Source of the DNA: an uncultured Succiniclasticum sp.
Lineage (GTDB): Bacteria; Bacillota; Negativicutes; Acidaminococcales; Acidaminococcaceae
NCBI GenBank assembly: GCA_905235335.1
Contig: CAJOKZ010000006.1
Location: 1-64,000 of the forward strand
DNA length: 64,000 nucleotides
Reading direction: 5' to 3'
Shown: piece by piece, positions 1 to 64,000 of the stretch
Position numbering within the stretch: position 1 is the stretch's first letter
How the letters are laid out: each line of letters opens with the position of its first letter
Program-made: the position numbers and the translations under genes
Notes under the pieces: generated by a model
What the model saw: the letters and a program-made list of their open reading frames with translations, nothing else
Database searches by the model: none
What the model was told of the DNA's origin: nothing

Positions 1-1274
1 GTAGCCCTTACAACTTTATAATAGTGGTTCCCATAGTATGCTGTCAAGCGAGCAAGGTCTTTGTCCACTCCCAACTTCTGTAGACCCCACTGGCGCTTCA
101 TCGGGACTTTCCATTGCTTCCAGATATTCATCCGTAGCCTCGTCCTTAAATGGGCATCCACTTCTGCCATCGCTGTCTTCATGGAACCAAGGGCATAGTA
201 GTTTATCCAGCCTCTTGTTACCTGGTTGATTCTTTTTATCTTTTCCGAAACTTTCCCAGGCATTCTTCTGCAGGTCAGTTCCTTCAGCTTGTTCTTAAAA
301 CGGACTATGGAATCCTTGTGCGGCCTGCACTTCCATTCTCCTACCTTGCTGTCCTTGTAGAAACCAAAGCCAAGATATTTCAGTTTGGACGGCCTTGTTA
401 TATGGGTTTTAGTCATATTTACCTTTAACCCAAGCTTCCGCTGAATCCAATCTGCTACCGTATGCATGACCCGCTTCGCACTTGCTTCGCTTCGTACCGC
501 TATCACGCAGTCATCTGCGTATCTTGCAAACCGAAGTCCTTTTGCTTCCAGTTCCTTGTCCAGTTTGTCCAGCATTATATTAGACAAGAGCGGCGACAGG
601 TTTCCTCCCTGTGGAGTCCCGAGGTTCGTTTCTTCATAGCCTTGCTGTGTCATAACCCCTGCTTTCAGGTATTTGCGGACAAGCGATTCTGTGTCGCCAT
701 CGTTGACTATATCATGGACAAGGCTTATCAACCTGTCCTGCGGCACATTGTCGAAGAATTTTTCCAAGTCAATATCCACTATCCACTCATACCCTTCATT
801 CAGATACACAAGTAACTGTCTGATTGCCATTTCACAGCTTCTGTTCGGTCGGAAACCATAGCTTCGTTCCGAAAACACTGGCTCACACATCGGGCCTACC
901 ACCTGTACTATCCCCTGCTGAATCACCCTGTCCATTACTGTTGGGATTCCCAGCTTTCTTACGCCGCCGTTCGGCTTTGGTATTTCTACCCGTCTAGGCT
1001 TGTATTTCCTCTGCCTGATTTGTTCCCTGATACTGTCCCAGTTCTCTTTGATGTAATCGCTGAGTTCTTCCACCGTCACGCCGTCTATTCCCTTTGCCCC
1101 TTTATTGGCGCAGATTCTTTTGTAGGCTGCGTTCATGTTGTCCCTGTCCAGTATCTTTTCCAACAGTTCCGACATTGCTTTGTGTGCTTTCTCCTTTCCG
1201 TTCCCTTGGATTCGCCTTATGTAGTGCAGTACCTGCTCATTTACGTTTCGCTTTCCTGCTGTCGGGTATTCCAT
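1..1274 (-). CDS. ltrA: Group II intron reverse transcriptase/maturase (LtrA-like), 3' end truncated by window edge
   Basis: Manual minus-strand translation starts MEYPTAGKRNVNEQVLHYIRRIQGNGKEKAHKAMSELLEKILDRDNMNAAYKRICANKGAKGIDG; contains RT motifs VDIDLEKFFDNV, GTPQGGNLSPLLSNI, LRFARYADDCVIAV (YADD) and maturase-like IKRINQVTRGWINYY; open at left edge so absent from the ORF track. Confidence 0.93.
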   Translation of the reverse strand, partial: MEYPTAGKRNVNEQVLHYIRRIQGNGKEKAHKAMSELLEKILDRDNMNAAYKRICANKGAKGIDGVTVEELSDYIKENWDSIREQIRQRKYKPRRVEIPKPNGGVRKLGIPTVMDRVIQQGIVQVVGPMCEPVFSERSYGFRPNRSCEMAIRQLLVYLNEGYEWIVDIDLEKFFDNVPQDRLISLVHDIVNDGDTESLVRKYLKAGVMTQQGYEETNLGTPQGGNLSPLLSNIMLDKLDKELEAKGLRFARYADDCVIAVRSEASAKRVMHTVADWIQRKLGLKVNMTKTHITRPSKLKYLGFGFYKDSKVGEWKCRPHKDSIVRFKNKLKELTCRRMPGKVSEKIKRINQVTRGWINYYALGSMKTAMAEVDAHLRTRLRMNIWKQWKVPMKRQWGLQKLGVDKDLARLTAYYGNHYYKVVRA

Positions 1275-1656
1275 GGGGCATACATTTGATTACGCAGTTA
1301 CGTTGTTCGGCCCTTCGGCTTTGCCTACTATGGCCTCTGCTGACTTCTCACAGTTCGTTGTTATTACAGCTCTTCGCCGTCTGTGAGACTTCACGGGATA
1401 AGTCTCCAGTCTTTCCTCGTCTACCTGCCCGATTTACGCAGATGGGTTACGGTTGCCTTTTGGACTTCGCTGTCGTTAGTCAGCTTGTCCGCCATCTACG
1501 CCTTATATCAGGTTTCTGTTCGTCAGGCTACGATTTCGCTATCCCTTCTTCTCGCCTGTACCTCACGGTCTAAACCTTGGGAGTCGCTATAAGGGTTCGT
1601 CGGCAACTACGCCCCTTGTGGACTTTCACCACAGACTGACGGCATGCCCGTCATAC
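1..1656 (-). mobile_element. Group II intron (5' part: RNA domains upstream of ORF plus IEP), truncated at left window edge
   Basis: RT/maturase ORF preceded by about 380 nt of non-coding intron-like sequence (minus strand GTATGACGGGCATGCCGTCAGTCTGTGGTGAAAGTCCAC...), directly following a terminator hairpin. Confidence 0.8.
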
Positions 1657-1658
1657 TA

Positions 1659-1687
1659 ACAAAACAACCGTGGTAATTCCACGGCTG
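1659..1687 (-). terminator. Rho-independent terminator, insertion site of the group II intron
   Basis: Minus strand CAGCCGTGG-AATTA-CCACGGTTG followed by TTTTGTTA, downstream of the GNAT gene. Confidence 0.75.
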
Positions 1688-1745
1688 TTAATAAAAAACG
1701 TAAGTTATCAGTCAGCGTGCCAGACGACAACCTTCATGACAGACA

Positions 1746-2206
1746 CTATTTGCCGATCGTATTTTCAAAAGCAGCATTTCCCTTAAATGACCTGGAAAAT
1801 TTAAAGTGGAAGTTTTGCATACCTTCTCTTAAATAGAATCGGTGCGCATTTTCCCGAAGTTGATTGCAGGCCACTTCGATCTGCGAACATCCATGCTCTT
1901 CCGCTATCAGACAAGCTTGCTCCAGCATAGCCTTTCCGATTCCCTGATTTCTAAAGATATTTTCAACTGCAAATTCCATGATTTCTGCAATATGTTCAGC
2001 ATGGTGCAGCTGTTCCTCAAGCCTCATGTTCAAAACAGCATTCACATGGCCGTTCTGATCATTGACAAGACAATAATAATGCTCGTTGCCCAACTGGTCA
2101 AAATAAATTCTCTTTGAAATCGATCAAAAGGCAGTTCTCTGTTTTCCAGATCGCATAGCAGACCATATATCTGCAAGCAGTCACCGATTGAAGCCTTTCT
2201 AAACAT
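1746..2206 (-). pseudogene. GNAT family N-acetyltransferase, frameshifted
   Basis: N-terminal frame MFRKASIGDCLQIYGLLCDLENRELPFDRFQ (ATG at 2206) and C-terminal frame RIYFDQLGNEHYYCLVNDQNGHVNAVLNMRLEEQLHHAEHIAEIMEFAVENIFRNQGIGKAML... are in different frames; junction near 2105-2115. Confidence 0.7.
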
Positions 2207-2353
2207 TATCGAGTCACCTCTTAATTGATTCTGTAATACAATAATTTAGGAAGAGATGGTGGGGTTAAGCCATCCGAAAAATCAAAGTCTTCATCCGCGT
2301 CTTTTCTGGCAAGAAAAACTGCTCTGTCACAGGAAGAAGGCGCGACATTCTGA

Positions 2354-3124
2354 TCACTCTTTTGATTCTCCATAGATAAAAATTCGGTCGAACTGAAATA
2401 ATACTTTTCCGTTCTCACAGGGCTTGTAATGTTCGGCAGTTCTTTTCTTCAGGAGTGCCAGAAATTCGTTTTGCTGCGTTCCGGAAAGCCTCTCCAGATA
2501 AGGAATCAGCGCGGTCGCTTTTACAAACGAAACGATTGCATCGCTGCTGTTCATCTGATGGATATAGCTTGTTTGCCAGACTTCGACACCGGCATAATAC
2601 CGCGTCATGATAGTATAGTACTCCATAAGGGAATAATTGCTGACAGTACGATCCATATCGGCAAACAGGGTGGCGTCACTGTCAAATTCCGCAGCTGCGG
2701 CTTTAATAATTTTAGCGATTGGCATCGGCTCAAAATTTGGTATCTGCATAGCAAGTATGCCATCCTTCTTCAGGCTCCCACGGATATTTTTTATAAAACT
2801 CTCCTGATCCGAAAGCCACTGTATAAACGCATTCGAAAACACAAGATCAAATTGTCCCAGGTCGTCCAGACTTTTGCTGCAGTCTCTCTGTATCCAGTTT
2901 ATCTCCGGTAAAAGCTCTTTTGCTTTTTCAAGCATGGCAGAGGACATGTCGACACCGGTAATCACTGCGTTCGGAAATCTGTTTTTTACAGCCAGTGTGC
3001 TCATGCCCGATCCGCAGCCTACATCAAGGATTCTAGCACATTCTTTATCTATTCTGTTTGCAAGGTCAATCGACGGCTGCATTCGTTCTTTACCGAAGAT
3101 TCCGTATGTTTCCGCGTTCCACAT
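2354..3124 (-). CDS. SAM-dependent methyltransferase, trans-aconitate 2-methyltransferase-like
   Basis: ILDVGCGSGMSTLAVKNRFPNAVITGVDMSSAML motif I; FSNAFIQWLSD; overall Tam-like layout. Confidence 0.8.
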   Translation of the reverse strand: MWNAETYGIFGKERMQPSIDLANRIDKECARILDVGCGSGMSTLAVKNRFPNAVITGVDMSSAMLEKAKELLPEINWIQRDCSKSLDDLGQFDLVFSNAFIQWLSDQESFIKNIRGSLKKDGILAMQIPNFEPMPIAKIIKAAAAEFDSDATLFADMDRTVSNYSLMEYYTIMTRYYAGVEVWQTSYIHQMNSSDAIVSFVKATALIPYLERLSGTQQNEFLALLKKRTAEHYKPCENGKVLFQFDRIFIYGESKE

Positions 3125-3420
3125 TGTATTCCACCTTCAACTGTATCCATCTGTCTCTTAATCTGGCAATACATATTGGGATTTGTACATTAGCATGCCC
3201 GGGGTGATGATGCCTTTACATTGCGGCAAGGCAAAGGAATGCGCAAACCGTCGGAAGCGATTACGTCATTCCACGAGACGAAAGGCACAGTCGCGGCGAG
3301 GCTGTCTAAGGGGCAAAGCCCCGAGTTCCGAAGCCGCAGGCGCATGAGTCTATGGAATCGCAATCGGTGACGGGGTTGCACAGTCTTTGCCCTATCCACA
3401 TTAGCGAAGAACGGAAAAAA

Positions 3421-3447
3421 CAAAACCCGCATCAGGCGGGCAGATAA
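3421..3447 (-). terminator. Rho-independent terminator downstream of metF
   Basis: Minus strand CCCGCCTGATGCGGGTTTTGTTTTTT. Confidence 0.75.
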
Positions 3448-3455
3448 ACCCCGGT

Positions 3456-4319
3456 TTACCGCCTCACGATGCACGACAGGTTCTGCAAAATCCCGCCGAT
3501 AATCTCCGGCTTGTTCATCGTGTAAATGTGCACGTCCATGAATCCGTTGGCAAGCAGGTCCAACACCTGTGCCGTCGCGTAGTTAATACCCGCCTGCTTC
3601 ATGGCTTCGGGATCGTCCCCGTATTTTTCAACGATAGCCCGGAACCGCAGCGGCAACTTCGTGCCGCTCAGCTTGCAGATGTGCTGGATCTGTTTCGCAT
3701 TGGTAACGGGCATGACACCGGGCACCACCGGCACCGTAATACCGTGGGCCAGCAGCCGGTACATGTAATTGTACATCGTATCATTATCGAAGAACATCTG
3801 CGTCACCAAAAATTCCACGCCGCTGTCCACCTTGATCTTTAATTTCTCGATATCATCGTTCAGTCCCGCGCTTTCTGGATGCCCCTCCGGATAACAGGCA
3901 CCGCCCACGCAAAAATTCCCAAAGGATTTGATTTTCTTCACCAGATCACTGGCATGACGGTACGTTGCATTGTCAAGAGTCACACCGTTGGGAAGATCTC
4001 CCCGCAGGGCCAGCACGTTCTGAATGCTATTTTCCTGCAACTGCTCCAGTATGCCTTCAATCTTCTTTTCATCCGCACTGATACAGGTCAGATGCGCCAT
4101 GGACGGCACGCCGCATTTCGCTACTTCCGCCGCCACCTTCACCGCTTCCCCGGCATTGGAACCGCCAGCGCCGTAGGTTACGCTGATAAAAGACGGCTGC
4201 TGATTTGCGATCGTATGCACAATGTCAATGGCGTTGGCCAGCTGCGTCCCCTGTTTGGGCGGAAAAAGCTCACAGGATACGCCCGGTTTGGTTCCCTTTA
4301 AATGATCGATAATTTTCAT
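3456..4319 (-). CDS. metF: 5,10-methylenetetrahydrofolate reductase
   Basis: MKIIDHLKGTKPGVSCELFPPKQG..., SFISVTYGAGGSNAG, VLALRGDLP, VTQMFFDND motifs. Confidence 0.92.
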   Translation of the reverse strand: MKIIDHLKGTKPGVSCELFPPKQGTQLANAIDIVHTIANQQPSFISVTYGAGGSNAGEAVKVAAEVAKCGVPSMAHLTCISADEKKIEGILEQLQENSIQNVLALRGDLPNGVTLDNATYRHASDLVKKIKSFGNFCVGGACYPEGHPESAGLNDDIEKLKIKVDSGVEFLVTQMFFDNDTMYNYMYRLLAHGITVPVVPGVMPVTNAKQIQHICKLSGTKLPLRFRAIVEKYGDDPEAMKQAGINYATAQVLDLLANGFMDVHIYTMNKPEIIGGILQNLSCIVRR

Positions 4320-4662
4320 TATTTCCCCTCCGTTTGCAAAAATCACACAATGGGTACATCCGAAACTATTCATTACATTCATAGTATATTAGTAGTATTA
4401 TGACAATAATTGCACAAAAAGTCCATCTTTTTTTTGCGGAGCCCGAAAATATTTAGCTGATTGATTAAAACAGTGTCCCGATTGTTTCAGATTTGACAAT
4501 TTGTTTTCACGATTACAAACCGCCGTGCATCAAAATTTTTTTCACATCGCAAAATCAGTTCATCTTTAAACTTGATAAACCAAATTACGAACCGGCCGCA
4601 CATCCGGAATTCTTTCATCAATAAATTTCCCCTGTGAAAAAATCCGCTTGATACCGATATAA

Positions 4663-4718
4663 AAAAAGGGCTGTAACAAAATGAAGGTTTTACGCTAAAT
4701 TTTGTCCAGCCCTTTTTG
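4663..4718. terminator. Hairpin terminator of the GGGCTGTAAC.AAATGAA type
   Basis: aaaaaagggctg...cagcccttttt inverted repeat next to the end of the 4780-5226 gene. Confidence 0.6.
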
Positions 4719-4779
4719 TGTTTTAAACCGTCTGCCTGACGGAACCGCGCTTCGTTTTACAGACTGCAGAAACGGCAGA

Positions 4780-5226
4780 TCAGATCTGTCCGATCGCTTT
4801 CAGGATGACCTGGGCGATAATGGCAGAACCGATATATGTGCCAATGAAGACAACGCAGCTTACCAACACAATACGCCAGCTGCTTTCCGCAAATACATCT
4901 AAGTCCTTGCAAATTGCAATACCTGCATAAGCCAGAATCGGTGTGCAAAGCTGCAGGAAACCGACCTTGGAGACCGCAGCGGCAATGGGAGCCGCCGTGG
5001 GCAGCCCGGGATAGGTCAGGATACAGCCGATGGTCACGACATAGGCCACGCCGGGAATCCCACCGGGCAGCACTTTCCCCAGCCAGATACCCAAAAAAGC
5101 CAGGGCGATAAGAAACAGCATGCCGGGAATCGCTTCAAAGAAGCCGAATTTTGTGCCGACTACATTGGCTACCAATGAAAGCAGACCGCAAATCAACAAT
5201 ACGCCTAATGTTTCACTCATTTTCAT
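4780..5226 (-). CDS. Small integral membrane protein paired with DUF3100 protein
   Basis: 148 aa hydrophobic ORF; start overlaps stop of the upstream membrane gene (5223-5226). Confidence 0.7.
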   Translation of the reverse strand: MKMSETLGVLLICGLLSLVANVVGTKFGFFEAIPGMLFLIALAFLGIWLGKVLPGGIPGVAYVVTIGCILTYPGLPTAAPIAAAVSKVGFLQLCTPILAYAGIAICKDLDVFAESSWRIVLVSCVVFIGTYIGSAIIAQVILKAIGQI

Positions 5227-6053
5227 TTTGCGTCACCTTCCTTTGCTTCACCTGCATTCACCAGCACGGGCGGTTCCGGATCCTTGCCGTATTTGATACG
5301 ATAGCTTTTTTTGTAGAGCCATTCCGCAAAGGGCAGGGCCAGCCAGATACTCATGTACAGACCATCCAGGCCGGACAGCATGTTGGATGCTGCGCCAAAG
5401 GCTGCCAGCTGATCTGCCATCTGGGGATACATCGCAGACAGGGAGCCGACAGCGGCCGTCATCATGCTGGCGGAACCTACGCCCGCAGCCATCGCCAGCG
5501 CATAGGGATGGAAGGGCAGGTACGCTGCGGCCAGACTGGCCATCAGACCGAAGAAGATCGTGCCGATTACAGTACCGCAGATGTAAACACCCATAACACC
5601 GCGGCCTTCTGCGCCATCCAGACCGAACCGTTCGCCGATCAGGGCTACGTTGGGTTCACGGGCAACCGAATGGGCTGCGCCGATGGCTTCACGTTTTAAC
5701 CCCACAAATACAGCCAGGGGAACGCCGATGATGATGGTACCCAGGTTACCGAACTCCTGCAGGATCAGGGCCGGCGAAGAAGCCAAAATCTTTGGCAGGC
5801 TGGGGCCTACCAGTGTGCCGTATTTGGCCATCAGCAGCATCAGGGTCACCCCGATCAGGGAACCGGCCGTTTTCACATTTTTGTCCGTCGAGATCTTGGT
5901 AAACCGGGGCGCCGTCATCACGCCCATCAGCAACGCATACATCATGGGCAGCAGTACGATGGTGCCAACGCCGACCTTAATGGCAATGTTGCCGATTTTT
6001 TCCGCCACAACGATCAAAATAAGAACGATGAGATGAAGACGGAAATCTTTCAT
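5223..6053 (-). CDS. DUF3100-family integral membrane protein
   Basis: 276 aa, multiple TM segments, MAAGVGSASMMTAAVGSLSAMYP motif; same strand and overlap with 4780-5226. Confidence 0.7.
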   Translation of the reverse strand: MKDFRLHLIVLILIVVAEKIGNIAIKVGVGTIVLLPMMYALLMGVMTAPRFTKISTDKNVKTAGSLIGVTLMLLMAKYGTLVGPSLPKILASSPALILQEFGNLGTIIIGVPLAVFVGLKREAIGAAHSVAREPNVALIGERFGLDGAEGRGVMGVYICGTVIGTIFFGLMASLAAAYLPFHPYALAMAAGVGSASMMTAAVGSLSAMYPQMADQLAAFGAASNMLSGLDGLYMSIWLALPFAEWLYKKSYRIKYGKDPEPPVLVNAGEAKEGDAK

Positions 6054-6217
6054 GTTTTTTCACTTCCCTAACATAAATTTTTTTATAACCACAAAGAAGC
6101 AGACCTCTTTTCTAAAAGCCTGTCTCTTTGGAATTATCGCGCAAAATGTTCGCGTAAAAACATCTCTCGAAAAACTCCCGGACCGCGGCGCTGTCAGCCG
6201 CAGGCGGACAGGTTCCG

Positions 6218-7531
6218 TTATGCTGAAAAATACGAATCGCATTTGGCGATGTATTCTTCCTTAGTCAGGATCGGTTTGTAATCCGCAAGAATCTCTTTTG
6301 CACAGGCTGCATCATCATAGAGCAGATCGATGATCATCCGGGCAAAGGCTTTGGCTGGCGTAATCACAGCCGCAGAGAAATCCGTCACTGTAAAGTCTTT
6401 GGTGTGGAGAGATCCATCCGTGCCGCCGATGAAGGGATGGATGGCCGGCATCAGATGAGATACATCGCCCATATCCGTCGAGGCGCTGAAGTGTCCTGCG
6501 TCCACAATCTCCGTCTCCGGCGAGAACTGTTTCACATTCTCCACAAACAGGTCGTTCAGGGCTTTGCTGCAGTGCAGCGGCATCATCCCTGGCAGGGTTT
6601 CGATAACGGTTTCGGCGCCTACTGCGTCCCCGCCCGCCTTCAGCGCGGCATCCACCCGTTTATGGGTACTGTCGATGGCATCCATGGTTGCCGCCCGGAC
6701 ATAGAGCTCCATGCGCACGTCGGCCGGAACATTGTTGACCAGGTCGCCGCCCTTGGTGATAATGGGATGTACCCGGACGATATCCTTTTCCCGGAAAGTC
6801 TCCCGAAGGGCGTTGATGCCCATCAGTCCCAGACAGGCCGCATTCAGAGCATTGATTCCTTCATGGGGCGCATTGGCCGCGTGGGCGGCCTTCCCGATAT
6901 ACCGCACCGTCTTTCCCACAAACCCGTTACTGGAGTTGCCGATCGCCACCGCCTTCTGGGGCATGTTGGCTTGGGAATGCATCATCATGGACATATCAAT
7001 ATCATCAAAGCAGCCTTCGTAGATCAGCTGGCCCTTGCCGCAGATATAATGCAGCTTACCCTGCTCCCGCAGGCCCTGGCGGTACGTAATCTCCACATAT
7101 TCTTCCGCGGGAACGGCAAAGAACACCGCATCCCCTGCCAGCTCCTTCATCACACCGGATTTTACGATGCCGGTGCAGGCTGCCAGCATGACGGACATCT
7201 GCAAGAAATGGCCGCAGGTGTGGGCTGCCCCTGTCAAGGGATCTGCTTTCGGACTGTCCGGCGTGCCGATGGCATCCAATTCTGACAGAACCGCCACGGT
7301 AGGACCTGGCTTTCCGCCTTTCACACGGCTCTTCACCCCGGTCAGCGCCAGGCCGGTTTGGGGATCCAGTCCCAGACCGCGCATATATTCCTCAACCTTT
7401 TTGGCGGTTTTGGTCTCTTTAAATCCCAACTCCGGCTCACTTTCAATGCAAAGCGCCAGTTTTTGGATATCCGCCGCCGCAGCGTCAATGGCACTGCAAA
7501 CAGCGGCTTTTAATTCTTCTTTACGATTCAT
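6218..7531 (-). CDS. M20-family amidohydrolase/peptidase (aminobenzoyl-glutamate hydrolase-like)
   Basis: ESEPELGFKETKTAKKVEEYM, LSELDAI, GAAHTCGHFLQMSVMLAA, FFAVPAEEYVE motifs; start chosen at MNRKEELKAA. Confidence 0.87.
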   Translation of the reverse strand: MNRKEELKAAVCSAIDAAAADIQKLALCIESEPELGFKETKTAKKVEEYMRGLGLDPQTGLALTGVKSRVKGGKPGPTVAVLSELDAIGTPDSPKADPLTGAAHTCGHFLQMSVMLAACTGIVKSGVMKELAGDAVFFAVPAEEYVEITYRQGLREQGKLHYICGKGQLIYEGCFDDIDMSMMMHSQANMPQKAVAIGNSSNGFVGKTVRYIGKAAHAANAPHEGINALNAACLGLMGINALRETFREKDIVRVHPIITKGGDLVNNVPADVRMELYVRAATMDAIDSTHKRVDAALKAGGDAVGAETVIETLPGMMPLHCSKALNDLFVENVKQFSPETEIVDAGHFSASTDMGDVSHLMPAIHPFIGGTDGSLHTKDFTVTDFSAAVITPAKAFARMIIDLLYDDAACAKEILADYKPILTKEEYIAKCDSYFSA

Positions 7532-7746
7532 CACAGACACCACTCCCCGAAATACTCTTCTGTCCTGCCGGACAACCGCTTCATTAAAACAGGATTCCCT
7601 GCGGCCACAAAGCAACAGGGCAATCTCTGATTCATTTTACAGAAATTAATTATATACCTTTCATCTGTATTTATCAAACATTCTTACGGATTACCGGAAT
7701 AAATTCCGCATTTGGCTGTTTCTGTCGTTAAATATTGTATTGTTTT

Positions 7747-8778
7747 TTACAGTTTGATCAAATCCGCAAAATCGTTGAGGGAAATATCATACACCTCGAT
7801 ATTCACAGATCCGGCATTTTGTCCGGAAATCGGAACCGAAGCCTTCTCGCTTCCAGCCGGATTGGTTTTGTTTTCTACTTCCGCTGCTTCAGCGCCGGAA
7901 GTAGAACCCTGTGTTTCTTTCGTTGCAGTCTCAGCACCGGTTGTTCCGAAAAGTTCTTCGTTCGCTGCCGATTTGCTTCCTGCATCTGCTTTCTCCGACG
8001 GCTTTTCCTCTGTTACAGCAGGTTCCGCTTTTTTCTTCGGCGCAAACGAATAAATGATCAGCCCCAGGTTGTAATGATCGTCCACATAAAAATTTTCCTG
8101 CCCTGTAATGGTAACCGGAACCGGATCCGCCACATTCTTCCCCTTAATGTATCTGACAAGGCGGATCCGTCCCTGCTGCTGATAGCCGATTAGCGTCTGC
8201 AGCCGGGTCGCATAATCCACATCTTTCTCAAACAGGTCTTTTAATTCCAGAATCCTGCCGTCCCGAAGATCAAAATTCAGGGCTTTCCATGTAACTTTAT
8301 CAGATGCCCCGCCTGTGTACGTCCGTATTTTCAGCACCACGGAAAAGAACGTGTTCTTCGCGGACTTCACTTCATATTCACTCCGCGCATACCAGGAGGC
8401 GGACGACCTGCCGGAATCCGATCTTTCGGCGATCATCTTATCGGCATATTTCACCAGTTCGGAATTATACCGGATCACATCGGCCAAGTCCGGCTCTGTA
8501 GTATGCGTGTTCCTGAAACTTTGCGCTTCCGCTTCTGTCAGAAGGTCCATCAGTTCCGCATTCACGACGGAGAAAAGTTCCCGATTGACGGCCAGATCCA
8601 CCTGCTTTCCTCCGACAGCCCCGGAAATATAGGGAACCGTCACATTCAAAATGCCGGCCCTAGTTTTGTTTTCCTTTACTGCCAGATCGGCCGCCAAGGC
8701 AGGCAGGGAGCCGAAGATCAGCATCGCCGCCGCAAACAGCAAAACTGCAACCCGTTTTACAGATACCATGGTAAACAT
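7747..8778 (-). CDS. Secreted protein with DUF3298/RsiV-like region and low-complexity C-terminal tail
   Basis: Signal peptide; WKALNFDLRDGRILELKDLF and FYVDDHYNLGLIIYSFAPKK resemble DUF3298; Glu/Ala/Ser-rich tail. Confidence 0.65.
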   Translation of the reverse strand: MFTMVSVKRVAVLLFAAAMLIFGSLPALAADLAVKENKTRAGILNVTVPYISGAVGGKQVDLAVNRELFSVVNAELMDLLTEAEAQSFRNTHTTEPDLADVIRYNSELVKYADKMIAERSDSGRSSASWYARSEYEVKSAKNTFFSVVLKIRTYTGGASDKVTWKALNFDLRDGRILELKDLFEKDVDYATRLQTLIGYQQQGRIRLVRYIKGKNVADPVPVTITGQENFYVDDHYNLGLIIYSFAPKKKAEPAVTEEKPSEKADAGSKSAANEELFGTTGAETATKETQGSTSGAEAAEVENKTNPAGSEKASVPISGQNAGSVNIEVYDISLNDFADLIKL

Positions 8779-8918
8779 CCTTTCCTATATCATCTTGGAA
8801 AATTGAAACCGTTACGCATGACAGCATGTTCCCGCCCTTCTGCCGCTATAGACAAAAGAACCGAACCTGCAAACTCAATGGATTCGTAATTCTTTAAAAT
8901 TATAGCACAAAACATACT

Positions 8919-9067
8919 GAAAATAAATCCGAAAATGCAGCAGCAAAAAATTTACATTTGTTACTGCCAAAAAATAAATCCGAAAATGTGTCCGCAAAAA
9001 ACCGCACCGACCGCTACTGAAAAATTAATCTTAAATGCAGCCGCAAAAATCTGCATTCGTTGCTGCC
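8919..9067. repeat. Degenerate tandem repeat, about 3 x 50 bp
   Basis: Units gaaaataaatccgaaaatgcagcagcaaaaaatttacatttgttactgcc / aaaaaataaatccgaaaatgtgtccgcaaaaaaccgcaccgaccgctact / gaaaaattaatcttaaatgcagccgcaaaaatctgcattcgttgctgcc. Confidence 0.8.
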
Positions 9068-9117
9068 GAAAAATAAAAAAAGACAGGCAACCCTGTCCCG
9101 ATCGTTCCGTTTTTAAT

Positions 9118-9193
9118 TGGTGGGCGCTAACGGGATCGAACCGCTGACATTCTGCTTGTAAGGCAGACGCTCTCCCAGCTGAGCTAAGCGCCC
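9118..9193 (-). tRNA. tRNA-Val(TAC)
   Basis: Cloverleaf; anticodon loop CTTACAA; encoded CCA. Confidence 0.95.
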
Positions 9194-9204
9194 AAAAAAA
9201 AAGA

Positions 9205-9279
9205 TGGTGACCGGTAGCGGATTCGAACCGCTGATACCGCCGTGAAAGGGCGGTGTCTTAACCGCTTGACCAACCGGCC
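9205..9279 (-). tRNA. tRNA-Glu(TTC)
   Basis: GGCCGGTTGGTCAAGCGGTTAAGACACCGCCCTTTCACGGCGGT...; encoded CCA. Confidence 0.95.
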
Positions 9280-9282
9280 ACA

Positions 9283-9357
<75 letters not shown>

Positions 9358-9534
9358 ATAAGCTTGTAGTCTCAGCGACTACGTGAGTTATATTATCATA
9401 ATCAAAGTGCCTTGTCAATAGATTTTTTAGCGGATCTGACAATTTCTGGCATCAACCCACCGCCGCTTTAACTGCAATCTTTTGAACAACGTCAATCGTC
9501 TGCCAGCGCTTTGCCCACAATTTTCCGGACAGCA

Positions 9535-10074
9535 TCACTCCTCTGCCAGCACTTTGACCACGATCTTCTGGACAGCGCAGCCCCCATGAACCGCATGGCA
9601 GCCGGGTCGGTGCAATTCCCACGGGAAAAATACCGCAAAGATGCCGTTCCCTAAGGTCACACAGTCTGTTTCCCTGACATCCCCGTAGAACAGCAGATCC
9701 CTTTCCGCACCGTAATCCTCCGTTACTTTGTGCGTTTCCGATTTTGCCGTGTAATATATTTTTTCGGTTCCTTCTCCCAAATACTGGACATCAATATAAG
9801 CGTTATGGCTTTCCGGCTTTTTGTTTTCAAGGGGTTCCGTGGTATAGCGGTCCACCCGCACGAACACCCTGTCACCATCCAGATGGTACTCCCCGTTCTC
9901 CACCTTGTCAAAATCCGTTTCCACAATGTACCGCAACGCAGTGCCCAACCGTTTCGAAATATACGGCAAAAGGGCCGCAATATCCTTTTTGTTTCCGGTA
10001 ATCATATAAGTTCCCTCCGTGTTTTTTGTCCGAACCTGTATGCCACCATTTGAAGCAGTCTCCGTAGTTGACAT
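9535..10074 (-). CDS. YhcH/YjgK/YiaL family protein
   Basis: ESHNAYIDVQYLGEGTEKIYY and FFPWELHRPGCHA...VQKIVVKV motifs; exact start uncertain. Confidence 0.85.
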   Translation of the reverse strand: MSTTETASNGGIQVRTKNTEGTYMITGNKKDIAALLPYISKRLGTALRYIVETDFDKVENGEYHLDGDRVFVRVDRYTTEPLENKKPESHNAYIDVQYLGEGTEKIYYTAKSETHKVTEDYGAERDLLFYGDVRETDCVTLGNGIFAVFFPWELHRPGCHAVHGGCAVQKIVVKVLAEE

Positions 10075-10290
10075 TTCCAGTATATCGGATTTGTGTCATT
10101 TTTAATTATATCACGCTATCCTTTGCAACAGCATTTTTACTGCGTCACATTTTCCTCTATATCAGCTCTTTTGTAAGGTTACCATTTTTATTTTATCACA
10201 AAATTCTTCTGTACAAAACAGGTAACAATAAGATAGAATAGGCATGAATTTTCCATCGCACAATTTTATATCCCAAACAGGAGAAACCCT

Positions 10291-11847
10291 ATGAGCTTTT
10301 TAACTGTCAGCCACGTAAGCCACTCCTTCGGGGGCCGCCAGATTCTGGAAGATGTTTCCTTCAAACTGGAAAAAGGAGAACACATCGGCCTGGTCGGCGC
10401 AAACGGGGAAGGCAAATCCACCTTTTTCAACCTGATCACCAACCACCTTCTGCCGGATGACGGGCAGATCACCTGGCCCGGCAAAATCCGGGTCGGTTAC
10501 CTGGACCAGCAGAGCAGCCTGGAACCCGGCCAGACGATTCGGGATGTACTGCGTACCGCGTTTAACGACGACTTTGCCGCCGAGCAGGAGATGCTTGCGC
10601 TGTATGACAAAATGGCAGACGCGGACGAGGAGGACATGAACAAAATGCTGTCCCGGGTAGGGGAAATCCAAAGCCGGCTGGAACACAACGGATTTTACTC
10701 CCTGGACAGCCGGATCGAAGACTTCGCCAACGGCCTGGGCCTGAAAGAGATCGACCTGAGCAGGGATGTGTCCGATCTCTCCGGCGGACAGCGCAGCAAG
10801 GTGCTGTTGGCCAAACTGCTGCTGCAGGATTCCGATATTCTGCTGCTGGACGAGCCCACCAACTATCTGGACGTGGACCACATCCGCTGGCTGACACGAT
10901 TCCTGCAGGACTACGAAAACGCCTTTGTCCTGATCTCCCACGACGTTCCCTTTCTGAACAATGTAGCCAACGTGATCTATCATCTGGAAGATTGCAGACT
11001 GACGCGGTATACCGGCAATTACGATAAATTTCAGGAACTCTATCAGGTCCATAAGACCCAGCAGGAAGCCGCCTATGCGCGACAGCAGCAGGAAGTGGCA
11101 CGTCTGGAGGACTTTATCGCCCGAAACAAGGCCCGGGTGGCTACCACCGGCATGGCCCGCAGCCGCCAGCGCCAGCTGGACAAGATGGAGATGATCGAAA
11201 AGCCTGCGGAACGCCCTCACCCGCATTTTCATTTCAAAACGGGACGGACCCCGGGGCGTTTCCTGTCGGAAGCGGAAAACCTGGTACTGGGGTATGACAG
11301 CGCCCTGACCCGCCCGGTTTCCTTCAAGCTGGAACGCAATAAAAAAGTGGCCGTCCGGGGCGTCAACGGATTGGGCAAAACCACCCTGCTGAAAACGATT
11401 TTGGGCCTCATCCCTCCCTTCGCCGGAACGATCCGACAAGGGGATTTCCTCCAACCCGGATATTTTGAACAGGAGGAACGGGTCAAAAATGAAAAAACAG
11501 CCCTGGATGATGTATGGGACGAATATCCCGGCCTCACCAATGCAGAAGTCCGTGCCGCCTTGGCAGGCTGCGGCCTGACCACGGAACACATCACTACCAA
11601 GGTATTCGTCTTAAGCGGCGGCGAGGCAGCCAAAGTGCGCCTCTGCAAACTGATGCTGAAAGAAGTCAACTGGCTTGTGCTGGACGAGCCTACTAACCAT
11701 CTTGACGTGGAGGCGAAAGAGGAGCTGAAAAAAGCCCTTGTGGAATTTAAAGGTTCCGTGCTGTTGGTATCCCACGAACCGGACTTTTATGAAGAATGGA
11801 TCGATGAAGTTTGGAATATAGAAGACTGGACGACAAAAATCATATAA
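10291..11847 (+). CDS. ABC-F family ATP-binding protein
   Basis: Two NBDs: GANGEGKST/LSGGQRSKVLLAKLLL/LLLDEPTNYLD and GVNGLGKTT/LSGGEAAKVRLCKLML/LVLDEPTNHLD; no TM region. Confidence 0.93.
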   Translation: MSFLTVSHVSHSFGGRQILEDVSFKLEKGEHIGLVGANGEGKSTFFNLITNHLLPDDGQITWPGKIRVGYLDQQSSLEPGQTIRDVLRTAFNDDFAAEQEMLALYDKMADADEEDMNKMLSRVGEIQSRLEHNGFYSLDSRIEDFANGLGLKEIDLSRDVSDLSGGQRSKVLLAKLLLQDSDILLLDEPTNYLDVDHIRWLTRFLQDYENAFVLISHDVPFLNNVANVIYHLEDCRLTRYTGNYDKFQELYQVHKTQQEAAYARQQQEVARLEDFIARNKARVATTGMARSRQRQLDKMEMIEKPAERPHPHFHFKTGRTPGRFLSEAENLVLGYDSALTRPVSFKLERNKKVAVRGVNGLGKTTLLKTILGLIPPFAGTIRQGDFLQPGYFEQEERVKNEKTALDDVWDEYPGLTNAEVRAALAGCGLTTEHITTKVFVLSGGEAAKVRLCKLMLKEVNWLVLDEPTNHLDVEAKEELKKALVEFKGSVLLVSHEPDFYEEWIDEVWNIEDWTTKII

Positions 11848-11858
11848 TGAACACAAAC

Positions 11859-11886
11859 ACACCGGACGCCCTTTAGCGCCCGGTGT
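11859..11886 (+). terminator. Terminator-like hairpin after ABC-F gene
   Basis: CACCGGACGCCCTTTAGCGCCCGGTG. Confidence 0.55.
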
Positions 11887-11900
11887 ATTCACAAGGTCCC

Positions 11901-11931
11901 GGGGCGGCGCGTTGTCGAAACGCGCCGCCCC
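11901..11931. repeat. Perfect 13-bp GC-rich inverted repeat
   Basis: GGGGCGGCGCGTT-GTCGA-AACGCGCCGCCCC. Confidence 0.75.
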
Positions 11932-11984
11932 TCATTCTTCCACTATGTCCAGAGTGATGGTGCGGAACCTGTCTTCCGGTTTTG

Positions 11985-12473
11985 TCATCTGGCTTCATCC
12001 GCATCAGGCGAAGAAGTTTTTACAAAAGTACGCACACGCTTTTCCGGCTGCACCGTGTAGTCGCTCCAGTACAGGACATTTTCATCAAAGCTGTAATACA
12101 ACAGCCCCGATCCGTTGCGATACTTCACCGTATCCTTCACGCTGCCATTGTGCTTCACCTTGCGAAGCACAAAGAGACAATTGTCATAATACAGACTGCC
12201 ATCCTTCTGATAATGCGCACGCATCATGTACACATCAGTCTTTGGCTGATTTTCGCGTGCCGCAACTGTTACATCGTACCAGCCCGGTTCATCCGTCGGT
12301 GTTACCGTCATAAGAAGACGTCCTTCCTTCTTTTCCGCCCACCAGCCTTCGTAACTTTCTGGCGCAATCATCTCATAATCCCTTTTGCCTGTCTGAACCG
12401 CTGTATCGGCAAAAGCCGACAGACAGCCTAGGAATGAAAGGAGGAGCAGGCAGACAATAAATACTTTTTTCAT
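11985..12473 (-). CDS. Small secreted hypothetical protein
   Basis: Signal peptide MKKVFIVCLLLLSFLGCLSAFA; 162 aa. Confidence 0.6.
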   Translation of the reverse strand: MKKVFIVCLLLLSFLGCLSAFADTAVQTGKRDYEMIAPESYEGWWAEKKEGRLLMTVTPTDEPGWYDVTVAARENQPKTDVYMMRAHYQKDGSLYYDNCLFVLRKVKHNGSVKDTVKYRNGSGLLYYSFDENVLYWSDYTVQPEKRVRTFVKTSSPDADEAR

Positions 12474-12553
12474 GTTTATTCTCCCATCACGCATTTTTTT
12501 CTGATTTTACTCCCAAAACAGGAAAATCGCAACGATGATTTTAAATATTAAAA

Positions 12554-12584
12554 AAGAGGTGCAGCCTGTGAACAAGCTGCACCC
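12554..12584 (-). terminator. Rho-independent terminator downstream of lipase gene
   Basis: Minus strand GGTGCAGCTTGTTCACAGGCTGCACCTCTTTTTT. Confidence 0.75.
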
Positions 12585-12641
12585 GCATTTTGCACAACCC
12601 TTTCCTGTTCGTCCGTCAGTGCGAAGTCTGTCTCGGGTTTG

Positions 12642-14123
12642 TCACTGTTTTACGCTTCCGGCTCCGGTCAGCCAGGGCATGTGCCTCAACAGCTCTTCCC
12701 TCTGTATCTCTACCGCTTCCATCGCCGCCAGGATATTGCCGGCCAGCGGCGAAGTATGTTTTGTTACGCTCCCCACGGCCAGGACCTTCCCCTCTTTATC
12801 CGAAAGGGTCTGTTCCAGCGTCAGGTACCAACTGTTGTTCTCCCGGCTCGGTACAGCCGCAAATTCCAGCAACAGCAGGTAATCTGCCCCGCTTTCCCGC
12901 ATGGTTTCATACGGATCTGAGCCAGGAGGGGCAATGATATAATTAGGCAGCAGTCTCCGGTATTCGTTCAGCATAAATCGTTCCAGAACGGCTGCCGTTT
13001 CTTTCAGCCTGGCTGCTTCATCCCGTTTTACATGCAAAAGAACAACAGGTTTGCCGGGAACACTCTGCCCGGCATCCGGCCATTCCCTGACAATGCCGTA
13101 TGCAACTGCCTTATCAAAAGTGTTGTAATAATAACGGAGACCGAAATCCAGATAGAGGTTTAGGACATGGTTCACATTGTTGAACGTTTTGGGGATCCGG
13201 AACCGTACCTCCTCCCCGAACTGTTTGTAATTCCGCAACACGGCCTGCATGGTCAGTGGAATCGGATCCTGGGTATTGGTGACCCTGATCAGATTCATCC
13301 GGCTGCCGTATTCCTGCGCAAATACTTTGTTTCCGATGGCCGGGGCGCCGAATGTGATGACCTGCAATCTTGCCGGATCAAAACCGAAATCAATCAGCCT
13401 CTGTCCCACAAGGGCCGCAACGGCTCCGCCCAGGCTGTGACCCGTCAGTAACAGGCGCGCACCCGTTTCAGCCCGGTACTGTTCCAAAAACCCGGACGGC
13501 TCCAGCAGCGCACGTAACGCTGCATCTGCATAGGAATTAAATCCCTTATGCACACTGGGCAGAGTCGTTTTGCCGGATTCCTTCTTTTCCTCTTGCAGGC
13601 CGGTATCCATGGCCGGACGGGATGTTCCGTTTCCGGCATCTGCCACTTCTGTGTCGATCCCATCCGGATTCCTGCCAAGAATCCCGGCAATTTTTTCCGA
13701 TTCCTCCAGACTGTTCCCGCCGTAGACCACCTGGGCCGTCGTAAGATCCGTAGTCCAATCCTTTTTATCTACGCTGCCCCGGAAAGATACCACGTACAAA
13801 GGGGTTCCGTCCATCACTTTGCCTTTGGCAGTAATATAATGAACGACGGTTTTTCCCACAGTGGCCCGGTGCGGCGTAAACTCCCATCCGTAATAATGCA
13901 GATACTTCATCTCCGTACTGTTTTCCGGTACATAGGCCCCGGCGGAAGCCAGCATGGAAAAGAATATCCCACAGGCTTTGTTATACTCATCTACCTGTTT
14001 CGCCGCCAATCCCATCTCCCCTGCCGTATGTGCCAGGCCGCCCATCGGAAATTCCGCAAAACACGATGAAGCAGCGGCAAGCCAGACTATCGCAACTGAA
14101 ATGTAATACAGGATACGCTTCAC
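12642..14123 (-). CDS. Secreted class 3 lipase (Lipase_3) with an additional C-terminal domain
   Basis: Signal peptide; LLLTGHSLGGAVAALVGQRL and ITFGAPAIGNKVFA; extra C-terminal region of about 150 aa. Confidence 0.85.
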   Translation of the reverse strand: MKRILYYISVAIVWLAAASSCFAEFPMGGLAHTAGEMGLAAKQVDEYNKACGIFFSMLASAGAYVPENSTEMKYLHYYGWEFTPHRATVGKTVVHYITAKGKVMDGTPLYVVSFRGSVDKKDWTTDLTTAQVVYGGNSLEESEKIAGILGRNPDGIDTEVADAGNGTSRPAMDTGLQEEKKESGKTTLPSVHKGFNSYADAALRALLEPSGFLEQYRAETGARLLLTGHSLGGAVAALVGQRLIDFGFDPARLQVITFGAPAIGNKVFAQEYGSRMNLIRVTNTQDPIPLTMQAVLRNYKQFGEEVRFRIPKTFNNVNHVLNLYLDFGLRYYYNTFDKAVAYGIVREWPDAGQSVPGKPVVLLHVKRDEAARLKETAAVLERFMLNEYRRLLPNYIIAPPGSDPYETMRESGADYLLLLEFAAVPSRENNSWYLTLEQTLSDKEGKVLAVGSVTKHTSPLAGNILAAMEAVEIQREELLRHMPWLTGAGSVKQ

Positions 14124-14285
14124 ACCGTTTCCCTCCTCCGTAACATTTTATGTGAAAATCGAACACGCCTGCCAAATGCAGGGCGGCATAGCCATAAGGA
14201 ATCATCACGCAGACACAACCACATGGCCACAGGCGGGATCATCCCGGATGCAGGACCGCGGTTCCCGGTTGTCCCGCAACAGAAA

Positions 14286-14316
14286 AAGGACATTCCTCGT
14301 TCAGGAATGCCCTATG
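14286..14316 (-). terminator. Terminator downstream of cold-shock gene
   Basis: Minus strand GGGCATTCCTGAACGAGGAATGTCCTTTTTCT. Confidence 0.75.
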
Positions 14317-14352
14317 GTTCATGCGAAGTAATTGTTGATACGTTAAAGCAGA

Positions 14353-14553
14353 TTATTTTACAGGAACGACGTTAGCAGCCTGTTCGCCGCGGCTTCCTTC
14401 CACCACGTCGAATTCAACGGTCTGGCCGTCTTCCAGAGTTTTGTAACCGTCAATCTGGATAGCAGAGAAATGTACGAAAACATCGCCGCCATCTTCACGT
14501 TCAATAAAACCATATCCTTTTTCTGCATTAAACCATTTTACTTTGCCTGTCAT
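14353..14553 (-). CDS. csp: Cold shock protein (CspA family)
   Basis: [33 protein letters not shown]... Confidence 0.97.
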
Positions 14554-14572
14554 GTCACGGGCCTCCTAAAAA

Positions 14573-14614
14573 AATACTTTTGCCGGCTCGTTTACCCGAG
14601 CCGACAAAAGTATT
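14573..14614 (-). promoter_or_regulatory. Terminator-like hairpin in the csp 5' leader (candidate attenuator/thermosensor)
   Basis: Minus strand AATACTTTTGTCGGCTCG-GGTAAA-CGAGCCGGCAAAAGTATT then TTTTT-AGGAGG (SD) and ATG. Confidence 0.7.
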
Positions 14615-14724
14615 ATATGACAAAAAAGAAAAATATGCAAGCAAAATATTTACAGAAAATTCCCCTTAATTATAATAAGCATAGTATACTGCATGTAATC
14701 GCATTATTTCGTAATACTTAAGTA

Positions 14725-14846
14725 TAAAAAAATCCCATTTTCAAGAATTTCGAAACCCCTCTGCTCCAACACCAAAGCGGCGCAGTAAAAAGAAACCCAT
14801 TTCAGGAATTTCAGAAACACTTTTCTGTAACGCCGCGTTGCACAGC
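14725..14846. repeat. Degenerate direct duplication of about 60 bp
   Basis: cccattttcaagaatttcgaaacccctctgct vs cccatttcaggaatttcagaaacacttttctgt. Confidence 0.5.
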
Positions 14847-14853
14847 GACTGGT

Positions 14854-15324
14854 TTATTCTGCTAACACTTCCACCTTTTCCATCACCACCGGATCCACAG
14901 GACGATCCCGAAAATCCGTTGCGGTAGCGCCGATCTCCCGGACGATGTCCATCCCCTTCACAATCTTGCCGAAGATGGCATGATGCCCGTTCAGCCAGGG
15001 GGTGGGGGCCAGCGTGATGAAGAACTGGCTTCCGCCGGTATCAGGTCCTGCGTTGGCCATGGACAGGATTCCATCAGAATCGTGCTTCAGTCCTTCGCCA
15101 AACTCATCCTTGATCCGGTATCCCGGACCGCCTGCGCCGGTGCCAGTAGGGTCGCCGCCCTGGATCATGAATCCATCAATGACACGGTGGAATATCAAAC
15201 CGTTATAAAATCCCTTCTCTGTCAGATCGATAAAGTTTTTTGTCGTAGCCGGCGCCTTTTCCTCAAACATCTGCGCCTCAAAGATTCCTCTGTTCGTCGT
15301 GAATCGGATGATCCTCTCCGCCAT
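14854..15324 (-). CDS. ppi: Peptidyl-prolyl cis-trans isomerase, cyclophilin type
   Basis: FHRVIDGFMIQGGDPTGTGAGGPGYRIKDEF...GSQFFITLAPTPWLNGHHAIFGKI. Confidence 0.96.
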   Translation of the reverse strand: MAERIIRFTTNRGIFEAQMFEEKAPATTKNFIDLTEKGFYNGLIFHRVIDGFMIQGGDPTGTGAGGPGYRIKDEFGEGLKHDSDGILSMANAGPDTGGSQFFITLAPTPWLNGHHAIFGKIVKGMDIVREIGATATDFRDRPVDPVVMEKVEVLAE

Positions 15325-15345
15325 TTTATTTTCCTCCGTTACTCA

Positions 15346-16245
15346 TTACAATTTTCCCTCTTCCTGCTGTTTTTTCCGCAACAGGTACATCAGCAGATAC
15401 AGGCCGGTACCTGCCTCCACCGCCAAACAGGGCAGCAGCGCCACACCGGCGGCATTCCCTCCGAAATAGATCAGGATGCCTGTCGCCAGCAGAAAAACAG
15501 CTTGCGCGCACTGCAGCCGGGATACGATCAGTGGCCGGTTATTTCGATCATCCCGGGCGGTACTAAACCCGGCTACAGAAAACTGGGGCAAGAACAGGAT
15601 AAAGGAAACACCCATCATATACAGGTAGTTCACGGACAGGACCGGTATCTCCGGATTCCGTCCGGTGATTACACACATGGCAAAAGCGATGCCGCCCAAA
15701 TACAAGCTGCGGAAATAGCCCTCTTTAATCTGGCTTTCCAGGATATAGCAGACACCGGTTATCACAGGGAACAGCCAGAAACCGACATATCCCATCCAAA
15801 AGGCGCTACCCAGGATGATGGCATTGTCCCCGATACAGTGCCGCAATCCGGACGTACGCGTGAACATACGGCAGATGAACAGCATCCACAGCAGGCCGAC
15901 AACGCCGTTGATGTCTACGCCCAACACCGCTTCCGCCACCAGTGCGATAAATGCAGACAACAGTCCGCCCCATTCGCGCCCCGGTTCCGGGTCCACCTCC
16001 CTGCCTATGAGGTAGGCGAAGAAAAACCCGGCGGCATAGCCGATGCTGTCAGTCATGACGCTTCCTGTGCCAGTGCCCGTGATTTGGCGGAAACCCAAAA
16101 GGATGATCGTCGTAACCAGAGCCCCCATCATAGCGATTCGGTTGAACCGGTCATCAAAATAGAACGGTCTGCCCAATCCAAAGTTCTCATTGGTTACCTC
16201 TTCCTGCCGGGCTATTTTTACAAATTTATTCTCCCTTTTTGCCAT
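15346..16245 (-). CDS. Integral membrane protein of unknown function
   Basis: 299 aa, multiple TM segments; no family recognised. Confidence 0.65.
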   Translation of the reverse strand: MAKRENKFVKIARQEEVTNENFGLGRPFYFDDRFNRIAMMGALVTTIILLGFRQITGTGTGSVMTDSIGYAAGFFFAYLIGREVDPEPGREWGGLLSAFIALVAEAVLGVDINGVVGLLWMLFICRMFTRTSGLRHCIGDNAIILGSAFWMGYVGFWLFPVITGVCYILESQIKEGYFRSLYLGGIAFAMCVITGRNPEIPVLSVNYLYMMGVSFILFLPQFSVAGFSTARDDRNNRPLIVSRLQCAQAVFLLATGILIYFGGNAAGVALLPCLAVEAGTGLYLLMYLLRKKQQEEGKL

Positions 16246-16339
16246 AGCTTACAAATTCACTCCCGTATAATGAAAATGCCGTCACTCCCACATTTTCTGA
16301 TAAAACGCGGGGCCTATCCGCCGTTTCCGGGGAAACGGA

Positions 16340-16894
16340 TCAGTCCATGATCTTTTCCCCATGATAGGATTCTCCGCCGGCATTGGGAAGGATCCCGTAC
16401 CGTTCCGTCCATAACGTCTTGTATTTCAGCGCCTGGTTATGAATGGTGGTCATGTTGGATTCCGGTAATTTCTTAATGCATTTTGCCGGAATGCCTGCCA
16501 TCAGGGAAAAGGGTTCCACGACGGTTCCCTTGGTCACCACCGCGCCGGCTGCAATCACGCTGCCGGTTCCCACAACGGCTCCGTCCAGCACCACAGACCC
16601 CATGCCCACCAGCACATGGTCTTCAATGGTGCAGGCGTGAATGGTGGCGCTGTGCCCCACCGTCACAAAATCACCGATGATGCAGGCATGACGGTCTGCC
16701 ACATGAAGGCAGCTGTTGTCTTGGATATTTGTATAGCGGCCGATCTCAATGCGGTTCACGTCGCCCCGGACCGTGCAGTTAGGCCATACGCTGGCATATT
16801 CCTTCAGTTCCACCATGCCGATGACATCGGCACTTTCAAATACGTGGGCCTTTTCATCAATTTTGGGACTGATCCCCTGAAATTTTCGCAACAT
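16340..16894 (-). CDS. Gamma-class carbonic anhydrase family protein (hexapeptide repeat)
   Basis: GDVNRIEIGRYTNIQDNSCLHV, VTVGHSATIHACTIEDHVLVGMGSVVLDGAVVG. Confidence 0.92.
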   Translation of the reverse strand: MLRKFQGISPKIDEKAHVFESADVIGMVELKEYASVWPNCTVRGDVNRIEIGRYTNIQDNSCLHVADRHACIIGDFVTVGHSATIHACTIEDHVLVGMGSVVLDGAVVGTGSVIAAGAVVTKGTVVEPFSLMAGIPAKCIKKLPESNMTTIHNQALKYKTLWTERYGILPNAGGESYHGEKIMD

Positions 16895-17016
16895 ATCGAT
16901 CGACCTCCTGTAACAAAAATAATCTGACTGAATCATTGAATCAAGACAATACAATTGAAACCGGTACGTTAAATTTTATGCGGAAAGGAAAAGGCATGCT
17001 TTTTTCAAATTCCGGG

Positions 17017-18240
17017 TTACGCTTCTTTTCGAAGCCTTGTGGCAAAAGTGTAAGCCGATGCAAGCAGCAGGATTACGCCGGTAGAAAAGAGCACATACTT
17101 CGTAGGCATAACATCGCCCATCAGGCCCCCAAGGAGCGGTCCCACCACGCCGCCAAACTGTTGGGCCGAAGTGGTCAGTCCGAAAGCCTTGCCCCGCATC
17201 TCCTGGGGTGTCACCTCCACCAGTGTAGAATTTATATTGGGCACCGCGCCTGCCAGGAACAGGCCATAAATAAATTGAATCGCAGCAAATTCCCAAATCG
17301 AATCGACAAAAACCTGGCAGAGGTTCACGCATCCCGCACAACACAACACCAGACAAAGGGTTTTGACAAAACCGCGGCGCTGGCCCCGTTTTCCCCAATA
17401 GGGAGAAGCGATGATGCCCGCGATCCCGGCAAGGGAAAAGACCCAGCCGCTCATGGTGACCGACGCATCTCCGGTACCGCCCATCAGCTTGCTGACATAC
17501 AGCGTGATCAACGGCTGTATTGCCATGGTACAGGTCTGTACCAGGAAGAACATGAACATGACATACAGCAGGCCCCGGTTATGCAACGCGAGCCTGATAT
17601 CCCTTATGATATGCAGCCCCTCCCGCTTTGTTTCCTTGCTGAGGGGAATGTCGCGAACCAGAAAGATGACCATCACCGTAGCAAAAAACAGGCTTACGGA
17701 ACCGACGAAAAAGGACATACGCATGCCAAACCAGACGGAAAGATATCCTCCCATCAGCGGTCCCAGGATACTGCCGCTGGAGATTGCTGCCTGCATCCAT
17801 CCCATGCCCCAGCCCAGTTTATCCCTGGGAAGGGTGGACGACACCAGTGACAGGGACGCCGGTACGAACCCGCTGATGAGACCCGTCAGGATTCGCACGC
17901 CAAGCATTTGCGGTGCCGTTTGGACGACAGCTCCAAGCACATAGGTAAGTGCCAAACCGAATCCGGCACGAATCGCCATTTTGCGCTGTCCGACCCGGTC
18001 AGCCCAGGCACCCCAGTAGGGAGCCATGAACGATGCCCCCATAAATGTGACCGCATATACCAGCCCGGCCCAGAAATTCACCTGATCCGGGGATACATGC
18101 AACTCTTTCAGCAGATACACGGGTAAAAACGGAATACAGGCGGTATAGCTTGCACAAGCCAGAAACACACCGAGCCACAGAACTGCCAGATTTTTCTTCC
18201 AGTTCACCGGACCCGCCCCGTGCTCATCAAACAAGGACAT
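17017..18240 (-). CDS. MFS transporter (multidrug efflux-like)
   Basis: 12-TM-like; APYWGAWADRVGQRKMAIRAGFGLA motif A; second half SPYWGKRGQRRG. Confidence 0.88.
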   Translation of the reverse strand: MSLFDEHGAGPVNWKKNLAVLWLGVFLACASYTACIPFLPVYLLKELHVSPDQVNFWAGLVYAVTFMGASFMAPYWGAWADRVGQRKMAIRAGFGLALTYVLGAVVQTAPQMLGVRILTGLISGFVPASLSLVSSTLPRDKLGWGMGWMQAAISSGSILGPLMGGYLSVWFGMRMSFFVGSVSLFFATVMVIFLVRDIPLSKETKREGLHIIRDIRLALHNRGLLYVMFMFFLVQTCTMAIQPLITLYVSKLMGGTGDASVTMSGWVFSLAGIAGIIASPYWGKRGQRRGFVKTLCLVLCCAGCVNLCQVFVDSIWEFAAIQFIYGLFLAGAVPNINSTLVEVTPQEMRGKAFGLTTSAQQFGGVVGPLLGGLMGDVMPTKYVLFSTGVILLLASAYTFATRLRKEA

Positions 18241-18388
18241 TCTATCACCACCGTATTTACGTAGATATTATAACATATAGAAATTTGAAATAAAACACCT
18301 GCACCGGGAATGTTTTTTTGCTATAATGAAATTAAAACTTGCCGGGCAAATTGGGATTTATAAAACACGTATAAAACAGGTGACACCT

Positions 18389-19558
18389 ATGAAAAACATA
18401 AAAAAATTTTTTCTTTACATGATCTGCTCCGCATTGCTGCTAGCCTGTACCGCCTGCAGCAGCGAGCAGCCACCCGCGCCAAAGCCGCCGCTGCCCTATA
18501 AAATCAACCTTGTCTGGCAGCACGATAACAAACCTGAGACGGACCTGTCCACCCTGGACAAGGTGCCCGGCGTCAACGTGGTTTCCCCCTGCTGGTATGT
18601 CATTGAAAATGAATATGGAAAATTGCAGGACAAAAGCGTGGATGGCTACGTGGAACGGGCCCACGCAAAAGGATACCAGGTCTGGCCCCTGATCACCAAC
18701 GGATTCAAGCCGGACCGGACCAAAAAGCTGTTGGATGATGAAAATGCCAAAAAATTTGTCATCAGCCAGCTGCGCCAGCAATTCCAAAAACATGGATTCG
18801 ACGGTATCAACCTGGATTTTGAAAATATTTATCAGGCAGACAGAGACCGCATCACAGAATTCGTGAAACAAATCCGTACCGCGACCCGGCAGGACGGGCT
18901 GATACTGAGCATGGATGTTACGGTGCCGGGCGGCAGCCCCAACTGGTCCCTGTGTTTTGACCGGAAGGCCCTGGCAGAGCATCTGGACTACATGATGCTG
19001 ATGGCCTATGACCAATATTCCGGCGGAAGTCCCACGGCGGGACCTACGGCAGGGTATGACTGGGTTGAAAAAGGCGTAAAGCGAACCCTGGAGGAAGTTC
19101 CCGCCCACAAACTTGTATTGGGAATCCCGCTCTATATGCGTTTGTGGCGCTATGATAACTACACCAGGCGGTTTTACGCAAAAACCCTTTCCATGCCCGC
19201 CGCGGAAAAGCTGTTGGAAGAAAAGTCAGGAAACGAGACCCTGCGCTTCCGCTGGCTGGAAAACGAACGTATAACGTATGTTTCCTTCATGGAAAACGAA
19301 GTGCCGTATTCATTCTGGCACGAAAACAAGAGCAGCCTGTTACATAAAGCCGGGCTTGTCAAGACATACAGTCTGGCAGGCGTGGCAAGCTGGCGCTACG
19401 GATTCGAGAAACCGGAGATCTGGCCCATGCTGGAAGAGAAACTGAAGGACGGCGCCCCGGCAGAAGAAAGCAAAGGAGTTCCAGCTAAAGCAGAAGCAAA
19501 GAAGGATATTCACACCCTGCTCACGAGTCTGTTTTCCCTCCTGCTCAAAAACGTGTAA
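18389..19558 (+). CDS. Glycoside hydrolase family 18 lipoprotein (SpoVS/YdhD-type spore-cortex-like GH18 domain)
   Basis: Lipobox LLLACTACSS; FDGINLDFENI (GH18 catalytic DxxxDxE-like), YDWVEKGVKRTLEEVPAHKLVLGIPLY. Confidence 0.85.
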   Translation: MKNIKKFFLYMICSALLLACTACSSEQPPAPKPPLPYKINLVWQHDNKPETDLSTLDKVPGVNVVSPCWYVIENEYGKLQDKSVDGYVERAHAKGYQVWPLITNGFKPDRTKKLLDDENAKKFVISQLRQQFQKHGFDGINLDFENIYQADRDRITEFVKQIRTATRQDGLILSMDVTVPGGSPNWSLCFDRKALAEHLDYMMLMAYDQYSGGSPTAGPTAGYDWVEKGVKRTLEEVPAHKLVLGIPLYMRLWRYDNYTRRFYAKTLSMPAAEKLLEEKSGNETLRFRWLENERITYVSFMENEVPYSFWHENKSSLLHKAGLVKTYSLAGVASWRYGFEKPEIWPMLEEKLKDGAPAEESKGVPAKAEAKKDIHTLLTSLFSLLLKNV

Positions 19559-19739
19559 CGGAAATAACGCCCGCCATACATCAAATCCCTGCTGTTCTAC
19601 AGCCACATTACAAACCGCAGCCATACACAAAACGTTTGTAATGCGATGTATCTTGTGCAGATTTTTACCCCACTAGCCACTAACATAGTTGTGCCTCCCC
19701 ACAACAGTTTTTAGGCTGGTGGGGTTTTTGGGCATAAAA

Positions 19740-19769
19740 ATAAGGTGTGACTCAATAGCCACACCTTAC
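19740..19769. terminator. Terminator hairpin(s) between GH18 gene and tRNA-Leu
   Basis: taaggtgtgactcaatagccacacctta; a second element upstream ccccac...gtggggttttt (19700-19728). Confidence 0.6.
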
Positions 19770-19780
19770 GAATTTACTAT

Positions 19781-19867
19781 TGGTGCGGTAGAGAGGATTT
19801 GAACCTCCACGGGGTTAACCCCCACTAGCTCCTGAGGCTAGCGCGTCTGCCGTTCCGCCACTACCGC
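19781..19867 (-). tRNA. tRNA-Leu(CAG)
   Basis: GCGGTAGTGGCGGAACGGCAGACGCGCTAGCCTCAGGAGCTAG... long variable arm; CCA encoded. Confidence 0.95.
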
Positions 19868-19951
19868 ATGTATCTTGCATCCTTCGGAATACCTAACTAC
19901 TATACAACATATTCCTTTGTATGTCAAGCTTTTTTTGCAATCAAATACTTG

Positions 19952-20037
19952 TGGTGCGGTTGATGGGATTTGAACCCATACGAGGTTACCCTCACCACCC
20001 CCTCAAAGTGGCGTGTCTGCCGTTCCACCACAACCGC
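19952..20037 (-). tRNA. tRNA-Leu(GAG)
   Basis: GCGGTTGTGGTGGAACGGCAGACACGCCACTTTGAGGGGGTGG... long variable arm; CCA encoded. Confidence 0.95.
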
Positions 20038-20276
20038 GGGAAGCGTTTGATTCGCAACATGGATATATTAACACACTTGACCCGGATAGTCAAATCTTTT
20101 TTTAAGAGAAACTGTCCGCGCCGCAGACAGCGACACGGACAGAATAAAGATCAGACTTCCGTACCCTTGCATCGGACCGGTATATGTCTGAACATCTATA
20201 TCACCGGATCCAGCAGTACAAACCAATATGCAGCATGACCGACGCCAAATTATATGTCGGTCACTGCATTACGCAA

Positions 20277-21989
20277 TCAGGCAACTTTTTTCGGATGAGC
20301 CACGGTTTGATAGCCTTCAAAGGCCAGTACAAATGCCAGCAGCACCAACAGGGTACCGATACCGGCCTGTGCATACGGACCCCAGTCCGCAGCGCCCTTG
20401 GCGATAATGCCGAGCTGATTACGGATAGTGAGGAACAGAGAGCAGATCGTTACAATCAGCATGAAGGTCATGGGGAACAGGAACATCTTGTTGTTCTTAC
20501 CCGCATTGCCCAGCCAGGCGGCTACAGCCAACAAGCCGATGCCGGCCAGCAGCTGGTTCGCAGCGCCGAACAGACCCCAAATCTTGGCAAATCCGTTCAG
20601 GCCAAGGAGAACGCCGAGAACAACGGTCAGGATCGTCGCAAAATACGGATTGACCATCAGCTTGCGATACCCTTCCTTGACATCCCGGGGAGTTTCGCCT
20701 GGTTCCAGCCAGAATTCTTGGAACATAAAGCGCGCCAGACGGGTCGCTGTATCCAGAGAAGTGAGGCAGAACGCAGAATACGTCAACACCAGCAGGGTAT
20801 AGAAAGAGGATTCCATGCCTTCCATACCGGGAATCGCCCCAACCATGGCCGCAATGCCGCCGGCAAAAATATCCGTCACGCCTTTGGTGTGGCCGGTGGT
20901 ACGGGCATACGCAATAGCGCAGACCGTAATGATAGCCAGTACGCATTCCAAAAGCATACCGCCATACGCAATAGGCCTGGCATCGCTTTCCTTATCCAAC
21001 TGTTTGGAAGTGGTGCCGGAAGAAACCAAAGAATGGAAACCGGAAATCGCACCGCAGGCAACGGTGGTGAACAAAATCGGGAACAGCAGCTGTACGCCGT
21101 TTCCGTTATCAACCGCAAAACCGGTCACTGCAGGGAATACCTTCGGATCAATATCCGGATGCGCGCCTACAATACCTACAATAGCAACGATCAGCATCGC
21201 ATACAGCAGGAAGGAACTCAGGTAGTCACGGGGCTGCAGCAGGATCCATACCGGGGTAACGGAGGCAATGGTAATATACAGGCCGATGATCCACATCCAG
21301 GTTTTGGTAGTAAAATAGAACGGATGGAAATTCATGCCGATGGCCATGCAGATGACAATCGCCACAACACCTAAAATGGAAGATATAACCATGGAAGTGT
21401 GGCGACGATACACCGCGAAGCCAAACACGATGGCGACCAGGATGAACAGGATAGAAACCATGGCTACCGATGCGTTGGTCGCGCTGGCAGCTTCATTGAT
21501 GACACCATTTTTAACAACCGCCCCGAAGGTGGATGCAACAATGGCCGCAAAGGCCGCTACTACCAGGATCAGTGTCAGGTATGAGAAAATGATAAAAAGA
21601 CGTTTTGCCCGACGGGACATGTTAGCGGAAATAACTTCGCCGATGGACTGTCCTTTATGGCGGACAGAGGCAAACAGCGCGCCAAAATCATGAACACCGC
21701 CGAAAAAGATACCGCCGATCAGCACCCACAGGGTAACCGGCAGCCAGCCGAACATAGCCGCGCCAATCGGTCCCGTGATAGGGCCGGCGCCGGCAATGGA
21801 CGAAAAATGATGCCCCATCAGTACGGGGGCCTTTGCGGGAACATAGTCCACGCCGTCTTCCATCGAATGGGCCGGTGTGGGAATATTCCCTTCCCCAACG
21901 CCCCACTGTTTTACCAGCCAGCCGCCATACAGGACGTAGCCGCAAAACAGTACAGCCATGGAGATGAGAAGCAATACCAGTGTGTTCAA
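20277..21989 (-). CDS. cstA: Carbon starvation protein CstA (peptide/pyruvate transporter family)
   Basis: AKAPVLMGHHFSSIAGAGPITGPIGAAMFGWLP; TTG start after GGGAGGAATTATT is plausible, ORF extends to 22073. Confidence 0.93.
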   Translation of the reverse strand: MNTLVLLLISMAVLFCGYVLYGGWLVKQWGVGEGNIPTPAHSMEDGVDYVPAKAPVLMGHHFSSIAGAGPITGPIGAAMFGWLPVTLWVLIGGIFFGGVHDFGALFASVRHKGQSIGEVISANMSRRAKRLFIIFSYLTLILVVAAFAAIVASTFGAVVKNGVINEAASATNASVAMVSILFILVAIVFGFAVYRRHTSMVISSILGVVAIVICMAIGMNFHPFYFTTKTWMWIIGLYITIASVTPVWILLQPRDYLSSFLLYAMLIVAIVGIVGAHPDIDPKVFPAVTGFAVDNGNGVQLLFPILFTTVACGAISGFHSLVSSGTTSKQLDKESDARPIAYGGMLLECVLAIITVCAIAYARTTGHTKGVTDIFAGGIAAMVGAIPGMEGMESSFYTLLVLTYSAFCLTSLDTATRLARFMFQEFWLEPGETPRDVKEGYRKLMVNPYFATILTVVLGVLLGLNGFAKIWGLFGAANQLLAGIGLLAVAAWLGNAGKNNKMFLFPMTFMLIVTICSLFLTIRNQLGIIAKGAADWGPYAQAGIGTLLVLLAFVLAFEGYQTVAHPKKVA

Positions 21990-22021
21990 AATAATTCCTC
22001 CCTTACTCCTCTTAAGAAACG

Positions 22022-22612
22022 TCATGTCTTTCTGTTTCTTAATAAAATTTTTTCCAGGTTCTTTTTCATACAAAGACCACTGTGATTAAAATGCAGCTTC
22101 TGTTTCGACGCCTCGAAACAGGCAACATGAAAATCCATCCATCCGTGAAAGGAAAACTTAAAGCTTTTGTATATCTTGCATTTTTCCAGCTCTTTGATGG
22201 CATCCGGCTCTGCCGTGTCGCAAACAATGACCGGGGTAATATAGGTATACATATGCCCAGACCCGATGTGGGCCAGCTTCATGCCCTCTTCATACGCGTA
22301 ATCACGGCACAGGCAAAATGTTTCACGGGTGAGATTCCCGACAGAAAACAGAAAGATAAACTCTTCCTGATAGGTTGCCCACAGCTCATTGGTTTTAAAC
22401 AGAAAATACTGTTCTGCCTTTTCATAATACTCGCAAAGAGCAACAAATGAATGTTCCTCCGGCAGCACCGGAGGAGTCAGTTTTCCAGCTTCGCATATAC
22501 CCTTGAACGCTTCGATTGGCGGACTGGGTCCCCCGTCAAACCGGGTTACATTGTAATACCGCAGGTAACCGGACAAAAGCCGTTCCACCGCCGCATCTCT
22601 CATGTTTTCCAT
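22022..22612 (-). CDS. Conserved-looking hypothetical protein upstream of cstA
   Basis: 196 aa ORF, same strand, soluble, Cys/Tyr/Phe-rich; no family recognised. Confidence 0.6.
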   Translation of the reverse strand: MENMRDAAVERLLSGYLRYYNVTRFDGGPSPPIEAFKGICEAGKLTPPVLPEEHSFVALCEYYEKAEQYFLFKTNELWATYQEEFIFLFSVGNLTRETFCLCRDYAYEEGMKLAHIGSGHMYTYITPVIVCDTAEPDAIKELEKCKIYKSFKFSFHGWMDFHVACFEASKQKLHFNHSGLCMKKNLEKILLRNRKT

Positions 22613-22869
22613 ACAGGTTCCGGCAAATTTCCCTATCGTTTAAACCGCTTTTAAAGAGCCGCTGCCTGAATCCGCTGCGCGGATTGCATCTTCCCCTCAA
22701 AAGTTTTACAAATTATAGCACACTTATACCATCCCGTCTACAATTCCAAAGAAAAATATAGCTAATTGTATTAAATTTGTAAAAAATTTCTGAATTTTAT
22801 TTCATAATTTACAAAAAAACAGGAAGCAAAAAACTGTTTTCAGTCTGTTTCCAAACCGTCGGTCCGTCT

Positions 22870-23661
22870 TTATTTTTCTCCTTGTGTACCTGTAGCTACC
22901 TTACCTTTATATAGGCGGTAATATTCATCTCTGTCATGCAACACGGAAGACACATAATTACGCGACTCCGGATAGGGTATCGCCGCTACATCACCAAAAT
23001 TATAATCCCACCCGTTGGCATGCATCCAGCCGTGAGTATTACCTCTGCCAGCATTATATGCCATCATCATAAGATACATATTATCCCGGAACTCATACTT
23101 CAGTTCCGACAAATACCAGCATCCCATGCGGATGTTGGTACCCGGATGATACAGGGAATCAGTGGAATAATTGTTCATTCCCATCTGACGGGCGATCCAT
23201 TCCCCTGTTTCCGGCATGATCTGCATCATGCCGATGGCCCCTGCGGGCGAAACCGCCCCCGGCTTGAACTCGCTTTCATTTTTTATGACAGCGGCCACCA
23301 AAAAGGGATCGATATCGTTACGTCGCGCGTAGGTAACGATTTCATTCTGATAGGGCCACATGTACACAAACCGCATCTGCACCGCGTCGCTGCGCCAAAT
23401 CCGCCAGACCGCCAAACAAAACGCAACGAACAGAATCAGTGCAAAGATTCGATTTCGGCTGATTCCCGATAGAGCGCTTCCCGTTTTCATCTTTTTCTTC
23501 ACAGGACGGCGTGCCCGCCTGGCGTGCTGGCGTTTTTTCAAGTCCCTGTCCGTCCCCCGCCCTGTTTTCTTTTCCTGTTTTTCCGTCAAAATCCTGTCCC
23601 TGTCCATCCGCCGGGTTCTGACGCGGCACCGGCTGTCGGAAACGCGCCGTGTGCTCCGCAC
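22870..23661 (-). CDS. Membrane-anchored lytic transglycosylase (SLT domain)
   Basis: IKNESEFKPGAVSPAGAIGMMQIMPETGEWIARQMG; NIRMGCWYLSEL; YNAGRGN; start uncertain. Confidence 0.9.
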   Translation of the reverse strand: MRSTRRVSDSRCRVRTRRMDRDRILTEKQEKKTGRGTDRDLKKRQHARRARRPVKKKMKTGSALSGISRNRIFALILFVAFCLAVWRIWRSDAVQMRFVYMWPYQNEIVTYARRNDIDPFLVAAVIKNESEFKPGAVSPAGAIGMMQIMPETGEWIARQMGMNNYSTDSLYHPGTNIRMGCWYLSELKYEFRDNMYLMMMAYNAGRGNTHGWMHANGWDYNFGDVAAIPYPESRNYVSSVLHDRDEYYRLYKGKVATGTQGEK

Positions 23662-23718
23662 CGTTCCGCCAGATTTTCTGCAAGTTTGTGCAATATTCCC
23701 GACGTCAGCTATATTTTC

Positions 23719-24375
23719 CTATAACGATTTCTTTAATTTCCACAGCTGTTCCGCAGCCTGCTCCTGCGTATGGGCCACCGTTCCACTGTTATCAATCACC
23801 ACATCGGCAAATTTTTCCTTCTCTTTCAACGGCATCTGCGCGTCGATCCGTGACCGAATGGCTTCTTCCGTCTCTTTGTCCCGAAGCATGGCCCGCTGAA
23901 CCTGCATCGTTTCCGGCACACTGACAAGCCATACACTGTCTACCAACCGGTGCCAGCCGCACTCGATCAGAAGCGGCACATCCAGCAGCACCACCGCTGT
24001 CCCCCGCTCCCGCTGTTCTTTCAGGAACTGCTCCGCCTCTGTCCGCACCTGATCCTGTACGATCTTTTCATACTGACGCAGGAGGTCTTTGTCGTGAAAC
24101 ACTCTGTCCGCGACCCAGGCCCGATCCAGCTCGCCGCTGGCTTGCAGGCAATCCGGCCCGAAGAATGCGACAATCTTTTCCAGACAGGAGTTCCCCTTCC
24201 GTACAGCCGCCCTGCTTGAAGCGTCTGCGTCAAACACGGGGACCCCTAACGATTTTAAATAAGAAGATACTGTACTTTTCCCGCTTCCGATACCGCCGGT
24301 CAATCCGATAATCTTCATCTTCCCCACACTTTCCACACGATCCCGCACCGTCTCACACACTGCCGCAACTGTCAT
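23719..24375 (-). CDS. coaE: Dephospho-CoA kinase
   Basis: MKIIGLTGGIGSGKSTVSSYLKSLGVPVFDAD; ATGA overlap with polA stop possible. Confidence 0.95.
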   Translation of the reverse strand: MTVAAVCETVRDRVESVGKMKIIGLTGGIGSGKSTVSSYLKSLGVPVFDADASSRAAVRKGNSCLEKIVAFFGPDCLQASGELDRAWVADRVFHDKDLLRQYEKIVQDQVRTEAEQFLKEQRERGTAVVLLDVPLLIECGWHRLVDSVWLVSVPETMQVQRAMLRDKETEEAIRSRIDAQMPLKEKEKFADVVIDNSGTVAHTQEQAAEQLWKLKKSL

Positions 24376-27143
24376 TTTGCTGCAGCCCAGTCTTTTCCGT
24401 AGTTCACATCTGCCAGAAGGGGAACGTCCAGTTTAAAGGCATTCTCCATTTCCCCCTTCACCAGCGCCGCGGCAGCCTCCCGTTCCGCTTCCGTAACCTC
24501 CAGCACCAGTTCATCGTGGACCTGCAGCAATACCCGGGACGAAAGTCCTGATTTTTGCAATGCCGCATCCACACGCAGCATGGCCAGCTTCATGATGTCG
24601 GCGGCCGTTCCCTGGATGGGTGTGTTGATGGCCGTCCGCTCCGCAAAACTACGCAGGTTGAAATTGCGGTTATTGATATCCGGCAGATACCGGCGCCGTC
24701 CCAGCAGGGTCGAAACATACCCCTGCCTTCGCGCCAATTCCGTCATTTCTTCCATATATTTTTTTACGCCCTGATACCGGGCCAGATAATTCCGTATGAA
24801 CTCCCCGGCTTCCTGCCGGCTGCAGCCCAGCTGCCTGGCCAGGCCAAAGTCGCTGATTCCGTAGACGATGCCGAAGTTGACCGCTTTGGACCGGCTCCGC
24901 ATCTCATGGGACACCAATTCCAGCGGCACTCCGAACACTTCGCTGGCGGTCCGTGCATGGATGTCCTGATTCTCCAGAAAGGCTTCGATCATCAGAGGAT
25001 CCTGCGCCACATGAGCCAGAATCCGCAGCTCGATTTGGGAATAGTCACAGGACATGAGCCAGTCATAGCCTTCTCCTGGCACGAACAGCGCCCGGATCTT
25101 CTTTCCTGTCTCTGTCCGGGTGGGGATATTTTGCAGGTTCGGATCTGTACTGGACAACCGTCCCGTTACTGTCACCGTCTGCCGGAAATGGGTATGGATA
25201 CGGCCCGTCTTCCCTCTGATCAGGGGCTTCAGTCCCTCCAGATAGGTGGATTGGAGCTTGGCCAGCACGCGGTACTGCAGAATCGTATCCACCAGCGGAT
25301 GCTTGCCCTGCAATTCTTCCAAAACCTTCACATCGGTGGAATACCCCGTTTTTGTTTTTTTGATAACAGGCAGCTTCAGCTTTTCAAACAGCACCGTCCC
25401 CAGTTGTTTTGGGGAATTGGGATTGAACGCTTCATCCTCCGCCTGTTCCTTCGCCAGCTTTTCCAGCAATACCAGCTGTTCCGCCATATCCGCACTAAGG
25501 ACGTCAAGCCTTGATTGATCCACCTTGACGCCGGCCAGTTCCATCTTTGCCAGAACCCGTGCCAAAGGAATCTCTATTTCCTTGTATAACCGAAGCAAAT
25601 CTTTATCCCGCAGCGCCTGGTGTAATGCCTCTGCCACCCGGGCCATCCCATGGCAGTCCTCCCGATCCTGGCCCAGATAGTGCCAAGCCAGATCGGGCAA
25701 CGCATAGCCGCTGCGCCCCGGATCGTCCAAATAGGCCGCCAGTGCCACGTCTTCCGTAAGGTGCGCAGGTTCTGTCCCCTGGCAGAAGCAGACCCGGTAA
25801 ACCTCTTTGATTTCCGCCGTTCCCTTAGGATTCGGCGCTTCTGCCAGCCAGCGGATAAAGCCTCGGAGCGCTTCCCCCGCAATCCTGTACTCCTGTCCGG
25901 CTGAAAGCAGCCGTACGGAGGCAAACCGCAACCGGGGAATCTCCCCTTCCGTTTCCGCCGTGAACCAGATCATCTCGTCTTCACGGATTCCGCAAACCAG
26001 CGACGCCCACTCCGCTTCCGTCACAATATCCCGGACAGATGCTGTTGGCACAACCGTACCGAACAGACTGTCCATACCGTCATCCCCGGCAACAGAAGCC
26101 GACGCCGCGGTTCCGTCTTCCTGCGGGAATGACTGCACCGAAGAAGCCCGGCCTTCCGGCCCGTTCACCGGCAGGGTTTCAGTACCTGCACCTGCGTTAC
26201 CTACAGAAGATGCCCCGCCGGTATCACCGCCCGGTGTCAGACCTTTCACTCCATCCGCAGCATCCGGGTACACCCCCATAATCTGTCCGAATTGGACAAA
26301 AAAGCCCCGGAACTCCAAATTTTCCATCATCTGCCGGGCCGCTGCATCTAACGGCTTCAGCGCATAAATATCCAGATCTGTATCCAGTCCAGGCACGTCC
26401 CTGTAAATCGTGGCCAGTTCCTTGGACAGGATCGCTTGTTCCCTATTGGTTTCCAGCTTTTCCTTCAGGCTTTTCCCTTTGATCTCCGGAATATGGGACA
26501 GCACATTTTCCACGCTTCCGTATTCCACGATCAGCTTCAGGGCCGTTTTGGGACCGACGCCGGGCACGCCGGGAATATTATCGGAAGTATCTCCCATCAG
26601 ACCCTTCAGTTCGATGAGTTGCAGGGGGACAAGTCCATCATAGTCTGCCGCAAAGGAAGTCTCGTCATACAGTTTGATATCAGAGATCCCTTTTTTTGTG
26701 TACATGACACGGGTACGGCCGTCAATAAGCTGCAGTTCGTCCCGGTCCCCGGTGACGATGTACACTTCAACCGACGGATCTGCTTTTTTTGCCAGGGTAC
26801 CGATAATGTCATCCGCCTCATAATCATCCATTTCCAGGGCGGATATTCCCATGGACCGCAATACCTCCATACACAGGGGAAACTGTTCTTTCAGTTCCGG
26901 CGGTGTAGGTTTGCGCTGTCCCTTATAATCCGTAAACAGCCTGGTGCGAAACGTCTTCCGGGACTTGTCAAAAGCAGCCGCCACCCAGCGCGGCTTCACC
27001 TCCTGCAATAACTTATGGAACATGCGCAGGAACCCGTAGACAGCCCCGGTATGTTGGCCTTTCCGGTTGGTGAGGGGAGGGAGGGCAAAAAAGGCCCGGT
27101 GGATAAGACTGCTTCCGTCAATGATTAAAAATTTATCTGCCAT
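24372..27143 (-). CDS. polA: DNA polymerase I
   Basis: 5'-3' exonuclease N-terminus (FLIIDGSSLIHRAFFALP), polymerase motifs SCDYSQIELRILAHVAQD, RSKAVNFGIVYGIS, LLQVHDELVLEV. Confidence 0.97.
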   Translation of the reverse strand: MADKFLIIDGSSLIHRAFFALPPLTNRKGQHTGAVYGFLRMFHKLLQEVKPRWVAAAFDKSRKTFRTRLFTDYKGQRKPTPPELKEQFPLCMEVLRSMGISALEMDDYEADDIIGTLAKKADPSVEVYIVTGDRDELQLIDGRTRVMYTKKGISDIKLYDETSFAADYDGLVPLQLIELKGLMGDTSDNIPGVPGVGPKTALKLIVEYGSVENVLSHIPEIKGKSLKEKLETNREQAILSKELATIYRDVPGLDTDLDIYALKPLDAAARQMMENLEFRGFFVQFGQIMGVYPDAADGVKGLTPGGDTGGASSVGNAGAGTETLPVNGPEGRASSVQSFPQEDGTAASASVAGDDGMDSLFGTVVPTASVRDIVTEAEWASLVCGIREDEMIWFTAETEGEIPRLRFASVRLLSAGQEYRIAGEALRGFIRWLAEAPNPKGTAEIKEVYRVCFCQGTEPAHLTEDVALAAYLDDPGRSGYALPDLAWHYLGQDREDCHGMARVAEALHQALRDKDLLRLYKEIEIPLARVLAKMELAGVKVDQSRLDVLSADMAEQLVLLEKLAKEQAEDEAFNPNSPKQLGTVLFEKLKLPVIKKTKTGYSTDVKVLEELQGKHPLVDTILQYRVLAKLQSTYLEGLKPLIRGKTGRIHTHFRQTVTVTGRLSSTDPNLQNIPTRTETGKKIRALFVPGEGYDWLMSCDYSQIELRILAHVAQDPLMIEAFLENQDIHARTASEVFGVPLELVSHEMRSRSKAVNFGIVYGISDFGLARQLGCSRQEAGEFIRNYLARYQGVKKYMEEMTELARRQGYVSTLLGRRRYLPDINNRNFNLRSFAERTAINTPIQGTAADIMKLAMLRVDAALQKSGLSSRVLLQVHDELVLEVTEAEREAAAALVKGEMENAFKLDVPLLADVNYGKDWAAAK

Positions 27144-27200
27144 GATGTATCCTCCCGCCTGAAAACCAGCTTGTAAAACAACCTTTACTATTGAAAAAAG

Positions 27201-27223
27201 ACGACGGCTTCAGCCGCCGTCTA
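27201..27223 (-). terminator. Terminator downstream of lapA-like gene
   Basis: Minus strand GACGGCGGCTGAAGCCGTCGTCTTTTTTC. Confidence 0.75.
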
Positions 27224-27422
27224 AACATGCGGTAATCCGCAACATCCGGTCCGCTGTTTTAAATTCTCACAGTATTAAATTTTAATAAACGCTGTACGAC
27301 AAAACACAATGCCCGGACGAAACCTGCAGCATGAACGTCCGTGCCGGCACCACTGGGAAACGAAGGTTCCTTCCAAAACGAACTGTTCTTTCCGCTGTGC
27401 CACACCGGATATTACATCCGTA

Positions 27423-27830
27423 TCAGATAAAAGTACGCTGCCCACCGGCGCTGCCCGGATTCGTACCAGCCGGACCCTGCGCCGCGGTTCGTATTTCCGC
27501 AGTCGGCGTGGTGACCGTATCTGCCGGATCCATCACTCCACCCTGCGCCTTCAGCAGTTGTTCCACCTTTTCCCGCAGAATCCTCTTATCATCTTCCAGC
27601 AGGGCAATCTGTTCGTTCAGTTTGCGCATCTTCCACATTGCCTGTGTCTTGACCTTGATACCCCACGCCAGTGAAATCAGGAAGCCACAGATAACGGAAA
27701 TCAGCACGACCAGCACAAGATTCAGGCGGAAATTCCACATAAACAGGGTCATGTCCACCATCATGGAGTTCTGAAGGGCCAAAATCGCTACCAGCACAGC
27801 GACAATGGCTGTCAAAATCATAAACAGCAT
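27423..27830 (-). CDS. LapA-domain (DUF1049) membrane protein
   Basis: Two TM helices, ALQNSMMVDMTLFMWNFRLNLVLVVLISVICGFLISL followed by coiled coil. Confidence 0.75.
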   Translation of the reverse strand: MLFMILTAIVAVLVAILALQNSMMVDMTLFMWNFRLNLVLVVLISVICGFLISLAWGIKVKTQAMWKMRKLNEQIALLEDDKRILREKVEQLLKAQGGVMDPADTVTTPTAEIRTAAQGPAGTNPGSAGGQRTFI

Positions 27831-27889
27831 AATTTCAACCTCTTTTCCTCATGAACTGCCGGTGCTGTCGCAACGGTTTTTCAGTATGC

Positions 27890-29074
27890 TCACATGCACT
27901 CTTTGATAGCTTTGGCCATACGTTTTACGCCTTCTACAATTTTATCGTCGGACATGCAGGAGAAGTTGACCCGCAGACTGCGGTCCGTCTTTTCATTGGG
28001 ATAGAATGCATCGCCGATGACGGCGGCCACCTTCTGCTCAATGCATTTGTCAAATACTTTACGGGCGCTGACGCCTTCCGGAACGGTTACCCACAGGAAC
28101 AGCCCGCCATCCGGACGGGTGAACGCCACTCCTGCCGGGAACTCTTCTTCCATTGTCTTCAGGATCAGGTCGCGGCGATGGCCGTAGAGGGCCACTATTT
28201 CCTTCACATGGGCATCCAGATCATAGGTATCCATATATGCATCAGCCACGCCCTGGTCAAAATTGGAAGTATGCAGGTCGGCGCTCTGTTTGATCATGAC
28301 GAATTTTTCCACAATCGCATGGGGGCCGGCGATCCAGCCTAAACGCAGGCCGGGGCAGAAGATCTTGGAGAAAGTTCCCAGGAAGGATACCAGACCTTTG
28401 GTATCCATGGATTTCAGGGTCGGATAGGTGGTTCCGCTGTAACGCAGTTCTCCATAGGGATTGTCTTCAAATACCGGCAGGTCATATTTATTGATAACTT
28501 CCATGAACTTTTTGCGGCGTTCCAGACTCCAGCATATGCCGGTAGGATTTTGGAAATCGGGAATGACATAGATGAATTTGCACTTCGGCGTGGTCGCCAA
28601 AATCTTATCCAATTCTTCCGGGATGATCCCCTGTTCATCGGTGGGTACTTCCCTGAACACAGGCTGATAGGCATTGAACGCGTTCAGCGCACCTAAGTAG
28701 GACGGACTTTCACACAACACCACATCACCGGGATCCAAAAACAGCTTTCCCGCAAAGTCCAGGCACTGCTGGGACCCGGTCGTGATCAGGATATCGTTGG
28801 CGTCAACCGGCGTGCCGTATTTTTCCGTCATGCGTTTCGCAATTTTAGCCCGCAGGGTGGGCCGTCCTTCCGTAGTGGCATACTGCAACAGCTGCCGGCC
28901 CTCTTTTTCCACCAGATCATGGGAGACCTGGGCAATCTCCTTTACCGGGAACAGTTCCGGTGCAGGCAGTCCGCCGGCAAAGGAAATAATATCCGGACGC
29001 GCCGTCAATTTCAATAATTCGCGGATCTCAGACGCTTTCATCCGTTCCATTCTCTCAGCAAACTTGTACTCCAT
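27890..29074 (-). CDS. PLP-dependent class I/II aminotransferase (2-aminoadipate/LysN-like)
   Basis: DIISFAGGLPAPELFPV; ITTGSQQCLDFAGKLFLDPGD; YVIPDFQNPTG; LGTFSKIFCPGLRLGW. Confidence 0.92.
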   Translation of the reverse strand: MEYKFAERMERMKASEIRELLKLTARPDIISFAGGLPAPELFPVKEIAQVSHDLVEKEGRQLLQYATTEGRPTLRAKIAKRMTEKYGTPVDANDILITTGSQQCLDFAGKLFLDPGDVVLCESPSYLGALNAFNAYQPVFREVPTDEQGIIPEELDKILATTPKCKFIYVIPDFQNPTGICWSLERRKKFMEVINKYDLPVFEDNPYGELRYSGTTYPTLKSMDTKGLVSFLGTFSKIFCPGLRLGWIAGPHAIVEKFVMIKQSADLHTSNFDQGVADAYMDTYDLDAHVKEIVALYGHRRDLILKTMEEEFPAGVAFTRPDGGLFLWVTVPEGVSARKVFDKCIEQKVAAVIGDAFYPNEKTDRSLRVNFSCMSDDKIVEGVKRMAKAIKECM

Positions 29075-29201
29075 AATTAAACTCCTCTCCTGACAACCGT
29101 TATTCAATCCGTTATGATTGTTAACTTATAAAAACCTGTATAAAAAATTTTATCACTTGGGGTAAACCGTGTCAACAAATGACGCCCGATTATAGACAAA
29201 A

Positions 29202-29246
29202 AACCGCAACGGACAAACCCTTCCGGGATATCCGCTGCGGTTTATA
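29202..29246 (-). terminator. Terminator-like hairpin downstream of gdhA
   Basis: aaaaaaccgcaacgga...tccgctgcggttt inverted repeat. Confidence 0.6.
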
Positions 29247-29360
29247 TTCATAGGAAATTAACGCACAGGACTGACATGCAACAGCTTTTACATCAGGTTC
29301 ACGCCGCAGAATTGCAAGACAGGGGACAGTGTACCGATGCCGTCTCACAAGAACCGTATC

Positions 29361-30608
29361 TCAGTACATGCCGCGGAACTTCATGGCTACGGTCAGACGC
29401 TTCAAAGCCGAAATGTACGCCGCCACGCGCATGGGTACCTTGTACTCTTCCGCCAGGCTGTAAACTTCCTTGAAGGCCTTCACCATCATGTTAATCTGTC
29501 TTTCCTTCACTTCTTCCTCAGACCAGAAGAAACGGTACAGGTTCTGTACCCATTCGAAATAGGAAACGGTTACACCGCCGCCATTAGCCAGGATGTCGGG
29601 AACCACCAGTATCCCTTTGCTTTCCAGGATATCATCCGCTTCGGGAGTGGTAGGCCCGTTGGCCCCTTCGCAGATAATCGTCGCCTTGATCCTCTTTGCA
29701 TTGGCTTTGGTGATCTGGTTCTCCATAGCGCAGGGGAACAGCACGTCGACCTTCAGCTCCAGCACTTTTTCTTTATCCATGGGTTCCGCGTCAGGATAAT
29801 CCACAACACTGTGATTCTTGCTGGTCTCCGTATATTTCGCCAGTTTGTAGGGATCAATGCCTTTTTTATTGTAAATAGCGCCGAACACGTCGGAGACGGC
29901 CAAAATCTTCATGCCTTCATCAAAGGCCAGCTTCGCAGTCCAGCTTCCCACATTGCCGAATCCCTGTACGGATGCGGTAGCCCCTTTGACCTTCATGCCC
30001 TTCGCTTTTAATGCTTCCAGGGAAGCCGTCACTACGCCCTGGCCGGTAGCCGCCGTACGGCCCAGAGACCCACCTACCGAAATATCCTTACCCGTAATGA
30101 AGCCGGGTTCGTATTGACCGGTGATCTTGCTGTATTCGTCCATCATCCATCCCATGATCTTGGAATTGGTATTCATGTCCGGAGCCGGAATATCTTTCTT
30201 TTCGCCTATAACGCCGGCAATTTTGTCGATGTATCCACGGGTCAGGGCTTCCAATTCCCGTTCCGACAGTTTCGTTACATCCACGATGATGCCGCCCTTG
30301 CCACCGCCGTAGGGAAGGCCTGCCACCGCACATTTGCAGGTCATCCAGAATGCCAACGTCTTGACCTCGTCCATGTTAACAGCCGTATGATACCGAACGC
30401 CGCCTTTGGCCGGTCCCATGATGGTGCTGTGCTGGCAACGGTACCCGGTGAACACCTGCACCGACCCGTCATCCATTCTGACCGGAATATGCACCTCTGT
30501 CGTCTTTTCCGGAACCGCAATGATCGCCGCCGCACCCGGATCCAGCTTCATTGCCTCAATTGCCTTGTTCAGGGGAACCATAGATTGTTCGATCAGTCCC
30601 ATAATCAA
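29361..30608 (-). CDS. gdhA: Glu/Leu/Phe/Val dehydrogenase (glutamate dehydrogenase)
   Basis: GPAKGGVRYH, CAVAGLPYGGGKGGI, SVQGFGNVGSWTA, VPDILANGGGVTVSYFEWVQN. Confidence 0.95.
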   Translation of the reverse strand: MIMGLIEQSMVPLNKAIEAMKLDPGAAAIIAVPEKTTEVHIPVRMDDGSVQVFTGYRCQHSTIMGPAKGGVRYHTAVNMDEVKTLAFWMTCKCAVAGLPYGGGKGGIIVDVTKLSERELEALTRGYIDKIAGVIGEKKDIPAPDMNTNSKIMGWMMDEYSKITGQYEPGFITGKDISVGGSLGRTAATGQGVVTASLEALKAKGMKVKGATASVQGFGNVGSWTAKLAFDEGMKILAVSDVFGAIYNKKGIDPYKLAKYTETSKNHSVVDYPDAEPMDKEKVLELKVDVLFPCAMENQITKANAKRIKATIICEGANGPTTPEADDILESKGILVVPDILANGGGVTVSYFEWVQNLYRFFWSEEEVKERQINMMVKAFKEVYSLAEEYKVPMRVAAYISALKRLTVAMKFRGMY

Positions 30609-30973
30609 TACCTCCTTAACATAAAATAATTATTGCGAACCTTAGCTTTCTTTTTCCGTGACATCAATACGCTCTAAATAAGCCGCACAATACGGATGTT
30701 TTCACCTATTATTTACTTTAATTCCAAGGATGGCCCGAAATATTGTATAAATTATACTGTATACATTGTAGCATATTTCGTCATGGTTTTAAAGGTTTTT
30801 TTCCTAAATTATCGAATTGTGACATATTTTAACAGATTGACAACCCATTTCGACACATATAGTACAAAAAGAAATTTCCGGATGTGCATTTGATAAATAT
30901 ACGTCCTTCCTCTTCGGACACCGACAGATTTTTAACATTTCTTAAATTTTTCATTTTCACATAAAAAAAATCA

Positions 30974-31003
30974 TTGCTATTCACTGCCATTTGCATGTAT
31001 AAT
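30974..31003 (+). promoter_or_regulatory. Putative sigma-A promoter for the pot operon
   Basis: TTGCTA-18 bp-TATAAT. Confidence 0.5.
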
Positions 31004-31102
31004 GCAATTATAAGTAGCCTCAGTATGACTACGTGCTATCACTTTTTATGGTAATCTTCTACAGTCTGTCTGTACGATTGCCAGGGAAGGGTTGTGTTGT
31101 AA

Positions 31103-32104
31103 ATGAAAGAACTAATACGCATGGAAGGGATTAGCAAAAAATTCGGCGAGAATCTCATTATCCCTACTTTGGACCTTACGATTAATGACGGAGAATTTGT
31201 TACGCTGCTGGGTCCCTCGGGCTGTGGCAAGACCACGCTGCTTCGAATCCTGGCCGGTCTGGACAACCCCACTACCGGCCGTGTCATCCTTGACGGTCAG
31301 GACATCACCAACCTGCCGCCTTATAAACGCAATGTCAACATGGTATTCCAGAATTACGCCCTGTTCCCCCATTTGACCGTAACACAAAATATTAATTTCG
31401 GTCTGAAAATGAAGGGCGTACCCGAAAACGAGGCGAAGGAGCGCATTAACCAAGTGCTATACCTAACCCAGCTGGAAGAACTGCGGGATCGCTATCCTGC
31501 CCAAATGTCCGGCGGGCAGCAGCAGCGAGTAGCCATCGCACGGGCTCTGGTAAACAGTCCCAAAGTATTATTGCTGGACGAACCTCTGGGCGCTTTGGAC
31601 TACCAGCTCCGGAAAAAACTGCAGCTGGAACTGAAGATCCTGCAACGGAGCCTGGGCCTTACTTTTGTCTTTGTAACACACGACCAGGAAGAAGCCCTTA
31701 CCATGAGCGACCGTATCGTCATTATACACAATGGCGTCATCCAGCAGGATGGAGACCCCAATGGCATCTACCACCATCCCCGAAACACCTTTGTAGCCCG
31801 TTTCATCGGAGAAAGCAACTTCTTTGATATTGGCAGCGATACCTTCGCACTGCGTCCGGAAAAGCTAAACCTGTGTCCGGAAGAAGAAGAAAACACCAGC
31901 CATCCGGAGCCGAAATTCTTCGGCACGGTAACGGACGTCGTATTCTACGGAACCATCGACAAGGTTTTTGTCCGTCTTGATAACACGAACCAGGTCGCCA
32001 TCGCGTACCAGTATTTTGATGATGTTAACCGCTGGAAGACCGATGACCGGGTGGGCATTTGGTGGTATGACCGGGACGGCGTCAAAGTTGAGAAAGAATC
32101 GTGA
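31103..32104 (+). CDS. potA: Spermidine/putrescine ABC transporter ATP-binding protein
   Basis: [48 protein letters not shown]-like C-terminus; followed by potBCD. Confidence 0.94.
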
Positions 32105-32140
32105 CATCGTATCCTGAATCTGAGAAGAAAGGCAAAGCCA

Positions 32141-32998
32141 ATGAAGAACGGTAAATTACTCGTTGCTCCTTCCATGCTGTGGCTGGGAATTTTCTTCGTA
32201 ATTCCCATGCTTATCGTTGTAGCTGTGTCCTTTGCCAGCCGTACCCCCTACGGGCAGGTTGTCTTTAACTGGACCATCGCTAACTACATACGTTTCCTGG
32301 AGCCCTTGTATCTTTCCATATTCGCACAAACCCTGCTGACAGCCCTGATCACCACGGTAGTGACCATCCTCATGGGATACCCGCTGGCCTATTACATCGC
32401 CCAGCTGCCCAAGCGCTGGCAGCAGCCGGGGCTGATTCTCTGCATGATCCCTTTCTGGATCAACTTCCTGATCCGGTCCTATGCTTGGGTCATCATCCTG
32501 CGGGCCCAGGGCGTCCTGAACACACTTTTACTGAAGGCAGGCCTTATTGAACAGCCGTTGCAACTGCTATATAATGGAGGAGCTGTTATGCTGGGCATGA
32601 TCTACTCCCTGCTGCCCTTTATGATCCTTCCAATTTATGTTTCCATCGAACAGCTAGATCGTCGGCTGCTGGAAGCCGCTTCCGACCTGGGAGCCTCTCC
32701 CTTCACCGCCTTCCGGAAAATCACCTTGCCGTTGACCATGCCCGGCGTAGCCGCCGGTACTATCCTAGTCTTCATCTCGTCCCTGGGCATGTTCGTAGTG
32801 CCGGACGTAATGGGCGGTGCCAAGTCTGCCCTGGTGGGCAACCTAATCCAGAATCAGTTCCTGGCAGCCCGTGACTGGCCCTTCGGGTCAGCTTTATCCA
32901 TCGTGCTTGCAATCCTGTCACTGATTCTGATTATCATGTATTACCGTGCTATTCAGGCACAAAACGGAGGTGCGGGAAATGCAAAAAACATGGCGTAG
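32141..32998 (+). CDS. potB: Spermidine/putrescine ABC transporter permease PotB
   Basis: Permease EAASDLGASPFTAFRKITLPLTMPGVAAG. Confidence 0.93.
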   Translation: MKNGKLLVAPSMLWLGIFFVIPMLIVVAVSFASRTPYGQVVFNWTIANYIRFLEPLYLSIFAQTLLTALITTVVTILMGYPLAYYIAQLPKRWQQPGLILCMIPFWINFLIRSYAWVIILRAQGVLNTLLLKAGLIEQPLQLLYNGGAVMLGMIYSLLPFMILPIYVSIEQLDRRLLEAASDLGASPFTAFRKITLPLTMPGVAAGTILVFISSLGMFVVPDVMGGAKSALVGNLIQNQFLAARDWPFGSALSIVLAILSLILIIMYYRAIQAQNGGAGNAKNMA

Positions 32999-33773
32999 TC
33001 ACGTAATGTTAGCTTATTCACTGGCCATTCTGGCATTTCTGTATGTGCCTCTCGTCATCCTGGCCATGTATTCTTTCAATGATTCCCGTATCAATGCAGT
33101 GTGGACAGGCTTTACCCTGAAATGGTACGAGCATCTGTTCAACAACCGACGGGTGCTGGAGGCCCTCATCAATACACTGATCATCGGCTTTGCCTCCACT
33201 ATCGTTTCCACCAGCCTGGGAACCATCGCCGCTATCGCCCTGCACCGATATAAATACAAGATGCAGAACTTTATCAACGGCATGGTGTATCTGCCCATTC
33301 TAATCCCGGAGATTGTTATGGGTCTGTCCCTGCTTGTCCTGTTTTCCCAGGCACAGATTCCTCTGGGCAAGGTATCCCTGATTCTGGCCCATATCACCTT
33401 CTGCCTGTCCTTTGTGGTCATCACGGTAGGCGCCCGGCTGGACGGTATGCGCACCGAATATGAGCAGGCCGCCAGCGATTTGTACGCCACACCGTGGCAA
33501 TGCTTCCGCTATGTGACGCTGCCACTGGTTATGCCGGGTATCGTAGCCGGCGCCCTCATCGCCTTCACCCTGTCCATCGATGATTTCGTCATCAGCTTCT
33601 TCGTGGCCGGCCCCAACTCCACCACCTTGCCGCTGTACATCTATGCCATGGTGAAGCGTGGCATCTCGCCGGAGATTAATGCGCTTTCCACTCTGATGAT
33701 GACAGTGGAGATCATTCTGGTACTGCTGGCCGAATGCCTGCAGCCCAGCCACAAGGCCAAGGCGAAGAATTGA
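32946..33773 (+). CDS. potC: Spermidine/putrescine ABC transporter permease PotC
   Basis: Permease EQAASDLYATPWQCFRYVTLPLVMPGIVAG; overlaps potB; internal start at MQKTW plausible. Confidence 0.92.
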   Translation: MLFRHKTEVREMQKTWRSHVMLAYSLAILAFLYVPLVILAMYSFNDSRINAVWTGFTLKWYEHLFNNRRVLEALINTLIIGFASTIVSTSLGTIAAIALHRYKYKMQNFINGMVYLPILIPEIVMGLSLLVLFSQAQIPLGKVSLILAHITFCLSFVVITVGARLDGMRTEYEQAASDLYATPWQCFRYVTLPLVMPGIVAGALIAFTLSIDDFVISFFVAGPNSTTLPLYIYAMVKRGISPEINALSTLMMTVEIILVLLAECLQPSHKAKAKN

Positions 33774-33840
33774 TACGTTTCTTTCAGGTTTCCCGGCATC
33801 GCATCTGCGGAAGGCATACCTACGCTGCAATGTCGGACCT

Positions 33841-34050
33841 GGGATATTTTTACTGCCTGTTTCGCAGCAACGGCTGCGACAGTATACATGCGGTGTGACA
33901 TAGCACCGCCCGGGGCCTTTGCCGCCCTAATTACACGAAAGTGCCGGTCAGTTGCCCTTTTCGGGTCAGGTTCCCGGACTTTCAAAACTATTCTGGCTTA
34001 TTGGTGGTGCTATCCCGGCTGCCAATATGGAGTAAAGGAGGAGTTTTTAT
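33841..34050 (+). promoter_or_regulatory. Candidate structured leader RNA upstream of potD
   Basis: Multiple strong inverted repeats: CGCAGC-AACG-GCTGCG; GCGGTG/CACCGC; ATAGCACCGCC/GGTGGTGCTAT (11 bp); GAAAGT(G)CCGG/CCGGACTTTC; then SD and potD ATG. Confidence 0.5.
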
Positions 34051-34053
34051 AAA

Positions 34054-35133
34054 ATGAAAAGGATTTTTGCTCTGTTATTCTGTTCCCTGCTGTTGATTCT
34101 TACCGCCTGCGGAGGTCCGGAAAAAAAGCCTGCCGAGCCACAGAAAAAAGCGGAAAAGGCGGAAGCACAGCAAGTACTAAACCTGTTCAGCTGGGCTGAC
34201 AATTTTGACCCTGAGGTATTGGCGGATTTCGAAAAGAAATTCAACTGTAAGATTAACTATGACGTATTCGCCAACAACGAAGAACTTTTGGCAAAGATTC
34301 AGGCGGGCGGCGCCCGGTATGACCTGATCCAGCCAAGTGATTACATGGTCACCACCATGTTAAAGCTCAAGCTGCTCGAAGAACTGGACATGAGCAGAAT
34401 CCCTAATGCAAAGAACCTGATCCAGGATCTTCAGGCACCTGCCTATGATCCAACCGGCAAACACTCCGTAGTATATACCTGGGGCATCACCGGTATCGGC
34501 TATAACAAAAAGTACGTTAAGACACCGCCCACTTCCTGGAATGACCTGTGGAATCCGGCCTATAAAGGCCGCGTAGTGCTGCTGAACGATGTCCGGGAGG
34601 TCATTAGCTTTGCCATGAAGAAGAATGGACATTCCCTGAACAGCGTGGATCCGAAGGATCTGGCCGAGTGCATGAAAGATTTGCGGGCCCTCTCGCCTAA
34701 CATCCTGGCCTATGATACCGATACCATCAAGCAGAAATTCATCGCGGAAGAGGCCTGGATCGGTACCATCTGGAGCGGCGATGCCTATTTCAGCTTCAAG
34801 GAAAACAAGAATATCGGCTTCGTGGTTCCCAAGGAAGGAACCGGTATTTGGGCCGACTGTTTTGCAATCCCCAAAGGGGCCAAGAACAAGAAACTGGCTG
34901 AAGACTTTATCAACTATCTGTACGATCCGAAAGTCAGCGCCAAAAACTATGAATACATTGGTTACAACGATCCCAACCTGAAAGCGGCTCAGTATCACAG
35001 CGAGGAATATAAGAACGATCCGATCCTGAAAACCGCCAGGGACTATATCAAAAACTCAGAATGGACCGATGATGTAGGCGATGCCATTGCACTGTACGAC
35101 CGTTGCTGGACTGAGTTGAAGACCGGTAAGTAA
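34054..35133 (+). CDS. potD: Spermidine/putrescine-binding lipoprotein PotD (copy 1)
   Basis: Lipobox LILTACGG; LNLFSWADNFDPEVLADFEKKFNCKINYDVFANNEELLAKIQAGGARYDLIQPSDYMV. Confidence 0.94.
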   Translation: MKRIFALLFCSLLLILTACGGPEKKPAEPQKKAEKAEAQQVLNLFSWADNFDPEVLADFEKKFNCKINYDVFANNEELLAKIQAGGARYDLIQPSDYMVTTMLKLKLLEELDMSRIPNAKNLIQDLQAPAYDPTGKHSVVYTWGITGIGYNKKYVKTPPTSWNDLWNPAYKGRVVLLNDVREVISFAMKKNGHSLNSVDPKDLAECMKDLRALSPNILAYDTDTIKQKFIAEEAWIGTIWSGDAYFSFKENKNIGFVVPKEGTGIWADCFAIPKGAKNKKLAEDFINYLYDPKVSAKNYEYIGYNDPNLKAAQYHSEEYKNDPILKTARDYIKNSEWTDDVGDAIALYDRCWTELKTGK

Positions 35134-35167
35134 CGACATTCGTTTCAAATGTTTTTCAATTAAATAC

Positions 35168-35205
35168 ATGTCCGGGCTGTATCTGTTCTATTACAGCCCG
35201 GACAT
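35168..35205. repeat. Perfect 14-bp inverted repeat between the two potD genes
   Basis: ATGTCCGGGCTGTA-TCTGTTCTAT-TACAGCCCGGACAT. Confidence 0.8.
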
Positions 35206-35337
35206 CAAGAACGAAACAATCTTAAATTTACAACAGGCATACCATTGCCTGTCAAAATCAGGAAATTGCTAACGGCCTTACGGGGCGGCATTTCCAAAAC
35301 GGTATAAAAACAAATAAAGAAAAGAGGTTGATACGAT

Positions 35338-36432
35338 TTGAAAAAAAACCGGAACCACATCTTCTTGATGATTCTACTTGTAGTATGCTTCACTTTCGCG
35401 TTGGCAGGCTGCGGCGGAAACGGCGATAAAAAAGCAGCGGCACCGGGGGAACCCGCCAAACAGGGCAAACAGGTGCTCAATATCTACAGCTGGGCCGATT
35501 ATTTTGATCCCCAGGTACTGGCTGAATTTGAAAAAGCCAACAACTGCCGTATCAACTACGATGTGTATTCCAACAACGAGGAACTTCTGGCCAAGATGCA
35601 GGCCGGCGGCGCACAGTTTGATATTATCCAGCCCTCTGATTACATGGTCACCACCATGATACACCTGAACATGCTGGAAAAACTGGATCACAGCAAGCTG
35701 CCCAATATTGAAGGCCTGGTCGACAGCCTTAAGCATCCTGACTATGATCCGAAACAAGAGTTTGCCATCCCCTACGTCTGGGGCATTACCGGCATAGCCT
35801 ATAATAAAAAGTTTGTGAAAGACCCTATCACAAGTTGGGCTGACCTTTGGAAACCGGAATACAAAGGCCATGTGATCCTGTTGAACGATAACCGGGAAGT
35901 GTTCAGTTTGGCACTGAAAAAGATGGGAAAATCTAATAACAGTACAGACCCGAAGGAAGTAGAAGCAGCTTATCAGGAACTGAAAAAGCTAAGCAGCAAT
36001 GTAATGGCCTATGACACGGAAAACAACAAACAGAAGATGATCGCCGAAGAAGCCTGGATCGCCCAGATGTGGAGCGGCGACGCTTCCTTCTGCAACATCG
36101 ACAATCCCAATATTGATTTTTGTGTACCCAAAGAAGGTACCCTGATTTGGGCGGACAATATGGCAATTCCCAAGGGCGCAAAGAACAAGGAACTGGCGCT
36201 GAAGTTCCTGAATTATATCTACGATCCGAAGATCAGCGCCCGGAATTTTAACTATATCCGTCTTCCGAACGCCAACGGAAAAGCGATTCCCATGCAGAAG
36301 AAGGATATCGTGGAAAGCCCCATCCTGAAAAAAGCCAACGGGCAAGCAGACAAAGGCGAGTGGCTCCACGACATCGGGAATGCGATTACGATGTATGACA
36401 AGTTCTGGACTGAGTTGAAGACAGGAAAATAA
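35338..36432 (+). CDS. potD: Spermidine/putrescine-binding lipoprotein PotD (copy 2)
   Basis: Lipobox ALAGCGG; LNIYSWADYFDPQVLAEFEKANNCRINYDVYSNNEELLAKMQAGGAQFDIIQPSDYMV; clear paralog of copy 1. Confidence 0.94.
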   Translation: MKKNRNHIFLMILLVVCFTFALAGCGGNGDKKAAAPGEPAKQGKQVLNIYSWADYFDPQVLAEFEKANNCRINYDVYSNNEELLAKMQAGGAQFDIIQPSDYMVTTMIHLNMLEKLDHSKLPNIEGLVDSLKHPDYDPKQEFAIPYVWGITGIAYNKKFVKDPITSWADLWKPEYKGHVILLNDNREVFSLALKKMGKSNNSTDPKEVEAAYQELKKLSSNVMAYDTENNKQKMIAEEAWIAQMWSGDASFCNIDNPNIDFCVPKEGTLIWADNMAIPKGAKNKELALKFLNYIYDPKISARNFNYIRLPNANGKAIPMQKKDIVESPILKKANGQADKGEWLHDIGNAITMYDKFWTELKTGK

Positions 36433-36465
36433 AATTTCTCCTTCAAGGTACTTGACCAAAGCTTT

Positions 36466-36600
36466 CCCCGACTCCGGCCCATATCTCTCTTTCCCCCTCA
36501 TAAGTAAGTGATCTGCATGCCTTGCAAACGCCAGGCTTCGCTTACCGGCCTTCGTTCCTTACGAAGATACCCTTTTTGAGATATGGGTCCGGGGTTTTTT
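36466..36600 (+). terminator. Composite terminator: outer terminator stem enclosing two internal hairpins
   Basis: CCCATATCTC (36478-36487) pairs GAGATATGGG (36578-36587) then TCCGGGGTTTTTT; internal GTAAG..GCCT../AGGC..CTTAC and CTTCGT-TCCTT-ACGAAG. Confidence 0.65.
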
Positions 36601-36720
36601 GATTATAGGGGGTGCGACCACAGGATTGTTTATAGGGTCGACCACACACAGAATTGTTTATGTTCCTTAAAAAGGGCATGTTAAATTTGGCCATAACTAT
36701 ATACAGTATGTAAATACGAA

Positions 36721-36757
36721 AACAGCGGGAACCTTCCCAGAAAGGTCTCCGCTGTTT
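36721..36757. terminator. Hairpin terminator at end of thrE-like pair
   Basis: AACAGCGG...CCGCTGTT with flanking T tract on minus strand. Confidence 0.6.
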
Positions 36758-36837
36758 AGTTTATTCAGACAATATTAATACAGCAAGGAAAACTACGCAA
36801 AACAGACTTTATCACTCTTTTTCTTTCTCCGGATCTG

Positions 36838-37326
36838 TCACATACAAACCCGATGGTATGGACGTTCCCAATCCCGCTGGCGGGCAATATCCCTTCCGGT
36901 CTTCAGGGCCCGTAATATGCCGGAAACCATCATGATGCCCAACGCAATGGAACAAGCGTCCAGTGCGGCCCCCATCAATGCCTCGCTGCCAAAATTCGCA
37001 TAGTCATTGAGGATATACCGCATCCCCTGATACATGCCGAGCCCGGGAACCAACGGGATGATAGCCGGGATCTCAAATACCGATACCGGCTCTTTCCATA
37101 TGCGGGCAAAAATTTCACTGATCAGGGCAACGACCACCGTAGCCAGAAAATTAGCAGAAAAAGAACGGATAGACAAAGCATCTTTCAATACAATAAAGAC
37201 AATCCATCCAAGACCGCCGATGATGCCGCTGAGCCAGAGGATGCGCTTCGGTCCCTGGAACAGGATACCGAAAGCGACAGTGGCCAGAAAGGCAAAAAGA
37301 AAAGCCGTCACATAATGTATCGTCAT
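36838..37326 (-). CDS. Threonine/serine exporter ThrE C-terminal-type subunit (ThrE_2/DUF3815)
   Basis: MTIHYVTAFLFAFLATVAFGILFQGPKR...; IPLVPGLGMYQGMRYILN; ATGA overlap with upstream gene. Confidence 0.85.
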   Translation of the reverse strand: MTIHYVTAFLFAFLATVAFGILFQGPKRILWLSGIIGGLGWIVFIVLKDALSIRSFSANFLATVVVALISEIFARIWKEPVSVFEIPAIIPLVPGLGMYQGMRYILNDYANFGSEALMGAALDACSIALGIMMVSGILRALKTGRDIARQRDWERPYHRVCM

Positions 37327-38159
37327 GGCAGTCCTCCCCAGGTCCATGCCTTCATCGCAAACGCAAGCCCGATGGCGATGGACAGTGCAAACAGGGCCGC
37401 CTCCGCGATGCGGCTGTTGCCGCTCAGCAGATCCCCGGCCATGTAGTCCCGTACGCCGGTGGTAAAGGCCAGCCCCGGCAAAAAGGGCATCAGGGCGCCC
37501 ACCGCCATATTCTCTACCGTACATTCCGGCTGAACCAAATGACAGACCTGCGTGACTACTCCAATAATCAGACCGGCAATAAAGTTTTCCCAGAACGGTG
37601 TCGGATGGAAATTATTCATCATTTTTAGACAGGCCATCGCCAGAAAACCGGTCAGAAATGCTCCGGTAAAATCGTACAGGTCACCGCCCAGCAGCATGCA
37701 GAAACAGGCGCTGCCAATACCTGCCGCAACACACAGTACCGGGTCCCCATAGGGATGGGACAGGGCCAGCCGTTCCTGCAGCCAGTGTTTAGCCTCTTCA
37801 TAGGTCATGTTCCATTGGCGGAAATTATAGGAAAACCGGTTTACATCCATGATCAGTCCCAGATCCGTGGAACGCCAGCGGACACGGAACACACGGCTTT
37901 TGCCGACGGGACTCTCGTCCCCTAATATGATGACGGTAGGAGTGCAGAACACATTCAGGTCATAGTACCCGTAACTTCTGCAGAAGCGCATCATGGTATC
38001 TTCCACACGGCTGGTTTCCGCCCCGCTTTTCAGAAGGAACTTTCCCAGGTCCATAGCCAGATCCATCACCTGGTTCTTCGACATGGGGGAAAGCCCCGGC
38101 AAGGCAGAAGGCTCGGTCTGATTCCGTTTTACGTTAAGTTCGTTTCTTTCTTGCGGCAT
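37323..38159 (-). CDS. Threonine/serine exporter ThrE N-terminal-type subunit (DUF1212)
   Basis: DLGKFLLKSGAETSRVEDTMMRFCRSYGY, VFCTPTVIILG. Confidence 0.88.
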   Translation of the reverse strand: MPQERNELNVKRNQTEPSALPGLSPMSKNQVMDLAMDLGKFLLKSGAETSRVEDTMMRFCRSYGYYDLNVFCTPTVIILGDESPVGKSRVFRVRWRSTDLGLIMDVNRFSYNFRQWNMTYEEAKHWLQERLALSHPYGDPVLCVAAGIGSACFCMLLGGDLYDFTGAFLTGFLAMACLKMMNNFHPTPFWENFIAGLIIGVVTQVCHLVQPECTVENMAVGALMPFLPGLAFTTGVRDYMAGDLLSGNSRIAEAALFALSIAIGLAFAMKAWTWGGLP

Positions 38160-38188
38160 AAATACCTCTTGTCTTATACGCTAATGGA

Positions 38189-38875
38189 TCACTTACGAAA
38201 CAAGTCCGCTATCGCTGCTTTAAAGCGGTTGGCCCCTCCCATGCTGGGATGCGGCACGCAACTGCAGGGTACACCGAATTTCTTCAATGTGCCGGCAGAT
38301 TTCTGCCCGATGGCCACTACCTGTACATGTGGCAGCAATTCCAGCAACTCTTTTGCATAAACGATACCGACATTTAACTCATTGCCGTCCGGCGTCCGGT
38401 TGGTAAGCATCCCTTCCTCTTTATGGGGGTGGAAGGGAAAAATGTTCCACAGCACCGCGTCAAAGGTCCCCAGATGATGGCGGTGCAAACTTCCCCACAT
38501 CACGGTGGCCGTAGGCTCGTTGAAGCCCAGTGTCTTTTGCGTCCCCTTCAGTAACGGGGATTGCGGGTTACTGGTACGGCGATAGTCCCATGTTCCCAAT
38601 ACTTCTTCCGGGCAAACCTCCGGATGATGTCCCAGCAGGATCCTCTCGCTGGTCATGGCCATGCCGGAAAACCGGCCGCCCTGATACCCCAAACCTTCTG
38701 CAATAAACAGATAGCGGGCCTGCAAACGAAGTTCCAGATACCGCTGCAGGTTATGATAACGAATCTCCGGCGCCTCCGGACCGATATCCAGCCCCGGTTC
38801 ATATTCCCGCCAAGGGTTGAACACCCTGGGCGCGCGATACATATGCAAATGTTTCATAAAAATATTCAGGTCCAT
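38189..38875 (-). CDS. Uracil-DNA glycosylase superfamily protein
   Basis: RYLFIAEGLGYQGGRFSGMAMTSERILLG; LWNIFPFHPH; VVAIGQKSAGTL; CVPHPSMGGANRF. Confidence 0.82.
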   Translation of the reverse strand: MDLNIFMKHLHMYRAPRVFNPWREYEPGLDIGPEAPEIRYHNLQRYLELRLQARYLFIAEGLGYQGGRFSGMAMTSERILLGHHPEVCPEEVLGTWDYRRTSNPQSPLLKGTQKTLGFNEPTATVMWGSLHRHHLGTFDAVLWNIFPFHPHKEEGMLTNRTPDGNELNVGIVYAKELLELLPHVQVVAIGQKSAGTLKKFGVPCSCVPHPSMGGANRFKAAIADLFRK

Positions 38876-39078
38876 TTTTTTCCTCTTTTTCCTGAAAAAT
38901 CCGAATCATTTTATATCTGCTGTATGACAATGCCGGTTTGTCACAGGAAAGCCATAATTTTACTGTAACATATTAATAAATCAACAAATGATTTTTTTAT
39001 CCGGTCTGCAACATGTAATTTATTTTATATACCCGTCTTGTCACATTATATCATATCAATATCAGAAAGGGGAGCATT

Positions 39079-39564
39079 ATGAAAAAGACTTTGGCCGCTG
39101 TTGCGGCATTCCTTGCTTTATGTTCCACAGCTGTCGCCGGACCACCGCCCAGACCTTACAACAGTCAGCGCGTCCATGTTTCCCCGTCCCACCGGATGCA
39201 CACGCCCACCGGAAACCGGGTCCGCATGACACCTGTCCACGGTCAGACCGGGCCTGTAGGCGGACGCATGTCCTCCATGCCCAACAGCTATCATCACGAA
39301 AGGCTGTCATCAGGCCATGTGCATGTTCATCCTTCCCATGCAAGCGTCTACGCACGCCCCTCCATGCCGCCCCATCGCTACTACCGATCCGCACCGCCGC
39401 CCCACTGGCGTTACGGTGGTTATTACAGCGGTCATTACTGGAGGTCTTACAATTACGGTACCGTCTGGTTCGGAGCGCCCATGGGCTGGTACGGATATCC
39501 CTGGTACGGATATTACAGGGGCCGCCACGGCCATCCGCGGCTCCATGTCGGCTTCTGGATCTGA
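39079..39564 (+). CDS. Secreted Tyr/Gly/His-rich hypothetical protein
   Basis: Signal peptide MKKTLAAVAAFLALCSTAVAG; SD GAAAGGGGAG; low-complexity HYYRSAPPPHWRYGGYYSGHYWRSYNYG. Confidence 0.65.
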   Translation: MKKTLAAVAAFLALCSTAVAGPPPRPYNSQRVHVSPSHRMHTPTGNRVRMTPVHGQTGPVGGRMSSMPNSYHHERLSSGHVHVHPSHASVYARPSMPPHRYYRSAPPPHWRYGGYYSGHYWRSYNYGTVWFGAPMGWYGYPWYGYYRGRHGHPRLHVGFWI

Positions 39565-39628
39565 TGCGCTGGATCTTTTTAGGATTTCGCCGAATTTTTA
39601 TATATAATATTGGATATTATCAACTTTT

Positions 39629-40387
39629 CTACTGTACGCCAATCCTGACTGCCAGTATTCCCAGATACTCTTTCATCGAAACTGCCGTTTTTCGCAAGGC
39701 ATCCGCCGACGGGGTAAACGCAAAAACATCCGGTTCAAATCTCAAATCTGTCTTGTAGTCTGTCGGATACGGAACCGCCTCCATACCTTCCCGGGCAAAG
39801 ACCAATATCGATCTGGGCATATGATATGCAGATGTTACAAGTATTACCTTTCGGATGTCACGCTCTATGCACAGCTGCCTGATAAACCTTGCATTTTCCA
39901 CGGTATTTCGGCTCTTCGCTTCTTTCAGTATAAATTTTTCGTCCATTCCACATGCTTTTAAAAGCCGGCAGGCAATATCCGCTTCTGTCCCTGCGTACGC
40001 AAATACCTGACCTCCTGACAGAATAACCGGCAGATGTAGCCACTTATGTAATCGCAATACCATCAAAACACGGTTGGCCCCATCCGCGGAGACCTGCCCT
40101 TCCCCATCAAAATCCGGCACACCACCACAAGTCCCACCACCCAGCATGACGATAGCCCCGGCAGACCGAAGTTCATTCATTGAAGGTCGCGGATATGTAT
40201 CCTCCAACGTCTTTGCCAAATGATCACTGACCGCAGGAATACTAATCAGATAGATCAATATAGAAACCAGCAACAACCCAATATTTTTATTTGTTCTTTT
40301 TCCGAACCAATACATAGTCAGCAGTATCAGAATGAACAAACCCGGAGGCAGAATCCAGGCATACAGTAATTTCACAAGATACAGCAT
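39629..40387 (-). CDS. YdcF/DUF218 (ElyC/SanA-like) family membrane protein
   Basis: GAIVMLGGGTCG, VILSGGQVFAYAGTEADIACRLLKACGM, EAKSRNTVENARFI, VILVTSAYHMPRSILVFAREGM. Confidence 0.88.
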   Translation of the reverse strand: MLYLVKLLYAWILPPGLFILILLTMYWFGKRTNKNIGLLLVSILIYLISIPAVSDHLAKTLEDTYPRPSMNELRSAGAIVMLGGGTCGGVPDFDGEGQVSADGANRVLMVLRLHKWLHLPVILSGGQVFAYAGTEADIACRLLKACGMDEKFILKEAKSRNTVENARFIRQLCIERDIRKVILVTSAYHMPRSILVFAREGMEAVPYPTDYKTDLRFEPDVFAFTPSADALRKTAVSMKEYLGILAVRIGVQ

Positions 40388-40436
40388 ACTCTATCCTTCT
40401 TTCACTTGAACCCAGAACAGCCAGTATAGCAGAAAA

Positions 40437-40473
40437 CGGTAAAACCTCCTTTAAAAAAAGGATTTTTTACCGT
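40437..40473. terminator. Near-palindromic hairpin, possible bidirectional terminator
   Basis: CGGTAAAACCTCCTTTAAAAAAAGGATTTTTTACCG. Confidence 0.55.
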
Positions 40474-40539
40474 AATATAACGAACTTTTCTTTTGGACCT
40501 CATAACTGCACAGAAAGAATACCGAAAGGATCTATTTTT

Positions 40540-40565
40540 CCTGCAGGACGGTTCGTCCTGCAGGA
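40540..40565. repeat. Perfect inverted repeat downstream of CoA activase gene
   Basis: CCTGCAGGACG-GTT-CGTCCTGCAGG. Confidence 0.75.
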
Positions 40566-40585
40566 CAGATCAAGATTTGCTATAC

Positions 40586-43500
40586 CTATGCCAGTCCGTC
40601 TTCCGCACTTTCTGCCGGCGCTGCCATATGCATCCCCTCCGGACATTTTTCCTTTGCCACGGAAAGCATCAGTTTCAGGCGGTTCAGCTGATTCACTTCC
40701 GATGCCCCAGCGTCGCAGTCCATGGCCACCAGATTGGCATCCCCATAACTCCGGCGGATTTCCCGGAACACACCTTTACCTAAAATATGATTGGGTAGAC
40801 AGGCCCAGGGCTGCAGGCACACCACATTGCGCACCCCCTCTTCCATGAGCCTGGTCATTTCGCCGGGCAGTAACCAGCCTTCCCCGGCCATGTTACCCAG
40901 GGATACGTGGTGTGCCGCCAGTTCGGCAATCTTGTAGATGGAAATGGGCGCGGTGAAATGTTTCGACTTGGCCAAGGCTTTCCGCATGGGATCCATGAAG
41001 AAGTCCGCTACCCGGATGAACATCTGGGCGCCCACCTTGTTCAGCCAGCTGCCATCCAAAATGTCATGGCGGGTGATGCCGTCAAAGGCCATGTACAGTA
41101 GGAAGTTAGCCAGTTCGGGCATGACCACTTCCGCCCCCTCCCTTGCCAGCACCTTTTCCAGATGGTTGTTGGCCACGGGATGGTATTCTACCAGAATCTC
41201 GCCCACAACACCGACCTTCGGTTTCCACAGGTTAGGTACCAAAGGGATGGCATCAAATTCTTTTACTAAATTCTGTATCGTTTTACGGTATTGCAGGAAA
41301 TTACCGTTGTCCAGCTCGTCTTTGCATTTTTTCAGCCATTTTTCGTACAGCCGGTCCGTGGAACCGGGGATCAGCTCGTAGGGCCGCATGCGGTTGGTAA
41401 CGTTCTGCAGCAGATCCCCATAGATGATGGCCTTTGCCACATCCTTGAATCCTGAGGGATTCAACCGGAACGCATCCTGCTCCAGCCCCCAGCAGGCGAA
41501 AACAGGCACCTGTGGATACCCTGCGTTCCGCAAGGCACGCCGCAACAGGTTCATGTAGTTGGTGGCCCGGCAGGCGCCGCAGGTCTGGAACAATACGATG
41601 CTGGTATGATCAGGATCGTATTTTCCGCTTTTAATTGCCTGCAACATCTGGCCGATGACTACAATGGCCGGGTAGCACATATCGTTCTGTACATACTGCA
41701 AGCCAAGGTTGATGGCCTCTTCTTTTGGCGTTTCCGGAATGACCACTTTGTAACCGTACCGGTTCAGTACGTGGGTCACCAAGTTGAAGTGAATCGGCGC
41801 CATCTGAGGAGCCAAAATCGTATGTGTCTCCTTGCAGTCACGGGTGAAGAAGGCTCGTTCTTCCATCACCAGCGGCTGGTAGTCCGGCACATGTCGGCGT
41901 GACAGCACCGCCAGCAGGGAACGGAGGCGGATACGGGCCGCCCCCAGGTTGCTGACTTCATCCAGCTTGATCATAGTGTACAGACGCTGGTGCCCTTCCA
42001 TAATCTCACGCACCTGGTTGGTGGTGATGGCATCCAGCCCACAACCAAAGGAACTGAGTTGGATCAGGTTCACTTCCGGGTGGGAGGCCGCAAAACTGGC
42101 CGCGTGGTACAGCCGGGCATGGTAGCTCCACTGGTTCACGATGGACAGTTCATCTTTCGGTGTATCCATATGATATACGGAATCTTCCGACACGATGGCC
42201 AGATTGTAGGACTGGATCATCTCCGGAATGCCGTGGTTGATCTCCGGATCCAGATGATAGGGTCGGCCTACCAACAGGATAACCGGGATGTTTTTTTCTT
42301 TGCTGATTTGTAAAATTTCTTTCCCTTTTTGACGGACGTCTTCCCGGTACTGTTCCAGTTCTTTGTAGCCGGCTTCCATGGCTTCTTTGATTTCACTGGC
42401 CGGAATATTTTCTGACACGAAGGCCTCCGTAAGCCGAAGGTACATCTTCTTTGGATCGTTAATGGGCAGAAAGGGTTCCATGAACTTGATGTCTTCGTTC
42501 CGCAACACATCCATGTTGTTACGGATATTTTCCGCGTAGGAAGCCACCACCGGACAGTTGTAGTGATTTCCTGTACGGTTCACCTCATCTTCCATATTGT
42601 ACGGCAGGCAGGGATAGAATATTTTCTTTACACCTTTTTCCACCAAGTCCATCACATGGCCGTGGACCAGTTTGGCCGGATAGCACAGTGAATCTGACGG
42701 TATAGTGGACATGCCCTTGTAGTAGACCTGTGCAGAAGATTTGCCCGACAACACCACCTCATAACCCAGCTTAGTGAAGAAAGCGGCCCAAAAGGGGAAA
42801 TCCTCATACATATTCAGCACACGGGGGATGCCAATGCGGCCGCGTTTTGCATTTTTCAACGGCTCGCAACGGAACACGCGCTCGTATTTGTATTCATAAA
42901 TATTGGGTGCCTTATTGGTGTTTTTCGGTTTGCCCTCACCCCGTTCACAGCGGTTCCCGGTAAAATATCGACCGCCATCAGGAAAGGTCTGCATGGTCAC
43001 CAGACAGTGATTGCCGCAACCATTGCAACGGTAAGATTTAGTGGTAACGGTGAAATTTTCCAGTTCTTCCGCTTTCAACACGGAAGAAACAGGACGGGAG
43101 ACTGCAGCCTTTCCTTCACGCAATGCAATCGCCGCCTCCTGTTCTGTCTGCTCCAAAGACAAAATCGCGGCACCGTAGGCTCCCATAAGCCCTGCAATAT
43201 CCGGACGGATAACGTCCATGCCCAACAGCTTTTCCATATTACGGAGCACAGCGTTATTGTAGAAAGTACCTCCCTGGACCACGATGTGATCCCCTAATTC
43301 CCTCGTATCCTTCAGCTGCATCACTTTAAACAGGGCGTTCTTGATGACGGAAAGGCCTATGCCTGCAGAAATATCCGCCAGAGGCGCCCCTTCTTTCTGG
43401 GCCTGTTTGACCCGGGAATTCATAAACACCGTACAGCGTGTTCCCAGATCCACAGGGGTCTTACTGTCCATAGCCTTGTCCGCAAATTCAGAGGCGGTCA

Positions 43501-44881
43501 TGCCCAGCCCCTGAGCGAAGTTTTCGATAAAGGACCCGCAGCCTGCGGAACAGGCTTCGTTCAATGTAATCTTTCCGATATTTCCATTTTTAATCTGGAA
43601 GCATTTCATGTCCTGCCCGCCGATATCCAGCACACAGGTAACTTCCGGACAGAATTCGTAAGCTGCCCGGTAATGAGCGAAGGTCTCTACTTCGCCTGCG
43701 TCAGCGTGGAGCGCGGCCTTCACGATTTTTTCCCCGTATCCGGTGGTAAGACAGCCTGCAATGTACGCCGTCTCCGGCATGGCTTTGTACAGGCCGGTAA
43801 GCTCTTTGATGACGATCTTCAGGGGCGAACCCTGGTTGCTGCCGTAATCCGTATATAAAATTTCCTTGTCCTTACCGATGGCCACAATCTTGGTAGTAGT
43901 GCTGCCTGCGTCAATGCCTACGTAGACGGGTCCTTCGTAAACGGACAGGTCGCCACGCTTAACCTTGTCCTTATTGTGACGTTCGATAAAGGCTTCGTAC
44001 TCTGCCCCGCTGCGGAACAGGGCCAGCCGCTCATCCCGGGTAATGCCGTGACCTGCTTCCGCCTTGTCCAAATTGACGGTAAGGTCTTTGAATTCCAACT
44101 CTTTGGCTTCTTCAGAAAGCGCCGCACCCATTGCTACAAAATAGGCGCCGTCCTCCACATTCACCACTTTTTCCGGATCCATCTTCAGGGTTTCCACAAA
44201 ACGTTTCTTCAGTTCTGGCAAAAAATACAGGGGACCTCCCAGAAATGCCACATTGCCATCAATCTCCCGGCCCTGTGCCAGGTTACCGATGGTCTGGTTC
44301 ACCACAGCCTGAAAGATGGATTTGGCAATATCCTCCCGGGACGCCCCATCGTTCATCAGGGCCTGGATATCCGTTTTGGCAAACACGCCGCACCGGGATG
44401 CAATAGTATAGATGCGTTTCGATCCGGCCGCCAGGTCGTTGAGGCCCTTGGCGTCCGTATTGAGAAGGGCCGCCATATGATCAATGAATGCCCCGGTCCC
44501 GCCGGCGCAGACCCCGTTCATCCGCTCCTCCGGGGCAGATCCAAAGTACATGATCTTGGCGTCTTCCCCGCCCAGTTCCACCATGGTATCGGTTTGGGGA
44601 ATCAGCTTTTTTACCGCTGTGGCCGCCGCAATGACTTCCTGTACGAAAGGCAGTTGCAGACGCTGGGCAATGCCCATGCCGGCCGAGCCCGTAAGGGCGA
44701 AACGGAACCGGGATGGGCCCACTATGTCCCGCAGGGCAGTAAGGTTTTCTACCAGTGCGGTGGGAATATCGGAAAAATGCCGGGCGTAATGCTTATAGAC
44801 GATACGCTCTTCCGCATTCAGAACCACCACCTTGATAGTGGTGGATCCAATGTCGATCCCCACTTTAAAATTGTCAGTCAT
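40586..44881 (-). CDS. Giant acyl-CoA dehydratase activator (BadF/BadG/BcrA/BcrD ATPase x2 + DUF2229 + dehydratase-like C-terminus)
   Basis: 1431 aa; GIDIGSTTIKVVVLN and GIDAGSTTTKIVAIG ATPase motifs; NGVCAGGTGAFIDHMA and EACSAGCGSFIENFAQGLG. Confidence 0.93.
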   Translation of the reverse strand: MTDNFKVGIDIGSTTIKVVVLNAEERIVYKHYARHFSDIPTALVENLTALRDIVGPSRFRFALTGSAGMGIAQRLQLPFVQEVIAAATAVKKLIPQTDTMVELGGEDAKIMYFGSAPEERMNGVCAGGTGAFIDHMAALLNTDAKGLNDLAAGSKRIYTIASRCGVFAKTDIQALMNDGASREDIAKSIFQAVVNQTIGNLAQGREIDGNVAFLGGPLYFLPELKKRFVETLKMDPEKVVNVEDGAYFVAMGAALSEEAKELEFKDLTVNLDKAEAGHGITRDERLALFRSGAEYEAFIERHNKDKVKRGDLSVYEGPVYVGIDAGSTTTKIVAIGKDKEILYTDYGSNQGSPLKIVIKELTGLYKAMPETAYIAGCLTTGYGEKIVKAALHADAGEVETFAHYRAAYEFCPEVTCVLDIGGQDMKCFQIKNGNIGKITLNEACSAGCGSFIENFAQGLGMTASEFADKAMDSKTPVDLGTRCTVFMNSRVKQAQKEGAPLADISAGIGLSVIKNALFKVMQLKDTRELGDHIVVQGGTFYNNAVLRNMEKLLGMDVIRPDIAGLMGAYGAAILSLEQTEQEAAIALREGKAAVSRPVSSVLKAEELENFTVTTKSYRCNGCGNHCLVTMQTFPDGGRYFTGNRCERGEGKPKNTNKAPNIYEYKYERVFRCEPLKNAKRGRIGIPRVLNMYEDFPFWAAFFTKLGYEVVLSGKSSAQVYYKGMSTIPSDSLCYPAKLVHGHVMDLVEKGVKKIFYPCLPYNMEDEVNRTGNHYNCPVVASYAENIRNNMDVLRNEDIKFMEPFLPINDPKKMYLRLTEAFVSENIPASEIKEAMEAGYKELEQYREDVRQKGKEILQISKEKNIPVILLVGRPYHLDPEINHGIPEMIQSYNLAIVSEDSVYHMDTPKDELSIVNQWSYHARLYHAASFAASHPEVNLIQLSSFGCGLDAITTNQVREIMEGHQRLYTMIKLDEVSNLGAARIRLRSLLAVLSRRHVPDYQPLVMEERAFFTRDCKETHTILAPQMAPIHFNLVTHVLNRYGYKVVIPETPKEEAINLGLQYVQNDMCYPAIVVIGQMLQAIKSGKYDPDHTSIVLFQTCGACRATNYMNLLRRALRNAGYPQVPVFACWGLEQDAFRLNPSGFKDVAKAIIYGDLLQNVTNRMRPYELIPGSTDRLYEKWLKKCKDELDNGNFLQYRKTIQNLVKEFDAIPLVPNLWKPKVGVVGEILVEYHPVANNHLEKVLAREGAEVVMPELANFLLYMAFDGITRHDILDGSWLNKVGAQMFIRVADFFMDPMRKALAKSKHFTAPISIYKIAELAAHHVSLGNMAGEGWLLPGEMTRLMEEGVRNVVCLQPWACLPNHILGKGVFREIRRSYGDANLVAMDCDAGASEVNQLNRLKLMLSVAKEKCPEGMHMAAPAESAEDGLA

Positions 44882-45409
44882 AGGAACACCTCATATATAT
44901 AAATAAAGACGGCCCACAGCACAATGGGTACTGCGTTGTCTGATTCCGAAAACCTTCCGGCTTCCGCCAGATGAGAGCTTCTTCCGCAATGTTCCCGGAA
45001 TGCCTGTAAGGATGCACGGCTCCTGATGAACGGACGTGCCTCCGTAAAGACGGGGGGCTCTGCCGGATGAAAGTTTTGCCCCTTCGAAGAGGAATGTGTA
45101 TAGCAAATGAAACTTACACTATCCAACATTATATTATATACCAAATCCGGATAAAATCTATAGTCTTTTCTTACTATTTATTAAGTATTTCCCTTTTCTT
45201 TCTTCTTTTAATTTACTCTATTCCGAGTATCTATTTATTTCAGCTGGGACATTCCAACCAAATGATCCAAAGTAGACAGGCTGAAAGAATACATTTAATA
45301 TATAAAAGCACTCCTGCACCTGGGAAAAAGACGGTTCTTTTTCTTCTTCATTCATCTTGACACAACAAGCGGAAATTATTAAAATGTGTGTAGAAAGAAG
45401 GTGCCGCCG

Positions 45410-45477
45410 ATGAACGGCTGGTGCGGACCAACTACTCAGAAGTAGCCGATTCCTTGGCCTGGGCGGCTGCTTTTTTA
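45410..45477 (+). promoter_or_regulatory. Possible leader-peptide/attenuator upstream of acyltransferase
   Basis: SD GAAGG then ATG...TAG encoding MNGWCGPTTQK; hairpin CTACT/AGTAG overlaps terminator stem GTAGCCG/CGGCTGC followed by TTTTTT. Confidence 0.35.
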
Positions 45478-45536
45478 TTGTTTTGATAAAATCTTTCTGT
45501 TCTTTCGATACAAATAGTATTTTTTCAGAGGTTGTC

Positions 45537-46673
45537 ATGTCAGATCGCAATATCGTTGTCGACCGGCTGCGGGCACTGGCCATGCTGGGCGTAATCGGGA
45601 TCCATATCGGTCCCTTTGTGTTCGCTTCCTCCACGCCCCGCCTGGACCTGTTCCTGCTGTTCCAAGTCTTTACGCGCTTTGCCGTCCCCGGATTCTTTTT
45701 TATATCGGGCTACGGGCTGTTCTGTAATGACGCGCTGCACAGGCCGTTCCATTATTTCAGCTTTGTGAAAAAACATCTTGTCACAGTAGGGCTGCCCTAT
45801 TTTGTCTGGTCGCTGTTCTATATTGCCATGTGGCAATGGGAGGACATGTATCGGCCCGATCGTTCTTTTTCCGTGTCCGTTCTCATCGTGAAGTTTTTAC
45901 TGGGGGAAGGATGCTACCATATTTATTTTATGGTAATTCTTTTGTACTTTTATCTTTCCATGCCATTCTGGCGCTGGCTGGTGGAATGGATCAGTAAAAA
46001 ATCTGCCTCCGGCATCGCATCGTGCCTGACCGCACTGGCTGCCCTTCAGGCTGTGCTGTACATATGGAGCGCTTCTTACTGGTACTATCCCACCTGGACC
46101 CAAGGCCATGCCATGATTATCCGGCTGCTGAATGAACGTATGAACTACCTGCCCCTGTTCTACGGATTCGTCTTTGTGCTGGGTGGCGTCTGCGCCATAC
46201 ATGAAAAACCGGTGCGAAACTGGCTGCAGGGCCATTTCACCTCCAGCCTGGGAATATTCCTGCTTTCCTGTGCCTTGCTGGTATGGCGTTTTAGGGAATA
46301 CGTGGTAGCGGGTATCCCGTTGGAAGACATTCCCGGAAAATACATGACGCAGCTGACACCGGAAGGCCTGCTGTACACTGTCTGCTGGCTGCTGTGTTTC
46401 AGCGCCGCGCTGGAAAAACTCGTGGAGCAAAAACGCTTGTTCCTGGATGTCCTATCTGAATATTCCATGATCATCTACCTGATACATCCCCTGTTCCTTT
46501 ATTACTGGTACCAGTGGTTCGATATGCTCGGCTTCACCATGAGCCAGGTACCGGTATTACTGTTTTACGTATTGGTGTTGATTACTTCACTGCTGGCTGG
46601 CATGCTCATCCACAAAATCGCAAAACGGTGCAGGATTATTGGGTTGCTGTTGCTGGGAAGGGCGCCAAAGTAA
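45537..46673 (+). CDS. Acyltransferase family 3 membrane protein
   Basis: RNIVVDRLRALAMLGVIGIHIGPFVF; multi-TM; TRFAVPGFFFISGYGLF. Confidence 0.88.
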   Translation: MSDRNIVVDRLRALAMLGVIGIHIGPFVFASSTPRLDLFLLFQVFTRFAVPGFFFISGYGLFCNDALHRPFHYFSFVKKHLVTVGLPYFVWSLFYIAMWQWEDMYRPDRSFSVSVLIVKFLLGEGCYHIYFMVILLYFYLSMPFWRWLVEWISKKSASGIASCLTALAALQAVLYIWSASYWYYPTWTQGHAMIIRLLNERMNYLPLFYGFVFVLGGVCAIHEKPVRNWLQGHFTSSLGIFLLSCALLVWRFREYVVAGIPLEDIPGKYMTQLTPEGLLYTVCWLLCFSAALEKLVEQKRLFLDVLSEYSMIIYLIHPLFLYYWYQWFDMLGFTMSQVPVLLFYVLVLITSLLAGMLIHKIAKRCRIIGLLLLGRAPK

Positions 46674-46785
46674 AGGAAACGCCATATCTGTATCCCGTAA
46701 GGATCTCTTTCGATGCGTAAAGCTGAAAGGGAAAAAGAACTACAGATATGGCGCTTTTGTTACTTATACACCTAAAAGGAAAAAC

Positions 46786-46818
46786 TCCCGTTCTATCCTG
46801 AACGGGAGTTTTTTTACA
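46786..46818. terminator. Terminator hairpin between converging acyltransferase and rpmA genes
   Basis: AAAACTCCCGTTCTATCCTGAACGGGAGTTTTTTT. Confidence 0.85.
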
Positions 46819-46821
46819 GCA

Positions 46822-47118
46822 TTACGCTTCTTTCGCTTCTTCCAGGGGCTCGATGCTGATAATGCGCTCGGTACGGCCATGACGACCGAAACGGACTTTA
46901 CCGGCAATCTTGGCATAGATGGTATAATCACGACCCATGCCTACGTTCTTGCCCACATGAAACCGGGTACCATGCTGGCGTACGATGATACTGCCTGCGG
47001 TCACCACCTGGCCGTCATGTGCTTTGGTCCCCAGACGCTGTGCGTTGGAGTCGCGGCCGTTATGGGAAGAACCGGTACCTTTTTTATGTGCATGTAACTG
47101 CAGGATAATCTTAAACAT
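46822..47118 (-). CDS. rpmA: 50S ribosomal protein L27 with cleavable-type N-terminal extension
   Basis: [69 protein letters not shown]. Confidence 0.97.
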
Positions 47119-47449
47119 TCATTTCACCTCCATGTTCGCGGATTCGAACATTTTGCGGACATTGTTCGGCCAGCTGGTTCAGCACGATTTCCATACTGCC
47201 CAACAGGGCCTGGCTTTTTTCATCGGGCATCCGCTGCAGGGTAACCTGCAATTCACCCTTTTCTGTATCTGTCCGGTATTCTACCGGATATTTCAATTGC
47301 TGTTCTAAACCTGCAAGAGCCATCTGCGTTGCCGCGGAGACCCAGGCGCAGACCACGCTTTCCCCTGCCGGTGCATCGCCGGCATGGCCCCGTGACCGGA
47401 AGCCTGTGATTTCTCCTTTATGGTTCCTGTACAAATCAACGGTGATCAT
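47111..47449 (-). CDS. prp: Ribosomal-processing cysteine protease Prp
   Basis: [19 protein letters not shown] (His/Cys catalytic pair), located between rplU and rpmA. Confidence 0.93.
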
Positions 47450-47450
47450 A

Positions 47451-47762
47451 TCAGGCCTGAATACCGCTAATCTTTACGGCTGTGAACGGCTGACGATGGC
47501 CATAGCGCTTGCGGTAGTTGGCTTTGGCTTTGTACTTGAAGCCAATGATCTTTTCGCCTTTTCCATGATCTTCTACGGTAGCGGTAACCTTTGCCCCGTC
47601 AATGAACGGTTTTCCAACGGTCACTTCGCCGTCGTTTACAATGGCCAGCACTTCGCCGAATACAACTTCAGCGCCTTTTTCGGCATCCAGCTTTTCTACA
47701 TTCAAAACGTCGCCTTCTGCTACTTTGTACTGCTTACCGCCAGTTTTAATGATTGCGTACAT
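47451..47762 (-). CDS. rplU: 50S ribosomal protein L21
   Basis: [35 protein letters not shown]... Confidence 0.97.
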
Positions 47763-47940
47763 GTATTGTGCACCTCCCTTATCATAGACTCGCCAATTAC
47801 GGTACGTCACAAATTCAGAGCAAAATGCCGCAGGTCTGCTGCACTGCCTGTCACGAATCAACTGTGCACCCGCTTCTTCTGCAGTGACGGTTTATGGAAC
47901 CTTCTCGAGCGGTTGGGTACGGAAGATAATCATCCATACT
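47763..47940 (-). promoter_or_regulatory. Putative L21 leader (5' UTR of rplU)
   Basis: Approx. 175-nt untranslated leader between a good promoter and rplU; position matches Firmicute L21 leaders; structure not verified. Confidence 0.45.
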
Positions 47941-47945
47941 GAAGT

Positions 47946-47974
47946 ATAGTAACACAAAGAAACCGTACTGTCAA
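47946..47974 (-). promoter_or_regulatory. Putative sigma-A promoter for rplU-prp-rpmA
   Basis: Minus strand TTGACA-17 bp-TACTAT. Confidence 0.6.
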
Positions 47975-48196
47975 TGATTTTTGCATCGCAACCGCCACAG
48001 TATTAAGAAAATTTCTTTTCTGTAAAAAAGAAACTATTTATGTAGTAAAAATAGAATTCCTCTGTTATAATATGGCTAATATGATTTAAGGACCCGCTGA
48101 ACAAATGATTTGATATGAATGCTAAAAAGGTTTTGCCAGTAACCGCAAGACCAGCGACAGCTCTTATTTCTTCAGCAAGAACCTCCGGAGGCACAA

Positions 48197-49145
48197 ATGA
48201 AAAATATAGAAACAAAGATCAAGAAACTTTCTGCCGAAATTTTAAAAGACTACGGCCAGGGTCGCACCATTGATAAGATGAACGCATTCACCAGCCCGGA
48301 TATGGATGTGGTGGTAGATATACTGGACAAACTGCAGAAGATTCTGTTTCCCGGATATTACCGAAACAAAAATTTTCACTTTTATACGGCGGAAAACAAC
48401 CTGCAGACGCTGGTGGAAGACGTGTTATTCAACCTGACCAAACAAATCTCCATGTACCTGCGTTACCTGCCTGAATACAAGGATGCGGATTTCCGTACGC
48501 TCAGGGACAAGGCCCAGGAAATCGCCATGGAGTTCATGTCCCGCATCCCGGGACTTGGTTGAGACCTCCGTACAGGCGGAATTTGACGGGGATCCGGCAG
48601 CCTTTAACAAGGACGAGATCATCTTCTGCTATCCGGGTATGTACGCCATCATGGTGTTCCGGCTGGCTCATGAATTTTATGATTTGGGTGTGCCCATGCT
48701 GCCCCGCATTATGTCTGAATATGCCCATGGAAAGACGGGGATCGATATCCATCCGGGGGCTTCCATCGGCCGCTATTTCTTCATTGACCATGGTACCGGC
48801 ATCGTGGTAGGTGAAACCACCATCATTGGTGACAACGTGAAAATCTATCAAGGTGTCACCATCGGCGCGCTGTCCACCAGGGGCGGCCAAAACTTGCGCA
48901 GCAAAAAACGCCACCCCACCATCGAGGACAATGTAACCATCTACTCCGGCGCCTCCATCCTGGGAGGCGAGACCGTTATCGGCCATGATTCCGTCATCGG
49001 GGGCAACACTTTTATCACCATGTCCGTGCCTCCCGAATCCAATGTGAGCATCAAGAGCCAGGAACTGCATATCAGCAACAAAAAAGGCAGCGCTAATGCC
49101 GAAGCCAAAGAGCTGGATCAGGCTGCCTGGTTCTATACAATTTAA
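48197..49145 (+). pseudogene. cysE: Serine O-acetyltransferase (EpsC-type CysE), split by a frameshift
   Basis: Frame 1 MKNIETKIKKLSAEILKDYG...[10 protein letters not shown] (48197-48562) and frame 2 ...[41 protein letters not shown]...[23 protein letters not shown]... (to 49145); junction near 48554-48558. Confidence 0.85.
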
Positions 49146-49159
49146 ATTTAAAAAAGACA

Positions 49160-49199
49160 GAGGGGCTGTAACGAAATGAAGTTACAGCCCCTTTTTTAT
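49160..49199 (+). terminator. Rho-independent terminator after cysE
   Basis: GGGGCTGTAACGAAATGAAGTTACAGCCCCTTTTTT. Confidence 0.85.
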
Positions 49200-49213
49200 G
49201 TCAGGAAACAATA

Positions 49214-49301
49214 TGGCGGAGAGGGTGGGATTCGAACCCACGGAGGCTTTCACCTCGCTGGTTTTCAAGACCAGAGCCTTAAACCACTCGACCACCTCTC
49301 C
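49214..49301 (-). tRNA. tRNA-Ser(TGA)
   Basis: GGAGAGGTGGTCGAGTGGTTTAAGGCTCTGGTCTTGAAAACCAG...; long variable arm; CCA encoded. Confidence 0.95.
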
Positions 49302-49377
49302 GGAAGCACAGTTTGGATTATAATAAAAATTTATATTCCTGTCAATGGATAAACTATATTTCACAAACGATTCGGTA

Positions 49378-50010
49378 TTACAGCCGCTTCTCCACTTCCT
49401 TCAGCACAGTTTCTTCCAACAGTTCCCCTTCTGCCAGCAGCTGCTGCAGATTTTGTCCCGCCATTTCCCTGAAAGCCGCATCCTCAACGCCATTCAGGTT
49501 GATCCGGACATTATAGGCGGCCACCCGCTGACAGGCACGGGCCAGCAGGGCAGATGCGCCACCGTCCGTCACAAGCATCCGGTTTCCTTCCATCACCACA
49601 GTACAGGCAAGCTTCATAATCCGGTTGCAGGCATCCGTGACTTTCAACGAAGCATTTACCGCCTTCCGGCTCGCTTCTCCAATAGCCTGCGCCCTGCGTT
49701 CCTCTTCTTCCGCCGTCACTTTAGGCAGCTTATAGGCCTCCAGCACAAGAGTATACATGTCCGCGTCCTCCTGAGCCATACCCATCATTTCTTCCTGAAG
49801 CGTTCCGGTTTCCGATATAATGTCACACATCTTCTGTTCAACGCCGGCATATTTTTTTCTGCCTGCCGTCATATGGGCTGCCATCCCCGTCAATGCTGCC
49901 CCCATGGCTCCGCACAATGCCGCGGCACTGCCTCCGCCAGGCATTGGTTTTGCCGAATTCAGGTCGTATATAAAGTCCTTTACAGACTGCTCTGAAAAAA
50001 CAATTTCCAT
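49378..50010 (-). CDS. Cyclodeaminase/cyclohydrolase family protein (methenyl-THF cyclohydrolase FchA-like)
   Basis: SAKPMPGGGSAAALCGAMGAALTGM; DACNRIMKLA; FTCD_C fold. Confidence 0.88.
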   Translation of the reverse strand: MEIVFSEQSVKDFIYDLNSAKPMPGGGSAAALCGAMGAALTGMAAHMTAGRKKYAGVEQKMCDIISETGTLQEEMMGMAQEDADMYTLVLEAYKLPKVTAEEEERRAQAIGEASRKAVNASLKVTDACNRIMKLACTVVMEGNRMLVTDGGASALLARACQRVAAYNVRINLNGVEDAAFREMAGQNLQQLLAEGELLEETVLKEVEKRL

Positions 50011-50135
50011 GAACCAATCCTTCCCTTATCAACATTCTAAAAATTGCAGTTGAAGTACCCTCCCAGAAGCACGGCAACGGCTGCCGACAAAAGTACTTAC
50101 CGCATCTTCCGTTGAGTCGGTCAGCGCATCCCTGC

Positions 50136-50633
50136 CTACGATTCTGTATCGACACCACTTTGCAAAAAACGCCGCACCTGTACAACTGCAGCATACCCAT
50201 CCAGCGGTTCCGGAGGAACCTGCAACCCCAGTGGGATCAGTCTGCGCCAGCCAGTGGGAGGAAACAGTTCCCAGTAAAGAATCCGTGCCTCTTCGGTGGA
50301 ATGCCGTTCGTCTACCTCGTATAATGGTATCCCAGGCAGCAGCTGCGCAATATCATTTTTGCACTCCCCGCTGGCAGTTCCATTACCAAGCACAATGTTC
50401 CTCAGTTTTTGACGCAATCCCCAGACATTGGACACTCGCAGGACCTCGTATAAAAACTTCAGCACTCCATCGGAAAATCCCCGGGTACGCAGGACCCGGA
50501 CGGCGATAATTCCGCCGGTTCCATCAACCAAAGCCACGCCGATCTTGTCCCGTCCGGGGTCAATACCCAGATAATACTCATCTGTTTTCTTTTCTTCCTG
50601 TTTCTGAATATCACCGTTATCCAGCTTTCTCAT
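50136..50633 (-). CDS. YqgF/RuvC-like (RNase H-fold) resolvase-type protein
   Basis: YYLGIDPGRDKIGVALVDGTGGII; LYEVDERHSTEEARILYW; LDGYAAVVQVRRFLQ. Confidence 0.78.
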   Translation of the reverse strand: MRKLDNGDIQKQEEKKTDEYYLGIDPGRDKIGVALVDGTGGIIAVRVLRTRGFSDGVLKFLYEVLRVSNVWGLRQKLRNIVLGNGTASGECKNDIAQLLPGIPLYEVDERHSTEEARILYWELFPPTGWRRLIPLGLQVPPEPLDGYAAVVQVRRFLQSGVDTES

Positions 50634-50641
50634 AATGTTCT

Positions 50642-51841
50642 TTATGGCAGTGCCGGCGCTTTTTCCAGCTTCACCCGCAACTGTACAGGACCGGCTGTTG
50701 TAATATCCCCGTCAGCATAGGCTATCAGGAGTACCTTTCCACCCATGCGCTGCATCTTGGTTACTGTTTCAACCATGGTAACCGCATTCATATTTCCCAC
50801 TTTCCCGGTCATAGGATCCGGAAGCACGCCCGCTTTTACAGACATCTGGTTGATTTCCTGCAAAAACTGCATAAACGCTTGATCCGGATTGATATTCTTA
50901 TCATCCATTTCAATCACTTTTTGATGGATTTTCGTTCCATTCTTATAGACCATCCTGTTCGGAATTACTTCCATACTACACAGCACAGGCTGTCCCACCA
51001 CTGTATTGGCTATGGAACGAACCCTGACCAGCACATCGCCTTTCGTTTTTTTCAGAAGTTCCAACAATTTTTCACATTCCTCACGGGATGCCCAGATAAC
51101 AGATGCCTTGGAATCCGGCTCCAGACCGATCCGGTTCACCGCCGAACCGTTGGCGCTGTCCAGCAACCAGTTCACCTGTTTCTGATTTTCTTCTTCCGAA
51201 AGTCCTCCCTTCAGGACAGCGGCAAATACAATCTCCCCGCTGCCGTACATCATCTGCCCGCCCCGCATGGCAACAAGGCCCTGCTGCAGTTCTGCTGTCT
51301 CCTGTTTCAGGTCATTTATATCCGTATTCAGCTTATCCCTAGCTTCCGTTAGGGATTTCACCTCGTCCCTGGCAGCAACCAATGCGCCTTGTGTAACCTG
51401 ATATTGGCTCCGCACCTCATTCAGACTGATGTCGGCCTTTTCTAACTCCTTCTCCGTCGCAGCTTTTTCTTCATTGGATACCCGGATCTTCTGATCCAAT
51501 TCTGCAATAGCTTCGTTCTTCTGCTTCAGCGAATCCATCGCCTTGTTGTATTCCGTTTCTGCAGAAATTTTCTCCTTATTGATCCGCGCCAAATCTTTCT
51601 GCAGTTTTTCCATACCGAACAGAGCAGTCCGGGCACTTTGGGATGAAACTGCCAGAATGCCCATGGAAAACAGCGCAATCAACACGCCAGAAAGGACCGT
51701 CAGCAACACAGATGTTTTATGAGGCCGCAACCCAAAAACGGACAGCTTTTTTTTGCCGATTTTGCTTCCCAGTTTATCGGCAATGAATGCAATTATGCCG
51801 CCCATCACCGCCAGCAGGAACATCAGTCGAATCCCAAACAT
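50642..51841 (-). CDS. DUF3084 domain coiled-coil membrane protein
   Basis: N-terminal TM segments, long coiled coil, 399 aa; VLIALFSMGILAVSSQSARTALFGMEKLQ. Confidence 0.8.
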   Translation of the reverse strand: MFGIRLMFLLAVMGGIIAFIADKLGSKIGKKKLSVFGLRPHKTSVLLTVLSGVLIALFSMGILAVSSQSARTALFGMEKLQKDLARINKEKISAETEYNKAMDSLKQKNEAIAELDQKIRVSNEEKAATEKELEKADISLNEVRSQYQVTQGALVAARDEVKSLTEARDKLNTDINDLKQETAELQQGLVAMRGGQMMYGSGEIVFAAVLKGGLSEEENQKQVNWLLDSANGSAVNRIGLEPDSKASVIWASREECEKLLELLKKTKGDVLVRVRSIANTVVGQPVLCSMEVIPNRMVYKNGTKIHQKVIEMDDKNINPDQAFMQFLQEINQMSVKAGVLPDPMTGKVGNMNAVTMVETVTKMQRMGGKVLLIAYADGDITTAGPVQLRVKLEKAPALP

Positions 51842-51954
51842 AGCACTTCCCGTTCCTTTCTGAAACCCCTTCTCTTACGTCTATACACAGATTTTGACGT
51901 TCATTTTATTATGAAATTCCAGTCTGATCTTAACACTGGCTCGCACGCGAAAAT

Positions 51955-53052
51955 TCAATAGTCGGCTTTTCGCAGCATTACAATCCCCGCAATCAGGCAG
52001 ACGATATTAGACGCCATGGCCCCCAGAATTGGCGGGATTACACCTCCCTTTCCCAGTCCGGTGGTAAATGCCATGATACCATAGTATACAAAGATTACGA
52101 TGACACTGATGCCAAGCCCGATAGAAGATCCGCTGCGCTGGCGCTGTGTGCCCAGCGGGGCCCCTAACAATGCAAAGACAAAACTAGCCAGTGGAATTGC
52201 GAAACGCATGAAAATTTCCGTCCAGCATTGTGCCGTAGGCAGTTTCTGCCGTTCCAAGACTCTGATATAGCCCCGAAGTTCACCCAGCGTCATTTCATCT
52301 GCATCTTTCTGCTCCCAACTAATCTCTCGCGGCGTAGTACGAAGAGGAATGACCTGACTTTTAAAAACTGCTTTGCTGGCAATACCTTCCTTATCATCCA
52401 TAGTAAAAATATTGCCGTCGCGCAAAACCCATTTATTACCTTCCCATCTAGCAGTTTTAGCAGTCTGTATTCTAGATAATCTGTTTTTGGTAAACTCTTC
52501 AATAGTCACGTTCCGCATTATACCTGTCTTTTCGTCAAAAGTCCGGGCATAGGTTACCCTCTGTGTCCCTCCGCTTAGTGTCTTGATGACCACATGCTCC
52601 TGTGTTTTCGGTTTAGCATCTCCTTTGATTTCCATCTCAAGAATCCGTTTTGCTTCAAATTTTGATGGTGGAACCACTTTTTCCGCCCATATCACAGAAA
52701 ACATACTGACAATGAAACCGACTATGACAACAGGAGCCACAATCCGGTAATAACTGACACCTCCGGATTTCATGGCAATAATCTCACTGCTGCCAGATAA
52801 CTTTCCAAAGGCCATCAATGTTGCCAGCAAGACAGCCATGGGAAATGTGTAATTTATTACCTCAGGCAGACTATACAGAAACATCCTCGCTACGGATGAG
52901 CCAGACGCACCATATGTGGTCATGTACTTGACAATTTTAAACAGCATGCTGCTGGCGATAAAAATGGAGGAAAAAGAAGCCACACCAAAAATAAATGGGT
53001 AGAGAAGTTCTTTTAAGACGTATTTATCTAATAACCGTAAATGCATTTGCAT
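51955..53052 (-). CDS. LptF/LptG (YjgP/YjgQ) family LPS export permease
   Basis: LLDKYVLKELLYPFIFGVASFSSIF; adjacent to lptB/lptA/lptC. Confidence 0.9.
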   Translation of the reverse strand: MQMHLRLLDKYVLKELLYPFIFGVASFSSIFIASSMLFKIVKYMTTYGASGSSVARMFLYSLPEVINYTFPMAVLLATLMAFGKLSGSSEIIAMKSGGVSYYRIVAPVVIVGFIVSMFSVIWAEKVVPPSKFEAKRILEMEIKGDAKPKTQEHVVIKTLSGGTQRVTYARTFDEKTGIMRNVTIEEFTKNRLSRIQTAKTARWEGNKWVLRDGNIFTMDDKEGIASKAVFKSQVIPLRTTPREISWEQKDADEMTLGELRGYIRVLERQKLPTAQCWTEIFMRFAIPLASFVFALLGAPLGTQRQRSGSSIGLGISVIVIFVYYGIMAFTTGLGKGGVIPPILGAMASNIVCLIAGIVMLRKADY

Positions 53053-53056
53053 CCCC

Positions 53057-53776
53057 CTACATCCTGAAGTCTTTGCCCAGATAGTATTTCTTTGCCACAG
53101 GATCGTTAGCTATACTTTCGCTATCTCCATGTAGCAGAACCTTCCCATTGTTCAGAATATATGCCTTGTTAACGATACTGAGGGTTTCCCGAACATTATG
53201 ATCGGTAATCAGTATGCCAATCCCCCGCTTCGACAGGTGGACAATCATCGACTGTATATCCGCAACGGCTATGGGATCAATACCAGCAAAAGGCTCGTCC
53301 AGCAGGATAAACGCCGGATCCGTGACCAGTGACCGGGCAATCTCCACCCGGCGGCGTTCCCCGCCAGAAAGGGCAGTACCCAGGTTCTTCCGGATGTGCC
53401 CAATTCCAAATTCCTCGATCAGCTCATCCCTTTTCTTTACCTGTTCTTCATAACTTAAGGAGGTCGTTTCCAGAATCGACATCAGATTTTCCTCCACCGT
53501 CATCTTACGGAATACCGAAGCTTCCTGGGGAAGATATCCGATTCCCATACGTGCACGCTGATACATGGGAAGCTGACCGATATCATGACCGTCAATCAGT
53601 ACAGAACCAGCATCCGGTTTCACAATTCCCACAACCATATAAAATGTCGTCGTCTTTCCGGCACCGTTAGGACCCAGCAGACCGACGACAGTCCCCTGCT
53701 CCACGGAAAGGCTTACATCATTCACCACTTTCCGCTGTCCGTAAATCTTTACCAGATTCTTTGTTTCAATAATCAA
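53057..53776 (-). CDS. lptB: LPS export ABC transporter ATP-binding protein LptB
   Basis: [67 protein letters not shown]. Confidence 0.96.
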
Positions 53777-53820
53777 CCTGCTTTTTCCTCCGCCTAAGAA
53801 AATTAAATTGTCACAGCTAA

Positions 53821-54675
53821 TTATGCATTTTCCAGTATATGATCCATCACATTATATTCCGGATTAAAATCGGTCCTTCCATTTGCCAGCAACACAGCTC
53901 CTTCACTGAAAGCAGGGTTATCAATTCCCTTATCTTCTTTAGAAACGAATACCATACGAACATTTCCTTCTGCCCTGGTCTTGCTTTGTTCTGTCCCTAC
54001 ATTCGTGATTCGCAGTTTGTTTCCGGACACCGTATTTCCATTCTGTGTTGCCTGTGCATGGCCGATCATTTCGATGTAACCTGTCTCTTTATCATCATAG
54101 ACTGCACTGTCTCCCGTGGCTGTCAGATTACGCGGCGGGCTCTCCAGACTTACGCCTCCCGTTGCATTAGCCAGCCCCGTTTCCATATTATAGGTAATCT
54201 TTCCTGCTCTCAGCCAGCTTCCGTCCGTGGAAGAAAGCCGGGCTGTCCCCCCCAGCGTTTCTGCAAACTTTGTATCATCGTGATAATCCACCCGGGGTGC
54301 CTCTATTTTACGATCCCCTTTTATGACAACCGCATTGCCTACTGCAGAAACGTATTTATCAGTGTACATGAACAATTCTTCACTTGTCAGGTGCTCGTCT
54401 TCTTTATCCGCTTTTACTCCGCCGAACAGGTGACCCGAACGAGTCTTACTGTTAAACGTGGATCCCTTCTGCCCTACAATGACCCGCCCATCATGTATAA
54501 TCGTAGTTTTTCCGGAGGTCGTGCCATCGCCGCTTTCCATATCATATTCAATTTCTTCTGCATCCACAGTATATTTAGCGTCTTTTGCCGGAGCCGCATA
54601 CAAAATACCGCAGTCTGTAAATAACAAAATCAGGCAGCTGAACAATGCCAGCAATACAATTTTATTTTTCTTCAT
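53821..54675 (-). CDS. lptA: LptA/OstA-family LPS transport periplasmic protein
   Basis: Signal peptide; repeated OstA-like strands ([56 protein letters not shown]). Confidence 0.86.
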
Positions 54676-55228
54676 AATGTCCGCCCCTCTCTACATGAGC
54701 TTTTGTGTTCAGCTTAAAATGTTTTAGCTTGCTGGATGTTACGATTTTTTCCGCCTGCGCCAGCATGTCATCTTTCACGACTTTAACAGCCCCGGTAGCA
54801 GTTAGAATATCCCTTGGCTGATCCCACTGCACCTTTTCTGCTTTTAGAAAACCTCCGTTCTTAAGGCGCGCAGTGACACCATCAGAAAGCTCAAATACAT
54901 TTGTCTTGACCCACATCTTTCCCGCTTTTGCCTTTACGTACATCTCATCCCCGTTACTGAGATAGATAATCCCATCCAAATCTTTGGCAGTGACTATGTC
55001 CTCACTGAACTGTGTAACCGATGCCGCCTTCACGTTCCACAGCTTTTTTCCATTTGCGTCGCGGTCAAGAACGGTATTTTGTACGGTTGCCTGCACAACG
55101 TCATTATAACTTTTTTTCGTTTTATCAGTCGGTTCCGGAACCTTGCTGCCCCAAAACAGCCAGGCAAAAATCAGAAAGAGCATAGCCATTCCCGCCGCAA
55201 CCATCAAGATAGTATTTTTATTTTTCAC
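54662..55228 (-). CDS. lptC: LPS export system protein LptC
   Basis: N-terminal TM; LDRDANGKKLWNVKAASVTQFSEDIVTAKDLDGIIY; overlaps lptA start. Confidence 0.84.
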   Translation of the reverse strand: MKNKNTILMVAAGMAMLFLIFAWLFWGSKVPEPTDKTKKSYNDVVQATVQNTVLDRDANGKKLWNVKAASVTQFSEDIVTAKDLDGIIYLSNGDEMYVKAKAGKMWVKTNVFELSDGVTARLKNGGFLKAEKVQWDQPRDILTATGAVKVVKDDMLAQAEKIVTSSKLKHFKLNTKAHVERGGHYEEK

Positions 55229-56120
55229 GTTTTTCCTGCCCCTTTTCTACCATTGCTTCATAGGGCGTATTCCAGCGGTGCTGAAACCACAGCCAGTTTT
55301 CCGGATATTTTTTGATTATCTCTTCAACAGAACGTGTCATCTTCAGTGTCAGGTTGTAATCATCGGCCTTACGGTCACCGGTATCTTCATAGTAAAAAGG
55401 CTCTTTTACAATTGCCTGATGCCCGTATCCTTCCGGTTTTCGGATAATAAAGATGGGAACGCAGGGTGCTTTGAACTTACGGGCAAAGTAAGCCGGGCCT
55501 GCCGGTGTGGAAGCCATCTTCCCCAGGAACGGGACGAAGATGCCTGCATCTCCTCCGTCTTGGTCGGCAATCAGCCCCAGCATACGCCCTTTTTTCATAG
55601 CCCTGGCACAGCCCAGGATCTCGCTGGTACCACGGGCGAATATTTCCTGACCTGCTCCCCTGCGGAGTTCGTTCATAAAATCAGAATATACCCTGTTGGG
55701 TTGCGGCTTTTCTACGGCGGTAAGAGGGAAACCGTTCAGCGCAAGAGCCGCGCCCAGCCATTCCCAGTTATCCATGTGGCAGGCCAGCATCACAACACCC
55801 CGCTTCTGCTGCAGGGCTTCCCACAGAATCTCAGGATGGTCAAAGGTGACCAGGCCCCGGATATTATCCTTGTTCAATGCAGGCATATACAGCATCTCCA
55901 GACCGGATATGCCCAAATTGACAAACATCTTCTTAATGATTTCCTTTGACTGGATATGGCTATACCCCAGTCTTTCATGTATCGTTTCCTCTGCGCGGAT
56001 GCGTTGTTTTTTCAGCACCCTCCACAAAATGTATCCTAGTATCCTGCCAATCTTCACCAACAGCTTGTAAGGCGTATGGGAAGCCAGCCAGCTAAGCGTT
56101 TTCAGCAACGCATACAACAT
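55218..56120 (-). CDS. LpxL/HtrB-like lipid A acyltransferase
   Basis: VVMLACHMDNWEWLGAALA (HX4D/E-type), LIADQDGG, FVPFLGKMASTPAGPAYFARK, WLWFQHRW. Confidence 0.9.
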   Translation of the reverse strand: MLYALLKTLSWLASHTPYKLLVKIGRILGYILWRVLKKQRIRAEETIHERLGYSHIQSKEIIKKMFVNLGISGLEMLYMPALNKDNIRGLVTFDHPEILWEALQQKRGVVMLACHMDNWEWLGAALALNGFPLTAVEKPQPNRVYSDFMNELRRGAGQEIFARGTSEILGCARAMKKGRMLGLIADQDGGDAGIFVPFLGKMASTPAGPAYFARKFKAPCVPIFIIRKPEGYGHQAIVKEPFYYEDTGDRKADDYNLTLKMTRSVEEIIKKYPENWLWFQHRWNTPYEAMVEKGQEKREK

Positions 56121-56686
56121 TATTGCCGGACCTCTTTTCCTTCTCCGCAATATTCTTCAACAATTCTTTCCCAAAGTCCCTGTGCCCTCAGGATCAGCTC
56201 CAACAAATCCCGTACGGCTCCCTGTCCCCCATTATGGGGTGAAATATAGGCAACACGCAACCTGACGTCCACCGCCGCATCGGCAGGGGCTGCAGACAGT
56301 CCTGCCGCCATCAGTGCCGGTAAATCGTTCAGGTCATCTCCCATAAACGCTATGGCATCCAGAGAGAGCTTATGTTTTTCAGCCAGTACCAGAAGCGCCT
56401 GTTTCTTGGAGGAAACGCCGCTGATCACATCTTCCGTAATGCCCAGTTCTTCCGCACGCCGGTCCACGATGGGCCCCTTGCGTCCGGTAATCACGGCAAC
56501 CTTCAGACCGTGCCGGATGGCAGAGGTAATCCCCAACCCGTCTTTGGCGTTAAAACGTTTTAACAGTTCCGCTTCAGCACCGATATTGATGCTGCCATCC
56601 GTCAGCGTACCATCCATGTCCAAAATGACAAGACGGATCAAAGCCGCTTTTTTCTGTAATTCGTCAAAAGGCAGGACATTGTTCAT
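56120..56686 (-). CDS. kdsC: 3-deoxy-D-manno-octulosonate 8-phosphate phosphatase
   Basis: LVILDMDGTLTDGSINIGAEAELLKRFNAKDGLGI; VAVITGRKGPIVDRRAEELGI. Confidence 0.94.
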   Translation of the reverse strand: MNNVLPFDELQKKAALIRLVILDMDGTLTDGSINIGAEAELLKRFNAKDGLGITSAIRHGLKVAVITGRKGPIVDRRAEELGITEDVISGVSSKKQALLVLAEKHKLSLDAIAFMGDDLNDLPALMAAGLSAAPADAAVDVRLRVAYISPHNGGQGAVRDLLELILRAQGLWERIVEEYCGEGKEVRQ

Positions 56687-56728
56687 AAACTGCTCCTTTG
56701 TTCCAACAGGCACAACCTATCATGATGC

Positions 56729-57703
56729 TTACACCACGCCCTGCCGTACCAAATCTGTCATGTGTAACAGACCGATCACATGCCGTTCGCCGTCGATGAC
56801 TGGCAACACCGTGATGGGTTTAGGCGTATGGCTTTCCATGATGTGCAATGCCTGGGCCGCCAGTTTTTCTTTTGAGATGAATTTCGGGCTCTTCGTCATC
56901 AGTTCCGTCACCGGACGTTGCAGGAAATCTACTCCTTTGGACAGTCCCCGACGGATATCCCCATCTGTCAAAAGCCCAATCATGATATCATTTTCATCCA
57001 CTACAGAAACAGCGCCAAGCCCCTTATCCGTAATGACGAACAGGGCTTCTGTGACCGTAGCGGTTCCTTTCACCACAGGATTCTCATTTCCTGCATGCAT
57101 AAGATCCCCTACCGTGAGCAGGAGCTTCCGCCCCAGACTGCCTCCCGGATGGAATACGGCAAACTGTCCGGAAGTAAAGTGATGCCTTCCCATCAGCGCC
57201 ATAGCCAGGGCATCTCCGAATGCCAGTGCCGCCGTGGTACTGGAGGTAGGCGCCAACCCCAGAGGACAGGCCTCTTTTTTAACCCCGACATCTAAAACCA
57301 CATCAGCATTCCTGGCCAGAGTGGAATCCGGATTCCCTACCATAGCGATTAACTTTGCACCGATACGCCGCAGAGACGGCAGGATGTTCAGAATCTCCCC
57401 TGTCTCCCCACTGTTAGACAAGGCTATCACCACATCTTCCGATGTCAGCATCCCCAAATCCCCGTGGATGCCTTCTGCCGGATGCAGGTAAAAAGACGGG
57501 GTCCCGGTACTGGCCAACGTAGCTGAAATTTTATGGGCGATGATCCCGGATTTTCCCATCCCGGTCGTTACCGCACGACCCTGACAGGCCAGGATCATTT
57601 CTACCGCTGCGTCAAAATGCGCATCGATACGGGGGATCAGATCCAGTATCGCTTCCGCCTCCATCTTCAGTACTTTTTGGGCATCGGTTTCCATCTCGTT
57701 CAT
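56729..57703 (-). CDS. kdsD: Arabinose-5-phosphate isomerase (KpsF/GutQ/KdsD)
   Basis: GRAVTTGMGKSGIIAHKISATLASTGTPSFYLHPAEGIHGDLGM; CBS pair. Confidence 0.95.
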   Translation of the reverse strand: MNEMETDAQKVLKMEAEAILDLIPRIDAHFDAAVEMILACQGRAVTTGMGKSGIIAHKISATLASTGTPSFYLHPAEGIHGDLGMLTSEDVVIALSNSGETGEILNILPSLRRIGAKLIAMVGNPDSTLARNADVVLDVGVKKEACPLGLAPTSSTTAALAFGDALAMALMGRHHFTSGQFAVFHPGGSLGRKLLLTVGDLMHAGNENPVVKGTATVTEALFVITDKGLGAVSVVDENDIMIGLLTDGDIRRGLSKGVDFLQRPVTELMTKSPKFISKEKLAAQALHIMESHTPKPITVLPVIDGERHVIGLLHMTDLVRQGVV

Positions 57704-57792
57704 AGACTGTCGTGTTCCTTTCCAATACCAGATTCAGACTGACTGTGTAACTGTAATTCTGTAAAATACCATTTGAGGAAATGCTAGTTTTA

Positions 57793-58611
57793 CTATTTCC
57801 GAGTGATCCGGTCAATGGCCAGTACATCGGCCAGCAACGTCTCCAGCCGGTCCAGCCGCACCATATTGGGACCGTCACTCAGTGCCTTGGACGGATCATC
57901 ATGCACTTCCAGAAACAGGGCATCTATACCGACAGCAGCAGCTGCCCGCGCCATATGGGGCACGTACTGGCTCTGCCCACCGCTACTGGTTCCTTTTCCA
58001 CCGGGAATCTGCACACTATGGGTTGCATCCATGACCACAGGATAACCTAGCTCCCGCATTACGGCAAGTCCCCGCATATCCGTCACCAAGGTATTGTACC
58101 CAAAACTGGAACCCCGTTCCGTCAACAGGATATTTGTATTCCCAGCCGCTTCCAGCTTGGAGATAACATTTTTCATATCCCAAGGCGCCAGAAACTGCCC
58201 TTTCTTCACATTGACACATTTCCCCGTCTTCCCGGCTGCATATACCAGATCTGTCTGCCGACACAGGAAGGCGGGTATCTGTAAAATGTCCAGTACCTCT
58301 GCAGCCTTTTTCACCTGGCAGGTCTCATGGATATCGCTGACCACCGGGACACCTAGTTCTTTTTTGATTGCGGCCAGCTGTTTCAGGCCTTCTTCCAGTC
58401 CGGGTCCCCGAAAAGAACTGTAAGAAGATCGGTTGGCTTTATCAAAAGACGCCTTGAATACATAAGGCATGCCTAATTTTTTACAGATACGTTTTACCTC
58501 CTGTCCGATGGCCAGGCTGTGTTCAAAGCCTTCCAGCACACAGGGCCCGGCCAGCAACAACAGCGGCTGCCCGTGCCCAACCTTATAAGGACCCACGTTG
58601 ACGATATGCAT
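57793..58611 (-). CDS. kdsA: 3-deoxy-8-phosphooctulonate synthase
   Basis: [49 protein letters not shown]. Confidence 0.97.
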
Positions 58612-58656
58612 CGGTTTCCTCCCTGTAATATTCCTAATAAAGCAGGATCACTGCCC

Positions 58657-59385
58657 TCATTTATGTTTAAATAATTTGTTTACTGCATCCAAATCTTCCT
58701 GGGTATCCACGCCAATTCCCCGGAAATCGCTTTCCAACACTTTGATCTTATACCCATTTTCCAGCACTCTCAACTGCTCAAGACTTTCCACCTGTTCCAG
58801 GGGGGTAGGTCTCATAGCAGCATACAGCATCAGGAATTTTCTGGTATAGGCGTATATACCCACATGCTTGTACACTTTGAACAGATCCGTCACGTTGCGG
58901 GGATAAGGAATCAGGTTGCGGGAAAAATACAGGGCATACCCGTTCTTATCTGTCACTACCTTGACAGCAGACGGATCCGCATATTCGCTTTCCTGCATCC
59001 TCACCTTCATGGTCGCCATCTTCAAATCCGATTCTGCCTGAAATGCTTCTGCCAGACGATCAATGATTTCCGGGGGGATCATAGGTTCATCCCCCTGCAC
59101 GTTGACGATAACATCAACATCCGGATATTTTTCCGCCACTTCTGCCAGACGGCTCGTCCCATTGGGATGATCCTCTCTGGTCATGCAGACATTGCCCCCA
59201 AAAGCGATTACTGCGTCATAGACGCGCCTGTCATCGGTGGCCACGATTACTTCGGACGGGATCTGCGCTTTTCTCGCTTGCTCCCAAACCCGCTGTATCA
59301 TGGGCTTCCCCGCAATCAGCTTCAGAGGCTTGCCAGGCAGGCGGGTGGATGCATACCGCGCCGGAATCACACAGATCACTTTCAT
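58657..59385 (-). CDS. kdsB: 3-deoxy-manno-octulosonate cytidylyltransferase
   Basis: VIPARYASTRLPGKPLKLIAGKPMIQRVWEQA; VNVQGDEPMI. Confidence 0.97.
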   Translation of the reverse strand: MKVICVIPARYASTRLPGKPLKLIAGKPMIQRVWEQARKAQIPSEVIVATDDRRVYDAVIAFGGNVCMTREDHPNGTSRLAEVAEKYPDVDVIVNVQGDEPMIPPEIIDRLAEAFQAESDLKMATMKVRMQESEYADPSAVKVVTDKNGYALYFSRNLIPYPRNVTDLFKVYKHVGIYAYTRKFLMLYAAMRPTPLEQVESLEQLRVLENGYKIKVLESDFRGIGVDTQEDLDAVNKLFKHK

Positions 59386-59418
59386 AAAAGAATTCTCCTT
59401 TACCAAAACTTTTGCATT

Positions 59419-62007
59419 TCAGGTTGAAACAGGAAGTTCCCTGCTATGGTTGCCCTCTTTCTTTCGGGCTTCCTCCTGCTTCTTCAGCACGGTCCTGACC
59501 GTATCGACCAGCATATTATCGAAGGTTTCCTCATTCTTCGTGACCATGATATCCATGTTCATGACATACAGCGGAATATCGCGGTTAAAATAAATGAATT
59601 CAGTCGGTATCTTAACGGCATCCTTACCGGTAGTAATCAGGGCGTCTGCCTGCAGTTCAGCTGCCCGCTCGCCGATGTACTGCATCTCCAGCATACCGTA
59701 GTCATGATGGTCAGGATACCGGATGGCTTCCAGAATGTCCAAACCGCAACCAGAGACATTCTGTTCAAAAGAGGATGGATTACCGATGGCCGAGAATACC
59801 ATGACTCTTTTACCCTTTAATTCTTCCAGCTTAAGTGGATTTTGCTGGTTCCCTTTGTACCAATCCGCAATTTCGACAAACTCTTTTGCATGATGGATAC
59901 TTTCTACGATAGGAGCCTTTTCATTGTACTGCCGGATATTTTCCGCCAGCGTAGTGCGGGTCAGCCGGGCGCTCTGATCGGACTTCGTGAAAAGGAACAT
60001 ATCCGCCCGGTCTAGATGGCTCAGAGGTTCACGAAGGATACCCCGAGGCAACAGTGCTCCGTTTCCGAAAAGGTTCAGAGTATCCACCAGTACGATATCC
60101 AAGTCACGGTTTACCTGCCAGTGCTGGTACCCATCATCCATGATGATGACTTCAGCATGCATTTTTTCCACTGCATAACTACCGGTCTCATCACGGTTCT
60201 TACCGATAACGACCGGTATTCCTGGCATCATCTTGGCCATTAGGTAGGCTTCATCACCTGCCTCATAGCTGGTCATGTAAATCTTTTTCCCATCAGATAC
60301 AACACCCAGCGGCTTGTCCCAGTGGGAACGGTAACCGCGGTTCAAGATGACTACCCGATATCCCATGTTCCGGATCATCATGGCCACCCGCTGGGCCGTC
60401 GGCGTCTTGCCGGTACCGCCCACGGTGATGTTTCCGATGGAGATAACACAGCAGTCCAGTTTACGCCGGCTCAGCAATCCCGCTTCATACATCCACAGGT
60501 TGACACGGGCGCCGAATCCATAAATATAGGACAGCCCCCGCAAAAGCCCCAGTAGAATAAAGGCATACCAAGGACGTTCCGGCGCATGGGCCATATGGAA
60601 GACATATTGGATGATTGCCGCACCATGCTTCAGACCGCCACCTCCCGCATCGTTGAAATTCCGTGTGTTGACAGGATATTCTTTGGTATAGGCGCGGGGC
60701 ACAGAAGCCTGTTCCAAAAGATCTGTCAGGTAATGCATCGTATTCAAAGCTGCACCCCGGTTCTCCCGGATAACCTGTATGGAAGCATCCCCCATCTTTT
60801 TCCGCAGGACGTTATCCCCGGCAATCTCTTGGATTGCCTTTGTGAGCCCGTTGGTATCGGGAACCATACGGCAGGCACCGACCTTGCTTAACAGGGAGTA
60901 GGAATCCTTGAAGTTTTCCATGCTGGGACCCACCAGTATGGGCTTGGCATGGGCCGCAGGCTCCAGTACATTATGGCCGCCGTGATGCATGAGGCTGCCG
61001 CCGATAAATACAATATCGCCTACGGCATAGATACGGCCCAGTTCACCAATCGTATCTATCAACACCACTGGATATTCCGGCCGTTTCCCGCTCATTTCCT
61101 TCAATTTAGAACGATAGCCGGTTTCGTAGCCGAATTTGCTGTTGAGCCGCTTAATCTCATCTGAACGGTTGGGTTTACGAGGCGCAATGATAAGACGCGC
61201 CTTCGGATACTGTTTTCGCAGTTCTGTAAAGGATGCCAGCACCGCTTCCTCTTCCGGTGGATGGGTAGAACCCGCCACGATGATTGGGAAGGCATCATTC
61301 CCCAACCCCAATTCCATTTTATATGTAGCCAAATCCTCCGGAGTGACTTCTGCATAGGTCTGGTCAAATTTCGTGTTTCCGGTTACGAATATCTTTTGGG
61401 GATCGGCACCCAGATGTGTAATATAATTGGCATCGATGCTGGACTGCATGCAGAAACGGCTCACCGTCCGCAACATATCCCGCCAAATGCTGAACAGGTA
61501 GCGGTAATTTTTCACAGATTTCTCAGAGATACGGCCATTGACCATCATTACGGGAATGTTTCGTGTCCGGATGGCCCGCAGGAAGTTAGGCCATAATTCC
61601 GTTTCCACCGGCATGAAAATACCCGGATGCACCCGCCGCACGATGGATTCTGCCACCCACACCAGATCCAGAGGGAAATAGATAATAGCATCTGCCTCCG
61701 GAATAATCTGCTTCGCCATATTGTAACCGCCGACGGTAAAGGCAGAGACCAGCACCTTACGATTAGGCATGATCTTTTTGATCTCCTTGACCAGCGGACT
61801 TGTAGCTACGATTTCACCTACAGACGCACCGTGAATCCAAATGCAGTCAGTATTCACCACCGCGTCTATCTCCTCCCGGCGCACAAGTCCCATGCTTTGC
61901 CGGAACCGGGTGGAAAATCCCTTTTCCGTTGCCAGCCGGTACAGGTAATAAGGCAATACCAATATGATAAATATGATCACGCCTAAAATATTATAAAGTA
62001 TATACAT
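59419..62007 (-). CDS. waaA-lpxK: Fusion of Kdo transferase (WaaA/KdtA) and tetraacyldisaccharide 4'-kinase (LpxK)
   Basis: Single 862-aa ORF: N-term IWIHGASVGEIVATSPLVKEI, FMPVETELWPNFL, GSTHPPEEEAVL; C-term ISIGNITVGGTGKTPTAQRVA, IMDDGYQHWQVNRDLDIVLVD. Confidence 0.95.
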   Translation of the reverse strand: MYILYNILGVIIFIILVLPYYLYRLATEKGFSTRFRQSMGLVRREEIDAVVNTDCIWIHGASVGEIVATSPLVKEIKKIMPNRKVLVSAFTVGGYNMAKQIIPEADAIIYFPLDLVWVAESIVRRVHPGIFMPVETELWPNFLRAIRTRNIPVMMVNGRISEKSVKNYRYLFSIWRDMLRTVSRFCMQSSIDANYITHLGADPQKIFVTGNTKFDQTYAEVTPEDLATYKMELGLGNDAFPIIVAGSTHPPEEEAVLASFTELRKQYPKARLIIAPRKPNRSDEIKRLNSKFGYETGYRSKLKEMSGKRPEYPVVLIDTIGELGRIYAVGDIVFIGGSLMHHGGHNVLEPAAHAKPILVGPSMENFKDSYSLLSKVGACRMVPDTNGLTKAIQEIAGDNVLRKKMGDASIQVIRENRGAALNTMHYLTDLLEQASVPRAYTKEYPVNTRNFNDAGGGGLKHGAAIIQYVFHMAHAPERPWYAFILLGLLRGLSYIYGFGARVNLWMYEAGLLSRRKLDCCVISIGNITVGGTGKTPTAQRVAMMIRNMGYRVVILNRGYRSHWDKPLGVVSDGKKIYMTSYEAGDEAYLMAKMMPGIPVVIGKNRDETGSYAVEKMHAEVIIMDDGYQHWQVNRDLDIVLVDTLNLFGNGALLPRGILREPLSHLDRADMFLFTKSDQSARLTRTTLAENIRQYNEKAPIVESIHHAKEFVEIADWYKGNQQNPLKLEELKGKRVMVFSAIGNPSSFEQNVSGCGLDILEAIRYPDHHDYGMLEMQYIGERAAELQADALITTGKDAVKIPTEFIYFNRDIPLYVMNMDIMVTKNEETFDNMLVDTVRTVLKKQEEARKKEGNHSRELPVST

Positions 62008-62010
62008 TGG

Positions 62011-63753
62011 TTACACACTGCCCTCTTCCTGATTATTACGATACTGTATCTGATACAGGTGTGCATACAGCCCATTCTTTTCCATCAGGTCATCATGCGT
62101 CCCGTCTTCAACCAGACGGCCTTTATCCAAAACGAGTATCCTGTCCGCATTTTTGATGGTTGACAGCCGATGGGCGATGACAAAGGCAGTACGCCCTACC
62201 ATCAGCCTGTTCAACGCTTCCTGTACCAGACGTTCACTTTCCGTATCCAGCGCAGAAGTCGCTTCATCCAGAATCAGAATGCGGGGATTCTTCAGGATGG
62301 CCCGCGCAATAGCGATACGCTGCCGCTGCCCGCCGGAAATATTCACTCCCCTGTCACCCAGCATCGTTTCATAGCCCTGTGGCAACTCCATGATAAAATC
62401 ATGGGCATTAGCCGCCCTGGCGGCTTCCTCGATCTCTTCCTTCGAGGCATCCAGCCGCCCGTACAGAATGTTATCATAAACCGTACCATTAAACAGAATC
62501 GTCTCCTGTGGCACGATACCCACCTGGTTACGGAGGGAATCCAGTGTGACCTGTCTGATGTCTGTTCCATCAATCCGGATGCTGCCGAAATCGCAGTCAT
62601 AAAACCGCGGAAGCAGACTGGCTATAGTAGACTTCCCCGCACCGGAAGGCCCTACCAGACCAATAGCCTGGCCTGACTTCACGGAAAAGGTCAAATCATG
62701 CAGAATCTCATCCCCTTCGGTATAGGAAAAAGTCACATGTTCGAAGTTTACGGTTCCCTGCACCTCAGGAAGCTCTTTCGCATCCGGCAGATCTTTTACC
62801 TCTTCCGGCAAATCCAACACATCAAACACACGCTGTGCTGCAGCCAGCGCTTTCTGGATATGTCCGGTGACCCGCGTGATACGCTTTATAGGATTGGAAA
62901 TGTTAACCGCATAGGCAAGAAACGCTACCAGGGAACCGGCTGTTGTATCTCCATCAATAACATTATTTCCACCATACCATAAAATCAACGTTACTCCCAA
63001 TGCCGCCACAAATTCAATGGTCGGTGTAAGCGTCGCCATATATCTCGCGTTTTTCAGATTGGCTTTAAGGTTAGCAATGTTTTCCTTTTCAAAACGTTCA
63101 ATCTCATATTGTTCCCTGACGAAGGATTTGACCACCCGTGCAGAGGAGACCGATTCCTGCAAGACCGAAGTGATATCTGCCGTAGCCTCCTGAATCTGCC
63201 CGCCTGCCCGACGAATCTTTTTCCCGAAGAAATTCATAAAATAAAGCACGACAGGAAAGGTTAGGATCGTGAAAATCGTCAGTTTCCAGTCCAAATAGAT
63301 CATGGCACAAACAGACCCCACCAGGATAATGCCCTCCGTGACCAATTCGATGGTATTATCGACCATGGCACCCTGTAATGCATTCACATCATTGGTTACA
63401 TAGCTCATGATGGTTCCTGTCTTATTGTTATCGTAAAAAGACATGGACAGCCGCTGCAGTTTATGGAACACCTCACTGCGGATGTCAATAATGACATGCT
63501 GCCCCACCCAGCTCATGAGATAGTTCTGCCAATAAAGAAATATTCCGCGAAGCAGAAAAATCACAACGATACTGACTGCAATCATATTCAGCATGAACGA
63601 ATCTTTTGCATTCAGCACCTTATCAATCATATCACGGAATATCCAGGGAAGATAAAGGTTTCCGCCTGCCGCCAGTGCCGTACAAACGAGAGCAATGACC
63701 AGTACATGTACGTATGGTTTTATATAACTTAAAATCCGTTTATATAAATTCAT
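62011..63753 (-). CDS. msbA: Lipid A export ABC transporter MsbA-like
   Basis: Six-TM + NBD: GLVGPSGAGKSTIASLLPRFYD, NISGGQRQRIAIARAIL, LILDEATSALDTESE; in LPS cluster. Confidence 0.93.
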   Translation of the reverse strand: MNLYKRILSYIKPYVHVLVIALVCTALAAGGNLYLPWIFRDMIDKVLNAKDSFMLNMIAVSIVVIFLLRGIFLYWQNYLMSWVGQHVIIDIRSEVFHKLQRLSMSFYDNNKTGTIMSYVTNDVNALQGAMVDNTIELVTEGIILVGSVCAMIYLDWKLTIFTILTFPVVLYFMNFFGKKIRRAGGQIQEATADITSVLQESVSSARVVKSFVREQYEIERFEKENIANLKANLKNARYMATLTPTIEFVAALGVTLILWYGGNNVIDGDTTAGSLVAFLAYAVNISNPIKRITRVTGHIQKALAAAQRVFDVLDLPEEVKDLPDAKELPEVQGTVNFEHVTFSYTEGDEILHDLTFSVKSGQAIGLVGPSGAGKSTIASLLPRFYDCDFGSIRIDGTDIRQVTLDSLRNQVGIVPQETILFNGTVYDNILYGRLDASKEEIEEAARAANAHDFIMELPQGYETMLGDRGVNISGGQRQRIAIARAILKNPRILILDEATSALDTESERLVQEALNRLMVGRTAFVIAHRLSTIKNADRILVLDKGRLVEDGTHDDLMEKNGLYAHLYQIQYRNNQEEGSV

Positions 63754-63776
63754 TAAAACTCCTTATAGAAAATCTT

Positions 63777-64000
63777 CTACGATTTTTTGGAAAGCTGTTC
63801 CTGTTGATGCTTACTTGCCATGCACAGAACCAGTTCTGCCACCCGCTTCACGGCACCGGGCTCACCGAGTTTTTCTTTTACTTCCTGCAGATCCCTCTGC
63901 AGTTGGCTATACCGTTTGGGTTCCAGCATTTCCAGCGCCGTAAAAGCGACCTTTTCCGGCGTACAGTCATCCTGCAGCAGCTCTGGTTCAATCATCCGTC
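63777..64000 (-). CDS. lpxB: Lipid-A-disaccharide synthase, C-terminal part (open at right window edge)
   Basis: RMIEPELLQDDCTPEKVAFTALEMLEPKRYSQLQRDLQEVKEKLGEPGAVKRVAELVLCMA; gene order next to msbA. Confidence 0.8.
   Translation of the reverse strand, partial: RMIEPELLQDDCTPEKVAFTALEMLEPKRYSQLQRDLQEVKEKLGEPGAVKRVAELVLCMASKHQQEQLSKKS

Follow-up and report, generated by a model that had tools for sequence, protein, structure and literature searches.

What occupies the 280 nt that separate potC from potD in a polyamine transport operon? The operon lies in a window of 64,000 nt (the whole stretch of DNA analysed) from a Succiniclasticum-group rumen bacterium of the Acidaminococcaceae (genome G000, 2.08 Mb). 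An initial annotation proposed that the whole gap is a cis-regulatory RNA with mutually exclusive helices, setting the level of PotD relative to PotABC. Here, this vaguely bounded 'possible riboswitch' is narrowed to a ~60-nt element with exact base pairs in rumen succinate users.

The coordinates confirm the layout first described, with potA, potB, and potC closely packed and potD1 behind the 280-nt gap. A further gap of 204 nt separates potD1 from potD2, a paralogue 58% identical to it. Both NCBIfam and PDB searches identify the pot products as spermidine/putrescine transporter proteins, most scores lying under the equivalog cut-offs; the potD1 product matches PotD of PDB 1pot/1poy at 3e-66. 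The closest named relatives of potD are from Succiniclasticum ruminis DSM 9236, uncultured Succiniclasticum, and rumen 'Selenomonadales'/Acidaminococcaceae MAGs. The potD1–potD2 gap (35134-35337) contains a hairpin, ACAGGCATACCATTGCCTGT, that is nearly identical in the closest relative, G001 (ACAGGCATACCGTTGCCTGT), and, near its start, a long perfect hairpin, GTCCGGGCTGTA..TACAGCCCGGAC.

Every helix named in the initial annotation is present in the 280-nt gap (Table 1). Taken as a set, the helices of the gap are not above chance in number or length. With G–U pairs allowed, 15 helices reach 8 bp or more, against 12.8 in dinucleotide shuffles (P = 0.37); the longest helix measures 11 bp, against 10.8 (P = 0.5); and Watson–Crick helices of at least 6 bp number 9, against 6.6 in shuffles (P = 0.24). 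When the whole gap is folded, the plus strand does somewhat better than shuffles (z = −2.80) and the minus strand less so (z = −1.89). TATTGG/CCAATA is the only one of the named helices that is kept across the genus. CGCAGC/GCTGCG recurs in G001 only, and the 11-bp, GGGATA/TATCCC, GCGGTG, and GAAAGT helices show no conservation in relatives. We rejected the 11-bp helix and GGGATA/TATCCC as functional elements, since they are at chance level in shuffles and missing from G001. The proposed 280-nt switch is thus not supported: its competing helices are at chance level and the 5′ ~220 nt of the gap cannot be aligned in relatives.

Table 1 Features of the pot operon and the potC–potD1 gap (window coordinates; for helices, the first position of each arm)
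Feature	Position	Strand	Remarks
potA	31103-32104		
potB	32141-32998		
potC	ends 33773		start inside potB
Unconserved spacer, potC to leader element	33774..33986	+	no match in relatives; occurs once in its own genome
Second small element, hairpin TCGCAGC-AACG-GCTGCGA	33854..33884	+	23/31 identity to closest relative G001
Conserved potD leader element	33987..34056	+	5′ CTGGCTT box, stem-loop, Shine-Dalgarno, A/U spacer, ATG
Conserved box CTGGCT (CTG[G/T]C..), 5′ of stem	33993..33998	+	aligned in 13 genomes
10-bp stem, 5′ arm (TATTGGTGGT)	33999..34008	+	every cell paired; 4 pairs changed on both sides
Apical loop (GCTATCCCG)	34009..34017	+	
10-bp stem, 3′ arm (GCTGCCAATA)	34018..34027	+	
Shine-Dalgarno AAGGAGG	34035..34041	+	12 nt before potD ATG; invariant in 10 genomes
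potD1	34054..35133	+	lipoprotein-type spermidine/putrescine-binding protein; NCBIfam PotD NF007048 4.1e-72, under equivalog cut-off
Helix CGCAGC/GCTGCG	33863/33873		
Helix GCGGTG/CACCGC	33890/33904		
11-bp helix ATAGCACCGCC/GGTGGTGCTAT	33900/34003		contains one G–U pair
Helix GAAAGTGCCGG/CCGGACTTTC	33937/33974		
Helix GGGATA/TATCCC	33841/34011		
Helix TATTGG/CCAATA	33999/34022		

Most of the named helices lie in the unconserved spacer. The 5′ ~220 nt have no match elsewhere in their own genome, in the loci of named relatives, or in phages, so we rejected a repeat or mobile-element origin. The PotD of G001 is 93% identical to that of the window, yet even in this genome the 5′ ~220 nt align only as background outside one 31-nt block, in which 23/31 positions are identical (300 shuffles reach 21 at most). 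The hairpin in this block, CGCAGC-AACG-GCTGCG (33862-33879 region), reads TACAGC-AATG-GCTGTA in G001, with two compensating changes; the 12 remaining genomes of the genus lack it. In G001, the counterpart of the block overlaps a promoter-like pair, TTTACA-16-TATATT. This small element could therefore be a promoter or operator, or else an mRNA hairpin.

The initial comparison with known riboswitch classes had seen no match, and Rfam scans of the gap at the gathering threshold and at a permissive one (E ≤ 5) likewise give none. Scans of three homologous loci return only tRNAs and chance matches, and no terminator-like site is found in 33600-35400. Elsewhere in the window, Rfam models match a cspA thermoregulator at 14283-14703 (88.5 bits, over the gathering score, in a Negativicutes genome), which may just reflect the cold-shock protein coding sequence within the model, and two group II intron domains (D1D4-1 and D1D4-3) on the minus strand at 1310-1572.

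Conservation is confined to the 3′ end of the gap. A DNA search of the genus finds relatives for gap bases ~216-280 only, in 9 of 13 other genomes and at 82-92% identity. The three most divergent genomes (G004, G009, and G010) carry a shorter version of the leader, recognized by inspection and, in G010, also by covariance model; in G007 (73% complete), the one genome left, there is no close potD. Over the last 61 nt before potD1, eight relatives share 81-92% identity with the window, and over the box plus hairpin (36 nt) 73-89%. In comparison, fourfold-degenerate sites of potD are 45-58% identical in eight relatives, and 61-nt upstream controls reach about 58% (potA) and 65-74% (potD2), indicating that the hairpin, and not the ribosome-binding site alone, is under selection. 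In the loop and the 3′ arm, the sequence itself is conserved, beyond pairing.

The stem-loop ends 7 nt upstream of the strong Shine-Dalgarno sequence of potD1. The spacing from this sequence to the ATG is 12 nt in 10 genomes and 6 nt in the three divergent ones; GGAGG-to-start spacings of 11-13 nt are common across the genus. A leader peptide (one frame reads ..YWWC..GCQY..) was considered and rejected, since alignment inspection reveals no conserved start codon or Shine-Dalgarno sequence for it and a 1-nt deletion in G002 and G006 shifts the frame relative to the 5′ box. An upstream in-frame ATG (..ATGGAGAAAAGGAGG..) was likewise set aside as not conserved: seven relatives have it in the potD frame, but the window reads ATG GAG TAA. 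At loci L003, L006-L010, and L035, this ATG lies right after the hairpin (MEKRRSFYKMKK..) and could lengthen the signal peptide.

The stem shows covariation. In a model-based alignment of 10 distinct sequences, 99 of 99 cells are paired, and 4 of the 10 pairs carry double-sided changes (A-U to G-C, C-G to U-A, G-C to U-G, and U-G to G-C), three of them from one divergent genome, G010. The covariation score exceeds those of all 500 shuffles and of all slid registers. The stem was counted on the model-based alignment, which leans towards structure, because MAFFT misplaced three divergent sequences; a ten-sequence alignment made without the model gives 100% pairing and one double-sided pair. The covariation rests on few independent events, since the comparison set comprises 10-13 closely related sequences. 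In G009 and G004, the stem is shorter and has one mismatch, and minimum-free-energy folding favours another hairpin. Covariation thus upholds the helix nearest the Shine-Dalgarno sequence.

The pairing also distinguishes the strands. All 99 cells pair on the plus strand and 70 of 99 on the minus strand, several of the plus-strand pairs being G–U. The stem fits the plus strand only, which points to plus-strand RNA, the potD mRNA, rather than to a DNA operator or an antisense RNA as its basis, and the minus-strand origin that had been left open is disfavoured. Accessibility of the Shine-Dalgarno sequence is predicted to be low in most sequences, owing to pairing with early codons and not to the conserved stem; this partial pairing is a weak hint of translational control independent of the stem.

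The element is restricted to one gene. In each of 10 Succiniclasticum-group genomes, covariance model R1 finds a single match (E ≤ 4e-18), located before potD1; an 11th genome gives a weak match. It finds no copy before other genes in the genus genomes and none on other polyamine genes. A search of 59 genomes of the family and 61 relatives gives noise only outside the genus; the best family match there (G074) has no pot gene nearby. The order, orientation, and location of potD1 and potD2 shift among species (34054-36432; L041-L048, L064), potABC staying together where seen. In particular, potD1 follows potC in G000, G001, and the divergent clade; potD2 precedes it in G005 and G011 and, as judged from contigs, in G012 and G008; in G003, it is on the opposite strand, facing the operon; it lies several kb from potD2 in G013; and it adjoins tRNA-Glu and tRNA-Gln genes in G002 and G006, with no potABC in the sequence examined. 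All relocated potD1 copies retain the leader element. Therefore, the element belongs to potD1 and not to the potC–potD junction. Tuning of PotD against PotABC within the operon, as first suggested, misses the mark, since potD keeps the element where it has left the neighbourhood of potABC. Where potD1 does not follow potC, the CTG box is preceded at 16-32 nt by a TATAAT box, pointing to a promoter of its own, and the relocated transcript would therefore start near the hairpin. At L004 and L005, an extra hairpin of differing sequence (AAACAAAC..GTTTGTTT and GCAAAAC..GTTTTGC) is located between the TATAAT and CTGGC boxes.

The potD leader is thus under purifying selection, its stem covaries, it is restricted to one gene of one genus, and it is retained after relocation. 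Of the proposed cis-regulatory RNA before potD, a conserved leader hairpin with no Rfam match stands and the full 280-nt extent does not. The last ~61-70 nt before potD1 probably form a cis-acting mRNA leader composed of the CUGGCUU box, the 10-bp stem-loop, and the strong Shine-Dalgarno sequence. Judging from sequence comparison, this genus-restricted hairpin probably acts in potD translation or mRNA stability. It would act post-transcriptionally, on translation initiation of potD and/or by protecting the 5′ region of potD mRNA, and would display the Shine-Dalgarno sequence next to a fixed hairpin. The conserved box and loop suggest a putative recognition partner, and the hairpin may be the site of a protein or a small RNA. 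PotD would thereby be kept at a level of its own that depends neither on the membrane subunits nor on which promoter is active.

It is doubtful that the leader is nothing regulatory, that is, a generic 5′ or intergenic stabilizing hairpin plus an ordinary strong ribosome-binding site kept through the closeness of the species. Hairpins are frequent in ABC-transporter operons, where differential expression is often achieved through them, and other ribosome-binding regions of the genus are fairly conserved too, as the potD2 control illustrates; however, the hairpin itself is well above the fourfold sites (73-89% versus 45-58%), and the loop and 3′ arm are kept in sequence. An operator, the TACTGG-N17-CCAGTA dyad, bound as DNA by a transcription factor acting downstream of the potD promoter is improbable. 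The hexamers are inverted, with half-sites about two helical turns apart, and in relocated copies the element is just downstream of the TATAAT box, but only the outer pairs are symmetrical as DNA, the inner stem needs the conserved G–U pairs of plus-strand RNA, and conservation runs on through the Shine-Dalgarno sequence and spacer. Nor is there a second genomic copy; a regulator with a regulon would usually have more than one site, although a local one need not.

A small polyamine-responsive RNA, of riboswitch or polyamine-modulon type, in which spermidine or putrescine shifts the fold of the stem and Shine-Dalgarno sequence and so adjusts PotD synthesis, is quite improbable. The element does sit on a polyamine-transport gene, the 12-nt distance to the AUG in the main clade recalls the 10-nt, polyamine-stimulated case of E. 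coli (PMC4405209), and an alternative helix, CUGGC/GCCAG, would use the 3′ arm of the stem. This helix, however, is complete in five of the 10 distinct sequences and incomplete in the other five; the leader has a single stem without a conserved multi-helix aptamer, no junction or pseudoknot being established; and searches of the genus and family find the element on no other polyamine gene. Moreover, a polyamine response is a minority reading because spacings of 11-13 nt are common in the genus and the spacing falls to 6 nt in the divergent clade; a polyamine riboswitch is unlikely. Highly improbable is its strictest form, in which the ~60-nt single-stem leader is a minimal, previously undescribed polyamine sensor whose stem/Shine-Dalgarno equilibrium would be shifted by spermidine or putrescine, giving feedback on the polyamine-binding protein. 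Our literature search on potD riboswitch leaders and on riboswitches in Succiniclasticum found no prior description. If polyamine-responsive, the leader would be a very small natural polyamine-responsive RNA on an uptake gene, the established spermidine riboswitch being on biosynthesis genes; if not, it would add to the leader hairpins by which ABC transporters adjust the amount of their binding protein.

The known spermidine riboswitch is a SAM-I variant with four stems (P1-P4) and a terminator, located on polyamine biosynthesis genes (Salvail et al. 2023, PMC10853860). Like the leader hairpin, it acts in cis as RNA and is associated with polyamine genes of Gram-positive-type bacteria (PMC10853860), whereas the potD leader has a single conserved 10-bp stem, no terminator, and, in place of a four-stem SAM-I-type aptamer, no SAM-I or other Rfam match at E ≤ 5. 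The mRNAs of the E. coli polyamine modulon (oppA, soxR, and emrR) have the Shine-Dalgarno sequence 10 nt from the AUG and are translationally stimulated by polyamines (PMC4405209). Here, too, it is unusually far from the AUG, at 12 nt, but it is at 6 nt in the divergent genomes, and long spacing is not rare in the genus. The E. coli mdtU-mdtJI leader, which controls mdtJI by a translated upstream ORF and Rho (PMC7815308), likewise precedes a polyamine transport gene, the role of the potD leader being putative; in contrast to mdtJI, the region before potD shows no upstream ORF whose start codon is conserved. With 5′ leader hairpins that stabilize mRNA or modulate translation, the potD leader shares a single stem-loop a few nucleotides before the Shine-Dalgarno sequence, conservation of sequence and structure above neutral, and retention with its gene. 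Unlike general leader hairpins, it keeps a specific sequence in its loop, 5′ box, and 3′ arm, and it belongs to the potD of one genus only.
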